Below, in pieces: positions 1 to 64,000 of a stretch of 64,000 nucleotides of DNA (positions within the stretch are counted from its first letter, which is position 1; every line of letters begins with the position of its first letter). Origin of the DNA: Opitutia bacterium (GTDB taxonomy: Bacteria; Verrucomicrobiota; Verrucomicrobiia; Opitutales; UBA953); contig BGOI01000001.1 in NCBI GenBank assembly GCA_003569165.1, positions 124,001 through 188,000 of the forward strand. Reading direction: 5' to 3'. A model generated the notes under the pieces. It worked only from the letters and a program-made list of their open reading frames with translations. It did no database searches and was not told the origin of the DNA. The position numbers and the translations under genes were made by a program.

Positions 1-1
1 G

Positions 2-439
2 GGCCTGCTCGGCCGCTATGTCGTCCAGCCTCAAGGTGAAGACGCCGTCGCGCGACCCGTCGCCCCGGCCGACCGCATCGAACTCTGGAACACCTTCAAC
101 CTCGTCCTGCGCCGCCTGGCCGAACGCATCCAGCCGGGCAACATCACGACCGAGACCGTCACGGTCTCTGACCGGATGGAGACGATTCTCGCCCGACTCG
201 AGACCGAGGCCACGTTCGCCTTCACCAGTTTGCTGCCCGAACGTCCGACCATCGGTTTCCTCGTGGCGACCTTCCTCGCCTGCCTTGAGTTGGCGCGCCT
301 CGGAAAGCTTAATTTGGAGCAGGATGCCGCCTTCGCGGAGATCAACTGCTCCAAAGCCGAAGCCGCCGCCGTGCCCAACGCCGGCGAAGCCCTCGAAGGT
401 AAGTCGGAGTTCGACGAGCCCGCCGGCGAGGCTAACTGA
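2..439 (+). CDS. scpA: Segregation and condensation protein A, 3' part only
   Basis: This is the C-terminal part of ScpA, the kleisin that bridges the two SMC heads and binds ScpB during chromosome condensation and segregation. The frame is open from base 2, so the gene begins upstream of the window. The piece runs GLLGRYVVQPQG..., then IELWNTFNLVLRRLAERI, then the winged-helix end with VSDRMETILARLE and PTIGFLVATFLACLELARLGKL, which is the typical ScpA C-terminal domain that contacts the SMC cap. The tail after it is acidic and alanine-rich. A scpB partner is not in view. The overlapping longer frame starting at base 18 is out of phase and is not the gene. Confidence 0.88.
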   Translation, partial: GLLGRYVVQPQGEDAVARPVAPADRIELWNTFNLVLRRLAERIQPGNITTETVTVSDRMETILARLETEATFAFTSLLPERPTIGFLVATFLACLELARLGKLNLEQDAAFAEINCSKAEAAAVPNAGEALEGKSEFDEPAGEAN

Positions 440-476
440 GCCGCGGGCTTGAATCCGCCGCCAGTCCGGCCAGACT

Positions 477-728
477 ATGACCATGGCTCGCGCCAAGCGT
501 CCTTCCAACCATCTGCTAGGCATCGGTCTTGATGCCCAGGATAAGCATAAGCGCATCACCCGTGGCGAAGGCTTCAATCTCGTGGGCGGCTCGGAAGATA
601 CGCACGAACGGATGACCGAGACCGTGATTAAGACCTCCGAAGACCTCAGTCGTAAGGGCCGGACCATCGCCGAAGCCCACCCGGAGGAGTTGGCTGACCT
701 GCTCCGCAAGCACGACCGTGGCGCCTGA
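477..728 (+). CDS. Small charged hypothetical protein
   Basis: An 83-residue, highly charged protein (MTMARAKRPSNHLLGIGLDA...) with no signal peptide or membrane segment. I do not recognise a family. It has a GEGFNLVGGSEDTHERM stretch followed by a helical-looking C-terminus rich in K, E and R. A second ATG six bases later (MARAKRPS) is an equally good start. It sits 37 bases after scpA and before a proline-rich membrane protein and thioredoxin, all on the same strand, so it may be in the same transcript. Its codon use matches its neighbours, which supports it being real. Confidence 0.6.
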   Translation: MTMARAKRPSNHLLGIGLDAQDKHKRITRGEGFNLVGGSEDTHERMTETVIKTSEDLSRKGRTIAEAHPEELADLLRKHDRGA

Positions 729-794
729 GCCAAAAAGGAGCCACAGACGGGTTGACTCACCTCTTTCGCAGGATTTGACTGACTCTCCCCAAAA

Positions 795-1139
795 ATGAGC
801 AACGAGCTGCCCCCTCCCCCGCCTCCTCCTCCTCCTCCTGCTGACGGTGACAACTCCGCTGCACAGGCTCCTAAGCTGAAACTCTCCAAGCCGACTGGCT
901 TGGTTCCTCCGCCTCCTCCCGCCACCGACACCGGTGCCGCGATTCCTCCGCCGCCTGCCGCCATCCCGGCTCCGTCTGCGATTCCCGCTCCCGCCGCGGC
1001 TCCGCGTCCGGCCGCTGCTCCGGCCGCCAATCGCAACGTCGGTAATGTCGCCGTCGCGTTTGACGTCCTCGCCCTTGCGGCTTCGCTAGTCGGTGTGGTG
1101 TTTCTGGCGCTCGAACTCTTCGTCAAATCCAAAGGTTAA
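795..1139 (+). CDS. Proline-rich protein with one C-terminal membrane segment
   Basis: A 114-residue protein that begins MSNELPP and continues with a run of ten or more prolines, then alternating Pro/Ala/Ile segments (IPPPPAAIPAPSAIPAPAAAPRP). It ends in a single hydrophobic helix (about residues 86-110, VAFDVLALAASLVGVVFLALELF) and FVKSKG. It is probably a tail- or C-terminally anchored inner-membrane protein with a flexible cytoplasmic arm. The long Pro run at the N-terminus would be expected to need elongation factor P for translation. It lies 9 bases before trxA and is likely co-transcribed. The function is unknown. Confidence 0.65.
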   Translation: MSNELPPPPPPPPPPADGDNSAAQAPKLKLSKPTGLVPPPPPATDTGAAIPPPPAAIPAPSAIPAPAAAPRPAAAPAANRNVGNVAVAFDVLALAASLVGVVFLALELFVKSKG

Positions 1140-1148
1140 GTCTCTTTC

Positions 1149-1478
1149 ATGGCCTCCGATCTCATCCTGAATCTCGATAACACCAACTTCGACGCCACCA
1201 TCAAGGCGTCGACCGTCCCCGTCCTGGTGGACTTCTGGGCCACCTGGTGTGGTCCATGCAAGCAGATCGGCCCCGTGCTCGATCAGCTCGCCACCGAGAT
1301 GAACGGAGCCGTCCAGATCGTGAAGGTCGACGTGGATACCAATCAGGCCCTGGCCCAGCAGCTGGGCGTGAACTCCATCCCTGCCCTTTTCCTTTACAAG
1401 AACGGCGTGGTCGTGGACAAGATGGTCGGTGCTCGCCCGAAGGGTGACATCGCCGCCTTCATCAAGAAGCACTCCTAA
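1149..1478 (+). CDS. trxA: Thioredoxin
   Basis: A 109-residue single-domain thioredoxin, the general cytoplasmic protein disulfide reductase fed by thioredoxin reductase. The active site FWATWCGPCK is at about residues 28-37. The cis-proline motif is NSIPALFLYKNG, and the usual VDVDTNQALAQQLGV segment lies between them. The length is typical for the family and there is no signal peptide. The start ATG follows the preceding gene by 9 bases. A strong intrinsic terminator follows 23 bases after the stop, closing this plus-strand transcript. Confidence 0.95.
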   Translation: MASDLILNLDNTNFDATIKASTVPVLVDFWATWCGPCKQIGPVLDQLATEMNGAVQIVKVDVDTNQALAQQLGVNSIPALFLYKNGVVVDKMVGARPKGDIAAFIKKHS

Positions 1479-1501
1479 GCGACGGGCGAAAGCCCCATAA
1501 G

Positions 1502-1531
1502 AAAGGCCCGGGATGACTCCCGGGCCTTTTT
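1502..1531 (+). terminator. Rho-independent terminator after trxA
   Basis: A GC-rich hairpin, AAGGCCCGGGA-TGAC-TCCCGGGCCTT, is followed by a T run. It lies between the convergent ends of trxA and the respiratory operon. It is nearly symmetric, so it could stop transcription from both sides. Confidence 0.85.
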
Positions 1532-1552
1532 GTTTCCGACTGCGGCGAGACC

Positions 1553-2242
1553 TTACTTGGTCTCGAGCGGGTGCTCCTTCAGGAGGTCGGCAGGGAGATA
1601 CTGGGCACGGTTACCAATGGCCTTACGGACTTCGGCGACCTTGGTATCCATGACCGGCTCGGCGACGTTACCCCAAGCCTGACGAACGTACGTGGCGATA
1701 TGGGCGACCTGCGAGTCCTTGAGGCCAGCGCCGATGTTGGGCATATTTCCGTTATACTTCACGCCGTTGACTTCGATTTCTCCGGCAAAGCCGGCGAGGA
1801 TCGCCTTGATAAGCCGGTCCTCGGAACCGGTGACCCAGACTGATTTGACCAGCGGAGGGAAGGCGCCGGGGACGCCGAGACCAGTCGCCTGGTGGCAGGC
1901 GGCGCAGTTGGCGAGGAAGAGCGTCTGGCCCTTGGCCGCGTCGGGCTCGAAGGCTACCGGACCACCGGCGAGGGAGGCCTTGGGGGCGTTCAGGTCGAAG
2001 GCGCTCGGAGCAAAATTACCCGAGTTCTGGGTGAGGTAGAGGCCGGCCCAGAAGCCGAATCCGCAGAAAAGGAAGACGATGAAGATCGGCGTGAGCGAGA
2101 AGCCCTCGGCCGGCTCGTCCTTATCGCGGGAGAGCTGCGAGTGAACCTCCACGAGGCGTCCGTCGGACGGGCCTTCGGAACCGGCGCCAGAGGGTCCCCG
2201 GCGAGGGCGGTTGTTATCAGGATGACGGTTACGGTCGTTCAT
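1553..2242 (-). CDS. Membrane-anchored monohaem cytochrome c, last gene of the respiratory operon
   Basis: A 229-residue protein with a charged N-terminal cytoplasmic arm, one membrane helix (about residues 52-70, FIVFLFCGFGFWAGLYL) and a C-terminal class I cytochrome c domain on the periplasmic side. The haem site is CAACH at about residues 113-117. A likely axial methionine is in YNGNMPNI. The domain resembles that of the cytochrome encoded at 4252-5010 and the C-terminus of the giant protein at 36271-40602 (shared NGVKYN.NMP and TYVRQ.(F/W)GN patterns). It starts 4 bases after the CcoO-like gene and probably passes electrons from alternative complex III onward. It stands where a dihaem CcoP would be in a cbb3 operon but has only one haem site. 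Confidence 0.85.
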   Translation of the reverse strand: MNDRNRHPDNNRPRRGPSGAGSEGPSDGRLVEVHSQLSRDKDEPAEGFSLTPIFIVFLFCGFGFWAGLYLTQNSGNFAPSAFDLNAPKASLAGGPVAFEPDAAKGQTLFLANCAACHQATGLGVPGAFPPLVKSVWVTGSEDRLIKAILAGFAGEIEVNGVKYNGNMPNIGAGLKDSQVAHIATYVRQAWGNVAEPVMDTKVAEVRKAIGNRAQYLPADLLKEHPLETK

Positions 2243-2246
2243 GGGT

Positions 2247-2774
2247 TCACTGCTTCAGTTTGGCTTCCGGCGAGGAGTAATCCTGACGGAGGGATTGGAG
2301 GTAGGCGGCCAGGGCGATGGCGCGCTCGGTGGCGACTTCCTGCTTCGCACCAGTGTAGAGGAAGTCGAATTGTCCGTCATGCTGGATCGCGGCGTGCACG
2401 CTGCCGACGTCCTTGGCACGGGCGCCATAGTTGGCGAGGTCCGGACCGATGCGGCGTTCGCCGAGGAGGACCGGCTTCTGCAGGACGTAGTCGCGAGCCA
2501 CCGAGGCGCGGACGCCATAACCGCGGGCGATGTCGCTACCCTGCCCGGCCGGACGGACCTGCTGGGTATGGCAGCTGACGCAACCGAGGGAGACATAGAC
2601 CGCGCGTCCCTGGATGGCTAGGCCGGGCTCACGGGACGGGAAGAGCGGGCCACCTTCTTCGGCGGGGGCGGGACCCAGCGAGCCGAGCTGAACCTGGCTG
2701 CTGATGACCAGCACGCCGAAGGGGAAAGCAACGGCGAGGAAGATGCCCGCGAGGAGAGAGTTGAGATTCTTCAT
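2247..2774 (-). CDS. ccoO: CcoO-like monohaem cytochrome c subunit (cbb3 oxidase subunit II family)
   Basis: A 175-residue protein with an N-terminal membrane anchor (residues about 7-25) and a periplasmic haem-c domain of the FixO/CcoO family. The family signature is clear: YVSLGCVSCHTQQVRP, followed by YVLQKPVLLGERRIGPDLANYGAR. True CcoO supplies a methionine ligand from a SKMPAYPW-like loop. Here the corresponding stretch reads HDGQFDFLYTGAKQEV and has no Met, so the sixth haem ligand is unclear. The protein is shorter than standard CcoO (about 200 residues). It lies between the CcoN-like gene and a monohaem cytochrome and presumably forms a complex with them. Confidence 0.85.
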   Translation of the reverse strand: MKNLNSLLAGIFLAVAFPFGVLVISSQVQLGSLGPAPAEEGGPLFPSREPGLAIQGRAVYVSLGCVSCHTQQVRPAGQGSDIARGYGVRASVARDYVLQKPVLLGERRIGPDLANYGARAKDVGSVHAAIQHDGQFDFLYTGAKQEVATERAIALAAYLQSLRQDYSSPEAKLKQ

Positions 2775-2786
2775 GGGGTGTCCGGA

Positions 2787-4231
2787 TTAGTCGTGGCGGC
2801 CAGCAGAAGCCGGCGCAGAAGATTTGAGGATCATGCCGAAAGCGTTGAGCGCGAAGGCAACGTGGCCGACGAGCAGGAGCACCGCGGAGACGCAGAGCAC
2901 GGTATTCCAGGTGGAACCGGCCTTAGCGACCTGCTGGAAGGAAACTGACGCGTCAGCGAGCTGCTTACCGTTCTCCCAACCACCGACGAGCAAGGCGACG
3001 ATCGAAGCGACGGCGCCAAGGGCGGTGGCCCAGAAGTGCACGTGGACGAGTTTGGCGGAGGGCCAGCGCGAGCCGGTGAGGCGAGGCAGCACGAAGTAGG
3101 TGGCACCGAAGAGGACCATCGACGCGAATGAGTAGGTCAGGAGCTGCTCCTGGCCGGCGGCGAAGGACGTGAAGCGGACCACGGCGTTATAACCACGGAA
3201 ACCAAAGACCGTGTTGAGGACGCCGAAGAGAGTGAAAGCGACGGCGCCGAAGCTCACGAAGCGCAGCGTGGTGTCATTCCAAGCCCGGGACCAGCCGCCT
3301 TCGGCGGAAAGCGTGCCGTGAAAGTTGATCGCGGTGATGATCACCGGGATGATCAGCATCGCGCCGGCGACGACGCCGACAGACTGGAGCCAAAGCGGCA
3401 CCGGGGCGCCGATGAGGGCGGCCGGACCGGTCCAACCCGCGAAGAGGATGAACGACCAGAAGGCCACGGGGGCGAGATAGTAACCGCTGATGGTGCGACC
3501 GAGCACCTTCGGCAGGAAGTAATAGACGGCGGCGAGGGCCGAAGCGCCGAACCAAAGCAAGAGGAGGTTCGAGACGAACCAGCTGTGGGCGATGGCTTGG
3601 ACCACGCCCGAAGCCGGCTGCCAGAGGATGAGCAACTGGGCCAGGAGGTAGGTCAACGGGAAGGCGAACGAGGCGGCGACCACGAACCACTGCGAAGCGA
3701 AAGTGTGACCGGTGGGTCGGCGGGCAAAGGCGACGATTGGCCAGAAGCCGGCGAGCAGGAAGGCGACGGCGAGCACCGGGCCGACTTCACGGGGGAATTC
3801 CAGGAGCCCGAAACCCGTCTGGTTACCAGCGAAGATCTGGATCACACCATAAGTGAGGGCGAGGTTCCAGACCGCGCCACCCAGGGTCGCAAGCCAGCCG
3901 TTACGGAGCTCGAAGCGACCGAGCTGCGAGAGCAGCCAGAGATTAAGAGCAAAGAAGGCGTTAAAGCCCCAGCCATAGACGAAGAGGTTATGCTGAGCGG
4001 CGGCGATATGCCCGTAGGTGAGGATTTCGCAGTCGCGGAAAGGGCCGCCAGCGAGCGAGCCTTGCTGCAAGGCGGCGATTACGCCGAGGACCGAAGCTGC
4101 CAGCAGCCAGATCACCGCGGAGATAAGAAGAGAAGGAACGGACCACGGAGCTGAACCTCGGTCCGCGTGACACGCGAGTCGCCTTCGGGGGGACGGCCCT
4201 GCGGGCGGTCGGAACGATTTTCCTGAGTCAT
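2787..4231 (-). CDS. CcoN-like haem-copper oxidase subunit I homologue lacking the metal ligands (one frameshift)
   Basis: A polytopic membrane protein of about 481 residues related to CcoN. The likely start is ATG at 4231 (MTQENRSDRP...). A single-base frameshift near 4120-4135 must be crossed to join VTRTEVQLRGPFLLF to LISAVIWLLAASVLG. CcoN landmarks are kept (YYFLPK, FWSFILFAGWTGP, FGATYFVLP, LVHVHFW). In gapless comparison with remembered Pseudomonas CcoN, the ligands are replaced: low-spin haem His of RPLHTNAV becomes AAQHNL, CuB His of YGHN becomes VSN, WAGPHH becomes WTGPAA, and GHVH becomes GQEQ. The cross-linked Tyr is Ala. I infer a protein without haem b, haem b3 or CuB. It is followed by the CcoO-like gene after 12 bases. 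It could be a structural or electron-relay partner of complex III rather than an oxidase. Confidence 0.85.
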
Positions 4232-4251
4232 CGGTTAAAGTAAGTGGGGGA

Positions 4252-5002
4252 TTATTTGAGGCCGAGCTCGGCAGTGGTCCACATCGCCGTACGACCAGCG
4301 GTAGCCGCACGGACGGCCTTCACCTGGTCGGCGGAAACTGGGTTACCCTTGTTGCCGAAGCTCTGGCGGACGTAAGTCAGCACGTCGGCGATATCGCCGT
4401 CGCTGACTCCGGCCACAGGAGGCATCATGCTGTTGTAGGTCGTGCCTCCAACGGTGATGGGGCCCATCAGGCCTTGGAGGATGAATTTGATCGGGAGCTC
4501 TGGGTTACCCACGGCAATCGGAGCATTGGCGATCGGCGGGAATACGGGGGGCAGGCCCATACCCGTCGGCTGGTGGCAGGCAATGCAGGTGCGGGCGTAG
4601 ACCGCGGCGCCACGCTTCATCTGGTCGTCGGAAGCCTTCACGAAGGGACCAGCCTCAGCCGGAGCGGCGGGAGCGGGTGCAGGAGCTGGGGCGGCGGCGG
4701 CCTGAATCTTGGCGACGACCTTAACGTCGGCGGCGATGAGGGCGGCGGCGTCCTTGACCGGGATGCGATAGGTGCCGTCCGCGTTGCGGCCGGGCTCAGT
4801 AATTAGCGCGAGGCCCTTCTTGGAGTTGTCGGCACGCAGGGTCTTCTGGGCCTGGCGACGATCGGCTGCTTCGTTCGGGGCTTGGCGGACAGCGAGGTAC
4901 GCGTAGGCGGTCACGATCAAAGCGGCCGCGATAAAGCACACGAGGCGCAGCCACGAGGCGATCTGGCCGGGAAGTAGCGGGCGACTCCCGGAGGAAGGTT
5001 GT

Positions 5003-5010
<8 letters not shown>
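4252..5010 (-). CDS. Membrane-anchored monohaem cytochrome c
   Basis: A 252-residue protein. It starts MSEQPSSGSRPLLPGQIASW, has one membrane helix (LRLVCFIAAALIVTAYAYL), a linker with an APAPAPAPAAPAEA run, and a C-terminal cytochrome c domain with CIACH and a downstream MMPP as probable haem ligand loop. The ATG at 5010 overlaps the stop of actF (5003-5005) by 8 bases. The reading frame stays open upstream by chance, so the longer version is not used. Its place right after actF suggests it receives electrons from alternative complex III. The haem domain is a paralogue of the one at 1553-2242. Confidence 0.85.
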
Positions 5011-6277
<1,267 letters not shown>

Positions 6278-6284
6278 GGGCGAA

Positions 6285-6998
6285 TTACTTGATTTGGGCC
6301 TTCACGGCGGCGGGGACGAGTTCGGGCGGGCAGTTCTGCGAGAGCTGCAAAGCGCGCACGTAGGCCACGACAGCCCAGCGCTCCTCGGGGGAAAGCTTGT
6401 CGCCGTAACCCATCATGGTGTTCTTCCCATTGGTAACGACGTCGTAGAGCTGACCGTTCGGATAGGCGCGGATGAGTGAAGTCTGGAGGCTGGCGATCGT
6501 GACGATGGCGACATCGCCTTCGATGGCGGAGCGGACCTTCATGATGCCGTTGCCGTCGCCGGCTTGGCCATGGCAGACGGCGCAGTAGATCTGGTACTTG
6601 GCGCGACCCACGTCCAGAGTGGCTTGGCTGACGTTGTAATCGCTGAGCTTACCATTGGTGAAGCCGAGCGACTTCTCTGGGAAGCCGGAGATAAAGGCGC
6701 CCTTGGCGTCCTTGCCGGTGACGAAGGAAGGATTCTGGGATTCGGCGCGCTGGAAACCAGCGGAGAAGACCTTGGTAGGCTCGAGGCCAGTGCCACGGGC
6801 GACGGTGCCAGCAACGGGCGGACGCGCGTCACGGCCATCGGCGAAGAGAGCGTTCTCTCCCTGGGCCTTGTACTTGTTCTGATAGTCCATGTCGTCGAAG
6901 ACATAGACGGGCGTGTCCTTGGACGTCTTGCCCTGGAAGCCGAGGAAGCTGATCGTGGCAACGACAGCGACGGCGAGGAATGCGAGATAGCGGCTCAT
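6285..6998 (-). CDS. actE: Alternative complex III cytochrome c subunit ActE
   Basis: A 237-residue monohaem cytochrome c of alternative complex III, periplasmic, with an N-terminal hydrophobic segment (MSRYLAFLAVAVVATISFLGF). The ActE signature VYVFDDMDYQNKYKAQGEN lies near the start, PPVAGTVARG in the middle, and the haem site YQIYCAVCHGQAGDGNG near residue 140. MMGYGDKLSPEERWAVVAYVRALQLS provides the usual Met ligand and C-terminal helix. It is 7 bases upstream of actF and 9 bases downstream of actD, in the standard act order. Confidence 0.93.
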   Translation of the reverse strand: MSRYLAFLAVAVVATISFLGFQGKTSKDTPVYVFDDMDYQNKYKAQGENALFADGRDARPPVAGTVARGTGLEPTKVFSAGFQRAESQNPSFVTGKDAKGAFISGFPEKSLGFTNGKLSDYNVSQATLDVGRAKYQIYCAVCHGQAGDGNGIMKVRSAIEGDVAIVTIASLQTSLIRAYPNGQLYDVVTNGKNTMMGYGDKLSPEERWAVVAYVRALQLSQNCPPELVPAAVKAQIK

Positions 6999-7007
6999 GG
7001 GTGCGGA

Positions 7008-7550
7008 TTAGTCGCGGATGACAGTGATCTCCTGGCCGCCGAGCGACTGGAGGAAGTTGCGCGACTCATCGAGATGGAAGTGCGGGTCACGGGCCTCGAG
7101 GACGATCATGAAAGTGTCGTCCGAGATACGGGCGAAGTTCGGGAGGTCGAAGAGCGGGTGATTGTGACGCGGTAGGCGGTTGAAGATGAACTGACCGAAG
7201 AAGGTGCCGAAGGCGGCCAACAGAATCGTGCACTCGTAGATGACGGGGAACGGGAAGATCACGCTCCAGTAGGGCTTACCGCCGACAATCAGCGGGTAGT
7301 CGTAAGAGTTCATGTACCAGGTAAGGAGACAGCCGGTGATGAAGCCAGTGACACCGCCCAGCAGGGTCAGCCGCGGCACGGGGGAGCGAGGCAGGCCCAT
7401 GGCCTGGTCCATGCCGTGGATCGGGAAAGGCGTGTGCACGTCCCAGTTCTTCCAGCCGGCATCGCGCACCTTCTCGGCCGCGTGAAACACGTCGGACACC
7501 TTGCGGAAAGTGCAGGCGACGCCGTGGATGCGTTCGTTACGTTCGTTCAT
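7008..7550 (-). CDS. actD: Alternative complex III subunit ActD (DUF3341)
   Basis: A DUF3341 membrane protein of about 180 residues and the ActD subunit of alternative complex III. The family signature AAEKVRDAGWKNWDVHTPFPIHGMDQAMGL is near the N-terminus, followed by two membrane helices (LTLLGGVTGFITGCLLTWYM and YECTILLAAFGTFFGQFIF) and a ferredoxin-like C-terminal part. I chose ATG 7550 (MNERNERIHGVACTF), where similarity to the family begins. An alternative ATG at 7580 overlaps the actC stop by 11 bases and would add [10 protein letters not shown]. It is co-transcribed with actC and actE. Confidence 0.9.
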   Translation of the reverse strand: MNERNERIHGVACTFRKVSDVFHAAEKVRDAGWKNWDVHTPFPIHGMDQAMGLPRSPVPRLTLLGGVTGFITGCLLTWYMNSYDYPLIVGGKPYWSVIFPFPVIYECTILLAAFGTFFGQFIFNRLPRHNHPLFDLPNFARISDDTFMIVLEARDPHFHLDESRNFLQSLGGQEITVIRD

Positions 7551-7569
7551 GGTCGTTGGTCGGCGGGAA

Positions 7570-8979
7570 TCAGTGGGCATGGGGGTCGGCCTGCGGCGCG
7601 ACCATCTTCAATTCAGCCATCGGAAGCAGCGGAAGGAAGCGGATGAAGAGAAGGAAGAGGACCGAGAAGAAGCCGAAGGTGCCGAAGAACGTGAAGATAT
7701 CGACAATCGTCGGGCTGTAGTAACCCCAGCTGGAAGGCAGGTAGTCGTTGGCAAGCGAGGTGACGGTGATCACGAAGCGCTCGAACCACATGCCGACGTT
7801 GACGAAGAGGCAGATGATCCAGACGAGGGAATGGTTCTCGCGGACCTTCTTGAACCAGAAGAGCTGCGGGGTGATCACGTTACAGGACACCATGATCCAG
7901 TAGGCCCAGGCGTACTGACCGAAGGCGCGGTTCACGAAGGCGAACTTCTCGAAGGCGTTACCCGAGTAGGCCGCGATGAAGAACTCGGTGGCGTACGCGT
8001 AGCCGACCATCGTGCCCGTGGCCAAGATGATCTTACACATGTTATCGATGTGGTACTGATTGATCACGTCATGCAGGCGATAGATCGCGCGCAGGGGTAG
8101 CATCAGGGTCAGCACCATCGCGAAGCCGGAGAAGATGGCGCCGGCGACGAAGTACGGGGGGAAGATGGTGGTGTGCCAGCCGGGGACGTTCGAGACGGCG
8201 AAGTCGAACGAGACGATGGTGTGCACGGAAAGCACGAGCGGGGTCGAAAGGCCCGCGAGGAGCAGGTAAGCCATCTCGAAGTTGGACCACTGGCGGTTGC
8301 CGCCGCGCCAGCCCATGGCCAGCAGGCTGTAGAAGGCCTTGCGCCACCAGGTCGTGGCCCGGTCGCGGATGACGCCGAGGTCCGGGATCATGCCCATGTA
8401 CCAGAAGAGCGTGGAGACGGTGAAGTAGGTCGAGACCGCGAAGACGTCCCACTCGAGCGGGGAGCGGAACTGCGGCCAGATACCGTTCTGATTAGGCAGA
8501 GGCAGGAGCCACCAGCCGAACCAGACGCGACCGACGTGGAAGAGCGGGAAGAGGCCGGCGCAACAGACCGCGAAGATGGTCATGGCCTCGGCGGCGCGGT
8601 TGATGGACGTGCGCCACTTCTGGCGGAGGAGGCAGAGGATCGCCGAGATCAGCGTACCGGCGTGGCCGATGCCGACCCAGAACACGAAGTTGACGATGGC
8701 CCAACCCCAACCCACGGGCGAACGAAGGCCCCAGGTGCCGGTGCCAGTCGCGACGAGGTAGCCGAGACCGATGAACGTGAAGGACGCGACGAACAGCGCG
8801 ACGCCGAACATGATTTTCCACCAGAGAGGCGTCTCTTCCTCGACGATCCCACAAACCTTATCGGTGATCCAGTGGAAGCCGCGGTTGTTGAGAATCAGCG
8901 GGGAGCGCGGGAGCTCGGCTGGGCGAACCTTGTCGAGGATCGCGGGGCGCTCGGAAGAGCTGTCGTGGGCGTGAGCCAT
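7570..8979 (-). CDS. actC: Alternative complex III NrfD-like membrane subunit ActC
   Basis: A 469-residue polytopic protein of the NrfD/PsrC family with about ten membrane helices. In alternative complex III, ActC contributes the menaquinol-binding site facing the iron-sulfur subunit ActB. Visible landmarks are [14 protein letters not shown] near the N-terminus, [23 protein letters not shown], the [17 protein letters not shown] loop, WTYL-like helix pairs and [25 protein letters not shown]. The length and topology match the family. It lies between actB (22 bases upstream) and actD. Confidence 0.93.
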
Positions 8980-9001
8980 GGGACGGGTGGTCGTTTAAGG
9001 A

Positions 9002-12000
9002 TTATTTGGCGTGATGCGCAGCACCATGGGCGGGCTTCGCGTGGGAGTCGCCGTGCGCTGGGGCACCGTGCGAAGCACGGCCGTCCATCTCGAGGCGGGA
9101 AAGCGGGACGAGGTTGGCGCCAGGCATGCGGAGATTGAGATTACGCAGCTTGGCCTGGTAGGTCGTACGCGGACGGGTGTTGAGGTAGGTCAGCGCACCG
9201 TAGGAACGGGTCGAGGCCTTGGCCTTGGCGACGCGGGACTTCGGGTCGGTGATGTCACCGAACTCGATCGCGCCAGCCGGGCAAGCCTGCTGGCAGGCGA
9301 CCTGGATAGCGCCGTCACGGACATTGATGTCGGGCGAATTGTCGCGGGCGCGAACCTTGGCCTGGATCTTAGCTTCCTGAATGCGCTGGACGCAGTAGGT
9401 GCACTTTTCCATGACGCCGCGCATACGCACGGAGACGTCAGGATTCTTCTGCAGCTGCGGCAGGTCGGCCGGATCTTTGACGGTCTTCTCGGGGCCGAGG
9501 GGACCTTCGTAGTAGTGACCGTCGACGCGCTTGTTGAAGTCGAGGAAGTTGAAGCGACGGACCTTATAAGGACAGTTGTTCGCGCAATAGCGGGTGCCGA
9601 TGCAACGGTTGTACGCCATGGTGTTGAGACCCTGGTCGTCGTGGACGGTGGCGTTGGCGGGGCAGACGGTTTCGCACGGGGCGGTTTCGCAATGCTGACA
9701 AGCGACGCCCATGAAGGTGACCTGCGGGTCTTCGGGGATGGCGTTACCCGCGGCGGCACGGCCATCGAAGAAGTAGCGGTCGAGACGAATCCAGTGCATG
9801 TTACGTCCCTTGAGCACCTGCTCGCGGCCGACGACGGGGATATTGTTCTCGGACTGACAGGCCGTCACGCAGGCGTTGCAACCCGTGCAAGTGTTGAGGT
9901 CGATCGACATACCCCACTGCTGGAGCGCGGGGAACTTGTCTTCGTGGCCCTTCCAGACGGCGACATTCGGGGCGACAGCGTGCGCCGGGTGCTCGTAGGC
10001 GGAATTACCGCGCGGCGTGGTGATGGCTTTGGCGGCCGGAGCCATGTTGCCGTCCTTGCCGTAGACGGCGGGGGCGTGGCCATCGATGCCGAGCTTGGCG
10101 AAATTCTGGTTCTTCTTCAGGTCTTCGACGTTACCTTCGCGGATGATATCGCGGCCTTCCATGGACCAGTGGTCCTGCATGTTGCAGACCGCCACGGTAG
10201 CATCGGTGAGAGTGAGTTTCACGCCCGTGCGGACGGAAGGCTCGGAGGCGGAGACGAAAGGATAGGTATTGAAGCCGTTGCCGGTGATGCGACCAGCGAG
10301 GCGTTCGTCGACGCGCGTGGCGATGCGACCAGCCACGCGGCGACCAAAGCCAAGCTGCAGGCCGACAGTATAATCCGCCATGCCTGGCATGATGAAGACC
10401 GGACCAGTGACCGTCTTGTCGCCGAGGGTCAGCGTGGCGACGCGGCAAATGAGACGGCCGTCGATGAGCTGATTGATATTACGGTTGAGAGCGCCGGTGT
10501 GCAGGAAGTCGGTTTCGCCACCAATCTTATTGATGAGCGCTTCGGACGGCTCGATGGCGAGCTTGGCCGCGAACTTGGGGCTAACGAGGATGACGTTTTC
10601 CCAGACCGTCTTGGACATGGGATCCGGAGCCTCAGCGAGCCAGCCGTTGTTGGCGTACTGACCGTCGCCCGAGTGGACACTCGGGATAAGGCGGACTTCG
10701 AGGGAGTCGAACGAAAGGGCCGGAGCGGCGAAGGACTTGATCTGCTCGGCGCTGACAGCGGGCTTGGCGGCGGCGAAAGCGGAACCGGCGAGCACGCCTT
10801 CAGCCAGCCAGGCGGCGAAGGCTTCGTCGGAGGCATTCTTCGACAGCGAGTTGAAAGTCTCGCGGACGAGCGCGTGGGCGTCCTTGTCGGAACCGGCGAA
10901 CGGAGCGAGGACATCGAGCTCGGTGACCGTCGCGAACAGCGGGTCGATCATCGGCTGCACCGGGACGTAGACGCCGCTGAGCGTACGGCCGTCGGACCAG
11001 CTCTCGAGATAATGGGAAGTGGCGAGGAACGTACCACCCGCGGCCTTCACGGCAGCGGAGGTTTCATCGAAGGAGGCGCCGTGATAACCGAGACGAACGA
11101 CGGACTTGGCGGACTTGATGGCGGCGCCGAAGTCGACGTCAGCCGGAGCATCGTAAACGGGGTTACCACCGAGGATGACGAGGGTCTCGGCCGGTTTGGC
11201 GGCGAGGGCAGCGATCGTCAGCGACGAGGGAGCCGGAGCGGCGACGTACTTGATGGCGGCGCCGAGGGCCTGGTTCGCGAGGAAGACAGCGCGGTGCGCA
11301 TCAGCGGACAGATGCTCTCCAACGACGATGAGCGCTTCACCCTTGGCCTTGACGAGGTCGGCGGCGCATTCGGTCACCCACTTGGCGTCGACGTTGATGC
11401 CAGAGACCTTACCCTTGAGGGAAGCGGCGGCGGCGTTGCCGGTCTGAGCGAGGACTTCGGCGGCGAAGAGAATCGCGAGGCCGGAGATGTGCGAAGACGA
11501 GGCGCGGAGGCGGTGATCGGCGGCGGCGCCAGTCAGCGAGAAGGTGGATTCGACGACGTAGAGACGCGTCATCTTCTCAGCCTGCTCCGCCGTATCGGCG
11601 CGGCGGGCGGAGGAATAGGCGCGGGTGTCTTCGATGGTGGCGTCATGCGCCCCAAGGAAATCGCGGTCGAGGCTCAGCACGCGACGGGCCTTGGCGTAAT
11701 CCGGCAGCGCGCGGGCGCCGAGGACGGCGTGGCCGCGATCCTGGGAGACGGGCGTGTATTCGACCCAGCGGGCCTTCGGGTAGGCGGCCTTGAGGCCGGC
11801 GACGAGACGGGCACGCGTTGGGGAAGTGGATGGACGGGCGAGAAAGGCCAAGCCAGCACCAGCGTCGCCCTTGGCGGCGGTGGCGAGACCGCGCACGAAC
11901 GCACGGGCGGCGGCGACGGAAAGCACGGAGCCATCGGCGGCGACGGAAGCCTGCGCGCGGTCCGGGTCGTACATGTCGAGCACGCTAGCCTGGGCGAACT

Positions 12001-12418
12001 TCGAAGAAGCTCCGCCGTTGGCGCGGTGGCTCGGGTTACCTTCGATCTTGGTCGGGCGGTGCTGGTGCGTCTCGACGAGGATCGGCTGATTGGCGAACTC
12101 GCCAGGGAAGGAGGAAGCGTAGTACGTGGCGACGCCGGGAATCGTGTTCTCCGGCTGCTTGGCGTAAGGAAGCGTGTGATTGCGGGGTTCGCGGCAACCG
12201 GCGAGACCGAGACCCGCGAGGCCGAAGGAGGCGCCCATGAGCATCAGGAACTCACGACGCTCAACGGAGGTGATAGCGGAGGCGCCTTCGACGAACTCGC
12301 GTTCGGCGCGGGTGCGGAACTCGGGCGACTTATTGCGCTCGTCGAGGCTGCGCCAGTAAGAGGGGCCGGTCGGCTCGCCGGGCTGGACCGCAGGGTGTTC
12401 GAAAACTTTCTTGCTCAT
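9002..12418 (-). CDS. actB: Alternative complex III iron-sulfur / molybdopterin-fold subunit ActB
   Basis: An 1138-residue fusion: an N-terminal catalytically empty molybdopterin-oxidoreductase fold and a C-terminal ferredoxin-like domain. A twin-arginine motif (SVERREFLMLMG, Arg 54-55) predicts Tat export or membrane placement on the periplasmic side. Cys clusters in the last 300 residues are CTGCNACVTAC (about 841), CQHCETAPCETVCP (about 905), CIGTRYCANNCP (about 940), CTYCVQRI (about 1003) and CQQACPAG (about 1044), enough for the three 4Fe-4S and one 3Fe-4S clusters known in ActB. The tail is His/Ala-rich. It relays electrons from quinol to the haem subunits. A 1417-codon frame on the opposite strand is a composition artefact. 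Confidence 0.95.
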   Translation of the reverse strand: MSKKVFEHPAVQPGEPTGPSYWRSLDERNKSPEFRTRAEREFVEGASAITSVERREFLMLMGASFGLAGLGLAGCREPRNHTLPYAKQPENTIPGVATYYASSFPGEFANQPILVETHQHRPTKIEGNPSHRANGGASSKFAQASVLDMYDPDRAQASVAADGSVLSVAAARAFVRGLATAAKGDAGAGLAFLARPSTSPTRARLVAGLKAAYPKARWVEYTPVSQDRGHAVLGARALPDYAKARRVLSLDRDFLGAHDATIEDTRAYSSARRADTAEQAEKMTRLYVVESTFSLTGAAADHRLRASSSHISGLAILFAAEVLAQTGNAAAASLKGKVSGINVDAKWVTECAADLVKAKGEALIVVGEHLSADAHRAVFLANQALGAAIKYVAAPAPSSLTIAALAAKPAETLVILGGNPVYDAPADVDFGAAIKSAKSVVRLGYHGASFDETSAAVKAAGGTFLATSHYLESWSDGRTLSGVYVPVQPMIDPLFATVTELDVLAPFAGSDKDAHALVRETFNSLSKNASDEAFAAWLAEGVLAGSAFAAAKPAVSAEQIKSFAAPALSFDSLEVRLIPSVHSGDGQYANNGWLAEAPDPMSKTVWENVILVSPKFAAKLAIEPSEALINKIGGETDFLHTGALNRNINQLIDGRLICRVATLTLGDKTVTGPVFIMPGMADYTVGLQLGFGRRVAGRIATRVDERLAGRITGNGFNTYPFVSASEPSVRTGVKLTLTDATVAVCNMQDHWSMEGRDIIREGNVEDLKKNQNFAKLGIDGHAPAVYGKDGNMAPAAKAITTPRGNSAYEHPAHAVAPNVAVWKGHEDKFPALQQWGMSIDLNTCTGCNACVTACQSENNIPVVGREQVLKGRNMHWIRLDRYFFDGRAAAGNAIPEDPQVTFMGVACQHCETAPCETVCPANATVHDDQGLNTMAYNRCIGTRYCANNCPYKVRRFNFLDFNKRVDGHYYEGPLGPEKTVKDPADLPQLQKNPDVSVRMRGVMEKCTYCVQRIQEAKIQAKVRARDNSPDINVRDGAIQVACQQACPAGAIEFGDITDPKSRVAKAKASTRSYGALTYLNTRPRTTYQAKLRNLNLRMPGANLVPLSRLEMDGRASHGAPAHGDSHAKPAHGAAHHAK

Positions 12419-12436
12419 CGGAAAAAGGTGGGGGGA

Positions 12437-13138
12437 TTAGCGGTGGCAGCCCGAGCAGCTCTGGGGCGGATTGACCTTCCAGTCGTGGACGAACTTCGTG
12501 CCGTCCGCGGTCTGCGCAGCAGGCGAAGTGGCCTTGTAGGCGAGGTCGGTGACCTTGTCGACGGGACGCAGGAACTGCTCGGGATTGCGGTGGCAATCGA
12601 GGCAGAAGGACATGTTGAGCGACTTCTGCTGGCCGACGACGACCTGCTGGTCGATGCGACCGTGGCACTCAACGCAGCTCACGCCGCGGTTCACGTGCAC
12701 GGCGTGATTGAAGTAAACGTAGTCGGGCACCTTGTGCACTTTGACCCAGCGAATCGCTTCGCCGGTTTCCACGCTCTTCTTCACGAGCGCGAGCGCAGGG
12801 CTGTCGGGCTTCACCTGGTTATGGCAGTTCCAGCAGGTACCAGTCGTCGGGACGTTGGAATGCGAAGACTTGTCGACGAAGTTGTGGCAATAGAGGCAAT
12901 CGAGACCGAGGACGGAATCGGGGCCGGCATGGAAGGAGTGATCGAAGGCGACGGGCTGATCCGGCGTGTATCCGACGTTCAGATACTTGTTCGTGGCGTA
13001 CTCGTTGACCGCGGCGGCGACGACCACGGCCGTGATGAGCAGGCAGACGAGGATCTGGAACGGGGCGGCGTTGACGGCCCGGGCGAAGAAGTTGCCGCGG
13101 GGGGCCGGGCGGTTAAGGAAATCGAGGAGTTTGCGCAT
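12437..13138 (-). CDS. actA: Alternative complex III pentahaem cytochrome c subunit ActA
   Basis: A 233-residue protein with one N-terminal membrane helix (ILVCLLITAVVVAAAV) and five CxxCH haem sites in order: CLYCH, CWNCH, CVECH, CLDCH and CSGCH. Five haems is the known count for ActA. Additional His residues (DHSFHAGPDS, NHAVHVNRG) supply distal ligands. It is the first gene of the operon, and actB follows 18 bases later. The AT-rich gap upstream (13139-13455) presumably carries the operon promoter. Confidence 0.94.
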   Translation of the reverse strand: MRKLLDFLNRPAPRGNFFARAVNAAPFQILVCLLITAVVVAAAVNEYATNKYLNVGYTPDQPVAFDHSFHAGPDSVLGLDCLYCHNFVDKSSHSNVPTTGTCWNCHNQVKPDSPALALVKKSVETGEAIRWVKVHKVPDYVYFNHAVHVNRGVSCVECHGRIDQQVVVGQQKSLNMSFCLDCHRNPEQFLRPVDKVTDLAYKATSPAAQTADGTKFVHDWKVNPPQSCSGCHR

Positions 13139-13199
13139 CGCGTTCAGACGAATGGATTGGCGGGTTTTTTGACCGAAGAAGCACGAAAGGCGGACCCCC

Positions 13200-13330
13200 T
13201 TCGCAACCCAAATTTAAGCGGTTTTAGTCGCTTTTCACGGGTAGACTGGGAATGGAACCCCTAAGAACCTGTGAACAGGGTGTAAATTAACAACATAAAA
13301 CATTGTTTAACAATTACTTACACACTATTG
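13200..13330 (-). promoter_or_regulatory. AT-rich leader upstream of the act operon
   Basis: The gap before actA is markedly AT-rich compared with the surrounding genes. It contains a near-perfect dyad TTGTT-T-AACAA (13303-13313), a second short dyad CCTGT-GA-ACAGG (13269-13280), and several TTGTTA / TATGTT-like hexamers on the minus strand. This is where the operon promoter and any regulator site should lie. No specific factor can be named from the sequence. Confidence 0.4.
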
Positions 13331-13387
13331 ATTGTTTTAGTTCATTAAAGCCCTTCCCTGCCCGCCATTGGGCCCTTTCCAAACTAT

Positions 13388-13437
13388 TAGGCCAGCGAAA
13401 CGAAAGCCCCAGTGGGGCTAATCCATTCGCTGGCCTA
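13388..13437 (-). terminator. Nested hairpin, terminator of tpiA
   Basis: A perfect 12-base inverted repeat (TAGGCCAGCGAA / TTCGCTGGCCTA) encloses a smaller hairpin AGCCCC-ACT-GGGGCT that, read on the minus strand, is followed by TTTCGTTT. The inner hairpin with its T-rich tail fits an intrinsic terminator for the gap-pgk-tpiA transcript. The outer arms are unusual for a plain terminator. Confidence 0.65.
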
Positions 13438-13455
13438 GGGTCGAGCGGCTCCGAC

Positions 13456-14232
13456 TTAGTGGGTCAAGGACTTCGCGGCGCTCTGGACGAGGTCGACGAA
13501 GCTCTTGGCCTCAAGGGAAGCGCCACCAATCAGGCCACCATCGATGTCATGCTCAGCGAGCAGGGCATCGGCGTTATCGGGCTTCATAGATCCACCGTAG
13601 AGGATACGGACGCGACCCGCGGTCTCGGCTCCAAACTGGGAGACGAGCAGCGAGCGGATGAAAGCGTGCACTTCCTGGGCCATGGCCGGGGTGGCGGTCT
13701 TACCCGTACCGATTGCCCAGACGGGCTCGTAAGCGATGATGACCTGTTCGGCCTTACCTGCAGGAACACCGGCGAGACCGAGCTCAACCTGGCGCTTAAC
13801 CACGGCGTTCGTGGTGCCGGCTTCGCGCTCGGCGAGTAGCTCGCCGACGCAGAGGATGGGCTTGAGGGACGCGGCGAGGGCGGCGTTGACCTTGCGATTG
13901 ATGAAGGCGTCGTCTTCGCCGAAGATCGCCCGGCGCTCGCTGTGGCCGAGGATGACGTGGGTGACGTGCAGGTCGCGGAGCATGGCGGCCGAGACTTCGC
14001 CCGTGAAGGCGCCGTTCGTCTTGTCATGCATGTTCTGGGCGCCCACGGCGAGGTGGGTGCCTTCGGCCGCGGCGCTGACCGCGGAGAGCGCGGTGAAGGG
14101 CGGGCAAAGGACAATCTGGACCGCCGATTCGGTGCCGACGGCGGCGGCGATGGCCTTGACGAGGTCAGTGCCTTCGGTGGCGGTCTTGTTCATCTTCCAG
14201 TTACCGGCGATGAGGGGAGTGCGTTTGGACAT
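13456..14232 (-). CDS. tpiA: Triosephosphate isomerase
   Basis: A 258-residue TIM-barrel enzyme that interconverts dihydroxyacetone phosphate and glyceraldehyde 3-phosphate in glycolysis. The catalytic residues are visible: Lys in AGNWKMNK, His in VILGHSERR, Glu in IAYEPVWAIGTGK. The phosphate-binding loops YGGSMKPDN and GGLIGGASL are also present. It is the last gene of a gap-pgk-tpiA run on the minus strand, 42 bases after pgk. The length is standard. Confidence 0.97.
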   Translation of the reverse strand: MSKRTPLIAGNWKMNKTATEGTDLVKAIAAAVGTESAVQIVLCPPFTALSAVSAAAEGTHLAVGAQNMHDKTNGAFTGEVSAAMLRDLHVTHVILGHSERRAIFGEDDAFINRKVNAALAASLKPILCVGELLAEREAGTTNAVVKRQVELGLAGVPAGKAEQVIIAYEPVWAIGTGKTATPAMAQEVHAFIRSLLVSQFGAETAGRVRILYGGSMKPDNADALLAEHDIDGGLIGGASLEAKSFVDLVQSAAKSLTH

Positions 14233-14274
14233 GGGTGTGAGTTTGAGAGCGTGTGGGCGGGGGTGAGGCGAGGT

Positions 14275-15519
14275 TCAGGCCGAAAGGGCCGCGACACCCG
14301 GGAGGATCTTGCCTTCGAGGTATTCGAGGGAAGCGCCGCCACCGGTCGAGCAATGCGAGACCTTAGTGTCGACGCCGAACTTCTTGGCCGCCGTGGCGGT
14401 GTCGCCGCCGCCGACGATGGTGATTGCGCCGCGGTCCGTGGCCTTGGCCACTGCCGCCGCCATGGCCTTGGAGCCGACGGCGAACTTTTCGAATTCAAAG
14501 ACACCGCAGGGGCCATTCCAGACCACCGTGCCAGCGCGGCCGATAGCGGCCTCGTACAGCTTGATGGACTCAGGACCGCAATCCATGCCTTCCCAACCGG
14601 CAGGAATACCGGACTGCATGGTGGCAGGCTGGGTGTTGGAATCAGGGGAGAACTTGTCGCCGCAGAGGAAGTCGACCGGAAGGGTGACCTTCACGCCACG
14701 GGCCTTGGCCTTGTCGAGCAGCTCTTGGACGATCTTGGCGCCTTCGGCGTCGTAGAGGGAATTACCGATCTCCATGCCGTCGCAGATCTTGCGGAAAGTG
14801 TAGGCCATGCCGCCACCGATGATGATCTCGTCAGCCTTCTCGATGAGGTTGCGGATGAGCGGAATCTTGTCGGCAATCTTGGCGCCGCCGAGAATGGCGA
14901 GGAGCGGGCGCTGCGGGTTGTTGAGGACGGTGTCGAAGGCCTTGAGCTCGGCTTCGAGGAGGAAGCCGGCGGCCTTGCGAGCCAAGCTGACGCCGACCAT
15001 CGAGGAGTGGGCACGGTGCGCGGTACCGAAAGCGTCGTTCACGTAGACGTCACCCAGACGTGAGAGAGAGGCCCTGAATTCAGCCACTTTAGCCGGGTCA
15101 GCCTTCTGGCTGGTGCCGTCTTCGAGCTTCACCTTGCCCTCTTCCTCGATGTGGAAGCGGAGGTTTTCGAGGAGCAGGATTTCGCCTGGCTGGAGGGCCT
15201 TGGCGGCGGCTTCGGCTTCGGCGCCTACGCAGGCGGCGACAAACTTCACCGGTTTACCAAGGAGCTTCTCGAGCTCGACGGCGATGGGGCGGAGGGAGAA
15301 CTTCTCGACGACTTTACCGTCCGGACGGCCGAGGTGGGACATGAGCACCAGAGAGGCGCCACCTTCGAGCAGGAACTTGATCGTCGGCAGGGCTGCGGCG
15401 ATACGCTGGGTATTCGTGATGGCGCCGGTCTTCTTGTCCTGGGGGACGTTGAAGTCGACACGGACGAGGACACGCTGGCCTTTGACGGAGCCGAGTTCGC
15501 GGAGGGTAGGAGCAGGCAT
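14275..15519 (-). CDS. pgk: Phosphoglycerate kinase
   Basis: A glycolytic phosphoglycerate kinase of 414 residues that makes ATP from 1,3-bisphosphoglycerate. The N-terminal [12 protein letters not shown] motif, the substrate-binding [35 protein letters not shown] and the C-terminal nucleotide loop VGGGDTATA are all present, ending in [17 protein letters not shown] chose ATG 15519 ([10 protein letters not shown]). The frame stays open for 38 more codons upstream, but that part has no similarity to the family. It follows gapA after about 160 bases, a gap that contains the gap terminator, so some transcripts may start independently. Confidence 0.96.
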
Positions 15520-15633
15520 GGTGGTGAAAGGAGCAGAGAAAGGCGTAAGGCCAAGGGTGGGAAGAACAAACCGCCCGAGCCCTCGCAAACCGTCGTAACC
15601 GCCCACCCCCACCCCGCCGGGAGCCCAAAACAA

Positions 15634-15661
15634 GACAGGCGACCCGGATGGGCCGCCTGTC
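15634..15661 (-). terminator. Terminator after gap
   Basis: Read on the minus strand, GACAGGCGGCCC-ATCC-GGGTCGCCTGTC is followed by TTGTTTT. It is a long GC-rich stem just after the gapA stop, between gapA and pgk. Confidence 0.8.
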
Positions 15662-15682
15662 GCGGAGGAATCTAAGCGAGGC

Positions 15683-16819
<1,137 letters not shown>

Positions 16820-19210
16820 TCAGGCTCCGGCCGACCAGACGGCGGAGGCCAAAGGCGGCAAAACCACCCTGCCCGCTTCGATTCGCGGAACCGGCCCAGG
16901 CGCATGGAGGCAGGAGGGGAACGGCGAGACGACCACGGGCGTCCAGTTGCCGGTACGCGGGAGCTCGAGGCTGGCCTCATGGTCATGCGGATTGCAGGCC
17001 AGGAGCACGCGGGCTGCTCCGAGGGCTCCATCCGCGTTGAGGACCGCGACGAAGGCCTCGCCGCCCTCTTGATGCGTGACCTGCATCCATCCACCCGTGA
17101 CCGCTTGGCGTGGGCGCATGGCCGCACCCGCGGCCGAAAGGCGGAAACCGATGAGGCGGGCGACGAACTCATGTTCGGCCCGGAAACGCTCCAAACGAAC
17201 GGGGTCCAGCCGGTTCAGGTCCCCTCGACGCCACGTATTCCCGACGCCACGCTTGGTCATCAGGAAATCCTGACCCGCGCACAGCATCGGCACTCCAGCG
17301 GCGCAAAGGAGGACGACGTGCATCATGCGCGTACGCAGGACGTCGTTGGGCGCGGGGTCGAGCGCATCGGAGTCGGCCCGCTCCGTGATGCGATCCAGCC
17401 AAGCCATGTCGTCGTGCGACTGCGCGTAACGCAGGCGGGCCGACGGACGGATAGCACACGCGGCGACGTGATGCAGCAGGTCCGCGGCCTTAGCGTGCCC
17501 GCGGACATAGGCCGGCAGGAATTCGCGAAACGCATCATCCCAGCTGGTCCACGTGCTGTCGTCGAGGTCGCGGGCCGCATGGCCGCGGAAGCTCCACGGC
17601 TCGGCGATGAGAATCTTCTGCGGTGCGCGCACCCGGAAGTCGGCTTCGATCTCGCGCAGCAGCGGCGTGCCGAGCAGTTCCGCAAGGTCGAGACGCACGC
17701 CGTCGACACCGAGCGTCTCAGTCCAATGCCGCAGCGCCGCGTGCACGAGGCGTTTGAACATCGGCGCCTCGGCGCGCACATCGTTACCGCAACCGCTCCA
17801 ATTCGTCAGTTCGCCCTGCGGATCGACGCGGTAATAATAAGGGGCGTCGATGGCACCGAGTCCGTTGGGGGAACCGAAATGATTGAGCACCACGTCCATG
17901 ATGACGGCGAGGCCGGCCTCATGGCAGGCGCGCACGAGGTCGCGGAACTCCTCCATTGCGACCACGCCCGGCGCGGAAGCGTATTGATTGGCCACGCCGA
18001 ACGCGCTGACGGGCATGTAGCCCCAATGATATTCTTCCTTGTCCGCATGCTCGAACTCCGCGCACGGCAGGAGCTCGAGTGCGTTCACCCCCAGCGCCCG
18101 CAGGTAATTGCCCTGCGAGCGGACATAACGGGCGAGGTCGCGGTAGCCGCCGGCGGAAGGTGCACCCTCGGCGAGGCCGAGCAGATCGCGCAGATGCCCT
18201 TCGAGGATGACAAGGTCTTCGACGGCCGGCGGCACGAAGCCGTCGGCGAAAGGAGCCAATGATTCCGGCCCGATGACGATACCAGCAGCCTGCTGTGGGC
18301 CGACGACCGCACGCGCCCAAGGGTCAACGAGCTGCGTCTCGCCGAAACGCTCCTGGGTACCAGCCTCGGCGGAGGTGACGGAGATCCAATAATGTGATCC
18401 GGCAAGATTTTCCGGATGGGTGACCGACCAAGCGCCCTGCCCTTCGGGCTTGAACGCGAGGAGATGGCTCGCGCCACCGGCTGGGTTACGCCAACTGACC
18501 TCGACGGCACGGGCGCGCGGAGCGAAGACGCGGAACTGGGTCGTGCGGCCGCTGACGAGCGCGCCGAAATTACCAGGTGGCTCGAGCACATCGAGCGGAT
18601 CGGAGGCGAGAATGTCGCCGAGCTCAAGGAGGTCCGGAGTCGCGAAAATCATCCGCACCGGGGCGGCGGCCGGATCGGCGTCCGCGGCATGGAAACGGAA
18701 GACATGCTTATCGGTCCGGCGCCGGGAGACGATCAGGTTGCGATGGTTCGAGGCGGAGCGAAGAATATTGTCGGCATCGTGCGGCGGCTCCACCCAACGA
18801 CCGCCGTCGCGGAGGAACTTGAATTCGAACTCGTCGGCTGCGCCGAAGACGTCCGCGGCGGCGACGCTCAGTTCGAAACCTTCGGCACCGGCGACGCAGA
18901 CCGGATTCAGGACCCAGCGCTCCATATCGACGGCTTTACCCCAATCATTGAATAGGCCGGCCACGCTGACCGTACCCTCGGCGACCTCCGGGCAGAGGGC
19001 CTTCCAGAAAAAGAAGTGCACGCGGCCGGCTTCCAGCCAATGCCCCGAACGCAGCGCCCAGGCTCGCACGTCGGCCGGCTCGAGCAAAGTCAGGCGGGCG
19101 GGCGGATTCAGGGAGAGCGGCGGCAGGCCCGGCCCCGTCCAGTCGGAGGTGAGCATGACGAGGCCGGAGACCTTCGTCTCCCAGCGCGCGCTGGCTAGCT
19201 CTCTCGTCAT
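16820..19210 (-). CDS. GH13 alpha-glucan debranching-type enzyme (pullulanase/isoamylase-like)
   Basis: About 796 residues. An N-terminal region has carbohydrate-module-like parts (SVAGLFNDWGKAVDM and FEFKFLRDGG resemble a starch-binding/E-set fold), then a CBM48-like segment (TTQFRVFAPRARAVEVSW), then the GH13 barrel. Catalytic regions are visible: HWGYMPVSAFGVANQYA, DVVLNHFGS, the nucleophile in GVDGVRLDLAELL, the acid/base in ILIAEPWSFRG, and YAQSHDDMAW. It most likely hydrolyses alpha-1,6 branches of glycogen or imported glucans in the cytoplasm, as no signal peptide is seen. The start could be ATG 19210 or ATG 19156 (MLTSDWTGPG). It is divergent from the methyltransferase gene, with which it shares a very short promoter region. 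Confidence 0.82.
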   Translation of the reverse strand: MTRELASARWETKVSGLVMLTSDWTGPGLPPLSLNPPARLTLLEPADVRAWALRSGHWLEAGRVHFFFWKALCPEVAEGTVSVAGLFNDWGKAVDMERWVLNPVCVAGAEGFELSVAAADVFGAADEFEFKFLRDGGRWVEPPHDADNILRSASNHRNLIVSRRRTDKHVFRFHAADADPAAAPVRMIFATPDLLELGDILASDPLDVLEPPGNFGALVSGRTTQFRVFAPRARAVEVSWRNPAGGASHLLAFKPEGQGAWSVTHPENLAGSHYWISVTSAEAGTQERFGETQLVDPWARAVVGPQQAAGIVIGPESLAPFADGFVPPAVEDLVILEGHLRDLLGLAEGAPSAGGYRDLARYVRSQGNYLRALGVNALELLPCAEFEHADKEEYHWGYMPVSAFGVANQYASAPGVVAMEEFRDLVRACHEAGLAVIMDVVLNHFGSPNGLGAIDAPYYYRVDPQGELTNWSGCGNDVRAEAPMFKRLVHAALRHWTETLGVDGVRLDLAELLGTPLLREIEADFRVRAPQKILIAEPWSFRGHAARDLDDSTWTSWDDAFREFLPAYVRGHAKAADLLHHVAACAIRPSARLRYAQSHDDMAWLDRITERADSDALDPAPNDVLRTRMMHVVLLCAAGVPMLCAGQDFLMTKRGVGNTWRRGDLNRLDPVRLERFRAEHEFVARLIGFRLSAAGAAMRPRQAVTGGWMQVTHQEGGEAFVAVLNADGALGAARVLLACNPHDHEASLELPRTGNWTPVVVSPFPSCLHAPGPVPRIEAGRVVLPPLASAVWSAGA

Positions 19211-19293
19211 CAACGCCAAGAGGAAGGGCGGAAAAAGTTTTGGCGAGCAAAAGCGGGCTTCCCTCCCGTCCGCAGGTTAGCCACGATGGCCGC

Positions 19294-20175
19294 GTGGAAA
19301 TCAGCGTACTAGTCAGCGACTGGGAGGGACATCGCCTCCTCGATTCCGGCGACGGGTTCAAACTCGAGGAGATCGGCGGCGTCCGCATGATCCGCAGCGA
19401 GCCCAAGGCCTGGTGGAGCAAATCCCTGCCCGCCGCCGAATGGGCCCGCGCTGTCGCCGAGCACGAAGAAGGGGGCCGCGAAGGCCGCTGGAAGCTCAAG
19501 GGCAACTGCCCCAAGGAATGGGAGACCCAGCTCGGTAAGCTCCGCTTCCAGCTCCGGTTCATGGATAATTCCAAGCAGTTTGGCGTCTTTGCCGAACAGT
19601 CGCCGCACTGGAAATGGGTCGCGGCGCGCCCCCAGAAGCTCGAACCCCGCCCCCGCCTACTCAATCTCTTCGGCTACACGGGTGCCGCTTCGCTCGGCGC
19701 CGCCCAAGCGGGCTGGCACGTGACGCATGTCGACGCCTCCAAGCCCGCCGTGGCGTGGGGCCGCCGCAACCAGGAGCTCTCCGGCATGGCCGAGGAGCCA
19801 ATTCGCTGGATCATAGAGGACGCGATGACCTTCGTGAAGCGTGAGGTGAAGCGCGGCAATAAATACGAAGCCATCATGCTCGACCCGCCCGCCTTCGGTC
19901 GTGGTCCCACCGGTGAGTTCTGGAAAGTCGAACGCGACCTCGCCCCGCTCCTGCGCGCCTGCCGCGAACTCCTCTCCCCGCAGGCGCAGTTCATTCTGCT
20001 GACGGTCTACACCATCGACGCCTCATCCATCCTTTGCCACAACCTGCTCGAGGAGAACACCCGCGGCCTAGGTGGTAAGATTGATATCGGCGAACTGGCC
20101 CTGAAGCAGGAAGGGAATGGACGCCTGCTACCGCTTTCGCTGTGGGGTCGCTGGACCGCACCGGGCAAGGCATAA
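19294..20175 (+). CDS. SAM-dependent methyltransferase, RlmI/RlmK-like
   Basis: A class I methyltransferase of the family that methylates 23S rRNA cytosine or guanine. The SAM loop is LLNLFGYTGAASLGAAQAG, the acidic residue after beta-2 is VDASKPAVAWGRRN, and motif IV is IMLDPPAFGRGP. I prefer the GTG at 19294 (VEISVLVSDWEGHRLLDSGDGFKLE), where the family similarity begins. A TTG at 19240 would extend it but overlaps the divergent gene's control region. The substrate base cannot be assigned. Confidence 0.82.
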   Translation: MEISVLVSDWEGHRLLDSGDGFKLEEIGGVRMIRSEPKAWWSKSLPAAEWARAVAEHEEGGREGRWKLKGNCPKEWETQLGKLRFQLRFMDNSKQFGVFAEQSPHWKWVAARPQKLEPRPRLLNLFGYTGAASLGAAQAGWHVTHVDASKPAVAWGRRNQELSGMAEEPIRWIIEDAMTFVKREVKRGNKYEAIMLDPPAFGRGPTGEFWKVERDLAPLLRACRELLSPQAQFILLTVYTIDASSILCHNLLEENTRGLGGKIDIGELALKQEGNGRLLPLSLWGRWTAPGKA

Positions 20176-20254
20176 GCCCGGGCATTGGGCTGCATTAGGC
20201 TTTAAGGCGTTTAAATGGTTTCCAACCGAGGCCCGATGCCTTCTAAATGGCAAC

Positions 20255-21751
20255 GTGAGCCTTGTCCCTGACCAAGCTACCTTCCGCCAGTTGGCCCAGA
20301 AGTCCGATCTCATCCCGGTGTGCCTCGACATGATGGCCGACCTAGAGACGCCAGTGTCAGTCTACGCCCGCCTCCGCGCCTTGGGCTCACCTTTCCTTTT
20401 CGAATCCGTCACGGGGGGCGATAAGCTCGGCCGCTACAGCTTCTGCGGCGCAGGACCGGCGATGACCCTCACCGCTTGGGAAGATCGCACCGAGATCACC
20501 CGCCGCGACGGCTCGAAGGAAACCATCCCCACGCCGGCCGACCCGCTCTCGCTGGTGAAGAAGGAACTCTCCGGCCTGCGCGTCGCCAAAGTACCCGGCC
20601 TCCCACCGTTCGTCGGCGGCATGGTCGGCATGGTCAGCTACGAATACGTCCACCGTATCGAGCCCACCGTCCCGAAGCCCGCCAAAGATCCGGCCGGCAC
20701 GCCCCTACTCCACTTCATGCTGGTCGACCGCGTGGTCGCCTTCGACAACGCCCGCCAGACCCTTCGCCTCATCGTCAACGCCCGTGTGAAGTCGCCGGCC
20801 GACGCCGATGCCGCCTGGGAGGCCGCGAAGCAGGAACTCGAGTCTCTCCGGGCCGTCATCACCGGCCCCCGCGCCGCCGTGGCCGCCGAGCTCCCCGCCG
20901 GCGCCGAGTTCGCGACGGGTAAGGCCAACGTGAACCAAGCCGACTTCGAAGCGGCCATCCTCAAGACGCAGGAATACATCCGCGCCGGCGATTGCGTCCA
21001 GGTGGTGCTCTCGCGCCGCACCGATGTCGCCTACAAGGGCGACCCGCTCGACCTCTATCGCGTGCTCCGCCACGTGAACCCGTCGCCCTATATGTTCGTG
21101 ATGGAGACCGGCCGCGGCTTCGACGTCGTCGGCGCTTCGCCCGAAGTGAACGTGCGCCTCACCGGTCGTCTCTGCGAGATTCGCCCCATCGCCGGCACCC
21201 GCCCCCGTGGCGCCGACGAAGCCGCCGACCGTCAGCTTGAGACCGAACTGCTCGCCGATCCGAAGGAACGCTCCGAGCACCTGATGCTTGTCGACCTCGC
21301 CCGCAATGACCTCGGCCGCGTCTGCGTCCCGGGTTCCGTCAAGGTGCCCGACTACGCGATCGTCGAACGCTACTCGCACGTGATGCACATCGTCTCGCAG
21401 GTCGAAGGCCAGCTCTCTCCCGAGAAGGATGCGTTCGACCTCTTCCGCGCGACCTTCCCCGCCGGCACCCTTTCCGGTGCGCCGAAGGTGCGCGCCATGC
21501 AGGTCATCTCTGAACTCGAAGGCGAACGCCGTGGCATCTACGGCGGCGCGGTCGGTTACTTCGGTTTCGATGGCGGGCACGACTCGTGCATCGTCATCCG
21601 CACCGCCTCGCTCCGCGATGGCGTCGCCAGCATCCAAGCCGGCGCCGGCGTGGTCGCCGATTCCGTCCCGACTTCCGAGTACGAAGAAACCATCAACAAG
21701 TCCAAGAGCGTCCTCCGCGCCCTCGGCCTTGCCTCCGGCCTACGTTCCTGA
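20255..21751 (+). CDS. trpE: Anthranilate synthase component I
   Basis: A 498-residue chorismate-using enzyme, the first step of tryptophan synthesis, which works with the TrpG glutaminase (not in this window). The chorismate-binding domain shows VVLSRRTDV, PSPYMFVMETGRGFDVVGASPE, IRPIAGTRPRG, ERSEHLMLVDLARNDLGRV and FPAGTLSGAPKVRAMQVI. The N-terminal domain with PVSVYARLRALGSPFLFESV carries the feedback-inhibition LLES-like motif as FLFESV. I chose GTG 20255. The upstream extension to 20117 overlaps the methyltransferase gene in another frame and has no family match. It is a single trp gene without the rest of the pathway nearby. Confidence 0.94.
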   Translation: MSLVPDQATFRQLAQKSDLIPVCLDMMADLETPVSVYARLRALGSPFLFESVTGGDKLGRYSFCGAGPAMTLTAWEDRTEITRRDGSKETIPTPADPLSLVKKELSGLRVAKVPGLPPFVGGMVGMVSYEYVHRIEPTVPKPAKDPAGTPLLHFMLVDRVVAFDNARQTLRLIVNARVKSPADADAAWEAAKQELESLRAVITGPRAAVAAELPAGAEFATGKANVNQADFEAAILKTQEYIRAGDCVQVVLSRRTDVAYKGDPLDLYRVLRHVNPSPYMFVMETGRGFDVVGASPEVNVRLTGRLCEIRPIAGTRPRGADEAADRQLETELLADPKERSEHLMLVDLARNDLGRVCVPGSVKVPDYAIVERYSHVMHIVSQVEGQLSPEKDAFDLFRATFPAGTLSGAPKVRAMQVISELEGERRGIYGGAVGYFGFDGGHDSCIVIRTASLRDGVASIQAGAGVVADSVPTSEYEETINKSKSVLRALGLASGLRS

Positions 21752-21762
21752 GACGCACGCCC

Positions 21763-22928
21763 GTGCCTAAGTCGAAGCCACAGAAGAACGCCAAGAAGAA
21801 GGCGACAGCTGTGGCTAAGCCATCGAAGGAACCCAAGAAGGAGCTCAAGAAACTGCCTCTCGCCAAGCCGGCTAAGGCCGTCGCGGCCCCTCGCATCATT
21901 CCAGCCCCCGCAAGGCCTACCCCTACCCCTACCCCTAACCAAGATACCGATCCCACCGAGCCCGGCCTGCCTTGGGAAGAATTGTCGACGGAAGAGCGTT
22001 CTCCGATCCGCTATTACCTCGATCAGATCGGCAAGACGCCGCTGCTGACGCTGGAACAGGAAACCGCGCTGGCGCGTCGCGTGCTCAAGGGCGACGAGGC
22101 CGCTCGCCAGAAGATGATCCAGTCCAACCTCCGGCTGGTCGTGCGCATCGCCAAGGACTACGACAATTTCGGCCTGTCGCTCATGGACCTCATCAGCGAA
22201 GGCAACTTCGGGCTGATCAAGGCCGTCGAGCGCTTCGACCCCGATAAGGGCGGCAAGCTCAGCACCTACGCCTCCTGGTGGATCAAGCAGGCCATCAAGC
22301 GGGCTCTCGCCTCAAACGGGAAAACGATTCGTCTTCCGGTGCACATGGTCGACCGTATCGCGCAGATGCGCCGCGTCACGGCCCGCCTGACCGTCGAAAT
22401 CGGTCGCGAGCCGCATAACGACGAGATCGCCATGGCGATGGAGATCCCGCTCTCAAAGGTCGTCCACATGCAGTCCATCTCGAATCGCGCCGCCTCGCTC
22501 GATCAACCGGTCGGCCTTGAAGGCGATGCGACGTTGGGCGACCTGGTGAAGGACGAATCCGAACGGACGCCCTTTGAGACCCTCCGCGGAAATCCGACAA
22601 CGCAGAGATCGGGGAGATGCTCGCGGCCTTGGAGCCGCGCGAGGCCGAGATTCTGACGCATCGCTTCGGCCTCAACGGCGAAAGCCCGCTCACGCTCGAG
22701 GAGGTCGGCGAACTCTTTAAACTCACGCGTGAACGCGTCCGCCAGCTCCAGCAGTCCGCCCTCATGCAGCTCCGGCGTATCATGACCGAACGCCAGAAGC
22801 TCCTGACTCCGGAAGACGTGAAGAAGAACAAGCTAGCCGAGGCTCGCTCCGAAGTACTCAGCGAGTTCTTTCGCTCCAAGGGTATCGCCGCGCCGCCCAA
22901 GGGGCGTCCAGGCCGCGAGGGGCTCTGA
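21763..22928 (+). CDS. Sigma-70 family factor (RpoD/SigA-like), one frameshift
   Basis: A primary-type sigma factor of about 388 residues. The first ~65 residues are a Lys/Ala/Pro-rich histone-H1-like arm ending in PTPTPTPN. Regions 1.2 (SPIRYYLDQIGKTPLLTLEQE), 2 (QSNLRLVVRIAKDYDNFGLSLMDLISEGNFGL, STYASWWIKQAI) and 3 are in one frame. Region 4 (LEPREAEILTHRFGLNGE..., GELFKLTRERVRQLQQSAL) is in the next frame. The break is near 22595, between FETLRG and KSDNAEIGEML. The total length is 3n+2, as expected for one lost base. The gene is surely essential or nearly so, so an assembly error is likelier than loss. It starts with GTG 12 bases after trpE. Confidence 0.9.
21916..21940 (-). other. G-quadruplex-like run inside the sigma gene
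   Basis: The PTPTPTP-coding stretch reads CCTA followed by CCCCTA repeats on the plus strand. The minus strand therefore carries three GGGG runs spaced by TA plus a flanking GG, a pattern that can fold as a quadruplex. A similar run occurs at 29311-29342 upstream of the hybrid kinase. Confidence 0.4.
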
Positions 22929-23030
22929 GCCTGTCTGTTTTTGTCCCTAGGTGCCTAAGTTAGGCCTTAACCCCAGAGGTTTTTGACCATCTCCGTCCCA
23001 GAAGGCGGATGGCAGGGGTCTTGCTTACTT

Positions 23031-24470
23031 ATGAGCATGATCCTCACCGACTACAAGGGGGCCAACCTCTTCGACGAACTCGTCGACGCCTCGGGCAAGA
23101 TCCGCCCGTACTACCGCAACGTCGCCGACAAGCTCTCCGGCCTAGGCAACGAAGAACTCAGTCAGAAGCTCCGTAGCCTCGAACTCCTCTTCCTCAAACA
23201 GGGCATCACGTTCACGGTCTACGGAGACGAGAAAGGCACGGAACGCGTCTTCCCGTTCGATCCCTTCCCGCGCGTCGTGCCCGCTGGCGAGTGGGAGCAC
23301 ATTGAGGCCGGTCTCGTCCAGCGCATCACGGCCCTGAACCTCTTCCTCTACGACGTCTACCACGAGCAGCGTATCATCAAGGACGGGATCATCCCGCCCG
23401 AAGTCGTCTTCGGCGCTGCCCATTACCGTCCGGAATTCGTCGGCGTCTCGGTACCGAAGGACGCCTACATCCACGTCTGCGGCACCGACCTGATCCGCGA
23501 CCAGGACGGCCGCTACCTCGTCCTGGAAGACAACGGCCGTTGCCCTTCCGGGGTCTCCTACGTGCTCGAGAACCGCGCCGCGATGAAGCGCGTCTTCCCC
23601 CAGCTCTTCGGCGCCAGCGGCGTCCGACCGGTCGACACCTATCCCGCCGACCTGCTCGCGACCCTCCGCCACGTTGCCCCGCGCGAGAACCCCAACCCGA
23701 ACGTGGTGCTGCTGACGCCAGGCGTGCATAACAGCGCCTATTTCGAACACTCCTTCCTGGCCCGCCAGATGAGCATCGAGATCGTCGAAGGCCGCGACCT
23801 GATCGCCCTCGACGGCTTCGTCTACATGCGCACCACGCGCGGCCTTCGTCAGGTCGACGTCATCTATCGTCGCATCGACGACGACTTCCTCGACCCGCAG
23901 GTCTTCCGCAAGGATTCCTGCCTCGGCGTCCCCGGTCTGGTCGACGCCGTCCGCCGCGGCAACGTGGCCCTCGCCAACGCCATCGGCACCGGCGTGGCGG
24001 ATGACAAGGTCACCTACGCCTACGTGCCGGACATGATCCGCTACTACCTCTGCCAGGAACCCATCCTCGATCAGGTCCCCACCTACCTCGCTTGGCGCGA
24101 CTCCGATAAGAAATATATCCTCGAGAACCTCCCGAAACTCGTCGTCAAGGCGGCCAACGAAAGCGGCGGCTACGGCATGCTCATCGGTCCCACGGCGACG
24201 GCCGCCCAGATCGAGGAATTCCGCCAGAAGGTGACCGCCCACCCTCGCAACTATATCGCCCAGCCGGTCGTCAATTTCTCCCAGCACCCCACCCTCGTGG
24301 ACGGCGGACTCGAAGGCCGCCACGTCGACCTGCGACCCTTCGTGCTCTGGGGCGACACCGTCAAGGTACTCCCGGGTGGCCTGACCCGCGTCGCCCTCAC
24401 GCGCGGGTCCCTGGTCGTCAACTCCTCGCAGGGCGGCGGCAGTAAAGACACCTGGGTGCTCGCAGCTTGA
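23031..24470 (+). CDS. Circularly permuted ATP-grasp type 2 protein
   Basis: A 479-residue protein of the circularly permuted ATP-grasp family (formerly DUF404/DUF407). Motifs are [85 protein letters not shown] and [26 protein letters not shown]. The family usually lies beside an alpha-E (DUF403) protein and a transglutaminase-like protein, exactly as here, and is thought to form an amide-bond-forming/hydrolysing set; the product is not known. The start at ATG 23031 is supported by typical N-terminal similarity; upstream in-frame codons are intergenic. Confidence 0.9.
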
Positions 24471-24483
24471 TCCTACGGCCATG

Positions 24484-25517
24484 ATGCTTTCCCGAGTCGC
24501 CGACCACCAGTACTGGATGTCCCGCCAGATGGAGCGGGCCGAGAACCTCGCCCGCCTCCTGCGCGTCTCCGAGGAGATGCTCCTCGACGATGAATCGCTG
24601 GGACGAGGCACGGCCCAGGAGTATTGGACGCCGGTCCTTGCCGCCACGGCGATGGAGGGTTCCTTCGCACGCTCTACCCTGACCCCAAGCAAGGCGATGT
24701 CGCCCGCTTCCTCACCCTCGACCTCCGTAACCCGGATTCGATCCTTTCCTGCATCCGAGTGGCCCGCGAGAACGCCCGTTCGGTGCGCGATAAGATCTCC
24801 GACGAGATGTGGTCGGAGATCAACGCGCTGAACCTCTTCGTCACCTCGGCCGAAGGCCTCGAACTCCTCGAGCGTTTCCCGCAGGCTTATATGAGAAGAT
24901 CATCGCCTCTTCGATGCTCTTCGACGGCATCACCGACGCGACGCTGACCCGGGATGAGGGCTGGAACTTCCTGCAGCTCGGCCGCTGCTAGAAGCGCTCG
25001 GACATGACCAGCCGCTTCCTAGACATCCGCTCCCAGACGCAGACGGCCGACGGCGATTCAGCCTTGGAATCCCTGCAGTGGGTGCGGTCCTGCGGGCCTG
25101 TAGCGCGCACGCCGGCTACCGTCGCGTCCATGGCGGCGAAATCAGTGTCGAGGGCGTCGTCGATCTGCTGCTCTTCTCCAATGAATTCCCACGCTCGGTC
25201 CGCACTGTATCCGGCGCGCCGACGAAGTCCTGCATGACATTTCCGGCACCCCGACGGGCCGCTATTCAAACAGTTGCGAGAAAATCACCGGCCGCCCTCC
25301 TTGCCCGGCTGAGCTTCGCGGGACCGCCCGAGGTCATGGCCCGCGGACTGCACGCCTATATCGATGAGCTCCAAGTGCAGCTCAACGCCGCTGGTCAGGC
25401 GTCTTCGAGAATTACGTGCTGCTACCCGGAGAGGTCGACCGCCACTTCCCACGCGGCACCCGACCGGAATCCCTTTCCGACTGGCAGCGCGAACAGCAGC
25501 AACAGCAGCAGCAATAA
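24484..25517 (+). CDS. Alpha-E domain (DUF403) protein, interrupted by many frameshifts
   Basis: The partner of the ATP-grasp protein. It begins MLSRVADHQYWMSRQMERAENLARLL (all-helical alpha-E domain). Continuity requires changes of frame near 24660, 24892, 25085, 25215, 25300 and 25395, plus an in-frame TAG at about 24989. Recognisable pieces in order are DVARFLTLDLRNPDSILSCI, ARENARSVRDKISDEMW, YEKIIASSMLFDGITDATL, GWNFLQLGR, MTSRFLDIRSQ, ISVEGVVDLLLFSNEFPRSV, LLARLSFAG and RHFPRGTRPESLSDWQREQ, ending at TAA 25515. The total span is that of an intact gene (about 344 codons), so the errors nearly cancel. It is either a local low-quality patch or a decaying gene. Neighbours on both sides are intact. 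Confidence 0.7.
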
Positions 25518-25532
25518 GGACGGCCCGCGCCC

Positions 25533-26375
25533 ATGAAGCTCCGCATCCTCCACCGGACCGAATACCGCTACGCCCTTCCCGTTCGCAATAACACCAACGA
25601 GCTCCGCGTCACCCCGCTCAGCAACCTCCGCCAAAAGCTCGGCCTCCATCTCGTGCGCGTCTTGCCGGCAGTGCGAATGCGCCGCTACCCGGACCTTTAC
25701 CGCAACACCGTCCACCTATTCGAGATCGAGGAAACGCATCGGGAACTGGTCATCGACGTCTCCAGCATCGTTGAGACGACCCCCACCCCCGTCTCAGCCA
25801 TCCCAACCGACGTCCCCCTTGCAGCGGTGAGAGCCGAGGAAGTCATCGAAAGCTTCCAGCCCTACCTGCTCTCGGACGGCCCCATCCGGATCACCCCCGA
25901 AATCTGGCGGGCCGCCGTCGACGTCGAGAAAGACCGCGGCGACCTCTTCTCGGTCATCATCGGGCTGATGGATTTCATCCATAGCACCTGTAAATACGTG
26001 CCAGGAGCGACGCACATCGGCACCAACACCGAGGAGTTCTTCGCCAAGCCGCAGGGCGTTTGCCAGGACTACGCCCACCTGCTGCTGGCGCTCTGCCGCT
26101 CGATCGGCATCCCCGCCCGCTACGTTTGCGGCTACGTCTATGACGCCAAGCGCGGAGATGTCATCGGCAGCCATGCCTCCCATGCCTGGGCTGAGATCTG
26201 GATTCCAGGCTACGGCTGGCTCGGCGTGGACCCGACGAACAAGAAGGTGATCCATGAGGCCTACGTGGCTTCGTCCGTCGGGCGGGATTACCGCGACGCC
26301 ACCCCGGTCAGCGGCAGTTACTGGGGCGGTGGTGACCGCGAGATGCGCGTGACGGTCCACGTGGAGGCCAAATAG
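25533..26375 (+). CDS. Transglutaminase-like cysteine protease family protein
   Basis: A 280-residue protein with the bacterial transglutaminase N-terminal domain (MKLRILHRTEYRYALPVRNNTNELRVTP) and a transglutaminase core. The catalytic triad is visible: Cys in KPQGVCQDYAHLLLALCRSIGIPARYVCGY (about residue 177), His in SHASHAWAEIWIPGYGW, and Asp in LGVDPTN. There is no signal peptide. It closes the conserved ATP-grasp / alpha-E / transglutaminase cassette, and starts 15 bases after the alpha-E gene stop. It probably cleaves or forms an amide bond in a product of the other two proteins. Confidence 0.9.
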   Translation: MKLRILHRTEYRYALPVRNNTNELRVTPLSNLRQKLGLHLVRVLPAVRMRRYPDLYRNTVHLFEIEETHRELVIDVSSIVETTPTPVSAIPTDVPLAAVRAEEVIESFQPYLLSDGPIRITPEIWRAAVDVEKDRGDLFSVIIGLMDFIHSTCKYVPGATHIGTNTEEFFAKPQGVCQDYAHLLLALCRSIGIPARYVCGYVYDAKRGDVIGSHASHAWAEIWIPGYGWLGVDPTNKKVIHEAYVASSVGRDYRDATPVSGSYWGGGDREMRVTVHVEAK

Positions 26376-26397
26376 CGGCCTGGCCGATAACCCTTGA

Positions 26398-26428
26398 AAA
26401 CAAAAAGGGCCCCGTTGCCGGGGCCCTT
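26398..26428. terminator. Bidirectional terminator between transglutaminase and beta-barrel genes
   Basis: The hairpin GGGCCCC-GTTGCC-GGGGCCC with A-rich 5' and T-containing 3' flanks lies between two converging genes. On the minus strand it is followed by TTTTTGTTTT. The same terminator design follows the paralogous beta-barrel gene at 27053-27082. Confidence 0.85.
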
Positions 26429-26436
26429 CGTTCAGC

Positions 26437-26458
26437 TTCTAATCCTAAGATTAGAAGT
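26437..26458 (-). other. Hairpin over the stop codon of beta-barrel gene 1
   Basis: CTTCTAATC-TTAG-GATTAGAAG is a perfect 9-base stem read on the minus strand. It overlaps the end of the gene and its TAA. The paralogue has the same structure with small changes, so the 3' end is conserved beyond the coding part. Confidence 0.5.
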
Positions 26459-26948
26459 TGTAGCGAACCGAGATGTCGGAGGTCGAGGCAGAGCCCTGAG
26501 CGTCGGAGTAACCGACGGCCAGCTGGATCTGCTTGCTCACGTTGTAGGCGAGCTCAGCACCCCAGACATTATTGTCAGCGGAGTTGCGGCCGAAGGAGGC
26601 AGCAGCTTCGAAGTTGTTACCGAGGGCCTTGCGGAGGCCGAGACCGTAGGCTTCGTTCGAGGCAACGGAGACGGTGGCGTCGATGCCAGCGTAGACGTTA
26701 GCGAAGAGGTAACCGATGGCGATGGAGTCGGTTCCGTTCTTAGTGCCGTTGCCACCGATGGTGGAGGAAGCGCCAACCCAGATGTTGGAGCTGCCGAGGA
26801 CGGCGGTAGCGGAGAGGCTGTAGCCCTTGGTGTCGGTGTTGTAGCCGAGACCGACGCGGTTGTAGTTGAGACCGGCCGGAGCAGCAGCCTGGGCGGAGGC
26901 AGCGGCAGCGAGGGTCGTGAGGGTGAGGATCGGGAGGATGTTCTTCAT
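26451..26948 (-). CDS. Small outer-membrane beta-barrel-like protein, copy 1
   Basis: About 165 residues with a cleavable signal peptide (MKNILPILTLTTLAAAASAQA). The mature part has alternating strands such as LNYNRVGLGYNTDTKGYSLSATAVLG and ends in SVRYNF, a C-terminal aromatic residue as in BAM-inserted barrels. It probably forms an eight-strand barrel like OmpX-type proteins; no function can be given. An ATG two codons upstream (26954) is also possible. It is a tandem paralogue of the next gene, sharing the segment NVWGAELAYNVSKQIQLAVGYSD exactly in part. Confidence 0.78.
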   Translation of the reverse strand: MKNILPILTLTTLAAAASAQAAAPAGLNYNRVGLGYNTDTKGYSLSATAVLGSSNIWVGASSTIGGNGTKNGTDSIAIGYLFANVYAGIDATVSVASNEAYGLGLRKALGNNFEAAASFGRNSADNNVWGAELAYNVSKQIQLAVGYSDAQGSASTSDISVRYNF

Positions 26949-27052
26949 ATGCATGATCGGGTTTAAGCACGATTGACCGTAAAACAACAAAAAAGTGCAC
27001 GTTTGGCATCTTTCCGTCACAATCGGGTCGAGGCTGATTTAAAAACTAAACA

Positions 27053-27082
27053 AAAAGGGCCCCGTTTCCGGGGCCCTTGTGA
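27053..27082 (-). terminator. Terminator after beta-barrel gene 2
   Basis: The AAGGGCCCC-GGAAAC-GGGGCCCTT hairpin on the minus strand is followed by TTTGTTTAG. It is nearly the same as the terminator after copy 1, and lies directly between the two genes. Confidence 0.82.
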
Positions 27083-27101
27083 TCAGCCTCTAATCCGAAG
27101 A

Positions 27102-27614
27102 TTAGAAGTTGTAGCGAACCGCGAGGGAGGTCTGGCCATCACCAGCAGCACCAGCGGCGTTGCTGTCGGAGTAACCGACGGCGAGCTGGATCTGCTTGCT
27201 CACGTTGTAGGCGAGCTCAGCACCCCAGACATTGTTGTCGGAGGAGGTGCGGGAGTAGGAGACAGCGAGTTCGATGTTGTTGCCGAGGTCCTTACGGACG
27301 TTGAGGCCGTAGGACTCGTTGGAACCAACGGAGACGGTGGCGTCAGCGCCGAGGGCAACGTTCTTGAAAACGTAGCCAAGGGACACGGAGTCATTACCGT
27401 TGGTGGTGGCGGAGCCACCGATGGTGGTACCAGCTGCAACGAGGAAGTTCGAGCTGCCGATCAGGGCCGAAGCCGAGAGGGAGTAGCCCTTGCTGTCCGT
27501 GTTATAGCCGAGGCCAACGCGGTTGTAGGAGAGACCGGACGAAGCAGCAGCGCTCTGGGCAGAGGCAGCGGCAGCGAGGGTCGTGATGGTGAGGATCGGG
27601 AGGATATGCTTCAT
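27102..27614 (-). CDS. Small outer-membrane beta-barrel-like protein, copy 2
   Basis: A 170-residue secreted protein with signal peptide MKHILPILTITTLAAAASAQS and C-terminal LAVRYNF. It is clearly a duplicate of the gene at 26451-26948: the same start, GLSYNRVGLGYNTDSKGYSLSASALIG, and the same DNNVWGAELAYNVSKQIQLAVGY block. The largest difference is in the loop before the last strand (NAAGAAGDGQ), a surface-loop position. Each copy has its own terminator, so they are separate transcription units. Confidence 0.78.
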   Translation of the reverse strand: MKHILPILTITTLAAAASAQSAAASSGLSYNRVGLGYNTDSKGYSLSASALIGSSNFLVAAGTTIGGSATTNGNDSVSLGYVFKNVALGADATVSVGSNESYGLNVRKDLGNNIELAVSYSRTSSDNNVWGAELAYNVSKQIQLAVGYSDSNAAGAAGDGQTSLAVRYNF

Positions 27615-28042
27615 AGCGGGGATACTATTGATACAGGGCTGTAACAAAATCAAGCACCTTTTGCTTAAATTTCCTCTACCCTATTTTGACGTCTCTTTTA
27701 CCCACCTCCATTCACAACCCCCTGTGAATAAAGCTGGGGGCTATTGATGATCAAGGGTTAGGGCTTTACCTAGGGGGTGGGGCCAGGAGGGGGGTTGGGG
27801 GTGTTATTCGCAGCCACGCTCGGCGCTACCGCTAGGGCGAGCAGCCCTAAAATAGGCAAAATAGGGCTGATTGGCAGCTAAACGGCTAAATGCCATAAAT
27901 ATGCCCTTATTCCCTGAGCCATGGCCCATGCCCCACCCCCACCCTCGTTCGCGCTCTACAGGGCATTGATCCAGCCGCCAGCACCCCCCCGCACGGCAGC
28001 CCCTCCAAGGGGAAGAGGGGGCGGAATGGCTCCGGCCAACAA
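27615..28042. other. Intergenic stretch with no recognised gene
   Basis: About 430 bases between the beta-barrel gene and the L31 terminator. The part next to the beta-barrel gene is AT-rich and probably holds its promoter. The rest has G- and C-runs (27770-27800, 27935-28025) and an AT patch (27838-27912). Short open frames on both strands (for example a Pro-rich plus-strand frame from 27921) have no family likeness. I could not match it to a known structured RNA. Confidence 0.4.
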
Positions 28043-28072
28043 AAAACCCGCTAGGCGAACCTGGCGGGTTTT
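28043..28072 (-). terminator. Terminator of the rpmJ-rpmE unit
   Basis: On the minus strand AAAACCCGCCAG-GTTCGC-CTAGCGGGTTTT is followed by TTGTTGG, 21 bases after the L31 stop. Confidence 0.85.
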
Positions 28073-28092
28073 GGGCAGGCCTCGGGGGAGGC

Positions 28093-28335
28093 TTACTTGC
28101 GACGGAACTTCGTGTTGAACTTCTCGACGCGGCCAGCGGAGTCCACAAAGCGCTTCTCGCCGGTGTAGGCGGGGTGCGAGTCCATGGTGACTTCTCGGCG
28201 GATGACGAAATGCTCGACGCCGTCAATGAGCTTGGTCTCCTTCGACTTCATGGTCGAACGAGCCGGGAACTCACGGTTCGTGGAGACATCCACGAAGACG
28301 ACGTTGTTATATTCAGGATGGCCTTCCTTCTTCAT
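28093..28335 (-). CDS. rpmE2: Ribosomal protein bL31, type B (zinc-free form)
   Basis: An 80-residue bL31 of the type B class (MKKEGHPEYNNVVFVDVSTNREFPARSTM..., SHPAYTGEKRFVDSAGRVEKFNTKFRRK). The CxxC zinc site of type A bL31 is absent, so this is the zinc-independent form. It follows the L36 gene by about 22 bases on the same strand, the same pairing as E. coli ykgM-ykgO. In many bacteria such pairs are repressed by Zur, but I cannot point to a clear Zur site here. Confidence 0.93.
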   Translation of the reverse strand: MKKEGHPEYNNVVFVDVSTNREFPARSTMKSKETKLIDGVEHFVIRREVTMDSHPAYTGEKRFVDSAGRVEKFNTKFRRK

Positions 28336-28357
28336 AAAATAGGGGGTTTGCTAGGGG

Positions 28358-28483
28358 TTAGCCCTGACGCGCCTTGTAGCGAGGGTGCGTCTTGTTGATC
28401 ACGTAGATACGGCCCTTGCGGCGAACTACTTGGCAATTCGGGTGGCGCTTCTTCAGCGACTTGAGGGAGGAGGAGACTTTCAT
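28358..28483 (-). CDS. rpmJ: Ribosomal protein bL36, zinc-free form
   Basis: A 41-residue protein read as [20 protein letters not shown], then [21 protein letters not shown]. It is bL36 of the YkgO-like class: only one Cys remains of the four zinc ligands found in the other class. It precedes bL31 type B in a two-gene operon. A short inverted repeat (GCAGGT/ACCTGC, 28509-28535) lies just upstream and may be part of the control region. Confidence 0.92.
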
Positions 28484-28599
28484 GGTCGGGAGAGCCGTTT
28501 AAGCAACGGCAGGTCGGCCAACAAAGGTAACCTGCGTCCGACTGTCAACGGGATTTCCTATGCTTGTTTAAGCTTTCGTTCAGGCTATGACTTCAAGGC

Positions 28600-29100
28600 A
28601 TGGAAACGCGCGTCCGCCCCGCCTTACCGGCCGACATTCAGGCGATCAACGCTATCTATAACCACTACGTCCGGACCAGCACCTGTACCTGGCACCTGAC
28701 CGAGGAGACCGATAAAGGAAGGGCCACCTGGCTAAAGAGCCGCGGCCCCGCCCATCCAGCCCTAGTCATCGAATTAGGGGGCAAAGTGGTCGGTTGGGGC
28801 TCCCTTTCGACCTATAATAGCCGCCAGGGGTGGTCCGCCACGGTCGAGGACTCGATCTTCATTGACCACACCTTGCACGGCAAGGGCCTGGGCAAGCGCA
28901 TGCTGCAGGAGCTCCTCATCCGCGCGGAGGCCATCGGCCACAGCTCCGTGATCGCCCGAATCTCGGGCGAACAAACCCCCAGCCTGCGCCTCCACGCCTC
29001 TCTGGGCTTCGAACAAGCCGGGCTCTTGCGCGGCGTCGGACACAAATTCGGCCAGAAACTCGATTGTGTCTACATGCTGAAAGCCCTGCGCCAGCCCTGA
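28600..29100 (+). CDS. GNAT N-acetyltransferase, phosphinothricin-acetyltransferase-like
   Basis: A 166-residue acetyl-CoA-dependent acetyltransferase. The N-terminal VRPALPADIQAINAIYNHYVRTSTCTW matches the PAT/Ard1-like subfamily, the acetyl-CoA loop is DHTLHGKGLGKRMLQEL, and the C-terminal LRLHASLGFEQAGLLRGVGHKFGQKLDCVYM is typical. It probably acetylates a small amine such as an amino acid or methionine sulfone/phosphinothricin-type compound; the substrate is not determined. It is a single gene, followed by a tRNA-Leu gene. Confidence 0.87.
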   Translation: METRVRPALPADIQAINAIYNHYVRTSTCTWHLTEETDKGRATWLKSRGPAHPALVIELGGKVVGWGSLSTYNSRQGWSATVEDSIFIDHTLHGKGLGKRMLQELLIRAEAIGHSSVIARISGEQTPSLRLHASLGFEQAGLLRGVGHKFGQKLDCVYMLKALRQP

Positions 29101-29147
29101 CCTTGACAGAGTGGGGGCTAACCCTTTGCTCACCTATCCGCTTTAAT

Positions 29148-29232
29148 GCTCAGGTGGTGGAATGGCAGACACGCTGGATTCAGGTTCCAGTGCCCCTAAA
29201 GCGTAAGGGTTCAAGTCCCTTCCTGAGCACCA
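29148..29232 (+). tRNA. tRNA-Leu (anticodon CAG)
   Basis: A class II tRNA with acceptor arms GCTCAGG / CCTGAGC, a long variable arm and an encoded CCA end. The anticodon stem-loop is CTGGA-TTCAGGT-TCCAG, giving anticodon CAG. The T-arm GGGTTCAAGTCCC is standard. A GC-rich terminator follows. Confidence 0.95.
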
Positions 29233-29242
29233 AAAGCAAGAC

Positions 29243-29273
29243 ACGACCCCGGCGACCCCGGGGTCGTCCGTTT
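29243..29273 (+). terminator. Terminator after tRNA-Leu(CAG)
   Basis: ACGACCCC-GGCGACCCC-GGGGTCGT followed by CCGTTTAAT, 10 bases after the tRNA. Confidence 0.7.
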
Positions 29274-29310
29274 AATCCGATCTCCCATGTATCTATATAT
29301 CAATTACAAA

Positions 29311-29342
29311 CCCACCCCTGCCCCCACCCCTACCCCTACCCC
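29311..29342 (-). other. Five-run G-quadruplex motif upstream of the hybrid kinase
   Basis: The plus strand has C-runs in CCCCTG, CCCCCA, CCCCTA, CCCCTA and CCCC order. The minus strand therefore has five G4-G5 runs with 1-2 base loops, an ideal quadruplex-forming pattern, about 75 bases before the kinase start codon. Confidence 0.55.
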
Positions 29343-29418
29343 TTCTCGTTAGAGCCTTCCCCTCATCACAAGGAGGATTGTCCCCGCGGACGATACCCTC
29401 CACGCTTCCTAGCACCCG

Positions 29419-32061
29419 ATGGCGGACCTCACCACATTACCCGACCTCCTACCCTGGCCCTTCCTGGTCTGCAGCCGCAAGGGCGAGATCCTGTTCGCCA
29501 ATCCGCTCGTCGACCGCGCGGTCGGCCAGAAGGTCCAGGCGGGCATGAACATCGATAAACTCTTCCTCGAACTCGAGAACGGCCAGGCTGCCTCCACCCT
29601 ACTCCACTCCGCCGCCCGCTGGTCCGCCTGGAGCGGCATGCTCGAGGTCCGGAACGCCAACGCCGGCGAACCCATCCGCGCAGCTAAGATCATCCTGCAA
29701 CCCGATCCGAAGTTCGATCGCCAGGTCTGGCTCATCTTCGCCGAAGACCCGCAGGTCAATGGAGCACCGATCCTCACGCCTCGTTCCGGCATGAGCCTCG
29801 CCCGCACGCTCATCGAAAATTCGCCCGACTTCATCATCCTCCGTGACCTACAGGGGCGCATCCTGCATACGAGCCGCAGCCTCGACGAGTTCCTCGCCCT
29901 GCCCTACCGCGGCTACGTGGCCGACCTCACGCTGGCCGACATCCTTTCGGCCCGCTCGGCCAACCAGTTCCGGCAGTTCGACGAGGAAGTGATCCGCACG
30001 GGCCAACGGGTACTCCATGCGGTCATGCACTTCGAGACTCTGGACAGCCGCTCGCGCCTCGTCCGCGTCGTCCACGAACGCATCAAGGGCGGCGGCGGCC
30101 TGCCGAACGGGCTCCTGACCTTTGCGGTCAACATCACGGAATCGGTCGACGAACATAACCGCCTGCGCATCGCGCTGGAAAAGGCGGAAGAGGTCGCCGC
30201 CGCCAAATGGCAGTTCGTCGCCAACGTGACGCATGAGATCCGAAACCCGATCAACGCCATCCAAGGCCTTTGCGAGACGAACCTGGAGTTAGCCGCGCCG
30301 CTTTCGCCGGACGTACTGCGCAAGATCCAATCCTGTGCCAGCGAACTTGAAGACACCGTCCGCGATGTGCTCGACTTCTCTCGGCTCGACCGCGGTAACG
30401 TCACAATTGAAAACATTCCTTTCAATCCCGTCCGCGCCCTAGAGGAAGTGACCGCCCAGTTCCAGCACCAGGCGGGCCGCAAGGGCGTCGAGCTCGCCGC
30501 GCTCGTCAAGGCCGACTCCCCCCAGTCCGTGCTCGGCGACCCGATCAAGTTCCGCCGCATCATCGCCAACCTCGTCGGTAACGCGGTGAAGTTCACCGAG
30601 AACGGCCACGTCCATGCGGAACTCGAATTCGAGGAACGCAACGGCCGGCTCCGCGCACAACTCACCGTCCGCGATACCGGCATCGGCATCCCGCAAGACC
30701 GCCTCGAGAGCATCTTCGAGCCGTTCACGCAGGCCGACGCCTCCACGACGCGCCGCTTCGGCGGCACGGGCCTCGGCCTGACAATCGTCCGCAGCCTCAC
30801 GCAGGCGATGGACGGCTACATGAAAGTGATGAGCGAAGTCGGCGCTGGCTCCAGTTTCGCCGCGACGGTCATGGTCGAACCCAACCCAGTCTTCACGCCC
30901 CCGCCGCAACCCAAGCTCGCTGGGCAGCGGATCCTGCTCGTCGCCGGCGACCGCGCCGTCCGCCAATGGTTCGCCGACTCGCTTTCTTATTGGGGCGCGG
31001 AATGCGAACAGACGGAGACCTACGAAGACGCCGAAGCGCTCTGGGCGGCCGCGGCCGCCGCCGAGAACCCCTTCAGCCGGGCGATCATCGATCTGCCCGA
31101 AGACGTCAGCCCGCGCCTGCCGGCCTTCCCCCGCGAACAGATCATCCTGGTGACTTCTTCCGAAGTCGAATTCCGCAGCCAGGCCCAGCTGTTCCGCCCG
31201 GTCACGCTCACGGCGCTATGGACCCGCTTCAGCACCGAAGCCCCCCTTCGCGACGAACACGAGCCAGCCCACGGCGCCCCCCGAGCCTCCCGCAGCCTCC
31301 GCGTGCTCCTCGCCGAAGACAACGAGGTCAATCGCGAGGTCGCCAGCGCCCGGCTCCGCCGCGCCGGGCACGATGTCAGCGCCACGGTCGATGGCTCCGC
31401 GGCCCTAGACCTCTGGCGCACCAAGGAATTCGACGTCGCGATTCTCGATATCCAGATGCCGATCATGGACGGGCTGTCCGTCGCCACCGCCATCCGCGCC
31501 GAAGAACAGGCCCGCGGCCGCCGCCGTACCTCGCTCCTGGCCCTGACCGCCATGACCCAGGAACTAGATCGCGCCCGCTGCGAGGCCGCCGGCTTTGACG
31601 CCTACCTCGCCAAACCGGTCCGCGGCGCAGAATTACTCGAAAAACTGGAGCTTCTCGCCGCCAGCCAGGAAGCCGCCCTCGGGCGCGTCCGGGACGACGA
31701 GTTCGCGGCCAACCTCGAGGCCGCCGAAACCGAAGACGCCGAGGACCTAAAGGCTGCCGCCCGGGCCTTCCTCCGACACGCCGAGGACATCATCACGCGC
31801 CTCTGTGTCGCCCGTGACTCCTCCGAGCCGGACACCCTTAGCCGGGAAGCCCACGGGGCCAAAGGGATGCTCTCCCTGATGGCCTGTACCGGCCTCGCCC
31901 GACTGGCCAATCAGATCGAACGTCAGCCGACCGAGACCTCGGCCCGGGCCCGAACGGATGAGCTCATCGACGGCTTGCGGAAACTGCGCGAGACGCTACG
32001 GTCTCGTTCTGACCTGAGCCCTGATGGCCAAGCCGAAACTCAAACCCGAGATCAAGACTGA
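29419..32061 (+). CDS. Hybrid sensor histidine kinase with receiver and HPt domains
   Basis: An 880-residue cytoplasmic signalling protein. The order is: N-terminal PAS-like region (residues 1-120), a second PAS (about 120-245), HisKA with the phospho-acceptor in FVANVTHEIRNPINAI (about 270), HATPase (NLVGNAVKFTENG, DTGIGIP, GGTGLGLTI), a degenerate receiver (about 498-600, starting RILLVAGDRAVRQWF), a full receiver with the acceptor Asp in VAILDIQMPIMDG (about 677), and an HPt domain with SREAHGAKGMLSL (about 811). No membrane helix is seen. The degenerate receiver lacks the Asp pair. It is a complete phosphorelay apart from the final response regulator, which is not adjacent. Its 3' end overlaps clpS by 38 bases. 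Confidence 0.93.
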   Translation: MADLTTLPDLLPWPFLVCSRKGEILFANPLVDRAVGQKVQAGMNIDKLFLELENGQAASTLLHSAARWSAWSGMLEVRNANAGEPIRAAKIILQPDPKFDRQVWLIFAEDPQVNGAPILTPRSGMSLARTLIENSPDFIILRDLQGRILHTSRSLDEFLALPYRGYVADLTLADILSARSANQFRQFDEEVIRTGQRVLHAVMHFETLDSRSRLVRVVHERIKGGGGLPNGLLTFAVNITESVDEHNRLRIALEKAEEVAAAKWQFVANVTHEIRNPINAIQGLCETNLELAAPLSPDVLRKIQSCASELEDTVRDVLDFSRLDRGNVTIENIPFNPVRALEEVTAQFQHQAGRKGVELAALVKADSPQSVLGDPIKFRRIIANLVGNAVKFTENGHVHAELEFEERNGRLRAQLTVRDTGIGIPQDRLESIFEPFTQADASTTRRFGGTGLGLTIVRSLTQAMDGYMKVMSEVGAGSSFAATVMVEPNPVFTPPPQPKLAGQRILLVAGDRAVRQWFADSLSYWGAECEQTETYEDAEALWAAAAAAENPFSRAIIDLPEDVSPRLPAFPREQIILVTSSEVEFRSQAQLFRPVTLTALWTRFSTEAPLRDEHEPAHGAPRASRSLRVLLAEDNEVNREVASARLRRAGHDVSATVDGSAALDLWRTKEFDVAILDIQMPIMDGLSVATAIRAEEQARGRRRTSLLALTAMTQELDRARCEAAGFDAYLAKPVRGAELLEKLELLAASQEAALGRVRDDEFAANLEAAETEDAEDLKAAARAFLRHAEDIITRLCVARDSSEPDTLSREAHGAKGMLSLMACTGLARLANQIERQPTETSARARTDELIDGLRKLRETLRSRSDLSPDGQAETQTRDQD

Positions 32062-32311
32062 GACGCTGGTCTCGGCGGCGCCCAAATGGAACGTCGTCGT
32101 GCTCAACGATCCGATTAACTACCAGGCTTACGTCGTCGTGGCTTTTATGAGCGTACTGCGCATCAGCGCCGCCGAAGCCAAGAAGCTCATGCGCGCCATT
32201 CACGCTGAAGGACGCGCGACCGTCTGGACGGGCGATCGCGAACGGGCCGAGATGCTCTCGCTGGAGCTGCAGCAGTGGCACCTCAACTCACTCCTCGAGA
32301 AAGATGGCTGA
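32024..32311 (+). CDS. clpS: ATP-dependent Clp protease adaptor ClpS
   Basis: A 95-residue adaptor that delivers N-degron substrates to ClpA/ClpC. The core fold is complete: WNVVVLNDPINYQAYVVVAFMSVLRIS (the NDP motif binds the N-terminal residue), AAEAKKLMRAIHAEGRATVWTGDRERAEML. The start codon lies inside the end of the kinase gene in another frame, and its end overlaps the DUF2017 gene by 8 bases, so translation is likely coupled. Confidence 0.93.
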   Translation: MAKPKLKPEIKTETLVSAAPKWNVVVLNDPINYQAYVVVAFMSVLRISAAEAKKLMRAIHAEGRATVWTGDRERAEMLSLELQQWHLNSLLEKDG

Positions 32312-32768
32312 ACTGCGCCTCAGCATGACCCAGGAGGCGCGCACGGTGCTCTCCGACCTACTCCGCCTCATCGCCCCCGCCGCGGCCCGCGTCTCCGTCA
32401 ATCGTGCCAATGTACCTGCCAACGACGAGGAGATTGCCGGCTTCTGGGTGGACACGCTTTCCGCGCAGGCCTCCGAGGAGGCCCGCCTGCTCGCCGTGGC
32501 CTTCGCCAGCGCCAAGGGCGATCCGGCGGTAATCCTGCTCCCCAACGAGGCCCAAGCCCACGCCTTCCTCCGCGCCCTCTCAGCCGTCCGCCTCGCGCTC
32601 CGCGACCTGGTCTTCGCCGACATTACGGACGCCCAGTTGGAGAACGCAGAGGATCTCGATGACGAGTCTCTGCCGACCGAGAAGCGCCACGCTCTCGCCT
32701 GCTACGCCTGCTTCGGCCTCCTCCAGCAGTCGCTGATCTCACAACTCTGCCCCGAGGCCTTCGACTGA
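32304..32768 (+). CDS. DUF2017-like protein following clpS
   Basis: A 154-residue soluble, mostly helical, acidic protein (MAELRLSMTQEARTVLSDLL...; LEDDESLPTEKRHALACYACFGLLQQSLI). It resembles the DUF2017 family that follows clpS in Actinobacteria; this match is by context and general features, so it is tentative. It overlaps clpS by 8 bases. A role linked to Clp proteolysis is an inference from position only. Confidence 0.65.
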   Translation: MAELRLSMTQEARTVLSDLLRLIAPAAARVSVNRANVPANDEEIAGFWVDTLSAQASEEARLLAVAFASAKGDPAVILLPNEAQAHAFLRALSAVRLALRDLVFADITDAQLENAEDLDDESLPTEKRHALACYACFGLLQQSLISQLCPEAFD

Positions 32769-32816
32769 GCGACGAAATCGGTTGAACGCCCGCTCCTGAC
32801 CCGCAACAAACAGGAC

Positions 32817-34676
32817 GTGCGCAGCGGCCTCCTCAGTTTCTTCTCCGCCCTCGGTTCGTTCGGTCGGCAGCTCGCGGCTCTGCCTCGCCCGAAATCCCTT
32901 CCTTTTGTCGGCGTCGTCCGCTCGATGGATGGCCCCACTTTCAAGGCCGACCTCATCGCCGGCCTGAACGTCGCGCTCCTCGCCTTCCCAATGTCGATGG
33001 CCTTCGCGATGAAGGCCGGTCTGCCGATCTGGTGCGGACTCGTCGGTTGCGGCGTCGCTGCCGCGGTGGCCCCGCTTTTCAGCGGCTCCGCCAATCTCTC
33101 CGCTGGCCCGACCAACGCCACCGCGGCCTTACTCCTCGGCGCTTTCGCCACGCTCGGCGCCACCAACCCAGAAGTGCGCGCCTCGGCGCTCCCGACCTTG
33201 GTACTGATGACGGGCCTGTTCCTCCTGCTCGCCTCCTGGCTTCGCCTCAGCGGCTTCGCCGACTTCGTCCCGCGCACGGTGATCTCTGCCTACATCGCCG
33301 CGGCGGCCCTGCGCGTCATTGCGCTCCAGCTCCCCACCGCGCTTGGCATGCCCGGCGATCACGCCGCTGAGACGCTGCCCGAAGTACTCTGGCACGCGCT
33401 CCGCATGGGCCGCACGCTCATTAACCCGGAATTAGGCCTGACCATCGTCACGGGCATCACCTATTTCATTCTGCGTCCGAAATATGGAGCTGGTAAAGCC
33501 ATCCTCGGCGCGGTCGCCGTTGCCACCGTGGGCGCCATCCTCGCGCAGAACGTGGCCCATGCCCAAGGCAGTGTGGCCAAACTGGTCAACGTCGTCGGTG
33601 AAGCCGCCAAACCCGGGACCGCCCTGCCCCTGCCCGACTTCTCCGGCCGCACGCTTTCGACGCTCTTCTCGCCGGCCCTCGCGTTGGCGGTACTGATCGT
33701 CATCGAGGGGACAGCTAACGCCCGCGCCTCGGCCTTAAAGACCGGCCGGCCGTCCGACCTTCACCAGGAAGTCTACGGCCTCGGGATGGCCAACGTGGCC
33801 TGTGCCTTCACGGGAGGCATGGCGGCCTCTGGCTCGATCAGCCGCTCAGCCCTCAACGTCGCCAGCGGTGCCCGCACGGCGATGGCCTCGCTCCTCTGCG
33901 GCGGCTTCATCCTCGGCGCCCTCTTCCTCGCCAGCCCGGCGGTAGCGGTCGTGCCGCTCTCGACACTCGCCATCCTCGTCATCCTCGCCGAACTCGAGCT
34001 CGCGAACTTCTCAGCGATCAAGCTGATCCTGAAATCCAGCGCCCAAGACCGGACGGTCTTCCTCGCCACCTTCGCCACCGCGCTCCTCGCCCCGCTCGAC
34101 ATCGCGATCTTCCTCGGCACCACGGTCGCCGTCGCCTTTTACCTGAAGCAGACGTCCACCCCGGCGGTCGTCGAATACGACTTCTCCGACACGGGCGAAA
34201 TCAAGGAACGCCCGAAGGGCCAAGGCACGACGGGCATCTCGATCCTGCACGTCGAAGGCAGCCTGCACTTCGGCGCGACCCAGGCCTTCCACGAACACCT
34301 CCGCCGCGCCTCGGCCGATCCAAACCTGAAGGTGCTCGTGCTGAAGTTCCGCGAAGCGCTCTACCTCGACGCCAACGGCGTGCTGCTCCTGCGCGACCTA
34401 GCCGACACGCTGAAGTCCGACGGCCGCCACCTGATCCTCTGCGAGGCGAAGGCCGATACGATGAAGATCATCGTCAACGCCGGCCTCGACCAATCGGTCG
34501 GCAAGGAGAACGTCTTCCCGTTCGAGGAAGATCACCCAAACCTCGCCCTCGCCAAGGCCGTCCGCCGCGCGCGTGAACTGGCCGGCGGCGGGCAGGCGGT
34601 CCTCCGCATCGTGACGGCCCCGCACCCCGACCTGCCCAAGCCTGCTTCAGCCTCGGGGGAGGATTGGCAGATTTAG
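32817..34676 (+). CDS. SulP family anion transporter with STAS domain
   Basis: A 619-residue inner-membrane transporter of the SLC26/SulP family. The N-terminal part has the family signature [36 protein letters not shown], then [21 protein letters not shown], and [30 protein letters not shown]. The C-terminal STAS domain (about residues 475-590) has [19 protein letters not shown] and [21 protein letters not shown]. It may carry sulfate, bicarbonate or another anion; the sequence does not decide. It starts at GTG 32817. Confidence 0.9.
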
Positions 34677-34819
34677 TCTCCTCTCGCCGTTTTTCGGACA
34701 ACCCAAGCCGTCCCTTTGGGCTTTTACGGCGGTTTTTGAATTATGGCTTGAAGCCCGCACCGGGACTCGCCCTTTTGAGGTGGTCTGTTCACCTGAAAGA
34801 CACCCACCTTCCCAGCACC

Positions 34820-35893
<1,074 letters not shown>

Positions 35894-35914
35894 GGCGACC
35901 GTCATCTCCCGACC

Positions 35915-35944
35915 AAAGCCCCGGCAACCGCCGGGGCTTTTTGT
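35915..35944 (+). terminator. Terminator after fbaB
   Basis: AAAGCCCCGG-CAACCG-CCGGGGCTTT followed by TTGTTG, 21 bases after the stop. Confidence 0.9.
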
Positions 35945-35972
35945 TGGGTGACGACGAGGTCGTCACCCAACA
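35942..35972. repeat. Perfect 14-base stem hairpin
   Basis: TGTTGGGTGACGAC-GAG-GTCGTCACCCAACA is a perfect inverted repeat that begins inside the fbaB terminator tail. It opens a repeat-rich gap of about 300 bases. Confidence 0.7.
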
Positions 35973-35999
35973 AGCGGTTAGCGGTAAGCGGTTGGCGGC
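35973..35999. repeat. 7-mer array (AGCGGTT type), copy C1
   Basis: Four consecutive units AGCGGTT, AGCGGTA, AGCGGTT, GGCGGCA. Similar arrays in the other orientation occur at 36191, 54648 and 60766. Confidence 0.55.
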
Positions 36000-36021
36000 A
36001 AGGGAAGATGCGCATGCATCA

Positions 36022-36077
36022 GGTAGGGCCGAGCATCCCTGCTCGGCCGCGGCCGGCCAAGGATGGCCAGCCCTACC
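36022..36077. repeat. 56-bp twin-hairpin repeat, copy B1
   Basis: The ends GGTAGGGC / GCCCTACC are perfect inverted repeats. Inside are the hairpin GCCGAGCA-TCCC-TGCTCGGC and a second around GGCCGGCCAAGGATGGCC. It is identical over all 56 bases to copy B2 at 55763-55818, about 20 kb away. Confidence 0.75.
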
Positions 36078-36096
36078 CAAGACATCAGAGGTAACT

Positions 36097-36175
36097 CAAA
36101 GGGAGACCGGAAACCGGATGATTAGCTGGGGCTCTTATGTCCGCAGCATCCTTCCCGGTTTCCGGTCTCCCTTTG
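36097..36175. repeat. ~80-bp long-arm hairpin repeat, copy A1
   Basis: The arms are CAAAGGGAGACCGGAAACCG and its complement at the right end (21 bases perfect with the next base), around a ~35-base centre (GATTAGCTGGGGCTC...CCGCAGCATCC). Copies A2 (59820-59900) and A3 (60669-60748) share arms and centre. Confidence 0.8.
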
Positions 36176-36190
36176 AATTTTCGTCTCTCC

Positions 36191-36205
36191 TATCCGCTAC
36201 CCGCT
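36191..36205. repeat. Short (AT/AC)CCGCT array, copy C4
   Basis: TATCCGCTACCCGCT, two units of the 7-mer repeat, directly after repeat A1. Confidence 0.4.
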
Positions 36206-36226
36206 GACACCTCCGACCATGAGTAA

Positions 36227-36252
36227 GCCCGGTCCTCTCGCGAAGACCGGGC
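36227..36252 (-). terminator. Hairpin after the giant dehydrogenase gene
   Basis: GCCCGGTC-TTCGCGAGAG-GACCGGGC on the minus strand, 19 bases after the stop. It has no long T run, so it is a weak terminator call. Confidence 0.5.
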
Positions 36253-36270
36253 CTGCACTTGGTCGTTTGC

Positions 36271-39200
36271 TTACTTCGTCGGAACGAGGTCGGCTTCGGT
36301 CAACATGGGCTTGCCGACTTCGCCACGGAGGGCCTTGACCTGCTCAGGCGTGACGGCCGGAGCGGAGTTGCCAAAACTGTTGCGGACGTAGGTCAGCACG
36401 GCGGCGATCTGCTCGTCGCTCTGCTGCGGTAGCGCCATCATGGGCACGGGCGGCGTATACTTCTTGCCAGAGACGGTGATGGGGCCCTGCAGGCCGCGCA
36501 GCTGGATGCGGATGAGGTTCTCGACGGGGCCGTTGACCCAGTTGGACTGAGCGAGCGGCGGCGCGAGGACGGTGCCTTCGCCATTCGCTCCGTGACAGGC
36601 CATGCACGTCATGAAGGCCTGCTTGCCGGCCGCCAGGACGGCGGGGTCGACGTTCGCGACGGCGGTGGCGACGACGGGCTTGATGGTTGCGATATCGAGC
36701 GGCTTAGGATCAGCGACCTTGGCCTTCTTGGGCGCCTTCTCGAGCGTCGCGAGCCACGCGACCATGTCGCGCACTTCGGGCAAAGTGAGGGCATCCATCG
36801 CCGGCATACCCGAGACGGGCGTGGACATGGACTTGATATCCTTACGGGCCACGCGCCAGCGATTACCGGCGACATCGACGTCGACGTTGTCCTTATCCTC
36901 CTTGATGAGGGTGCCGACCAACGCCCCGCCGTTGGCGAGGTCGATGTTCACGGTGCCGTAACCGGCCACGATACTGGCGCCGGAGTTCACGATGGACTCC
37001 AGGAGATAGCGGCGGTCGCCGCGCTTGGCGATACCAGCGAGGTTCGGACCGGCTTCACCACCGGCGGCATGGGAATCATCCGACGCGCGGTGACAACGCA
37101 GGCACTGACCGGCGGGCAAGGCGGTGAACAGCGCGAAGCCGTTCTTGGCGTCGCCGCCTTCGAGCGCCGGCAGCCACTTGGCGAGTTTGTCGTCGCCACC
37201 CGCGATCGCCTTCTGCGTGGCGGCGAGGGCTTCTTTAACGGAAGGTTCGGAGCGAAGCGCGGCGGCTTCGAGGAGCTCGATCGCAGCAGGCGAGACGCCC
37301 TTGGCTTTCTCGAGCGCCTTGAGGTTCTCGACGAAGAGCGCGTCGACGCCGGGAGCAGGCAACTTGGCGAGGGCCTTCCAAGCGCCCTGACGACGAGCGG
37401 CAGAGCCGACCGAAGCGGACTTGGCGAGTTCGGTGAGGCCCTGCGCAGGATTCAACTGGGCAAGCGCACCAATCGCGACCATGGCGACTTCATCCTGCGT
37501 ATCCTTGGCATACTTACCGGCGACCTCAGTGAGGTCAGCGGGCTTACGCTCGAGCCAAAGGTGGAGGGCCTTGGCGCGGGCGGATCCGCTGAGCTTGGTG
37601 TTGGCGACCAGGCCGGAGAGCAGTTCATTCGAAAGCGACGCGACCTCGAGCTTGTACTGTTCAACGAGCTCAAGCGAAGCACGCAGAATATCGGACTCAC
37701 CCTTCAGGAGCGTCGGTAGTGCGGCGCTCAGGCTGGCACGGAGTTCCTTGTCGTCACGCGGGGCGATCGGAGCCCAATGGCCGGTCGACTGGTCGACGGG
37801 ATACGGATTAGCCCAGAGAGCGAGAAGGCGCAGGGCTTCGGTGCGGGCTTCGGTCGGCAGTTTTTCGTTGGCGGCGATGGCCACCACGCGCGCGGCGTTC
37901 GCTTCGCCGCCGAGGCGGAAGGCGCTATGGGTCAGGCGACGGAGCATGAAGACGGTCCATTCGCGGGAGCCAAGGTCGTCGATGAGCGCGGCGACAGCGG
38001 GACGGCCGGCCTCGAAACCGAGGTCATGGATGGCGCGAATGGCCTCGTCGGCGACGAGCGTCGACTTATCCTTCACAAAGCGGGCGGCGGAAGCGTCGTT
38101 ACGACGGCGCAGGGCAACCACGGCGGCGAGGCGGACGGAAGCATTGTCATCCTTGGCAACAGAGTCGAAGGACTCGGCAGTCTTGCACAGATGGTCGATG
38201 GCGAACGAACCGGCGTGACGGAGCACGGGGTCGGCGTCGGCGTTCTCCTTGAGCATCGCAAGGACCTCAGGGAGATACCTGTCGGCACCGAGACGAGCGG
38301 TGGCGATGGCGGCGAAGGAACGCACACGAACCGACGGATCGAGGATCAACTTGCCTAGCGGCAGGTCGTTACCCTTGAGCGGTGATTCCTCGAGGGCGCG
38401 CACAGCCTGGGCGCGGACTTCCGCATCCGCGTCAGCCAGGAGAGGCACGAGGCGCTGGGCGGCGGCGGTGCGGTCGGCAAGCGAAGCGACGGGCGTATGC
38501 TTGCCGCTGAAGGCTTCGCCGGGTGCGATGGCGGCACCGCGACGGGCGAGGATACCAAGGCCCCAGACGCCGTGTAGGCGCTCGAGGCGATTCGAGGACT
38601 TCGTGGCGGCCGTAAAACGGTCAGCAGCGTCGGGACGGCGGGTCAGCTCGATCTGGGCGCGGAGACGCACGCGCTGGTCGCCGTGGGCGAGGAGCTTGGC
38701 GAGCTCGGCAGAGGACTGCTTGGTGAAGCCGCCCTTAATGAGATCGGCCACGGTCGAAGCGACTTCGGGCTTCATCATCTTGTTGGCTTCGAGGGTCACG
38801 AGACGGCCAGCGTCATGGGACTCCCAGCCGGTGATAAAATCGGAAACGACGAGGCGACCCTTCCAGTCGTACTCGACGTCGGTCGCGGCCACGCCCCAGA
38901 GCAGCTGGTGCGAGGAGGTCATCTTCATGCCTGCACCCGCAGGCTCCATCTTGAAGGACCAAATGCCGGAGGCGCCGGCGGAGCCACGATAGTCGCAGAT
39001 AAGGAAATGGCCGGCCTCGGATTCGAGGAAGCCGGCGCCCGGGTGATAGGTCAGGCCGGACGGACCCGAGCTGATGTAAGCGGCCGGCGGGATGATGAAG
39101 GCCGGCTGGGCCGGATTCTGGAGTTCCCATACCTTCTCGGTCATCCAGCGGGAAAGCGGACGCTGCTCGAGGCCGATCGAGCGATGGAAAGTGTGCATGG

Positions 39201-40602
39201 CCTGGTGTTCCATCTCCCAGCCGGAGTCGGCGCCTTCGACGACATACACCACGCGGGCGGCGTCGCCTTGGTCGGAATTATTGTCGACGGAGAAGCCGTT
39301 ACCGAACTCGTCGAAGGCGATCTCCTTCGGGTTACGCAGGCCGAAATGGACGACTTCGAAGTTCGTGCCGTCGGGCTCGAAACGGAAGACCGCGCCACGG
39401 TTGCGGGAGTCGTACTTCTTGCCTTCCTTAGTGGTCAGGTTGAAACCGCGGTCGCCGATGGTGCCCCAGACACGGCCATCGACACCGATGGCGAAGCCGT
39501 TCATGTCGTGTCCGGAAAGCGAAATGCGCACGCCGAAGCCTTCTTCGATGACCTTACGCTGGGCGGCGACGCCGTCGTTCTTGGCGTCCTGCAGCATCCA
39601 GAGCTTGGGGATGCAGGCGAAGTAGACATTGTCGTCCCAAGCCATCACGCCGGCGCCGGTGCCGTCAAGAACGTCGTTGAACTTGTCGCCAAAGATTTTC
39701 TGCGTCGTGAAGGTGCCGTCGGCCTGCTCGCCGCCGACATAGCGGATGAGCTCGGACTTGGCCGTCATCCATTCGTGGGAGCGCTTGGCTTCCCATTTCT
39801 TGTGCAAGGCGAGACGATCGGCGGTGGTCGCCGCAGCGAGGTCGTCGTGATACCAGTAGAGGTGATTGCGGTCGTCCTCGACGCCGAAACGGAAGCGGTG
39901 CGTCTCCGCGACGTAGACGCTACCGTCGTTACCGAAGGAGAGCGCGGTGGGCGAGGTGATGCCAGTGACCTTGTGGTCAGCGGAGACCTTAAAACTCGCG
40001 CCCGTGACGAGAGCGGCGCTGCCTTCGCCGGCGACGCGCACGAGGCTGCTATCGGCCTTGGGCTCCGGACGGCCGCCCTTCGGGAAGTTGGGCTTAGTGT
40101 CGGTCGAGAAGACGAAATGGTCGGCGGCAATGAAACCCCACGCGCCGACTTCGCTGTCGACGATGCGGATGATGCCCTTCTGGCCCTTGAACTCGGCGAT
40201 GTCCCAGACGTTCTTGCGCAGGGTCAGGTCGTTGGCACCGGTGGACTCGCGGACGACCTTGCCGCCAATGACGAGCTGGACGGCGGTCTTGCCGGGGTGG
40301 TTGCCGCCGGCGACGAGGAAGCCGAGATACGCGTGCGTGAGCTTCATCTCGGGTGAAGTCAGGGTACCGGTGGCGGCGTCGCCGCGCAGACCGGAGCAGA
40401 CGAGGGCGTTGCCGCCATAGTTGCGGAACTCGCCATTGACGCCGTCGACCTTGCCGGCAATCGGCGCGAGGCCGAAGCCCGTGCCAGTGGTCTGCCAGCT
40501 GTCAAAGCCGTCGCCTTCGAAGGCTTCGATGACCTTAGTGTCGGCCTGAAGCGCGACAGCGCCGAGGCAAAGGGTGAATGTGGCGAAGAGGGAGGACTTC
40601 AT
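36271..40602 (-). CDS. PVC-type dehydrogenase / HEAT-repeat / dihaem cytochrome c giant protein
   Basis: A secreted protein of 1443 residues with signal peptide MKSSLFATFTLCLGAVALQA. The order is an N-terminal beta-sandwich-like part, a PQQ-dehydrogenase-like beta-propeller (about 200-620; SPTALSFGNDGSVYVAETHRF, HFGLRNPKEIAFDEFGNGF), a long HEAT-repeat region (about 620-1180), a PVC haem-binding domain with CLRCHRASDD, and a final class I cytochrome c with CMACHGANGEG. The last domain closely resembles the small cytochromes of the act operon (shared GPITV..KY and VLTYVR.SFGN). Such proteins are typical of Verrucomicrobia and Planctomycetes and are thought to oxidise carbohydrates in the periplasm. 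It probably feeds electrons to the same respiratory chain. The start ATG 40602 is chosen for the signal peptide. Confidence 0.88.
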   Translation of the reverse strand: MKSSLFATFTLCLGAVALQADTKVIEAFEGDGFDSWQTTGTGFGLAPIAGKVDGVNGEFRNYGGNALVCSGLRGDAATGTLTSPEMKLTHAYLGFLVAGGNHPGKTAVQLVIGGKVVRESTGANDLTLRKNVWDIAEFKGQKGIIRIVDSEVGAWGFIAADHFVFSTDTKPNFPKGGRPEPKADSSLVRVAGEGSAALVTGASFKVSADHKVTGITSPTALSFGNDGSVYVAETHRFRFGVEDDRNHLYWYHDDLAAATTADRLALHKKWEAKRSHEWMTAKSELIRYVGGEQADGTFTTQKIFGDKFNDVLDGTGAGVMAWDDNVYFACIPKLWMLQDAKNDGVAAQRKVIEEGFGVRISLSGHDMNGFAIGVDGRVWGTIGDRGFNLTTKEGKKYDSRNRGAVFRFEPDGTNFEVVHFGLRNPKEIAFDEFGNGFSVDNNSDQGDAARVVYVVEGADSGWEMEHQAMHTFHRSIGLEQRPLSRWMTEKVWELQNPAQPAFIIPPAAYISSGPSGLTYHPGAGFLESEAGHFLICDYRGSAGASGIWSFKMEPAGAGMKMTSSHQLLWGVAATDVEYDWKGRLVVSDFITGWESHDAGRLVTLEANKMMKPEVASTVADLIKGGFTKQSSAELAKLLAHGDQRVRLRAQIELTRRPDAADRFTAATKSSNRLERLHGVWGLGILARRGAAIAPGEAFSGKHTPVASLADRTAAAQRLVPLLADADAEVRAQAVRALEESPLKGNDLPLGKLILDPSVRVRSFAAIATARLGADRYLPEVLAMLKENADADPVLRHAGSFAIDHLCKTAESFDSVAKDDNASVRLAAVVALRRRNDASAARFVKDKSTLVADEAIRAIHDLGFEAGRPAVAALIDDLGSREWTVFMLRRLTHSAFRLGGEANAARVVAIAANEKLPTEARTEALRLLALWANPYPVDQSTGHWAPIAPRDDKELRASLSAALPTLLKGESDILRASLELVEQYKLEVASLSNELLSGLVANTKLSGSARAKALHLWLERKPADLTEVAGKYAKDTQDEVAMVAIGALAQLNPAQGLTELAKSASVGSAARRQGAWKALAKLPAPGVDALFVENLKALEKAKGVSPAAIELLEAAALRSEPSVKEALAATQKAIAGGDDKLAKWLPALEGGDAKNGFALFTALPAGQCLRCHRASDDSHAAGGEAGPNLAGIAKRGDRRYLLESIVNSGASIVAGYGTVNIDLANGGALVGTLIKEDKDNVDVDVAGNRWRVARKDIKSMSTPVSGMPAMDALTLPEVRDMVAWLATLEKAPKKAKVADPKPLDIATIKPVVATAVANVDPAVLAAGKQAFMTCMACHGANGEGTVLAPPLAQSNWVNGPVENLIRIQLRGLQGPITVSGKKYTPPVPMMALPQQSDEQIAAVLTYVRNSFGNSAPAVTPEQVKALRGEVGKPMLTEADLVPTK

Positions 40603-40675
40603 GGCGAAAATAGGGATACAGCCCAGAAAAGGGGTTGTTCCCTTTAGGTCGAGCGTGGCTTCCAAAAACTTCCGA

Positions 40676-41653
40676 TTAACCTCGGATACCGTGCAAGACT
40701 TGGAACTTCGCCCCGAAATGAGCGGGGTGCGTCAGGGCCCGTAAGCGGCCAGTTACCTCGTGGTCGCCCGACAGCGCGATCCGCTCCATCTCGCCACCGG
40801 CATATTTGACAAAAAAGGCCTCTTGGCGGTCCAAGCGGACGCTCCTAAACCCAGCCCCGACCAAGACGGGCTCGATGCGATCCCACAGCACGTGGCACGT
40901 GAGGTCCTGGGAGCCGAGGTTTTCGAGAATCGCCCCGGAAAGCTGGTGGCCGTGATACGCGCGTGCCGTGCCCGCCGGCGAAGATTCGAGGCACTGCGCG
41001 ATGGTCTTGCCGTAATCGAGCAGGATGACGGCGCCAGACCAACCATCGGACAATAGTTTCGCGAGGAGTTCCTCCGCGGCTAACGGTGCGTCGATCATCC
41101 AGCCTTCCTCGGCGGGCGGCAGCGTGCGCGCAAATTCCGCGGCGAGCGGCGTGGAAAATTCTTCTAGCGGCTCAACGGTGAGTTCAGCTCCGTCGACCCG
41201 CACGCCGAGTTCATGCCAGCCGCCGCCTTGACGGACGAACCGGTGGAAGGGTTGTGCGTCGAGCAGCTCGTTCGCGACAAGCACGCTGCGAGCGGGGAAG
41301 TCCGGCGTAGATCCAAAACGAAAAGTACGCAGCTCAGCGAACTGCGATGCTACGCCCGCATAATGCGCCTGGCCAGGCTCAGCGCCGATTTCGACGAGGG
41401 TATACGACTTCAAGTCGCCGACCAAGGACTTCGCCGCACCGGCGATCAGCTGCCCGAACATCGGACCAAGGGCCGCGGCGGTGGTGAAGTCGGTCCCGGC
41501 GGCCTTGCCGACGCGCACGCGATCCGACGAATAATAGCCGAGACCCGGAGCATAGAGCGCCACCTCGACGAGGCGGGCGAACGAGACCACGCCGCCGCGA
41601 GCCTCACGACGAAGCAAGGCGACGATGGCGTCATGTCGGGCCGCGGGCTCCAC
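40676..41653 (-). CDS. MidA/NDUFAF7-family SAM-dependent methyltransferase
   Basis: A 325-residue class I methyltransferase of the MidA (DUF185) family, whose mitochondrial member dimethylates an arginine of a complex I subunit. The N-terminal FARLVEVALYAPGLGYYSSDR, the FTTAAALGPMFGQLIA block, the SAM loop LVEIGAEPGQAHYAG, the family motif LVANELLDAQPFHRF and VILLDYG are visible. It starts with GTG and lies just downstream of the tsaD promoter region, divergent from tsaD. Confidence 0.85.
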   Translation of the reverse strand: MEPAARHDAIVALLRREARGGVVSFARLVEVALYAPGLGYYSSDRVRVGKAAGTDFTTAAALGPMFGQLIAGAAKSLVGDLKSYTLVEIGAEPGQAHYAGVASQFAELRTFRFGSTPDFPARSVLVANELLDAQPFHRFVRQGGGWHELGVRVDGAELTVEPLEEFSTPLAAEFARTLPPAEEGWMIDAPLAAEELLAKLLSDGWSGAVILLDYGKTIAQCLESSPAGTARAYHGHQLSGAILENLGSQDLTCHVLWDRIEPVLVGAGFRSVRLDRQEAFFVKYAGGEMERIALSGDHEVTGRLRALTHPAHFGAKFQVLHGIRG

Positions 41654-41736
41654 GGGAGAAGCGTTATGCGGTCTTTTCCGCTCCGCCAGACGAATCGGGA
41701 TTGAGCCGACCTCCGAATTGGCCTGACTGCAGGCAG

Positions 41737-42759
41737 ATGATCCTCGCGATCGAAAGTTCCTGTGATGAATCGGCCCTGGCGCTCTTCGACCCGGCCCGAG
41801 GGCTCGTGCGCGAACTGATCAGCTCGCAGGCGGCGGAACATGTGAAATATGGCGGCGTGGTTCCCGAGCTGGCCAGCCGTATGCACCTCTCTGCCCTGCC
41901 CCTCCTACTCGCAGATTTCACCGCCGAGCTCTCACGGGCCAAGACGGTTGCGGTCACGCGCGGCCCCGGCCTCCTCCCTTGCTTGTCGATGGGTGTGACC
42001 CTCGCCCGCTCGCTCGCGCTGGCCCGCGGCCTCCCGATCGTCGGCGTGAACCACCTCCGCGCCCACGTGCATTCGCCGTTCATCGCCGTGCATGCACAGA
42101 ATCCCGCCGGCTTCGCCGCCGCCCGCGCCGCCCTGCTCCCGCACCTCGCCATCGTGGTCTCGGGCGGCAATACGCTACTGGTGAAGCTGGACGAAAGACT
42201 CCGCCTCACGGTTGTCGCCCGCACGGTTGACGACGCCGCCGGCGAAGCCTTTGACAAGGGCGCAAAGCTGCTTGGCCTGCCCTACCCTGGCGGCGCGCTC
42301 ATCGAGCGCCACGCGCTGCGAGGTGAGGCGAAGAAATTTCCCTTTCCCCGGGGCATCCCGGAGAAGGCGGACCTGCGCCTGAGCTTCTCTGGCCTGAAGA
42401 CGGCCCTACGCTACCAGCTGGAAAAGATGTCCGATGCCGAAGTCGCCGCCGCCCTGCCCGACCTCTGCGCCGGCTATCAGGATGCCATCATCGATCAGCT
42501 GGCCGCAAAATCCGAGGCCGCGCTGAATCTCGGCACTTATAAGTCCGTCGGTCTTTCCGGCGGTGTAGCCAATAACCGCATGCTGCGCACGCGCCTGGCC
42601 CAGGTCGCCCAGCAGCGCCACCTGCCATTGATGGTCGCCGAGCCTAAGCATTGCGGCGATAACGCTGGGATGATTGCCTTCGCGGCTTGGGCCGACGTCG
42701 GCCTGCCTGTCGACGCCGCGGCCGTACCGGCGGCGAGCCTGACGGTCGACCAAGTCTAA
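41737..42759 (+). CDS. tsaD: tRNA N6-adenosine threonylcarbamoyltransferase
   Basis: A 340-residue TsaD, which transfers threonylcarbamoyl to A37 of ANN-decoding tRNAs together with TsaB/TsaE. ILAIESSCDESALAL, VPELASRMHLSALP (metal His; family HxxxH is present as HLSALP with an earlier H in AEHVKYGG), GPGLLPCLSMGV, GVNHLRAHVHSPF, LVVSGGNT-like IVVSGGNTLLVKL and GVANNRMLRTRL are clear. The ATG 41737 is preferred to the TTG at 41701. It ends convergently with the isochorismatase gene, sharing bases of the stop codons. Confidence 0.94.
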   Translation: MILAIESSCDESALALFDPARGLVRELISSQAAEHVKYGGVVPELASRMHLSALPLLLADFTAELSRAKTVAVTRGPGLLPCLSMGVTLARSLALARGLPIVGVNHLRAHVHSPFIAVHAQNPAGFAAARAALLPHLAIVVSGGNTLLVKLDERLRLTVVARTVDDAAGEAFDKGAKLLGLPYPGGALIERHALRGEAKKFPFPRGIPEKADLRLSFSGLKTALRYQLEKMSDAEVAAALPDLCAGYQDAIIDQLAAKSEAALNLGTYKSVGLSGGVANNRMLRTRLAQVAQQRHLPLMVAEPKHCGDNAGMIAFAAWADVGLPVDAAAVPAASLTVDQV

Positions 42760-43313
42760 GCGGCCTGCTTGACGAGTTCGGTGAACGCGCGGAACTGCGG
42801 GTGCGTCGCATCACCAACCATGGCGTAGAAGACCGTCTCGGTTGGCAGGACATGCGCCCCGGCCGCCCGCAGAGACTCCAGACAGGCCTGACCGTCGGCG
42901 GAGCGCCGGCCCGTCACGGCATCGGATAAGATCGTGACCCCCATGCCTTCACGGAGGGCATCCATGGCGGTCTGGTAAACGCAGACCGGAATTTCTAAGC
43001 CGCAGATGAGCAGCTGACTGACCTGCATCTTGCCGAAGGCCTCCACCAGCCCAGGGGCGCCAAAAGCCGAGAAAGCCGTCTTGCCGAAGACCGCCCGCCC
43101 CTCGCCGGCGGCGAGCAGGAGATCGGGATGGGTCGGGCCGAGCTTGGCCGGGACCTGTTCGGTGAAGAGCACCGGCACCCCGAGGAGCTTGGCGGCCGAG
43201 GCGGCCAGCACGCAGCGGCGGAGGCAGGCCTCACCCTCAGGCATGGCCTTCAGGAAGGTCGGCTGGACATCCACGACGAGCAAGGCGATGCCGGTGGCTG
43301 GGGTGTCGGACAT
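42756..43313 (-). CDS. Isochorismatase-like cysteine hydrolase
   Basis: A 185-residue hydrolase of the isochorismatase/nicotinamidase fold. The catalytic Asp is in ALLVVDVQPTFLKAMP, the Lys in FGKTAFSAFG, and the Cys in LLICGLEIPVCVYQTAMDAL, with the cis-peptide before it. The family member with short length and no metal-binding His cluster suggests a YcaC/isochorismatase-type hydrolase; the substrate is unknown. The start at ATG 43313 (MSDTPATGIALLVVD) is chosen by similarity. The frame continues upstream by chance. Confidence 0.85.
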   Translation of the reverse strand: MSDTPATGIALLVVDVQPTFLKAMPEGEACLRRCVLAASAAKLLGVPVLFTEQVPAKLGPTHPDLLLAAGEGRAVFGKTAFSAFGAPGLVEAFGKMQVSQLLICGLEIPVCVYQTAMDALREGMGVTILSDAVTGRRSADGQACLESLRAAGAHVLPTETVFYAMVGDATHPQFRAFTELVKQAA

Positions 43314-43407
43314 GGCGGTCAGACTGCCCCGACTGACCAATAAGTCAGGTGTAAACCATCTTGAATGGGATTGCCCGCCCCGCCCTGCCCGACATCTCAT
43401 ATCGGTC

Positions 43408-43899
43408 ATGGACTGGCAGGTTAAACCCATCGCGCGCATCTGCGCCGCTTCCGGCAACGAACTCCACGTTGGCGATCTCGTGACGTGTGTCGTCTTCAAG
43501 CCTCTCGGCGGCAACATCGAGCGCTGCGACGTACTCCGTGACCACGCGACTTCGTTCAAGCCCGACGGAATCCTCCTCGGTCGCTGGACCCGCGAGGTCA
43601 AGGAACGCGGCGAAGAAGAACAGGCCCAGCGCGCCCAGCTCCTCGCCTCCCGCGAAGAGTTCTTTCTTTCTCTCTTTGAAGACGACGCCGATCCGTCCGG
43701 CGACAAAGGCGTGCTCAAGCACATCCTCGCCATGCTCCTGGAGCGCAAGCGCATCATCAAGCAGGTCGGCGTCGCCGACCAAGGCCTGATGACCTACGTC
43801 CACGCCGCCAGCAAGCAGACCTACCTCGTCCCGGTGCTGGACCTCCAGCCCGCCCACATCCTGCAGGTCGGAGCCTCGCTCGACCTGCTCGTCGGCTGA
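43408..43899 (+). CDS. Hypothetical cytoplasmic protein
   Basis: A 163-residue protein (MDWQVKPIARICAASGNELH...) with a beta-rich N-terminus containing VGDLVTCVVFKPLGG, then a Lys/Glu/Arg-rich helix (REVKERGEEEQAQRAQLLASREEFFLSLFEDD), then LLERKRIIKQVGV. No family is recognised. It is followed after 7 bases by a lipoprotein and then an M23 peptidase, in one run. The frame extends upstream over the opposite-strand hydrolase gene, but that part is a shadow. Confidence 0.7.
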   Translation: MDWQVKPIARICAASGNELHVGDLVTCVVFKPLGGNIERCDVLRDHATSFKPDGILLGRWTREVKERGEEEQAQRAQLLASREEFFLSLFEDDADPSGDKGVLKHILAMLLERKRIIKQVGVADQGLMTYVHAASKQTYLVPVLDLQPAHILQVGASLDLLVG

Positions 43900-43906
43900 C
43901 CTTTCC

Positions 43907-44422
43907 ATGACCCTCTTCCGCCTTGCCGTCGCCCTCAGCGCCCTGCTCCTCGCTGGCTGCAAGAATAACGATATCCCCGACGAGATCGCCTCCATCTTCG
44001 TCGAAGCCTCAGCCGCTTCGGGTGGTTCGATGCGGCAGGATGTCCGCCTCCCGGTGAGCCAGATTACTATCACGGTGATGACCAAGCCGCTCGTACCGGC
44101 CGAAGAAATCCTGAATACCGAGGCGATCACCAGCGGCGACCCAGATCTCCGCCAGGAGTTCCTCCTCGTCCAGCTCGACCGCAAGGCCGCCATCGACGTG
44201 ATGAACTACACCAAGGAGGCCAGAGGCCGCCGCTTCGTCCTCATCATCAATGACGCCGCCGTCGGTTTCATGCCCATTGACCAGCAGATCGTGAACGGCA
44301 ACCTGATGTTCCACGTCGAGAAGAAGGGCCTTTCGAACACGGAGGCGGTGATGGATATCAGCAGGCGCCTCAACATCTCGGCGCTCAAGCTCCGCAAGCT
44401 CAAGGAAGACGAACGCAAGTGA
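43907..44422 (+). CDS. Putative lipoprotein of unknown function
   Basis: A 171-residue secreted lipoprotein. The signal MTLFRLAVALSALLLAGC ends in a lipobox (LLAGC, Cys 18). The mature part has two SecDF/FtsX-like mixed alpha-beta segments (LRQEFLLVQLDRKAAIDVMNYT; RRFVLIINDAAVGFMPIDQQI) that recall SecD-like periplasmic folds, but I cannot assign a family. It overlaps the next gene by 4 bases (GTGA), so translation is coupled to the peptidase. Confidence 0.72.
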   Translation: MTLFRLAVALSALLLAGCKNNDIPDEIASIFVEASAASGGSMRQDVRLPVSQITITVMTKPLVPAEEILNTEAITSGDPDLRQEFLLVQLDRKAAIDVMNYTKEARGRRFVLIINDAAVGFMPIDQQIVNGNLMFHVEKKGLSNTEAVMDISRRLNISALKLRKLKEDERK

Positions 44423-45411
44423 GCCTGCGGACCAGCCTCGCCCTCCTCTTCCTCTGCCTCACGGCTCTCCCGCTGGGCGCGACGGACATCGTCTGGCCCA
44501 CCACGATGGATCGCGCTTCGATCCGCACCCCGCAGGATTACCTGCAGCCGACGGTGTCGGGCAAGATGGAGTCGGCCCTCTTCGGCATGGTCCGCGAGGA
44601 CGGCAAGCGCTTCCACGAAGGCATCGACATCCGCCCGGCGAAGACGAACGCCGACGGCGAAGCGCTCGACCTTGTGCTGGCGGCGATGGACGGCCAAGTC
44701 GCCTACCTGAATGCGAACGTCAATGGTCCTTACGGGCGGTATGTCGTGCTCCACCATGCCGCCGCAGAAATTCCCGTCTACACGCTCTACGCCCACCTCG
44801 CGAAAATCGAACCGAGCCTGAAGACGGCCCAGCCGATCCGCCGAGGCACGGTCATCGGCCTGATGGGCCGCACCTCCGCCGGCGCCAGCCCCATCACGAA
44901 GGATCGCTCCCACCTCCATTTTGAGGTCGGGCTGATGCTTTCGAGAGGTTTCAACCGCTGGTACGCCGCTCAGCCCGAGAACAAGCAGAGCCCCAACCTC
45001 CACGGACTCTACAACGGGCAAAATCTCATCGGCATGGACCCGATGCTCATCCTCGGTCAACCGAAGGTTGATATCCTCGCCGCCCTCCGCAGCCAACCCA
45101 CCGCTCTCACGGTCGGTTTGCGCACGAATAAGATGCCGGACTTCGTGCAAAACTATCCCGCCCTCATGCGCGGCGATGCCTCGCACGTCGCGGGCTGGTA
45201 TGTCGAATTCTCCTGGCAAGGCATGCCCGTCCGCTGGACGGCCCTCGACGCCAAGAGCCCTCAGTTGCCGGCCGGCCGTTGGCGCCTCCTGGAGATCGAC
45301 CAGACCCAGCGCACGCGCCTGATCCAACGGAAGATGCTCGGTGCCGATGGGCGCACCCCCGGCGAACTGCTCACGCAGAACCTCGAAGTCCTCCTCTCGA
45401 CGGCCCGCTGA
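44419..45411 (+). CDS. M23 family metallopeptidase
   Basis: A 330-residue secreted peptidoglycan endopeptidase candidate. The signal peptide is MSLRTSLALLFLCLTALPLGA. The LytM/M23 zinc motif is HEGIDIRPAK (HxxxD, about residue 64) and the second His pair is in RSHLHFEVGLML (about 164), with the catalytic-site His in YTLYAHLAKIEP. The C-terminal 120 residues are of an unknown fold. It starts with GTG overlapping the lipoprotein gene. Confidence 0.9.
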   Translation: MSLRTSLALLFLCLTALPLGATDIVWPTTMDRASIRTPQDYLQPTVSGKMESALFGMVREDGKRFHEGIDIRPAKTNADGEALDLVLAAMDGQVAYLNANVNGPYGRYVVLHHAAAEIPVYTLYAHLAKIEPSLKTAQPIRRGTVIGLMGRTSAGASPITKDRSHLHFEVGLMLSRGFNRWYAAQPENKQSPNLHGLYNGQNLIGMDPMLILGQPKVDILAALRSQPTALTVGLRTNKMPDFVQNYPALMRGDASHVAGWYVEFSWQGMPVRWTALDAKSPQLPAGRWRLLEIDQTQRTRLIQRKMLGADGRTPGELLTQNLEVLLSTAR

Positions 45412-45416
45412 CGCGA

Positions 45417-45443
45417 GGACAGCTCGTGGTGCTGTCCCTACCC
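45417..45443. repeat. Short TAGGG-type hairpin repeat, D1
   Basis: GGACAGC-TCGTGGT-GCTGTCC followed by CTACCC. A second hairpin ACTGCT-TCGC-AGCAGT (45452-45467) follows, giving a twin-hairpin layout like the B repeats. Confidence 0.55.
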
Positions 45444-45510
45444 AGTAAGCAACTGCTTCGCAGCAGTCCCCCATGCCAGCCGATCCCCGCGGCGTGCAGC
45501 GCCGCTTGGT

Positions 45511-46056
45511 TCAGTTCAGCCCCGGATTCTCCGGCGAGTCCGCCTCGAGGCGCAGATCCGGCCGATGGCGCTCGAGGAGTTTCTTCCATAGCTCGACGCC
45601 CTCGAAGTCGACGCAGAGCGCATCGAACGGACAGACGACCCAGGTGTTCATCTTCAGTTCGCTCTCCAGCTGCCCAGGAGACCAGCCGGCATAGCCGATG
45701 TAGGCGGCTAGCTGGAAGCGTCCGTCCGCGGCCAACTGCGCGGCCTCTTCCTGATCTAATCCGAAGCGCACCTCGGGCGAGCCTTGGGCAGGGAAGAGCC
45801 AGCCACCGAAGGCCAGTCGATCGGTCGCCACCGGGCCGCCCTCAAAAAGGGGCACGTCGTCGAGGGTCTTGAGTTCCGCCGTAGAATCAATCTGGCCGAA
45901 CACCCGGCCGAGCGGACGGTTCACGATGACGCCCAGCGCGCCCTCCGCTGCGTCATGGGTATGGAGCAACAAGACCGTCTCGCGGAAATGGTCATCGCGC
46001 AGCTGCGGGTGCGAGACCAGCAATTGCCCCGCCAAGGTCTGCGGAGCGCGGGCCAT
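45511..46056 (-). CDS. YqgE/AlgH family protein (UPF0301)
   Basis: A 181-residue YqgE/AlgH-family protein. The N-terminal LAGQLLVSHPQLRDDHFRETVLLLHTHD, the GALGVIVNRPLG motif, FEGGPVATDRLAFG and GYAGWSPGQLESELKMNTW are typical. The fold is known, but its function is not. The start ATG overlaps the stop of the deaminase gene (ATGA), so the three genes menA, deaminase and yqgE form one operon. Confidence 0.92.
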   Translation of the reverse strand: MARAPQTLAGQLLVSHPQLRDDHFRETVLLLHTHDAAEGALGVIVNRPLGRVFGQIDSTAELKTLDDVPLFEGGPVATDRLAFGGWLFPAQGSPEVRFGLDQEEAAQLAADGRFQLAAYIGYAGWSPGQLESELKMNTWVVCPFDALCVDFEGVELWKKLLERHRPDLRLEADSPENPGLN

Positions 46057-46532
46057 CAGCGTTCGAGGTGCGTGACCAGCACGCCGGCTTGGCCAAACAT
46101 CTCGGCGACCAGCGGGTCGTTCTTATAGTCGTGACGGTAGCGCACCTCGGTGATGCCGGCGGCGGCGAGGATCTTGGCGCAGTTGACGCACGGGAAATGG
46201 GTGACGTAGCAGATCGTACCCTGCAGCGAGACGCCCCGCTTGGCGGCATCGGCCACGGCGTTCTGTTCAGCATGCACGGTGGCGAGCTCATGGCCGTCGC
46301 GGATATGCGAATCATGCGGGGCTCCCGGCAAAAAGCCGTTGTAGCCCGCGGCGACGAGGCGGTTCGGGTGCTTGCCGGTCGAGACGATGATGCAACCGAC
46401 ATGCAGACGCTCGCAGCTGGAGCGGGAACTGACGAGCACGGCGGTGGCCATGAAGTATTCGTCCCATGACGGACGTGCACCCCCGTTGACGAGGGCTTCC
46501 AGCTGTTCGGCGAGTGACTTGGGTTGGCTCAT
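46056..46532 (-). CDS. dCMP deaminase-family protein
   Basis: A 158-residue zinc-dependent cytidine/deoxycytidylate deaminase. The zinc site and catalytic Glu are in ATVHAEQNAVADA and FPCVNCAKILAAAGI. An additional VGCIIVSTGKHPNRLVAAGYNGFLPGAPHD block matches dCMP deaminase/ComEB-type enzymes that feed dTMP synthesis. The start ATG 46532 overlaps the menA stop by ATGA, a better coupled start than 46541. Confidence 0.88.
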   Translation of the reverse strand: MSQPKSLAEQLEALVNGGARPSWDEYFMATAVLVSSRSSCERLHVGCIIVSTGKHPNRLVAAGYNGFLPGAPHDSHIRDGHELATVHAEQNAVADAAKRGVSLQGTICYVTHFPCVNCAKILAAAGITEVRYRHDYKNDPLVAEMFGQAGVLVTHLER

Positions 46533-47455
46533 CGCATCCACAGGCTGTCAGCCGGCACCCACCCGAGGCAAGTGGCAGTTACGCACAGGATCGTCGCCAG
46601 GAGCATCAGCACGGCGGCTCGACCCAGAAACGGCAGGAAATCGGCCGGCTGGGAGGCCTTACGAAAGGCAAGGTGCTGCCAGAGAGCCAGGGGCAACAAG
46701 GCCATGGGCGCCCAGCCGAAGACGTGCCCTAAGCAGGCCAGACCGACCACGGAATTGAAACCATGCAGGTTGCGGGCGAAGCCACGTCCGAAACGCACGA
46801 CGGTGGTACGCTTGCCGACGGCGAGGTCGGTCTCGTAATCGCGGGCGTTGTTCGCGACGAGGATATTGTCAGCGAGCAAGCCTAGCCCGAGGCCAGCGAG
46901 GAGCGCGGGCGCCCATGGCATGGCGACGTTCGTTAACGCCACGCTGATCGCCCACGCCGTCAGCACCGTCGCCTGCACGCCGAAACAGCCCACGACAAAG
47001 ACATCGCCGAGCCCGCGATACGCCAACGGGAAAGGACCAAGCGTGTAGGCGAGTGCGCAAGCAATCGCCAAGAGTCCGGCCAGTAGCAACCACGGCGAAA
47101 GCAGCGCGACCGGTGCGCCAAGGATGAGCGCGAGCCCGCAGGCGATCCAGATGCCGCGACGCATGGCGGCGGGTGAGATATCGCCGGAAGAGACCGCGCG
47201 ACGCGGGCCCACGCGCGCGGCAGTGTCGGCGCCGCGCAGGGAATCCCCGAGGTCGTTGGCGAAATTGCAGGCGACCTGCACGCAGAGCGCGAAGCCGAGG
47301 CAGCTGAGCAGAGTTAAGACAAAGACTTGATCAGCCCAGAGGCCGGGCACACGCGAGTAGGCCACAACGACCGCGCCGCCGAGCGCGATGGGCGCAACGG
47401 CCGCCACCAAGGTCTTGGGGCGAGTTGCGGCCAGCCATGTGCGGAAGGTCGTCAT
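46529..47455 (-). CDS. menA: 1,4-dihydroxy-2-naphthoate polyprenyltransferase
   Basis: A 308-residue UbiA-family membrane prenyltransferase of menaquinone synthesis. The first Asp-rich motif is NFANDLGDSLRGAD, the second is NNARDYETDLAVGKRT, and MenA-type TWLAATRPKTLVAAVAPIALGGA is at the N-terminus. Eight to nine membrane helices are seen. Menaquinone is the donor for alternative complex III, so this enzyme links directly to the operon at 1553-13138. Confidence 0.93.
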   Translation of the reverse strand: MTTFRTWLAATRPKTLVAAVAPIALGGAVVVAYSRVPGLWADQVFVLTLLSCLGFALCVQVACNFANDLGDSLRGADTAARVGPRRAVSSGDISPAAMRRGIWIACGLALILGAPVALLSPWLLLAGLLAIACALAYTLGPFPLAYRGLGDVFVVGCFGVQATVLTAWAISVALTNVAMPWAPALLAGLGLGLLADNILVANNARDYETDLAVGKRTTVVRFGRGFARNLHGFNSVVGLACLGHVFGWAPMALLPLALWQHLAFRKASQPADFLPFLGRAAVLMLLATILCVTATCLGWVPADSLWMR

Positions 47456-47491
47456 GCGGAGGTGAAGGTGGCAGACGCGGAACGGACGGAA

Positions 47492-47523
47492 ACAAAAAAG
47501 CCCCGCTGGGCGGGGCTTTTCGG
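47492..47523 (-). terminator. Terminator after prepilin gene 1
   Basis: On the minus strand AAAAGCCCCGC-CCA-GCGGGGCTTTT with T-run, 16 bases past the stop. It also faces menA from the other direction. Confidence 0.8.
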
Positions 47524-47538
47524 AGAGGTCGCGAAGTC

Positions 47539-48258
47539 TTACTTGGACTTCAGTTCCTTGACCGTGGTGGCGGTGACAGCGTCCGTCCAGCTGGCGGTCG
47601 TCGTGCCCGGGGTCTTCTTCGAAGCGAACTTGTTTTCAGTCGTGCTGGTGTCAGAGCGCCAATCGACGTGTGCGTCACCGAAGGCGATGTGGCCGCCTTC
47701 CGCACCCCAGACGCCGCTGGCGGTATCCCACTTGCCGGCGACGTTCAGGCCGCGCGTCCAGAGGAGGGGCACCTGTTCGTTGAGATTCTTGTTGGTCGGG
47801 GTGTAGGTCGTCCAGGACTGGAAGCCACTGGTAGCACTCGGAGTGATGAAGGCCGGGTCGATGGTTTCGGCACCGGCGGCGCCGAGAAGCACCTGCTTCG
47901 GGAAGGAGGCGCTTTCATTGGCCGGGTCGGCGTCGACGTACCAGATCTCACCGCTGTTCAGGCCAGCATTGAGGGCAAGCACGGCGGCGAACTGCGGCAG
48001 CGTGGTGGCCGAGGTCGGGGCGGTGGAGGTGTTCCAGGCGGCATCCTTGATGAACTTGCTGCCGGAATTGAAGGTGATGTAGGACTGGGCGATGTTACGC
48101 AGCTTGGTCGAAGCGGCGGACTGCTTGGCCTTCTTCATGACGCCTTGGACGCCGGGGAAGAGGACGGCTGCGAGGATGCCGATGATCGCGATCACCGTCA
48201 GGAGTTCGATGAGCGTGAAGCCCTTACGGTTACGGGGGAAGGTGGCGGGCGATTTCAT
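47539..48258 (-). CDS. Prepilin-like protein, copy 1
   Basis: A 239-residue type IV pilin/pseudopilin-type protein. The prepilin-peptidase site is RNRKG-FTLIELLTVIAIIGILAAV with Phe at +1 and Glu at +5. A long helix and a globular C-terminal domain follow, ending with a motif GGHIAFGDAHVDWRS that resembles the H-x9-DG hallmark of Verrucomicrobia/Planctomycetes prepilins. The tail is TTASWTDAVTATTVKELKSK. It is one of two tandem, nearly identical genes, each with its own terminator. It may be a minor or a surface pilin. Confidence 0.88.
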   Translation of the reverse strand: MKSPATFPRNRKGFTLIELLTVIAIIGILAAVLFPGVQGVMKKAKQSAASTKLRNIAQSYITFNSGSKFIKDAAWNTSTAPTSATTLPQFAAVLALNAGLNSGEIWYVDADPANESASFPKQVLLGAAGAETIDPAFITPSATSGFQSWTTYTPTNKNLNEQVPLLWTRGLNVAGKWDTASGVWGAEGGHIAFGDAHVDWRSDTSTTENKFASKKTPGTTTASWTDAVTATTVKELKSK

Positions 48259-48352
48259 GGGGTGAAGATATCAGATTTTTAAAGAATACCCCTCAGGCAG
48301 GCAAGCCCAGAGAGCCCTAAGGCGTGTCGCTATTGTTACAGCTTAAACCAAC

Positions 48353-48383
48353 AAAAAAGCCCCGCAGAACGGGGCTTTTCGGA
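48353..48383 (-). terminator. Terminator after prepilin gene 2
   Basis: The AAAAGCCCCG-TTCTG-CGGGGCTTTTTTG hairpin on the minus strand; it matches the design of the one after copy 1. Confidence 0.8.
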
Positions 48384-48397
48384 GAGGTCGCGAAGTC

Positions 48398-49107
48398 TTA
48401 CTTGGACTTCAGTTCCTTGACCGTGGTGGAGGTCACAGCGTCCGTCCAGCTGGCGGTCGTCGTGCCCGGGGTCTTTTTCGAAGCAAACTGGTTTCCACGG
48501 TGCTGGTGTCAGAGCGCCAATCGACGTGCGCATCACCGAAGGAGATGTGGCCGCCTTCCGCACCCCAGACGCCGTTGGTGGTATCCCACTTGCCGGCGGT
48601 GGTCAGGCCGCGCGTCCAGAGGAGGGGGACCTGTTCGTTGAGATTCTTGTTGGTCGGGGTGTAGGTCGTCCAGGACTGGAAGCCGCTGGCAGCGCTCGGC
48701 GTGATGAAGGCCGGGTCGATGGTTTCGGCACCGGCGGCGCCGAGAAGCACCTGCTTCGGGAAGGAGGCGCTGTCGTTGGCCGGGTCGGCGTCGACGTACC
48801 AGATCTCACCGCTGTTCAGGCCAGCGTTGAGGGCGAGCACGGCGGCGAACTGCGGCAGCGTGGTGGCCGAGGTCGGGGCGGAGGAGGTATTCCAGGCGGC
48901 ATCCTTGATGAACTTGCTGCCGGAATTGAAGGTGATGTAGGACTGGGCGATGTTACGCAGCTTGGTCGAAGCGGCGGACTGCTTGGCCTTCTTCATGACG
49001 CCTTGGACGCCGGGGAAGAGGACGGCTGCGAGGATGCCGATGATCGCGATCACCGTCAGGAGTTCGATGAGCGTGAAGCCCTTACGATTACGGGGGGAGG
49101 AGGTCAT
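48398..49107 (-). CDS. Prepilin-like protein, copy 2 (one frameshift near the 3' end)
   Basis: A tandem duplicate of the preceding gene. The N-terminus is MTSSPRNRKGFTLIELLTVIAIIG, and over the next 200 residues it differs from copy 1 at a few sites (for example STAPTS/SSAPTS, NESAS/NDSAS, ATSG/AASG). Near 48490 one base is missing relative to copy 1 (CAAACTGGTTTCCACGG against CGAACTTGTTTTCAGTCG), which shifts the frame. The original frame then ends TASWTDAVTSTTVKELKSK at 48398. The total span is one base short of a multiple of three. It is either a consensus error or a real truncation that changes the tail. Confidence 0.82.
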
Positions 49108-49178
49108 AGATTTTGTGGGGTATAGTTAAGGGTAGGAGATTTTGTTCCGTTGGAAAGGCAAAAAGGGCTTTCTTAAGG

Positions 49179-50432
49179 TTAATAAGGGAGCGGAAAACGG
49201 CTGGTCAGGGAGGCCACGATACCCTGCGCCTGTTCGATTTTGGCAGGATTCTGAGGGTCGGACAGGACAATGGCGATCGCTTGGGCGATTTCCCGCATCT
49301 CGGACTCCTTCATACCACGAGAAGTCACGGCTGGCGTGCCAACGCGGATACCGCTGGCCTGGAAAGGACTACGGGTCTCGTCCGGCACGGTGTTCTTATT
49401 GGTGGTGATGTGCGCGGCGTCCAGGGCGAGCTGGGCATCCTTGCCGGAAACGGTCGGGTGGCTCTTGCGGAGATCCAGCAAGCTCAGGTGATTGTCAGTA
49501 CCACCGCTAATCAGGCCGAAGCCGAGCTTCACGAGCTCGTCGGCGAGGGCGCGGGAATTGGCGACGACCTGCTTGGCGTATTCCTTGAACTCCGGCGTAG
49601 CACACTGCGCGAAGCAGATGGCCTTGGCGGCGATGACGTGCTCGAGCGGGCCACCCTGGGCGCCAGGGAAGACCGCGGAGTCGATGGCCTTGGCGTGCTC
49701 GGCCTTGCAGAGGATGAGGCCACCGCGCGGACCACGCAGGGTCTTGTGCGTGGTGGTGGTGACGAAGTCGGCGTAAGGCACGGGCGACGGGTGCACCCCA
49801 CCCGCGACAAGACCGGCGATGTGGGCGATGTCGGCGAGCAGGAGCGCCCCGTTCTCCTTGGCGATCTTGCCGAAGCGGGCGAAGTCGATCTCGCGGGCGT
49901 AAGCGGAAGCGCCGACGGTGATCATCTTGGGCTGCTCGCGCTTGGCCATCTCCTCAACTTCGTCGTAGTTGATGCGGCCGTCAGCGCCCACGCCGTAGTG
50001 AACCGCGTTGTAGAGCTTGCCAGAGAAGTTGGCGGAGTTGCCGTGCGTGAGGTGGCCACCATGCGACAGGTTCATGGTCAGGATCTTGTCGCCGGGTTTG
50101 ATGCTCGCGAAGTAGACGGCGGCATTGGCTTGGCTGCCGGAGTGCGGCTGGACATTGGCGTGGTCGGCGCCGAAGAGGGCTTTAGCGCGGTCGATGGCCA
50201 ACTGTTCGATCTGGTCGACGTTCTCGCAGCCGCCGTACCAGCGCTTACCGGGATAACCTTCGGCGTACTTGTTGGTCAGGATACTGCCTTGGGCTTCCAT
50301 CACGGCCGGAAGCGTGAAGTTCTCGGAGGCGATCAGCTCGATGTGCGTCTGCTGGCGCTTGAGCTCGGCCTTGATCAGGCGGTCGATCTCAGGGTCGAGC
50401 TGGGCGAGAGGGATGCGGCGAATGGCGGTCAT
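49179..50432 (-). CDS. glyA: Serine hydroxymethyltransferase
   Basis: A 417-residue PLP enzyme converting serine and tetrahydrofolate to glycine and methylene-THF. [61 protein letters not shown] and the PLP Lys in [19 protein letters not shown] are present, with the [11 protein letters not shown]-like motif as [12 protein letters not shown]. It lies in the order YwlE-type phosphatase, rpiB, glyA, the same as in Bacillus. Confidence 0.97.
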
Positions 50433-50492
50433 GGGTGGAATGGTGAAAGGGCAAATCGTGCGAGGAATCGTGGCAACGGCAAATCGGCGGGG

Positions 50493-50942
50493 TTATCCAC
50501 ATGGGGACTCCAGCTTATCCACGCGCCGGGTATGCCGCCCGGCTTCGAACTCGGCCGCCAAGAAGGCCTCGACGCACGCCAGGGCGGTCGGGAGGTCGAC
50601 GTATTTGGCCCCAAAACAAAGGACATTGGCGTCGTTATGGCGACGGCTCTGGCCGGCGGCGTCGGCGCTCTGGACGAGGGCGGCCCGGATACCGCGCACC
50701 TTGTTGGCGGCGATGGAGATACCGATGCCGGTCGTGCAGACGAGGATGCCGAACCTCGCGCTACCGCCGACGACATCGGCGGCCACCGCATGGGCGTAGT
50801 CCGGATAATCGCAGGAGGCCTCGGTCTCGGTGCCGCGATCGAGGATGGCGTAGCCTTTCGCCTTCAGCGCTTCGCTCAGGCCACGTCGCAAGGCGAGTCC
50901 GCCATGGTCACTGCCAAAGGAAAGCGTAAGCGGGCTGGTCAT
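50493..50942 (-). CDS. rpiB: Ribose-5-phosphate isomerase B
   Basis: A 149-residue RpiB/LacAB-family isomerase linking ribose 5-phosphate and ribulose 5-phosphate. FGSDHGGLALRRGL (Asp/His), DYPDYAHAVAADVV, LVCTTGIGISIAANKVRGIRAAL (Cys as catalytic base, phosphate loop) and SRRHNDANVLCFGAKYV are clear. The start ATG overlaps the stop of the preceding phosphatase gene (ATGA). Confidence 0.94.
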   Translation of the reverse strand: MTSPLTLSFGSDHGGLALRRGLSEALKAKGYAILDRGTETEASCDYPDYAHAVAADVVGGSARFGILVCTTGIGISIAANKVRGIRAALVQSADAAGQSRRHNDANVLCFGAKYVDLPTALACVEAFLAAEFEAGRHTRRVDKLESPCG

Positions 50943-51424
50943 CGGGAAAGATTCTGGCGCAGAAACTCCACCATCGCAGGGATGGCTTCAACCATGGAAT
51001 CGCGGCACTCCTCGTAATCGCGATAGCCGCCGCCGAACGGGTCAGGAATATCCCGCGGGACATCGGTTGGCAGGACATCGCGCAGGAGCAGCACGAAAGC
51101 GGGGAGGACGTCGAAACGAGAATGCAGGGCGGCGAGGTGCGACTCGGTCATACCGAAGATCACGATGCTGCGGTCAACGTCGGCCTGACTCAGCAGCCGG
51201 CTGCGATGGCCAGAGACATCCAAGCCGATCCGCTGCATGGCCTTGACGGAATTAGCGGACGGCAGCTGACCATCCTGCGCGGCTAGCCCGAACGAGGCGA
51301 CCTTCAGCTTCTCGAGCCCCTGCCCTCGCTTGACTAGGGTCGCCCGGAGCAACGCCTCCGCCATCGGACTGCGACAGGTATTACCTGTGCAGACAAACGT
51401 GACGGTGTCTCGTTCGACGGCCAT
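50939..51424 (-). CDS. Low-molecular-weight phosphatase, YwlE (protein-arginine phosphatase)-like
   Basis: A 161-residue low-Mr protein phosphatase. The P-loop is FVCTGNTCRSPMAEALL, and the general acid Asp lies in DIPDPFGGG. In B. subtilis YwlE the Thr of CxGNTCRS (in place of the Ile of tyrosine phosphatases) makes the enzyme specific for phospho-arginine, and YwlE has DPFGG; both are present here. The gene neighbours rpiB and glyA as ywlE does. I therefore favour protein-arginine phosphatase over tyrosine phosphatase; this is inference. ATG 51424 is the start, since the frame at 51433 begins with TTG. Confidence 0.82.
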   Translation of the reverse strand: MAVERDTVTFVCTGNTCRSPMAEALLRATLVKRGQGLEKLKVASFGLAAQDGQLPSANSVKAMQRIGLDVSGHRSRLLSQADVDRSIVIFGMTESHLAALHSRFDVLPAFVLLLRDVLPTDVPRDIPDPFGGGYRDYEECRDSMVEAIPAMVEFLRQNLSR

Positions 51425-51463
51425 GCGGTTCAAGATGAGGGATAAGCCCCTCGGTTCAAGTGT

Positions 51464-52762
51464 TCAAACCGCCCCGTCACGACGGAGCTGGCGATAACCG
51501 ATATCCCGACGGTAGTGACACCCTTCGAACTTGATCTGGGGGACGACGGCGTAGGCCCGGCGGGCGGCTTCCTGCAGGGTCGGGCCATGAGCCACGACGC
51601 CGAGGACGCGGCCGCCGGAGGTGACGACCCGTCCGTCCGGTAGGCGCCGGGTGCCGCCATGGACGATGTCCACGCCCTCGGGCAGGGACGCAGGCAAGGT
51701 GATGGGGTCGCCCTTACGGATTTCGCCAGGATAACCGCCAGCAGCGAGGACGATGATGATTGTGGCGCCCGGACGTAGCTTCACGGCCGAAGGACGGAAG
51801 CGGCCATGGGCGATATCTTCCATGATCTGCACGGGGTCGGTCTCAAGCGAAGGCATGAGCACCTGGCACTCGGGGTCGCCGAAACGGACATTGAACTCGA
51901 CAACCTTGGGTCCGCTCTCGGTGACCATGATGCCGACGTAGAGCGTACCGCGGTAATCAATGCCGTCGGCCTGGAGGCCGCGCAGCGTGGGCGCGATGAT
52001 TTCCTCGCGGAGGCGACGTTCGACCTCGGGCGTGACGACGGTGGTGGGGGCATACGCGCCCATGCCACCGGTGTTGAGGCCGGTGTCGCCTTCGCCGACA
52101 CGCTTATGGTCCTGGCTCGGCGGCAGCATGAGGTATTCGTCGCGACACACCATGAGCATGATCGACGCCTCTTCACCTTGCATGAATTCTTCGATGACGA
52201 CCTCGTCGCCCGACGCGCCGAAGACCTTCGTCTCCATCATGTCGCGCAACGCGGCTTCGGCTTCGGCGTGCGTGGTCGCGATGACGACGCCCTTCCCTGC
52301 CGCCAGGCCCGAGGCCTTGATGACGATGGGGACGGGCTGCTTGCGCACGTACTCCAGCGCGGGCGCGAGCGAGCGAAACGTCTCCGAAGCGGCGGTGGGT
52401 ACCTTATGGCGCACCATGAAATCCTTGCTGAAAGCCTTGCTGGCCTCGAGGCGGGCGCCAGAAGCGAGCGGACCGTAGGCTGGGATGCCGGCGGCTTCGA
52501 GGGCGTCGACGACGCCGGCGGCGAGCGGGACCTCGGGGCCGACGATCACAAAGGTGGAGGCCGTGCGACGGACAAGTTCCAGGACGGCGGCTGGGTTGGC
52601 GGCGTCGACCTCCAGGCACTCGGCTTCGAGCGCCATGCCGCCGTTGCCAGGGGCCACGCGGACCTTGGCCACGCGGGGGCTGCGGAGGCAGGCCTTGAGC
52701 AAGGCATGCTCACGGCCGCCAGAGCCGAGGATGAGGACGTCGAGTTTTCCCTGCGTAGCCAT
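51464..52762 (-). CDS. purD: Phosphoribosylamine-glycine ligase
   Basis: A 432-residue ATP-grasp enzyme of purine synthesis (second step). LDVLILGSGGREHALLKACLRSP, VIVGPEVPLAAGVVDAL, the ATP-grasp core PIVIKASGLAAGKGVVIATT, VVIEEFMQGEEASIMLM, LPPSQDHKRVGEGDTGLNTGGMGAYAP and FNVRFGDPECQVLMPSL are visible. The length matches the family. It starts the minus-strand run purD, phosphatase, rpiB, glyA. Confidence 0.96.
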   Translation of the reverse strand: MATQGKLDVLILGSGGREHALLKACLRSPRVAKVRVAPGNGGMALEAECLEVDAANPAAVLELVRRTASTFVIVGPEVPLAAGVVDALEAAGIPAYGPLASGARLEASKAFSKDFMVRHKVPTAASETFRSLAPALEYVRKQPVPIVIKASGLAAGKGVVIATTHAEAEAALRDMMETKVFGASGDEVVIEEFMQGEEASIMLMVCRDEYLMLPPSQDHKRVGEGDTGLNTGGMGAYAPTTVVTPEVERRLREEIIAPTLRGLQADGIDYRGTLYVGIMVTESGPKVVEFNVRFGDPECQVLMPSLETDPVQIMEDIAHGRFRPSAVKLRPGATIIIVLAAGGYPGEIRKGDPITLPASLPEGVDIVHGGTRRLPDGRVVTSGGRVLGVVAHGPTLQEAARRAYAVVPQIKFEGCHYRRDIGYRQLRRDGAV

Positions 52763-52800
52763 GACCCTACTACTGCGGGGTGTCGGGAATGATGTGAACC

Positions 52801-52832
52801 AAAAACAGGGCCGGCCCGTTTCCGGACCGACC
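52801..52832 (-). terminator. Terminator after tRNA-Leu(GAG)
   Basis: On the minus strand GGTCGGTCCG-GAAA-CGGGCCGGCC with a following CTGTTTTTGG, shortly after the tRNA CCA end. Confidence 0.75.
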
Positions 52833-52842
52833 CAGCCTAAAT

Positions 52843-52926
52843 TGGTGCTCAGGCCGGGACTTGAACCCGGACACCTTGCGGCACATGCACCTCAAGCATG
52901 CGTGTCTGCCATTCCACCACCTGAGC
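52843..52926 (-). tRNA. tRNA-Leu (anticodon GAG)
   Basis: A class II tRNA with acceptor arms GCTCAGG / CCTGAGC, long variable arm, T-arm GGGTTCAAGTCCC and encoded CCA. The anticodon arm is CATGC-TTGAGGT-GCATG, giving anticodon GAG. The acceptor and D-arm are the same as in the CAG isoacceptor at 29148-29232. Confidence 0.95.
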
Positions 52927-53030
52927 AATAAAGGAAGGTGCACGCTGGAACTCCTGACGGCTGGTGCAAGTAAAAAGCGATTGTGCTGATGCTTGCCAAG
53001 CGGTCATCTTTCCCAACGCTCACTTCCTCA

Positions 53031-54470
53031 ATGTCCTCCGACTCGGCTGAAAACAACCCTCCCAAGGAAAAGTCCTTCGAACTGGACCTCTCTTCCCTTG
53101 GTTTCGGGCCCTCCTGGGTCAGCGGACCCTCCGAGAAGGTCAGCTCCGGTAATGGCGGCCCTCGCCGCGATGGTGATCGTCCTCGTTTCCGCGACGGCCC
53201 CGGCGGCGAGCGCCGCGGACCGCCCGGCGGCGGACCTCGTCGTGACGGCCCTGGTGCCGGACCTGGTGGCCCTCGTCGTGATGGACCCGGCGGACCTCGC
53301 CGCGATGATCGTCGTCACGATGACCGCGGCCCTTCCCGCTTTGAAGACGCACCGGTCTTCCGTCCCGTCGTCGCTAGCGCTTTCTTCCCCGATGACGTGA
53401 AGTTCGAGATTCTCGGTGGCGCGATGAAGAAGAGCAAGATGACCTACGAACTCTTCGAGGTCGCCCGCCTAATCCTCGATAAGGAAGACCGTCTCTCCAT
53501 CGTCATCCGCCACCTCGAGGCCGAACAGCGCCCCGACGCCCTGCTCGCCGTCTCCGTGCCCGACGGACACCCCTTCCTCAGCGAAGGCGACGCGGTCTCG
53601 CACGTGATGTCCCGCCACCTCGACAAGTTCTTCGACGTGGTCGAAGTCGAAGTCGAAGCTCCCAAGGGCTCCTTCCTGATGGTCGCGAAGTGCTCGCAGA
53701 CGGGTAAGCTGCTCGGCGCGCCGACCCACCACAGCTACCAGCGCAACCTGCGCGAACACCACGCCCGCCATTGCCCGAACATGCCGTTCGACTCCTTCAA
53801 AGGTCGCCTCGAGATGGTCCGCGAACAGGAACAAATCGACGCCTGGCTGAAGTCGATGTCCACCCGCAGCGAATACGCTCCGAAGGACCGCAAGGAAGGC
53901 GAACCGGAACGACTCGAATCCCTCGATGCCGCCCGCGGCTTCCTCCAGGCCTTCCGCAAGGACCTCGTGGTGAAGACCCACCCGTGGGTCCGCTTCGCCG
54001 GTCGCCTGCTCGAAGAACTCAATCCCGGCCCGCTCCGCGATTCCGTCCGCTACGCCCTCGAACAGCAGCGCGCCTTCCCCCTCGACACCGCCAACGGTAT
54101 CCGTGGCCGCCTCCGCAAGGAAGGCTTCCACCTTTATAAGAAGGGCTCGAAGGGCATCACCTACGCGTGCTCCGTCCGCCGTCGCTGCCGCGATCCGAAA
54201 GTCACCTTCAGCGAACCGATGGCCAAGCTCTTCGACGCCCTCGACCGTAAGCCAGCCCAGCAGGCGAAGGACCTCGTGCTCGCCCTCGCCGGCGAGAACG
54301 CCGAAGCTGCCGCCAAGACGCAGGCACTCACCGATCTCTCGTTCCTCATCGGCGAAGGCTACATCGCCAACCTCCCTGACGGCCGCCTCTTCGCCCAGCC
54401 CATCCTGAGCAGTCAGGCCCAAGCCAAGGAAGAAGCCGCCAACGACGAGGCCGCCGAAGAGAGCAAGTAA
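53031..54470 (+). CDS. Large protein with disordered Gly-Pro-Arg-Asp-rich N-terminus, family unknown
   Basis: A 479-residue protein. Residues 1-35 include SFELDLSSLGFGPSWV. Residues about 40-105 are a low-complexity tract of GGPRRDG-type units (GPRRDGDRPRFRDG..., GGPRRDDRRHDDRG), similar to RNA-binding disordered regions. The remaining ~370 residues form an ordered alpha/beta part (FEDAPVFRPVVASAFFP..., TYELFEVARLILDKEDRLSIVIRHLEAEQRP..., KTHPWVRFAGRLLEELNPG, GLRKEGFHLYKKGSKGITYACSVRRRC). I do not recognise the family. The positively charged late segment and the RG-like tract suggest nucleic-acid binding, as inference. ATG 53031 is chosen as the first codon of typical composition. Confidence 0.75.
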   Translation: MSSDSAENNPPKEKSFELDLSSLGFGPSWVSGPSEKVSSGNGGPRRDGDRPRFRDGPGGERRGPPGGGPRRDGPGAGPGGPRRDGPGGPRRDDRRHDDRGPSRFEDAPVFRPVVASAFFPDDVKFEILGGAMKKSKMTYELFEVARLILDKEDRLSIVIRHLEAEQRPDALLAVSVPDGHPFLSEGDAVSHVMSRHLDKFFDVVEVEVEAPKGSFLMVAKCSQTGKLLGAPTHHSYQRNLREHHARHCPNMPFDSFKGRLEMVREQEQIDAWLKSMSTRSEYAPKDRKEGEPERLESLDAARGFLQAFRKDLVVKTHPWVRFAGRLLEELNPGPLRDSVRYALEQQRAFPLDTANGIRGRLRKEGFHLYKKGSKGITYACSVRRRCRDPKVTFSEPMAKLFDALDRKPAQQAKDLVLALAGENAEAAAKTQALTDLSFLIGEGYIANLPDGRLFAQPILSSQAQAKEEAANDEAAEESK

Positions 54471-54491
54471 GCGCGAAGGAGCTTTTGCTTA

Positions 54492-54520
54492 AGGTAGGCC
54501 GCCGCATGGTGGCCCTAAGG
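54492..54520. repeat. Short TAGGG-type hairpin repeat, D3
   Basis: AGGTAGGCCGCC-GCAT-GGTGGCCCTAAGG forms a stem of seven pairs (one G-U). It lies in the gap after the disordered-N-terminus gene, together with D4, D2 and array C3. Confidence 0.5.
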
Positions 54521-54557
54521 TAGGGGAAGGACTACGTCATGCCCATTAATGCAGAAC

Positions 54558-54583
54558 GGGCGCGGCGTAGCCTCGCCCCTACC
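54558..54583. repeat. Short TAGGG-type hairpin repeat, D4
   Basis: GGGCGCGGC-GTA-GCCTCGCCC followed by CTACC; the other strand reads GGTAGGGGCGAGGC... Confidence 0.45.
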
Positions 54584-54610
54584 ATCGAGTTCACCATCCG
54601 GCGAACGGAC

Positions 54611-54639
54611 TAGGGCAGCACGCGGTGCTACCCCTACCC
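54611..54639. repeat. Short TAGGG-type hairpin repeat, D2
   Basis: TAGGGCAGCACGCGGTGCTACCCCTACCC, with AGCAC/GTGCT arms bracketed by TAGGG and CCCTA. Confidence 0.5.
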
Positions 54640-54647
54640 GACACACC

Positions 54648-54680
54648 CCAACCGCGAACCGCTATCCGCTATCACCCGCT
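54648..54680. repeat. 7-mer array (AACCGCT type), copy C3
   Basis: Units CAACCGC, GAACCGCT, ATCCGCT, ATCACCCGCT run into the end of the glycosyltransferase-like gene. Confidence 0.45.
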
Positions 54681-54686
54681 CCGCGC

Positions 54687-55418
54687 TTATTTCCAATTCT
54701 CCCCGATCCAAGGCGTGGGCAACACGCGACGATACCACTTGCCGCTGCGGCCGACGAGCGCATCGGGCGGATTAGGCAGGCCATGGAAGACAACGATCTT
54801 CGCGCCTTCGGGAATCTCCGGCGTCTGCCAAAAGGAGAACGGGAAATATTTCACGCAATGCTTCTTAAAGCTGCGGCACCAGGTCTCCGGCCAGTAGCTG
54901 ACTTTGCCCTGCGCGCTCAGATGCGCGGTGAGGAACTCCTGCTCGTTGCGGTGACGCTTACGCACGGCATCGAGGTTCGTGCGGAAATATTCGAGGACGT
55001 CGGGATAGGTGCCGGCGCGCCAGCGGTAGACCGACGAGTTGCCGGTGTAGTCGCCCTTCTGCCAGTCGCGGATGATCAGGAAGTCGCCAGGCTGCGTGAA
55101 GAACGAGTCCATGTTGCCGACGATGACGATGTCAATATCGAGGAAGAGGATGTCGCCTTTGAGTTCCGGACCGCCGGGCGTAGTCAGCGCGGGCGAGAAC
55201 GAGACGAGCTTGGTCCAACCGCGCTCCGGGGCGCCGGCGGGTAGCTCGAGACTGGGAATCGGGAAGGTCTCAATGCCGGCGTTGAGACCGGTCTTGTCGT
55301 CCGTCAGGCAAACGAAGCGATACGGGATGGTCAGGTGACGGCTGACCATGGAGTGGAGTCGGTTGACGTATTCCGGGCCGTATTTCTTGCCCCACTTCAT
55401 GCAAAGGATGGTCGCCAT
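54687..55418 (-). CDS. Glycosyltransferase-like protein
   Basis: A 243-residue protein with the GT-A-like DxD motif in KGDILFLDIDIVIVGNMDSFF. The N-terminal MATILCMKWGKKYGPEYVNRLHSMVSRHLTIPYRFVCLTDD and the WTKLVSFSPAL segment recall bacterial glycosyltransferases that use nucleotide sugars (GT8/GT32-like). The late motif VFHGLPNPPDAL and NEQEFLTAHLSAQG fit a metal-binding His. No membrane segment. The start ATG 55418 is chosen because the upstream codons are unlike the family. Substrate unknown. Confidence 0.7.
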   Translation of the reverse strand: MATILCMKWGKKYGPEYVNRLHSMVSRHLTIPYRFVCLTDDKTGLNAGIETFPIPSLELPAGAPERGWTKLVSFSPALTTPGGPELKGDILFLDIDIVIVGNMDSFFTQPGDFLIIRDWQKGDYTGNSSVYRWRAGTYPDVLEYFRTNLDAVRKRHRNEQEFLTAHLSAQGKVSYWPETWCRSFKKHCVKYFPFSFWQTPEIPEGAKIVVFHGLPNPPDALVGRSGKWYRRVLPTPWIGENWK

Positions 55419-55514
55419 GCTGCCGCCAGCGTGGGGATTCCCGGCCAAGCCTCCAGCCTGTTATGACGGACCGACCCCTTGCGTCCCCCCTGCCCTTGGG
55501 CATACCATGCCCAT

Positions 55515-55727
55515 ATGAGCGACGATCACGACGACGAGAACTTCAGCTCCGACGACGAATACGGCGAGGGCGGCATCCCGGCGGACCTGGAGGCCGACAT
55601 CGAGGAAAAGATCCAACGGGAGGTCGACGATCGCACCAGCTCACTCTACGACGATTCCCGCCCCCGCTCCGGCGGCTGCCTCCTCATCCTCGCCCTGCCT
55701 GTCCTAGGGCTGTGGTTCCTGAGGTAG
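55515..55727 (+). CDS. Small acidic protein with C-terminal membrane segment
   Basis: A 70-residue protein: a highly acidic N-terminal arm (MSDDHDDENFSSDDEYGEG...IPADLEADIEEKIQREVDD) and a C-terminal hydrophobic segment (GGCLLILALPVLGLWFLR). It is probably a small tail-anchored membrane protein. The stop codon TAG belongs to the GGTAGGG of repeat D5, so the repeat ends the gene. Confidence 0.6.
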   Translation: MSDDHDDENFSSDDEYGEGGIPADLEADIEEKIQREVDDRTSSLYDDSRPRSGGCLLILALPVLGLWFLR

Positions 55728-55751
55728 GGACAGCACCGCGTGCTACCCTAG
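55723..55751. repeat. Short TAGGG-type hairpin repeat, D5
   Basis: GGTAGGGACAGCACCGCGTGCTACCCTAG, with AGCAC/GTGCT arms. It includes the stop codon of the preceding gene. Copy D6 at 59776 is nearly the same. Confidence 0.6.
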
Positions 55752-55762
55752 TTCTGTATCAG

Positions 55763-55818
55763 GGTAGGGCCGAGCATCCCTGCTCGGCCGCGGCCGGCCA
55801 AGGATGGCCAGCCCTACC
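55763..55818. repeat. 56-bp twin-hairpin repeat, copy B2
   Basis: Identical over 56 bases to copy B1 at 36022-36077, including the GGTAGGGC/GCCCTACC ends and both internal hairpins. Confidence 0.75.
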
Positions 55819-55913
55819 ACGATTCAGCTATGTCGTGGCGCGGTCACGACCCTACCCCATGCCCACGTGTCAACTTGCCCACGTGCCCCCTCGAAAGCGC
55901 CTCGCGCTTTCGC

Positions 55914-58900
55914 TTATTTCAGCGATCGCAGATACGCCACGAGATCGACCAGCTCCTTTTCAGAAAGCATACCGTCGAGACCGGCGGGCATCAGGCTCGT
56001 GGTGAGCTGGGTCGAAGAGGCAATGGCCTCGTTGGGTAGCAGACGGACCTGCCCCGAAGCCTCCTTGACGGTCACGCCCTCGGCGGAACGCGCCTGGATG
56101 AGCCCGAGCACGCTGGACCCGTCGGTGAGCTGGAACGAATTGAGGTCGTAGTCGCGGGCAATATTGTAGCTCGGGAAGAGGATGCTCTCGACGAGTTCCC
56201 GCTCCGCACGGATGCCACCAATCTTGGTTAGGTTCGGCCCGAGCTCATTGCCCTTGTCACCAATCTTGTGGCAGGCGATGCAGGCACCGCGTCCGGATTC
56301 ATAGACGGCGCGGCCGGCGACAGGGTCGCCTTTCTTCACTGCGGCTTGGGCCAGCGGAACGAGCCGCCCCTGCTTGGCTTCGTTGGCCGCGAGGGCGGCG
56401 TCAAACGACGGCTCGAGGACTTCATAGAACTCGCGTGGCAGGAAGCCGAAAGCTTTGCGCACGAGATCTTGGCGGAACGTACCGAGCATCGAGGACTTAC
56501 TGAAGGCGACGGCGATCTTTCGTCCGGTGTCCTTGGAGATACGCTTGTAGTTCTGGGGCACGGCGAGCGCGACGAGGAGTTCACTCTGCTCGAGCGGGCC
56601 GGCGTTCGGCAGCAACGCGAGATAAGCGTCCCACTGCGCCGGGGTCAGCTTCGTGTTGGCGAGGCGCGCGGCGGCGTCCATGCGCAGTCCCGGATTCGCC
56701 GGATCAACGAAGAGGTCGGTGAGCAGCTTGAAGGCGGCGTCGCTAAGGTCTTCGCCACCGCTAGAGAGGGCGAGGAGCGCCTTGAGGCGGAGCGACGAAG
56801 GTTTCGTCGTGTCAGCAGCGATTGCGTTCAAGGCCTCGTCGAAGCGCTTGTCCTTCACGCGGGCAAGGGCGTCGAGCAAGAGCGGCGAGGCACCCTTGGC
56901 GAGCTGCGCCTGGAGCGGCGCATTCCAGAACTGGGCGTCGACCTTGCCCGGCTGGGCCGCGATGGCGCGCAGCGCGGCCTGACGGACGGCGGCCTTCTCA
57001 TGACCGAGCATCCGGGCGATGCCCTTCGCGACACCGGGCTGGCCGGCGAGCGCGCTCGCCAGCTTACCCATGGCGGCGACCTGCGTGGCGGTCGGCGCGG
57101 GTTGTGCGAGCCACTGGCCAAAGACCGGCGCGAGGATCGCATCGGCGTCAGGCGCCTTGATCAGGGCGAGATAAGCATTCTTGGCGAGAGCGGTATCGGC
57201 GGAATCCGCCTGACTGAGCGCGAACTTAAGGACATCGCCGTAGTCGGACTCCTTGGTACGGGTCTGCGAGACGATGCGCAGGAGACGGGCCTGAGCGACT
57301 TGACCTTTGGCCGCAGCGAGATCGGCGGCCGTGAAGCCGGCGAGGCGCATCCCAGCGGTGAGGATAGCATGCTCGAGCACAAGGTCAGCCTCGCGCGAGA
57401 GGAGGCCGCGGATGGCCTCGGTGACGGCGGCGGACTTGGTCTCGCGGAAGGTCAGTCCTTCGAGTCCGCGGCGGACTTCGGCCTGGTCGGCGGATGAAAA
57501 CTGGGCGAGGAGCTCGGCATCGGTCTTCACCGGGGCGGGTGCAAAGGGACGGTGCGCCTTGGCGACGGCCTCATGGGCGGACTTCCCTTCGGCGGTGCGA
57601 CGCACGCGGTAGATCGCGCCGGGGACGTTCGCCACGCCCTGCAGGCTCGAGGGGCAATGGGAATACCAAGTGCCGGTGTCGAGGATCAGTAACGAGCCGT
57701 CGGGGGCCTCGATGACGTCGGAGAGGTGCGCGCCTTTGCGGTCGAGGGTGAAGAAATCGTGCTCCGTCGCCTGATAAGTGGAACCCTCGGGCTTGAGTTC
57801 AAAACGGACGATCTTCTGGGAATTGTAGTAGGAGACGAGAAGGTGGAGGTTATCCGGACCGGAAGAAAGGGGATGGTCGGCGGGCGCGATCCGGTCACCG
57901 CTCTTCCAGAAGGCGCAGCCGCTGGGGACGACGTGTCCGAGTTCCTTGAGGATCGGCATGCGCTCGTGGGTGCGCGGGAGGTCGGCGATGATGCGGAGGA
58001 AGTCCGGGCGCTCGTAGACGCCGCCGAGCTGCCACTGCATGAGGGTGTCGACGCGCGGGCTGCCAAAATAGAGGTCGACGGTGCCCACGACCTCGCCGGT
58101 CGGGGTAAAGTCGATGCTGGCCGGATTATCGGCGCAGCCTAGGGCATGCCAGCGGATGTCGCTACCGTCGGTCTTCATCGACCAGACGCCACTGTTGAGG
58201 CCGGCGTGCACGAGTGTGCCGTCCTTCTGCTTCACGGTGTGTCCCTTGCGGCCATGCGTCCAATAGAGGCGACCGTCGGGGTGCAGGCGGGGGCCGTGAC
58301 AGTCAGCGCCGTTGGCCGTCCAGGCGAAGCCGTCCACGACGAGCTCGCGCTTCTCGGCGACGCCGTCGTCGTCCGCATCGGTGAACTTCCAGATGCCGGG
58401 AGGCGAGGCGACGAAGAGACTACCATCGGCCCAGCAGCCGCCCTTAGGCACGGTGAGTTTATCCGCGAAGACGGTGCTGCGCTCGAATACCCCGTCGCCG
58501 TCCCGGTCCTCGAGCATGAGGACGCGGTTCGGGAGGACGGCTTCGAACTTCTTCGGGCTCCAATTTACGCCAGCGGAGTCGCCTACGAAGAGGCGGCCAC
58601 GGTCATCGACGCATCCCATGGTGGGATTGGCTACCATTGGAGAGGTGGCGGCGACGACCATTTCAAAACCCACTGGGAGCTTATGCTTCAGTCCGCCCTG
58701 CGGCAGCTGATCCTTGCTCAACTCAAGAAACTGGGGGCGATAAGCGTAGGAGGGAAACTCCTCACCGTCACCGTGGACGGCCGGCTTGGCGGCACCCCAC
58801 TTCTCCTTGAACTCGCCGAGCGGGTAGAGTTCGTAGCGACGAACGAACATCTCCGCGGCTTCGACCTGCAGGAGGATGCGGCCCTGGCTGGGCTTGCACT

Positions 58901-59663
58901 CGAAGGCTTCGTTCACCTTCACGCCATTGACGAAGTACTGGAGTGTGTCGCCCTTGGCGATCACCTCGAAACGGGTCCACTGGCCCATCGGTGACTCGAC
59001 GTCGTCCTTACCGCGGAAGCCGATGGTGTCTTTCCAATCCACGTCACGCTTCTGCCAGTTAAGGCGACCGCCCTTCATGGTCTGGCGAGGAGCGCCTGGG
59101 GTCCAGACCTTCTCCTTGTCGCGATCGAGTCCGATCTCGGCGCTGAGCGAGGCCTCGAGCACGGTGCCGTCGGCGAGCTTCGGCGCGAGGACGAGGATAT
59201 CGCCCACGCCACCTTCGATGATCTGGGCTTCGATGCTGGCCATCCAGCTGCCGCCCACGGTGCCCTGCGGGCCGTAGCAATGGACGAGAATGCCGTTGTC
59301 GCGGGTGGCCTTGGCGCGCTTGCCCCAAGTCTTATCGCCCCACTTGAACTCGATGACGAGGTGGTAGTCCTTAAAGCTATCGTTGGTGGTGATGCCGCCG
59401 TAGCCGTTGCCACTCACGTGGAACAACCCGTCCGGCTCGAACTTGAAGACGTTCTTAGGGTCGTCGACGATGTCAGCCTTGGGGTTGATGTGCATCTCGG
59501 CCTTTCCTTCGCGGAAAAGATCGAGGATGTTGACTTTCTTGGTGACGGTCTGCGCAACCGGTTCCGGCAGGATGATCTTAGCGACCGGCTCCTTGCTCTG
59601 CGCGGCCAGTCCGATGACGGACAGCAGCGCGAACACGAAGGCGGCGATGGGGTGGTTTTTCAT
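55914..59663 (-). CDS. DUF1080 / PVC dehydrogenase / HEAT / haem-c giant protein
   Basis: A secreted protein of 1249 residues with signal peptide MKNHPIAAFVFALLSVIGLAAQ. Order: a DUF1080 (3-keto-disaccharide hydrolase-like jelly-roll) domain at about 40-290 (GLFHVSGNGYGGITTNDSFKDYHLVIEFKWG, NGILVHCYGPQG, GQWTRFEVIAKGD), a beta-propeller dehydrogenase-like part (about 330-700; GCWADGSLFVASPPGIWKF), HEAT-like repeats (about 740-1090), and a C-terminal PVC haem-binding domain with GRGACIACHKIGDKGNELGPNL. This architecture is typical of Verrucomicrobia and is associated with periplasmic sugar metabolism. It shares its plan with the protein at 36271-40602 but has one haem site and a hydrolase-like domain instead of the second cytochrome. 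Confidence 0.88.
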   Translation of the reverse strand: MKNHPIAAFVFALLSVIGLAAQSKEPVAKIILPEPVAQTVTKKVNILDLFREGKAEMHINPKADIVDDPKNVFKFEPDGLFHVSGNGYGGITTNDSFKDYHLVIEFKWGDKTWGKRAKATRDNGILVHCYGPQGTVGGSWMASIEAQIIEGGVGDILVLAPKLADGTVLEASLSAEIGLDRDKEKVWTPGAPRQTMKGGRLNWQKRDVDWKDTIGFRGKDDVESPMGQWTRFEVIAKGDTLQYFVNGVKVNEAFECKPSQGRILLQVEAAEMFVRRYELYPLGEFKEKWGAAKPAVHGDGEEFPSYAYRPQFLELSKDQLPQGGLKHKLPVGFEMVVAATSPMVANPTMGCVDDRGRLFVGDSAGVNWSPKKFEAVLPNRVLMLEDRDGDGVFERSTVFADKLTVPKGGCWADGSLFVASPPGIWKFTDADDDGVAEKRELVVDGFAWTANGADCHGPRLHPDGRLYWTHGRKGHTVKQKDGTLVHAGLNSGVWSMKTDGSDIRWHALGCADNPASIDFTPTGEVVGTVDLYFGSPRVDTLMQWQLGGVYERPDFLRIIADLPRTHERMPILKELGHVVPSGCAFWKSGDRIAPADHPLSSGPDNLHLLVSYYNSQKIVRFELKPEGSTYQATEHDFFTLDRKGAHLSDVIEAPDGSLLILDTGTWYSHCPSSLQGVANVPGAIYRVRRTAEGKSAHEAVAKAHRPFAPAPVKTDAELLAQFSSADQAEVRRGLEGLTFRETKSAAVTEAIRGLLSREADLVLEHAILTAGMRLAGFTAADLAAAKGQVAQARLLRIVSQTRTKESDYGDVLKFALSQADSADTALAKNAYLALIKAPDADAILAPVFGQWLAQPAPTATQVAAMGKLASALAGQPGVAKGIARMLGHEKAAVRQAALRAIAAQPGKVDAQFWNAPLQAQLAKGASPLLLDALARVKDKRFDEALNAIAADTTKPSSLRLKALLALSSGGEDLSDAAFKLLTDLFVDPANPGLRMDAAARLANTKLTPAQWDAYLALLPNAGPLEQSELLVALAVPQNYKRISKDTGRKIAVAFSKSSMLGTFRQDLVRKAFGFLPREFYEVLEPSFDAALAANEAKQGRLVPLAQAAVKKGDPVAGRAVYESGRGACIACHKIGDKGNELGPNLTKIGGIRAERELVESILFPSYNIARDYDLNSFQLTDGSSVLGLIQARSAEGVTVKEASGQVRLLPNEAIASSTQLTTSLMPAGLDGMLSEKELVDLVAYLRSLK

Positions 59664-59775
59664 GGGGTGAAGGAAGAGGACGGCGAAAGAGACCCAGATG
59701 TTCCAAACCGCCCGCCACTCTTCAACCCTTTCACATCTATTGAGCGGAATAGGTCATTATCGGAGCGGAATAGGA

Positions 59776-59804
59776 GGTAGGGACAGCACCACGTGCTGTC
59801 CTAG
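59776..59804. repeat. Short TAGGG-type hairpin repeat, D6
   Basis: GGTAGGGACAGCACCACGTGCTGTCCTAG, with a GGACAGCAC/GTGCTGTCC stem. Confidence 0.6.
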
Positions 59805-59819
59805 TTGCCATTTTACTCT

Positions 59820-59900
59820 CAAAGGGAAACCGGAGACCGGATGATTGGCTGGGGCATAATAATGACCGCAGCATCCTATCCGGTTTCCGGTCTCCCTTTG
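59820..59900. repeat. ~80-bp long-arm hairpin repeat, copy A2
   Basis: Arms CAAAGGGAAACCGGAGACCG and complement (two mismatches). The centre GATTGGCTGGGGCATAATAATGACCGCAGCATCC matches A3. Confidence 0.8.
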
Positions 59901-59919
59901 AGCCCCCTCTGTTGCCTTG

Positions 59920-59968
59920 GGTAGGGCGGCCATTGCCATGGCCGCCGTTCGCAGCGCTCAGCCCTACC
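59920..59968. repeat. Twin-hairpin repeat with different stem sequence, copy B3
   Basis: Ends GGTAGGGC / GCCCTACC are kept, but the inner stem is GGCGGCCAT-TGCC-ATGGCCGCC instead of that of B1/B2. Its right end, read on the minus strand, supplies the TAG stop of the phosphatase gene. Confidence 0.6.
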
Positions 59969-60572
59969 TCGACCCCGCCTGACTCACGACCTGCCGACCC
60001 GCCGTATTTTCGTAGAAGCGCTCCAACGTGACATCCATCGCCACACTCTTGCTGCCGAAATAGGGAAAGTGACCGTAGTAGAGCGAAAGCTGATTCTGGG
60101 CGTCGTGATAGGAGCCGCCATGCGTTGCGACATAGATGGCCGAGGCCAGGCCAGTCCGATCGGAGCCAGCCCGGCAATGGATGAGCAACGGCTTTGGAGC
60201 GTCGCGCAGGACGTCAGTTAGCTTGGCCAACTGTGCCGCATCCAATGCCGTGTTCGCCGACAGGCCCATGCTGACGAATTTAATGCCCCGTCGGCGGGAG
60301 ACTTCGACTTCACCTTCATACCATTCCACGCCCGGCTGTTCGCCACAAAGGTTCAAGACGCTCTTCACTCCGAGGCGGGCGACCGCTTGCTCCAACTTCT
60401 CAGCACCGAGCAAAGCTGAACGATAGACCACGCCCTTCTCCACTTCATGGAAATTGCCGCCTCCATGCACCCACGTATACGCTCCGACCAAAGCCAGCAG
60501 CACGACCAGAAGCGTCAATCCCACCGCGCGTGCGAACCTGACTAAGAAAGTGGGGCGCTGGGGAGAAGTCAC
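59964..60572 (-). CDS. Membrane-anchored dual-specificity-type phosphatase, paralogue 1
   Basis: A 202-residue protein with an N-terminal membrane anchor (about residues 14-32, AVGLTLLVVLLALVGAYTWV) and a DSP/PTP domain with P-loop LLIHCRAGSDRTGLASAIYV (Cys about 133). VYRSALLGAEKLEQAVARLGVKSVLNLCGEQPG is the characteristic N-terminal part. It starts with GTG 60572. The stop TAG lies in repeat B3 (AGGTAGGG). A close paralogue lies at 63268-63879. It may act on lipid or protein phosphates in the periplasm. Confidence 0.82.
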   Translation of the reverse strand: MTSPQRPTFLVRFARAVGLTLLVVLLALVGAYTWVHGGGNFHEVEKGVVYRSALLGAEKLEQAVARLGVKSVLNLCGEQPGVEWYEGEVEVSRRRGIKFVSMGLSANTALDAAQLAKLTDVLRDAPKPLLIHCRAGSDRTGLASAIYVATHGGSYHDAQNQLSLYYGHFPYFGSKSVAMDVTLERFYENTAGRQVVSQAGSR

Positions 60573-60625
60573 CCAGCCATCTTGCCATAGGAATACGCCA
60601 ACTTGGCGTCACCTCAGTCACAAGA

Positions 60626-60654
60626 TAGGGACACCATTACGTGACGTCCGTTAG
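60626..60654. repeat. Degenerate short hairpin repeat, D7
   Basis: TAGGGACACCATTACGTGACGTCCGTTAG; the stem is imperfect, but the flanks and the neighbouring A3/C2/B4 elements point to the same family. Confidence 0.35.
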
Positions 60655-60668
60655 CCCCCTTTTTTGCC

Positions 60669-60748
60669 CAAAGGGAAACCGGAGACCGGGTGATTGGCTG
60701 GGGCTTAATAATGACCGTAGCATCCTATCCGGTTTCCGGTCTCCCTTT
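60669..60748. repeat. ~80-bp long-arm hairpin repeat, copy A3
   Basis: Arms CAAAGGGAAACCGGAGACCG and complement; the centre TGATTGGCTGGGGCTTAATAATGACCGTAGCATCC is almost the same as in A2. The right-hand end lacks the last base of the arm. Confidence 0.78.
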
Positions 60749-60765
60749 AGCGCTTTGGCTCTGGC

Positions 60766-60790
60766 CAACCGCCAACCGCTAACCGCTTCC
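60766..60790. repeat. 7-mer array (AACCGCT type), copy C2
   Basis: Units AACCGCC, AACCGCT, AACCGCT run in tandem between A3 and B4. Confidence 0.55.
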
Positions 60791-60800
60791 ACCTGACATT

Positions 60801-60856
60801 GGCAGGGCTGACCACCCTTGGTCAGCCGGGGTTGAGCGAGGGCGCTCAACCCTACC
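60801..60856. repeat. Twin-hairpin repeat with different stems, copy B4
   Basis: GGCTGACCA-CCCT-TGGTCAGCC is followed by GGGTTGAGCG-AGGG-CGCTCAACCC, bracketed by CAGGGC and CCCTACC. The layout is that of the B family, with new stem sequences that keep full pairing. Confidence 0.6.
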
Positions 60857-60917
60857 CACTCCAACCCTTTTCACCTTCCATCAATTCAGTCCTCTACTCA
60901 GTCCTCAACGCAGTCCT

Positions 60918-62030
60918 CTATTTCCCCCCGAACTCCTTCGCCGCCCACTTCTTGAATTCACCCTGGGCCTGGCCGCCCTTCCCTGGGAAGCCTTGGTGCT
61001 GAACCATCCAGACGAGCACGAGGCCGTCCTTGGTGCGCACTTCCATACCCGTGGCCTGCGCGCCGCCGTGGCCGAAGAAATCCGGGCCGACCGCAAAGCC
61101 GAGGCCGTAGCTATCCTTAAGCTCTTTAGGCGTCTGGCGCGAAGATAACTCCTTCAATGCTGCGGCGCTGACATAGCGGCGCCCGTCGAGTTCGCCACCG
61201 TTGAGCAGCATGCGGCAAAAAGTGGAGACATCCTTGGCGGTGGAGAACAAGCCGCCCGCCGGCATCGGAAAGCGATGCGTGCGATCGGTGAGGTCGGCCT
61301 TTAGCTGGCCGAGCCCACCGAGGGTGAGCTTCTTCTTAGAGGCATCCGGCTTATAGGTCTTCGCAAGACGCGAAACTTGCTCGGCGTTGGGCCAGAAGGT
61401 GGTGTCCTTCATGCCGAGGGGGCCGAACAGGCGCTTATCCATGAAGTCTTCGTAAGCCATGCCGCTCACGACCTCGAGGACGCGCGCGGCGCTATTGATG
61501 CCGGCGTTCGAATACTGGTACTTGGCACCCGGCTGCGTAGCGAGCGGGGCCTTAGCGTAGGTCTTCACCGCGGCCGCGAGGGATAGTCCGTCGAGCGTGG
61601 GCACCTCTTCAGCCGACTTAAACGGCAGACCACTGACGTGCGAAAGCAAATCGCGGATGGTGACAGAACGCGCGCGGGCGACCGGAGCCCCTTTCCCGGC
61701 GGCGACCTTCTGGTCCTTGAACTCTGGCAGGTATTTCTCAACGGGATCGTCCAGCGAGATCTTACCTTCGTCGACGAGCATCATGACCGCCGTGGCGGTG
61801 ATGCCCTTCGACTGCGAGGCGATCCAGAAGACAGAGTCGGCCGACATGGGCTTCTTCGCCTCGATGTCAGCGAAGCCGACGGTGGTCACGCTGAGTACCT
61901 TGGCCTTACTCGCAACGAGGGCCACTGCGCCGGCGAGCTCCTCGCGCTGCACAAACGGGGCGAGGACAGCATCAGCCGCGAAGCCGCAGACAGACAGTAA
62001 TAGGCTAAGGAACAAGGCAGGGGTTCGCAT
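60918..62030 (-). CDS. Secreted serine hydrolase (beta-lactamase / class C family)
   Basis: A 370-residue protein with signal peptide MRTPALFLSLLLSVCGFAA. The SxxK nucleophile motif is in FWIASQSKGITATAV, the YxN motif in YQYSNAGINSAARVL, and the third-box HGG in DFFGHGGAQATGM. It belongs to the class C beta-lactamase / D-aminopeptidase / esterase family; most such members are esterases or peptidoglycan-related hydrolases, so beta-lactam resistance cannot be claimed. ATG 62030 is chosen for the signal peptide. Confidence 0.87.
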   Translation of the reverse strand: MRTPALFLSLLLSVCGFAADAVLAPFVQREELAGAVALVASKAKVLSVTTVGFADIEAKKPMSADSVFWIASQSKGITATAVMMLVDEGKISLDDPVEKYLPEFKDQKVAAGKGAPVARARSVTIRDLLSHVSGLPFKSAEEVPTLDGLSLAAAVKTYAKAPLATQPGAKYQYSNAGINSAARVLEVVSGMAYEDFMDKRLFGPLGMKDTTFWPNAEQVSRLAKTYKPDASKKKLTLGGLGQLKADLTDRTHRFPMPAGGLFSTAKDVSTFCRMLLNGGELDGRRYVSAAALKELSSRQTPKELKDSYGLGFAVGPDFFGHGGAQATGMEVRTKDGLVLVWMVQHQGFPGKGGQAQGEFKKWAAKEFGGK

Positions 62031-62115
62031 GAGCCGAGTCTTCCGCCCCACCCCGCCCTGGCAAACTAAAGCCCCGTGACTGCCCTCAGAGCGTCGCACC
62101 TTATGGCGATAGCGA

Positions 62116-63261
62116 CTAGTGACGGGCGGCTTTGCGCATCAACAGACAGGCCATCACCGCGAGCAGGATATTCGGTACGAAAACCAGGACCTCAGGATAC
62201 CAGGCAGGATCCTTCACCCAAGTTGCCATCGAAGTCAGGAGATAATAGGTCAAGGCGACACCCAAGGCCAAGCCAGCGCTCACGCTGGTCTCTGATCGAC
62301 CGACCGAGACCGCCAACGGCACGGCGAGCATCGCCAGGCTCAGGACGGACATCGCGGTCGAAACCCGGAACATGAATTGGACGGCCAGCATCATCCGGTC
62401 GGCGGCGCGCTGTTCTGCCGTCGGATGCTCCGGCAACCTCCAGCCTGTCTCCATCGCGGCGAGCAACTCTCCCCCCGTCATCATCCGGAGCCTCTTCACG
62501 TAAGTCCCCTTCTCATCTGGCCGCTGGCCGAGCGGCATCTCGAGAATGGTCTGTCTCGCAGACACGAAACTTTCAGGATGAGCGAGCGTATCGCTCCCTC
62601 CGGGACGGGTGGTCATCCTTACATCCTGCATCTCAATCCGCAGGACGGATTGCCCCGCCGGGTCCGTCAACTTACTTAGTTTGGCTTCTTTGGCGCGGAC
62701 GGATTGGACCACCTGCCCCCGGTCATCCACCTGCCAAAGATGGAAACGCTTCAGGGTCTCCCCTTCTTTATCCTCGGCACGTATCAACAGGCCCTTGAAT
62801 TGCCGGTTCAACTTTCCTGGCTGAATGAGGCCGGCTGGCGTCAGCTGGGCGGAACCAAGCAGCACCTGTTGGAAGTCATCCTCCGAGGCCGGTCCAGCCT
62901 CGAGATTCAACCAAAGCGCCCCGAGCGCCACCACGGCCGCCGTGATCCAGACGGGGGCGGCGATTCGCCAAAGGCCGATGCCGGATGCCTTCATGGCCGT
63001 GATCTCCCCATCGGCACCCATGCGCCCGAAAGTCAGGAGCACGCCGGTGAGAATCCCCATCGGCAAAGCGTAAGGGAGCACGGTCGGAAATAGCAGGAGG
63101 ATCAGTTCACAGGCCTCCCAGGGAGTGACCTTTCCAGATGAGACCGCCCCGAGCACCATCTTGATGACATTGCCCGCCAGAAGCACGAAGACAAAGGCCC
63201 CGGTGGCAAGGGCGCTCGCGATGGCGCACTCGCGTAGGATGTGTCGGTCGAGCAGGCGCAC
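62116..63261 (-). CDS. LptF/LptG family lipopolysaccharide export permease
   Basis: A 381-residue permease with three N-terminal and three C-terminal membrane helices around a periplasmic beta-jellyroll. The N-terminus MRLLDRHILRECAIASALATGAFVFVLLAGNVIKM and the C-terminus LAVPLAVSVGRSETSVSAGLALGVALTYYLL match the YjgP/YjgQ family, which forms the LptB2FG transporter. Whether F or G cannot be decided. It starts with GTG, 6 bases after the phosphatase gene at 63268, so the two are in one operon. Confidence 0.88.
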   Translation of the reverse strand: MRLLDRHILRECAIASALATGAFVFVLLAGNVIKMVLGAVSSGKVTPWEACELILLLFPTVLPYALPMGILTGVLLTFGRMGADGEITAMKASGIGLWRIAAPVWITAAVVALGALWLNLEAGPASEDDFQQVLLGSAQLTPAGLIQPGKLNRQFKGLLIRAEDKEGETLKRFHLWQVDDRGQVVQSVRAKEAKLSKLTDPAGQSVLRIEMQDVRMTTRPGGSDTLAHPESFVSARQTILEMPLGQRPDEKGTYVKRLRMMTGGELLAAMETGWRLPEHPTAEQRAADRMMLAVQFMFRVSTAMSVLSLAMLAVPLAVSVGRSETSVSAGLALGVALTYYLLTSMATWVKDPAWYPEVLVFVPNILLAVMACLLMRKAARH

Positions 63262-63267
63262 GCGGCC

Positions 63268-63879
63268 TTAGTTGTCGCCGGCGGCCGCAAGCTTTCGCAC
63301 GGGAAGACGCTGACTCTCCCCGTAGGCCTGTAGGCTGTCATCCATCGCCCCCGACCGACTCCACAAATAAGGGAAATGGCCGAACCTGAGCGAGAGCTGG
63401 TGGGCGACGGCCTCAGGAGGATGGCCCGCCTCCAGCAAGAATAGCGCACAGGCTAACCCGCTCCGATCGGAACCCGAACCGCAATGGATCAGCACCGGCT
63501 TCGGGGCGTCACGCAGCATCTGCGCCAGCTCGGTCATCTGCTCGACGGTCAGCTCACGATAGGCGCTCATACGGTAGTTGAGGAAACCCACGCCGAGTTC
63601 CTTCGCGGCACGATATTGGGCGTCATACCAGTCCCGGCCGACGTTCTCGCCTCGTAAATTGATCACGGTCCGCAAGCCAGTCTGCTTAGCGAGGCTGACA
63701 AATTCCCCCGCCGGAAGCTGGGCCGAACGATAGAGCAGTCCAGGCACGACCTCATGCTGGTTATGATTCGAGTGCAAAAATCCGTAAAATGAGAGGGGCA
63801 CACCGACAATCGCGAGCAAGGTCCAGCCGCAGATTCGAAGGAGACGCCAACCGAGGGCGAATGGCTTTGGAGTAGTCAC
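63268..63879 (-). CDS. Membrane-anchored dual-specificity-type phosphatase, paralogue 2
   Basis: A 203-residue paralogue of the gene at 59964-60572. It has a membrane anchor (about 10-32), YRSAQLPAGEFVSLAKQTGLRTVINLRGENVGRDWYD, and the P-loop VLIHCGSGSDRSGLACALFL. The shared LRDAPKP(V/L)LIHC and QLSL.(Y/F)GHFPY motifs define a subgroup. It starts with GTG and is translated just before the LptF/G gene, which suggests a role in lipid-phosphate or envelope processes. Confidence 0.82.
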   Translation of the reverse strand: MTTPKPFALGWRLLRICGWTLLAIVGVPLSFYGFLHSNHNQHEVVPGLLYRSAQLPAGEFVSLAKQTGLRTVINLRGENVGRDWYDAQYRAAKELGVGFLNYRMSAYRELTVEQMTELAQMLRDAPKPVLIHCGSGSDRSGLACALFLLEAGHPPEAVAHQLSLRFGHFPYLWSRSGAMDDSLQAYGESQRLPVRKLAAAGDN

Positions 63880-63959
63880 TCACCCATCATAAGAGCCCAT
63901 CAATGCGTTCTGAGCCGCTTCTGGTGACAAGCAGGCGACAAACGGAGGCGGCAGTGCCT

Positions 63960-63999
63960 CTACCTCGCCTTCTCCCACACGAGCTCAGTGACATGCCCG
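63960..63999 (-). CDS. Possible 3' end of a further minus-strand gene
   Basis: The minus strand at the edge reads GHVTELVWEKAR followed by TAG at 63960. Thirteen codons are too few to identify it, and its codon use is only suggestive. The gene, if real, would lie beyond the window edge, upstream of the phosphatase/LptF unit. Confidence 0.3.
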   Translation of the reverse strand, partial: GHVTELVWEKAR

Positions 64000-64000
64000 C

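Follow-up and report, generated by a model that had tools for sequence, protein, structure and literature searches.

A CcoN homologue without haem or copper ligands, encoded with alternative complex III in Verrucomicrobiota: a putative metal-free membrane platform

Subunit I of the haem-copper oxidases is usually annotated as a terminal oxidase. The locus described here raises the question of what such a protein does when every residue expected to hold its metals is missing. The window, which is the whole 64,000-nucleotide stretch of DNA that was analysed (G000:C1:124001-188000), comes from an Opitutales genome of 2.03 Mb in 37 contigs that is 86.6% complete. Its minus strand carries the genes actA-actB-actC-actD-actE-actF, followed by genes for a cytochrome c, a homologue of CcoN, a homologue of CcoO and a further cytochrome c. 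The adjacent actABCDEF set establishes membership in an alternative complex III (ACIII) module, though actF is frame-broken in this assembly. The ligand-free CcoN homologue is referred to as ccoN*, and the genes of the module are as follows:

12437..13138, minus strand: actA, multihaem cytochrome c
9002..12418, minus strand: actB, with a TAT molybdopterin-type N-terminus and an Fe-S domain
7570..8979, minus strand: actC, NrfD family
7008..7580, minus strand: actD (PF11821, 205 bits)
6285..6998, minus strand: actE, mono-haem cytochrome c
5003..6277, minus strand: actF, frame interrupted here; open (425-431 aa) in relatives, e.g. L033, L034 and L039-L042
4252..5010, minus strand: mono-haem cytochrome c (cytc1, CIACH), between actF and ccoN*, which is the ccoS slot of intact operons
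2787..4231, minus strand: ccoN*, ligand-free CcoN homologue; ATG at 4231, single frame break near 4125-4131, stop at 2787
2247..2774, minus strand: ccoO-like mono-haem cytochrome c, CVSCH at 2568-2582; usual axial Met region deleted
1553..2242, minus strand: mono-haem cytochrome c in the CcoP position (CAACH)

By sequence profile, ccoN* satisfies the first criterion of a cbb3 oxidase, a homologous subunit I. Its protein scores 130 bits against the COX1 family PF00115 and matches the solved cbb3 CcoN structures (9g6b and 3mk7) with a best phmmer E-value of 7.5e-22. A profile built from the window protein and 22 other ligand-deficient loci matches the cbb3 structures at 4.3e-61, with all of the ligand sites free of gaps, and an hhalign comparison of ccoN* with 15 relatives that bear the ligands and come from act operons extends over 464 columns. 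The protein fails the NCBIfam ccoN model (114-115 bits against an equivalog cut-off of 583), as does one member with intact ligands (L098, 235 bits). In P. stutzeri numbering the CuB ligands are His207, His257 and His258 (PMC3578206), and the remaining sites are numbered H60, Y251, H345 and H347. Alignment to CcoN locates the seven positions in the window:

3993-3995, minus strand: H60 to Gln, low-spin haem b His site
3570-3572, minus strand: H207 to Ser, CuB His site
3438-3440, minus strand: Y251 to Ala, cross-linked Tyr site
3420-3422, minus strand: H257 to Ala, CuB His site
3417-3419, minus strand: H258 to Ala, CuB His site
3150-3152, minus strand: H345 to Gln, haem b3 His site (Gln-Glu-Gln spans 3144..3152)
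3144-3146, minus strand: H347 to Gln, haem b His site

All six His that would bind haem b, haem b3 and CuB are absent, and the active-site Tyr is Ala. A preliminary description of the locus had claimed that all six ligand His and the Tyr were replaced while the landmarks of the fold remained in the sequence, and this held (Q, S, A, A, A, Q and Q at gapless sites). An alignment slip is ruled out by the gapless placement of the ligand sites against solved cbb3 CcoN. At the level of sequence inference, no site for haem b, haem b3 or CuB can be built in ccoN* from the known ligands. The further claim, that the subunit has no redox centre and that the operon's 'oxidase' cannot reduce oxygen, is supported from the sequence; the absence of O2 reduction is predicted from the missing ligands, and activity itself is inferred. 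The same description had remarked on a neighbouring His shifted by one place (AQHN). This column contains H, R or Q among 18 aligned rows (the window and 17 loci), so the neighbouring His is not a conserved ligand. A model-based alignment, proposed there as a check, was run, but the AlphaFold2 model of ccoN* (18 alignment rows) reached a mean pLDDT of only 47 and a pTM of 0.41, too low for use.

Could the loss be an error of sequencing or assembly? The ATG at 4231 (MTQENRS...) is out of frame with the rest of ccoN*, which corrects the earlier gene call. A one-base frame break occurs about 100 bases into the gene; the open frame spans 2787-4310, and the conserved part lies in that frame from 4124. 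In six of six close relatives examined (L033, L034, L036, L037, L039 and L053), start and body share one frame. The ligand loss is independent of the frame breaks, and assembly error and decay in this single genome are not distinguished. As a separate observation, actF (window 5003-6277, minus strand) is split over three frames by three breaks relative to the 90% identical locus L033, in which the frame is open; these breaks are possibly assembly indels. A contig search recovered 21 loci at 62-96% identity, mostly from Opitutae or Verrucomicrobia MAGs, and none has the full ligand set: 20 of them lack every ligand that their sequence covers (H60 is not covered in L050 and L052), and L047 retains only the His at the H347 site. 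Local sequencing error as the cause of the loss is ruled out, as these 21 other loci are also ligand-deficient. A contig titled Polynucleobacter meluiroseus (L043) carries an Opitutae-type operon and is presumably a mis-binned MAG contig. According to the preliminary description, its reading would be refuted if act-linked homologues kept the ligands and only this copy had lost them. That condition is half met, as 21 homologues beside act genes retain all seven residues and 54 do not. Since 54 act-linked homologues are deficient, ligand loss is widespread and not the error of one copy.

A related explanation is that ccoN* is a decaying pseudogene. The frame break near the start of the window copy, the three breaks in actF and the long branches of deficient copies on the CcoN tree speak for it. 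Against it stand the full frame in all six relatives examined, the 54 linked deficient copies distributed across families and class, 17 invariant columns among 23 diverse deficient copies, and a dN/dS of ~0.19 (median 0.185 over 91 pairs of the window clade). We consider decay very unlikely. Purifying selection on ccoN* is shown, and the gene is less constrained than actC (dN/dS of 0.062 for ActC, 0.125 for the downstream cytochrome c and 0.228 for CcoO).

The distribution of intact and deficient copies was surveyed in 288 genomes of the phylum, where 'deficient' denotes a copy in which not all seven residues (six His and the Tyr) are kept. A CcoN of the ACIII-linked type occurs in 65 genomes, every one of which also has ActD; the set of seven is complete in 21 of these, and between four and seven of its residues are missing in the other 44. 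The conserved operon comprises actABCDEF, ccoN*, ccoO and a cytochrome c. Within the taxonomic order of the window, ccoN is present in 40 of 40 sampled ActD-bearing genomes (20 intact, 20 deficient), and three genomes without ActD also lack ccoN. The residues that occupy the seven sites vary by lineage: QSAAAQQ in the window and AHSSRRW, QQGRHQQ, HSAQKFI, HHGQQFI, AAGVNQQ and others elsewhere. Alone among deficient rows, L055 (1270-2778) and L057 (7881-9380) keep the H60/H347 pair, and it is possible that they hold a low-spin haem b without an active site, as a half-way state. The 21 exclude L081, a canonical fused CcoNO whose act linkage rests only on opposite-strand matches. The 63 deficient loci include close copies, and they and the 97-row tree include L085, which is deficient, comes from a genome without ActD (G078) and is not counted in the 44. 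The CcoN-like protein of L085 (G078:C1:1340042-1356947) is ligand-deficient, 347 aa long and very divergent in sequence.

The maturation gene ccoS separates the two kinds of operon. All 21 intact ACIII operons have it as the gene immediately before ccoN (11 of the 21 were recovered with a profile made from the other ten), whereas a profile of the 21 intact sequences found no match at any of the 63 deficient loci (best E 4); at 59 of these loci the upstream sequence is 500 nt or longer. The window operon does not meet the cbb3 criterion of a CcoS in the cluster. In mutants without CcoS, cbb3 is assembled but inactive (PMC5742617, citing others); the sections of PMC8780969 that bear on the matter contain nothing on CcoS. 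Genome-wide, Pfam FixS is matched in 14 of 66 genomes, all 14 of them intact and with the match adjacent to ccoN, and the same search found no FixS in deficient genomes that have a canonical fused CcoNO. Because FixS goes unmatched even in genomes with a canonical cbb3, the ccoS argument holds for the operon and not for the genome. The presence of ccoG does not track intact copies: matches over its cut-off come from 15 of the 21 intact genomes and from 28 of the 44 deficient ones. A mono-haem cytochrome c occupies the ccoS slot before ccoN* in the window clade and in L070, L071, L089, L092, L124, L125 and L126, the last seven of which lie outside the window's order.

The neighbouring cytochromes retain their haem c motifs. 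The mono-haem CcoO partner expected of a cbb3 oxidase is present in the window (CVSCH), with the axial Met region deleted, and the CXXCH of CcoO is retained in 54 of 54 linked deficient operons. Other CcoO residues that are fixed in intact operons erode in deficient ones, among them three that are present in 21/21 intact operons each: the Tyr before the second Cys of CxYCH (3/54), the second His of WHxxH (16/54) and the axial Met (27/54). This pattern suggests, from sequence alone, that haem c ligation by CcoO is altered in deficient operons. The axial Met position is Cys in nine and His in nine of the 54 deficient operons, L069, L070 and the window clade being among the CcoO genes concerned. 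A di-haem CcoP, also expected of cbb3, is not found: a single CXXCH is present in 45 of 45 cytc2 matches from deficient operons and in 19 from intact operons. Since the 19 intact matches are also mono-haem, the intact operons differ from canonical cbb3 as well.

Residues specific to the deficient CcoN copies bear on another alternative, that ccoN* still binds a cofactor through other residues, either at another haem site or at an extra Cys. The Cys is positioned as follows:

4029..4031, minus strand: Cys before the second transmembrane helix (38/54 linked deficient copies, 0/21 intact)

This Cys, a His at position 392 of the alignment that is present in 49 of 54 deficient copies, and the H60/H347 pair retained by L055 and L057 favour the idea. 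It is opposed by the presence of His 392 in 21 of 21 intact copies beside a full ligand set, by the sole His column rich in deficient and empty in intact copies reaching only 25 of 54, and by ccoS not being found; we consider it unlikely. The extra Cys is spread over two deep clades, and no consistent partner for it was found among the Cys residues of CcoN or CcoO. It is possible, as no more than a thought, that it is tied to the changed axial ligand of CcoO.

If ccoN* does not reduce oxygen, another enzyme may. Another COX1 scoring above 350 bits is present in 44 of 44 deficient genomes. A search for a normal oxidase elsewhere in the window genome, also proposed in the preliminary description, found a caa3 enzyme (COX1 495 bits, G000:C9:7052-8476). 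The ligand motifs are retained in its subunit I, and CuA and haem c motifs are present in its subunit II. A bd oxidase did not turn up in this 86.6% complete genome. Three lines, namely the absence of ccoS, the presence of other oxidases and the loss of CcoO residues, indicate that the deficient copies are not oxidases. The intact form is likely to be a working oxidase, because two intact genomes (G001 and G146, 98-99% complete) gave neither a second COX1 nor a match for bd oxidase. Both genomes are small (1.3-1.7 Mb), with an intact CcoN linked to ACIII as their sole COX1. Outside the window's order, an A-type coxA lies 1.4-2.4 kb downstream on the same strand in 20 of the 24 deficient genomes, and also at one intact locus. 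With coxA directly downstream, the genes for ACIII, for ccoN*, ccoO and cytochrome c, and for a genuine oxidase thus follow one another in a single run there. No coxA adjoins ccoN* in Opitutales, including the window.

How often the ligands were lost was estimated from trees. All were quick trees with SH-aLRT support only, for which the program warned of meeting long branches, and the ACIII tree was made without a mixture model; three loci at contig edges (L038, L050 and L052) were left out, and the ACIII tree has 63 rows after close copies were dropped. Changes are read as losses because canonical and intact sequences form the outgroups and the regain of seven residues is unlikely. The CcoN tree, from which ligand columns were omitted, requires three changes, all forced by starred branches; one deficient sequence, L108, stands alone inside an intact family on it. 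The CcoO tree requires four, two of them forced, and the tree of five joined ACIII proteins requires eight, seven of them forced. Counted by eye with regain forbidden, the ACIII tree gives ten losses. On these quick trees at least three changes are required in every case; eight or more are plausible and unproven.

The trees disagree over 23 deficient Opitutales rows other than L108, and this leaves room for a rival history in which the ligands were lost on few occasions and act operons later acquired deficient ccoN from one another horizontally. In its favour, the CcoN tree unites the 23 rows (99*), and a single clade for family f3 is rejected on it (p 8e-5); after removal of the columns that intact copies conserve, a tree constrained to keep the 23 rows together still matches the free one (lnL 3 higher, p 0.67). 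Against it, the five-gene ACIII tree demands its eight changes, the CcoO tree rejects a single clade of the 23 rows (p 0.0004) and recovers f2 and f3 clades (under the starred support level), the rejection of f3 on the CcoN tree fades without the conserved columns (p 0.07) while the free tree places L061 within intact f2, and even the full CcoN tree needs three changes. On balance we lean slightly against exchange. Convergence at relaxed haem-pocket columns is our preferred reading of the 23-row grouping, and exchange of ccoN* between operons is not excluded.

For the window copy it is shown that all ligands are lost, that the operon lacks ccoS, that the gene is under selection, and that it is linked to ACIII and to mono-haem c-type cytochromes. 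A haem-free platform is proposed because ccoN* is retained, the haem c motifs persist, the neighbourhood is conserved and ACIII is known to feed caa3/aa3 oxidases directly. In this proposal, ccoN* derives from a cbb3-like (C-family) oxygen reductase that was encoded with ACIII and whose catalytic subunit it once was. Its present role would be architectural: next to ACIII it would form a membrane platform without haem, to which CcoO and the adjacent cytochromes c are anchored. Electrons would pass from quinol through ActA/ActE to CcoO/cytochrome c and then enter a separate oxidase of the A type (caa3) at its subunit II, and this enzyme would carry out oxygen reduction. The conversion probably occurred more than once, where a second oxidase had made the original redundant. 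We place the probability of this explanation as a whole at roughly 0.6; the platform role, the electron route and the physical association are inferred, and gene adjacency is the only basis for association. Several points weigh against it: no structure or biochemistry lies behind it, coxA is not beside ccoN* in Opitutales, the Met ligand is lost from window-clade CcoO (which indicates an altered rather than a conserved electron path), CcoN* (0.185) and CcoO (0.228) are less constrained than ActC (0.062), ccoG does not follow intact copies and FixS is no clean genome-wide marker. A role in ACIII stability alone would also explain retention equally well.

This last point is the main rival, in which CcoN* would serve only the assembly or stability of ACIII, as passive filler beside ActC/ActF, with the cytochromes c independent of it. 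The retention of ccoN wherever ACIII is kept in the window's order (40/40) with no coxA nearby, and the erosion of CcoO residues that are fixed in intact operons, support it. Against it, the CcoO and cytochrome c genes remain adjacent, each with one CXXCH (54/54 CcoO and 45/45 cytc2 in deficient operons), and A-type coxA is directly downstream in 20 loci. The rival remains possible, and the platform remains the reading that we prefer. A bolder version of the platform reading holds that a functional cbb3-like oxidase coupled to ACIII became, again and again (no fewer than three times, and at least eight on the ACIII tree), a metal-free adaptor wiring ACIII to an A-type oxidase, with possible half-way states surviving; we would not wager for or against it. 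If true, it would be a natural replay of enzyme-to-scaffold evolution at the heart of aerobic respiration, and it would show how a respiratory supercomplex can replace its catalytic end and retain the former one as a link.

Whatever its role, which is inferred, ccoN* suggests the conversion of a respiratory enzyme into a structural part without metals, probably on more than one occasion. In practical terms, 44 of the 65 genomes could be wrongly credited with an ACIII-linked cbb3-like oxidase. Related bacteria carry copies with all, some or none of the ligands, which offers a direct test of what the cbb3 module contributes apart from its chemistry. The earlier remark that no such family was known beside ACIII held in the literature searched, which contains no description of a ligand-free CcoN family; most subscription papers were outside the reach of this search. 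A paper from 2026 that describes an Opitutales isolate lists the genes immediately following actABCDEF as a caa3 oxidase (PMC13274419), and in Nitrospina a single odd residue is reported in the CuB region (PMC3578206), not loss of the whole set.

Compared with CcoN of cbb3 oxidases, ccoN* shares the landmarks of the fold in sequence, the gapless 4.3e-61 match and a CcoO with CXXCH, whereas in its operon the six His and the Tyr are absent, no ccoS was found, a mono-haem cytochrome c replaces the di-haem CcoP and the ccoN model score is 115 bits against a cut-off of 583. In supercomplexes ACIII is a direct electron donor to aa3/caa3 oxidases, and act clusters often precede oxidase genes (PMC5928083); such supercomplexes are also described in PMC8361435. 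The systems of Rhodothermus marinus and Flavobacterium johnsoniae have in common with the present one an ACIII operon, an A-type oxidase in the genome and the expectation of direct transfer, whereas here an extra metal-free, oxidase-derived module accompanies ACIII and, in 20 loci, lies between ACIII and the oxidase. CydB of cytochrome bd is a haem-free membrane subunit homologous to the haem-bearing CydA. Both CydB and ccoN* are haem-free relatives of a catalytic subunit kept as a structural part (a role that is inferred for ccoN*), but CydB belongs to another superfamily and sits in the enzyme beside its catalytic paralogue. A further comparison is with the cbb3-like oxidase of the intact ACIII operons, represented by 21 loci of which 20 belong to the window's order. 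This oxidase shares operon, gene order and family with ccoN* and, unlike it, has kept the ligands, the Tyr and ccoS.
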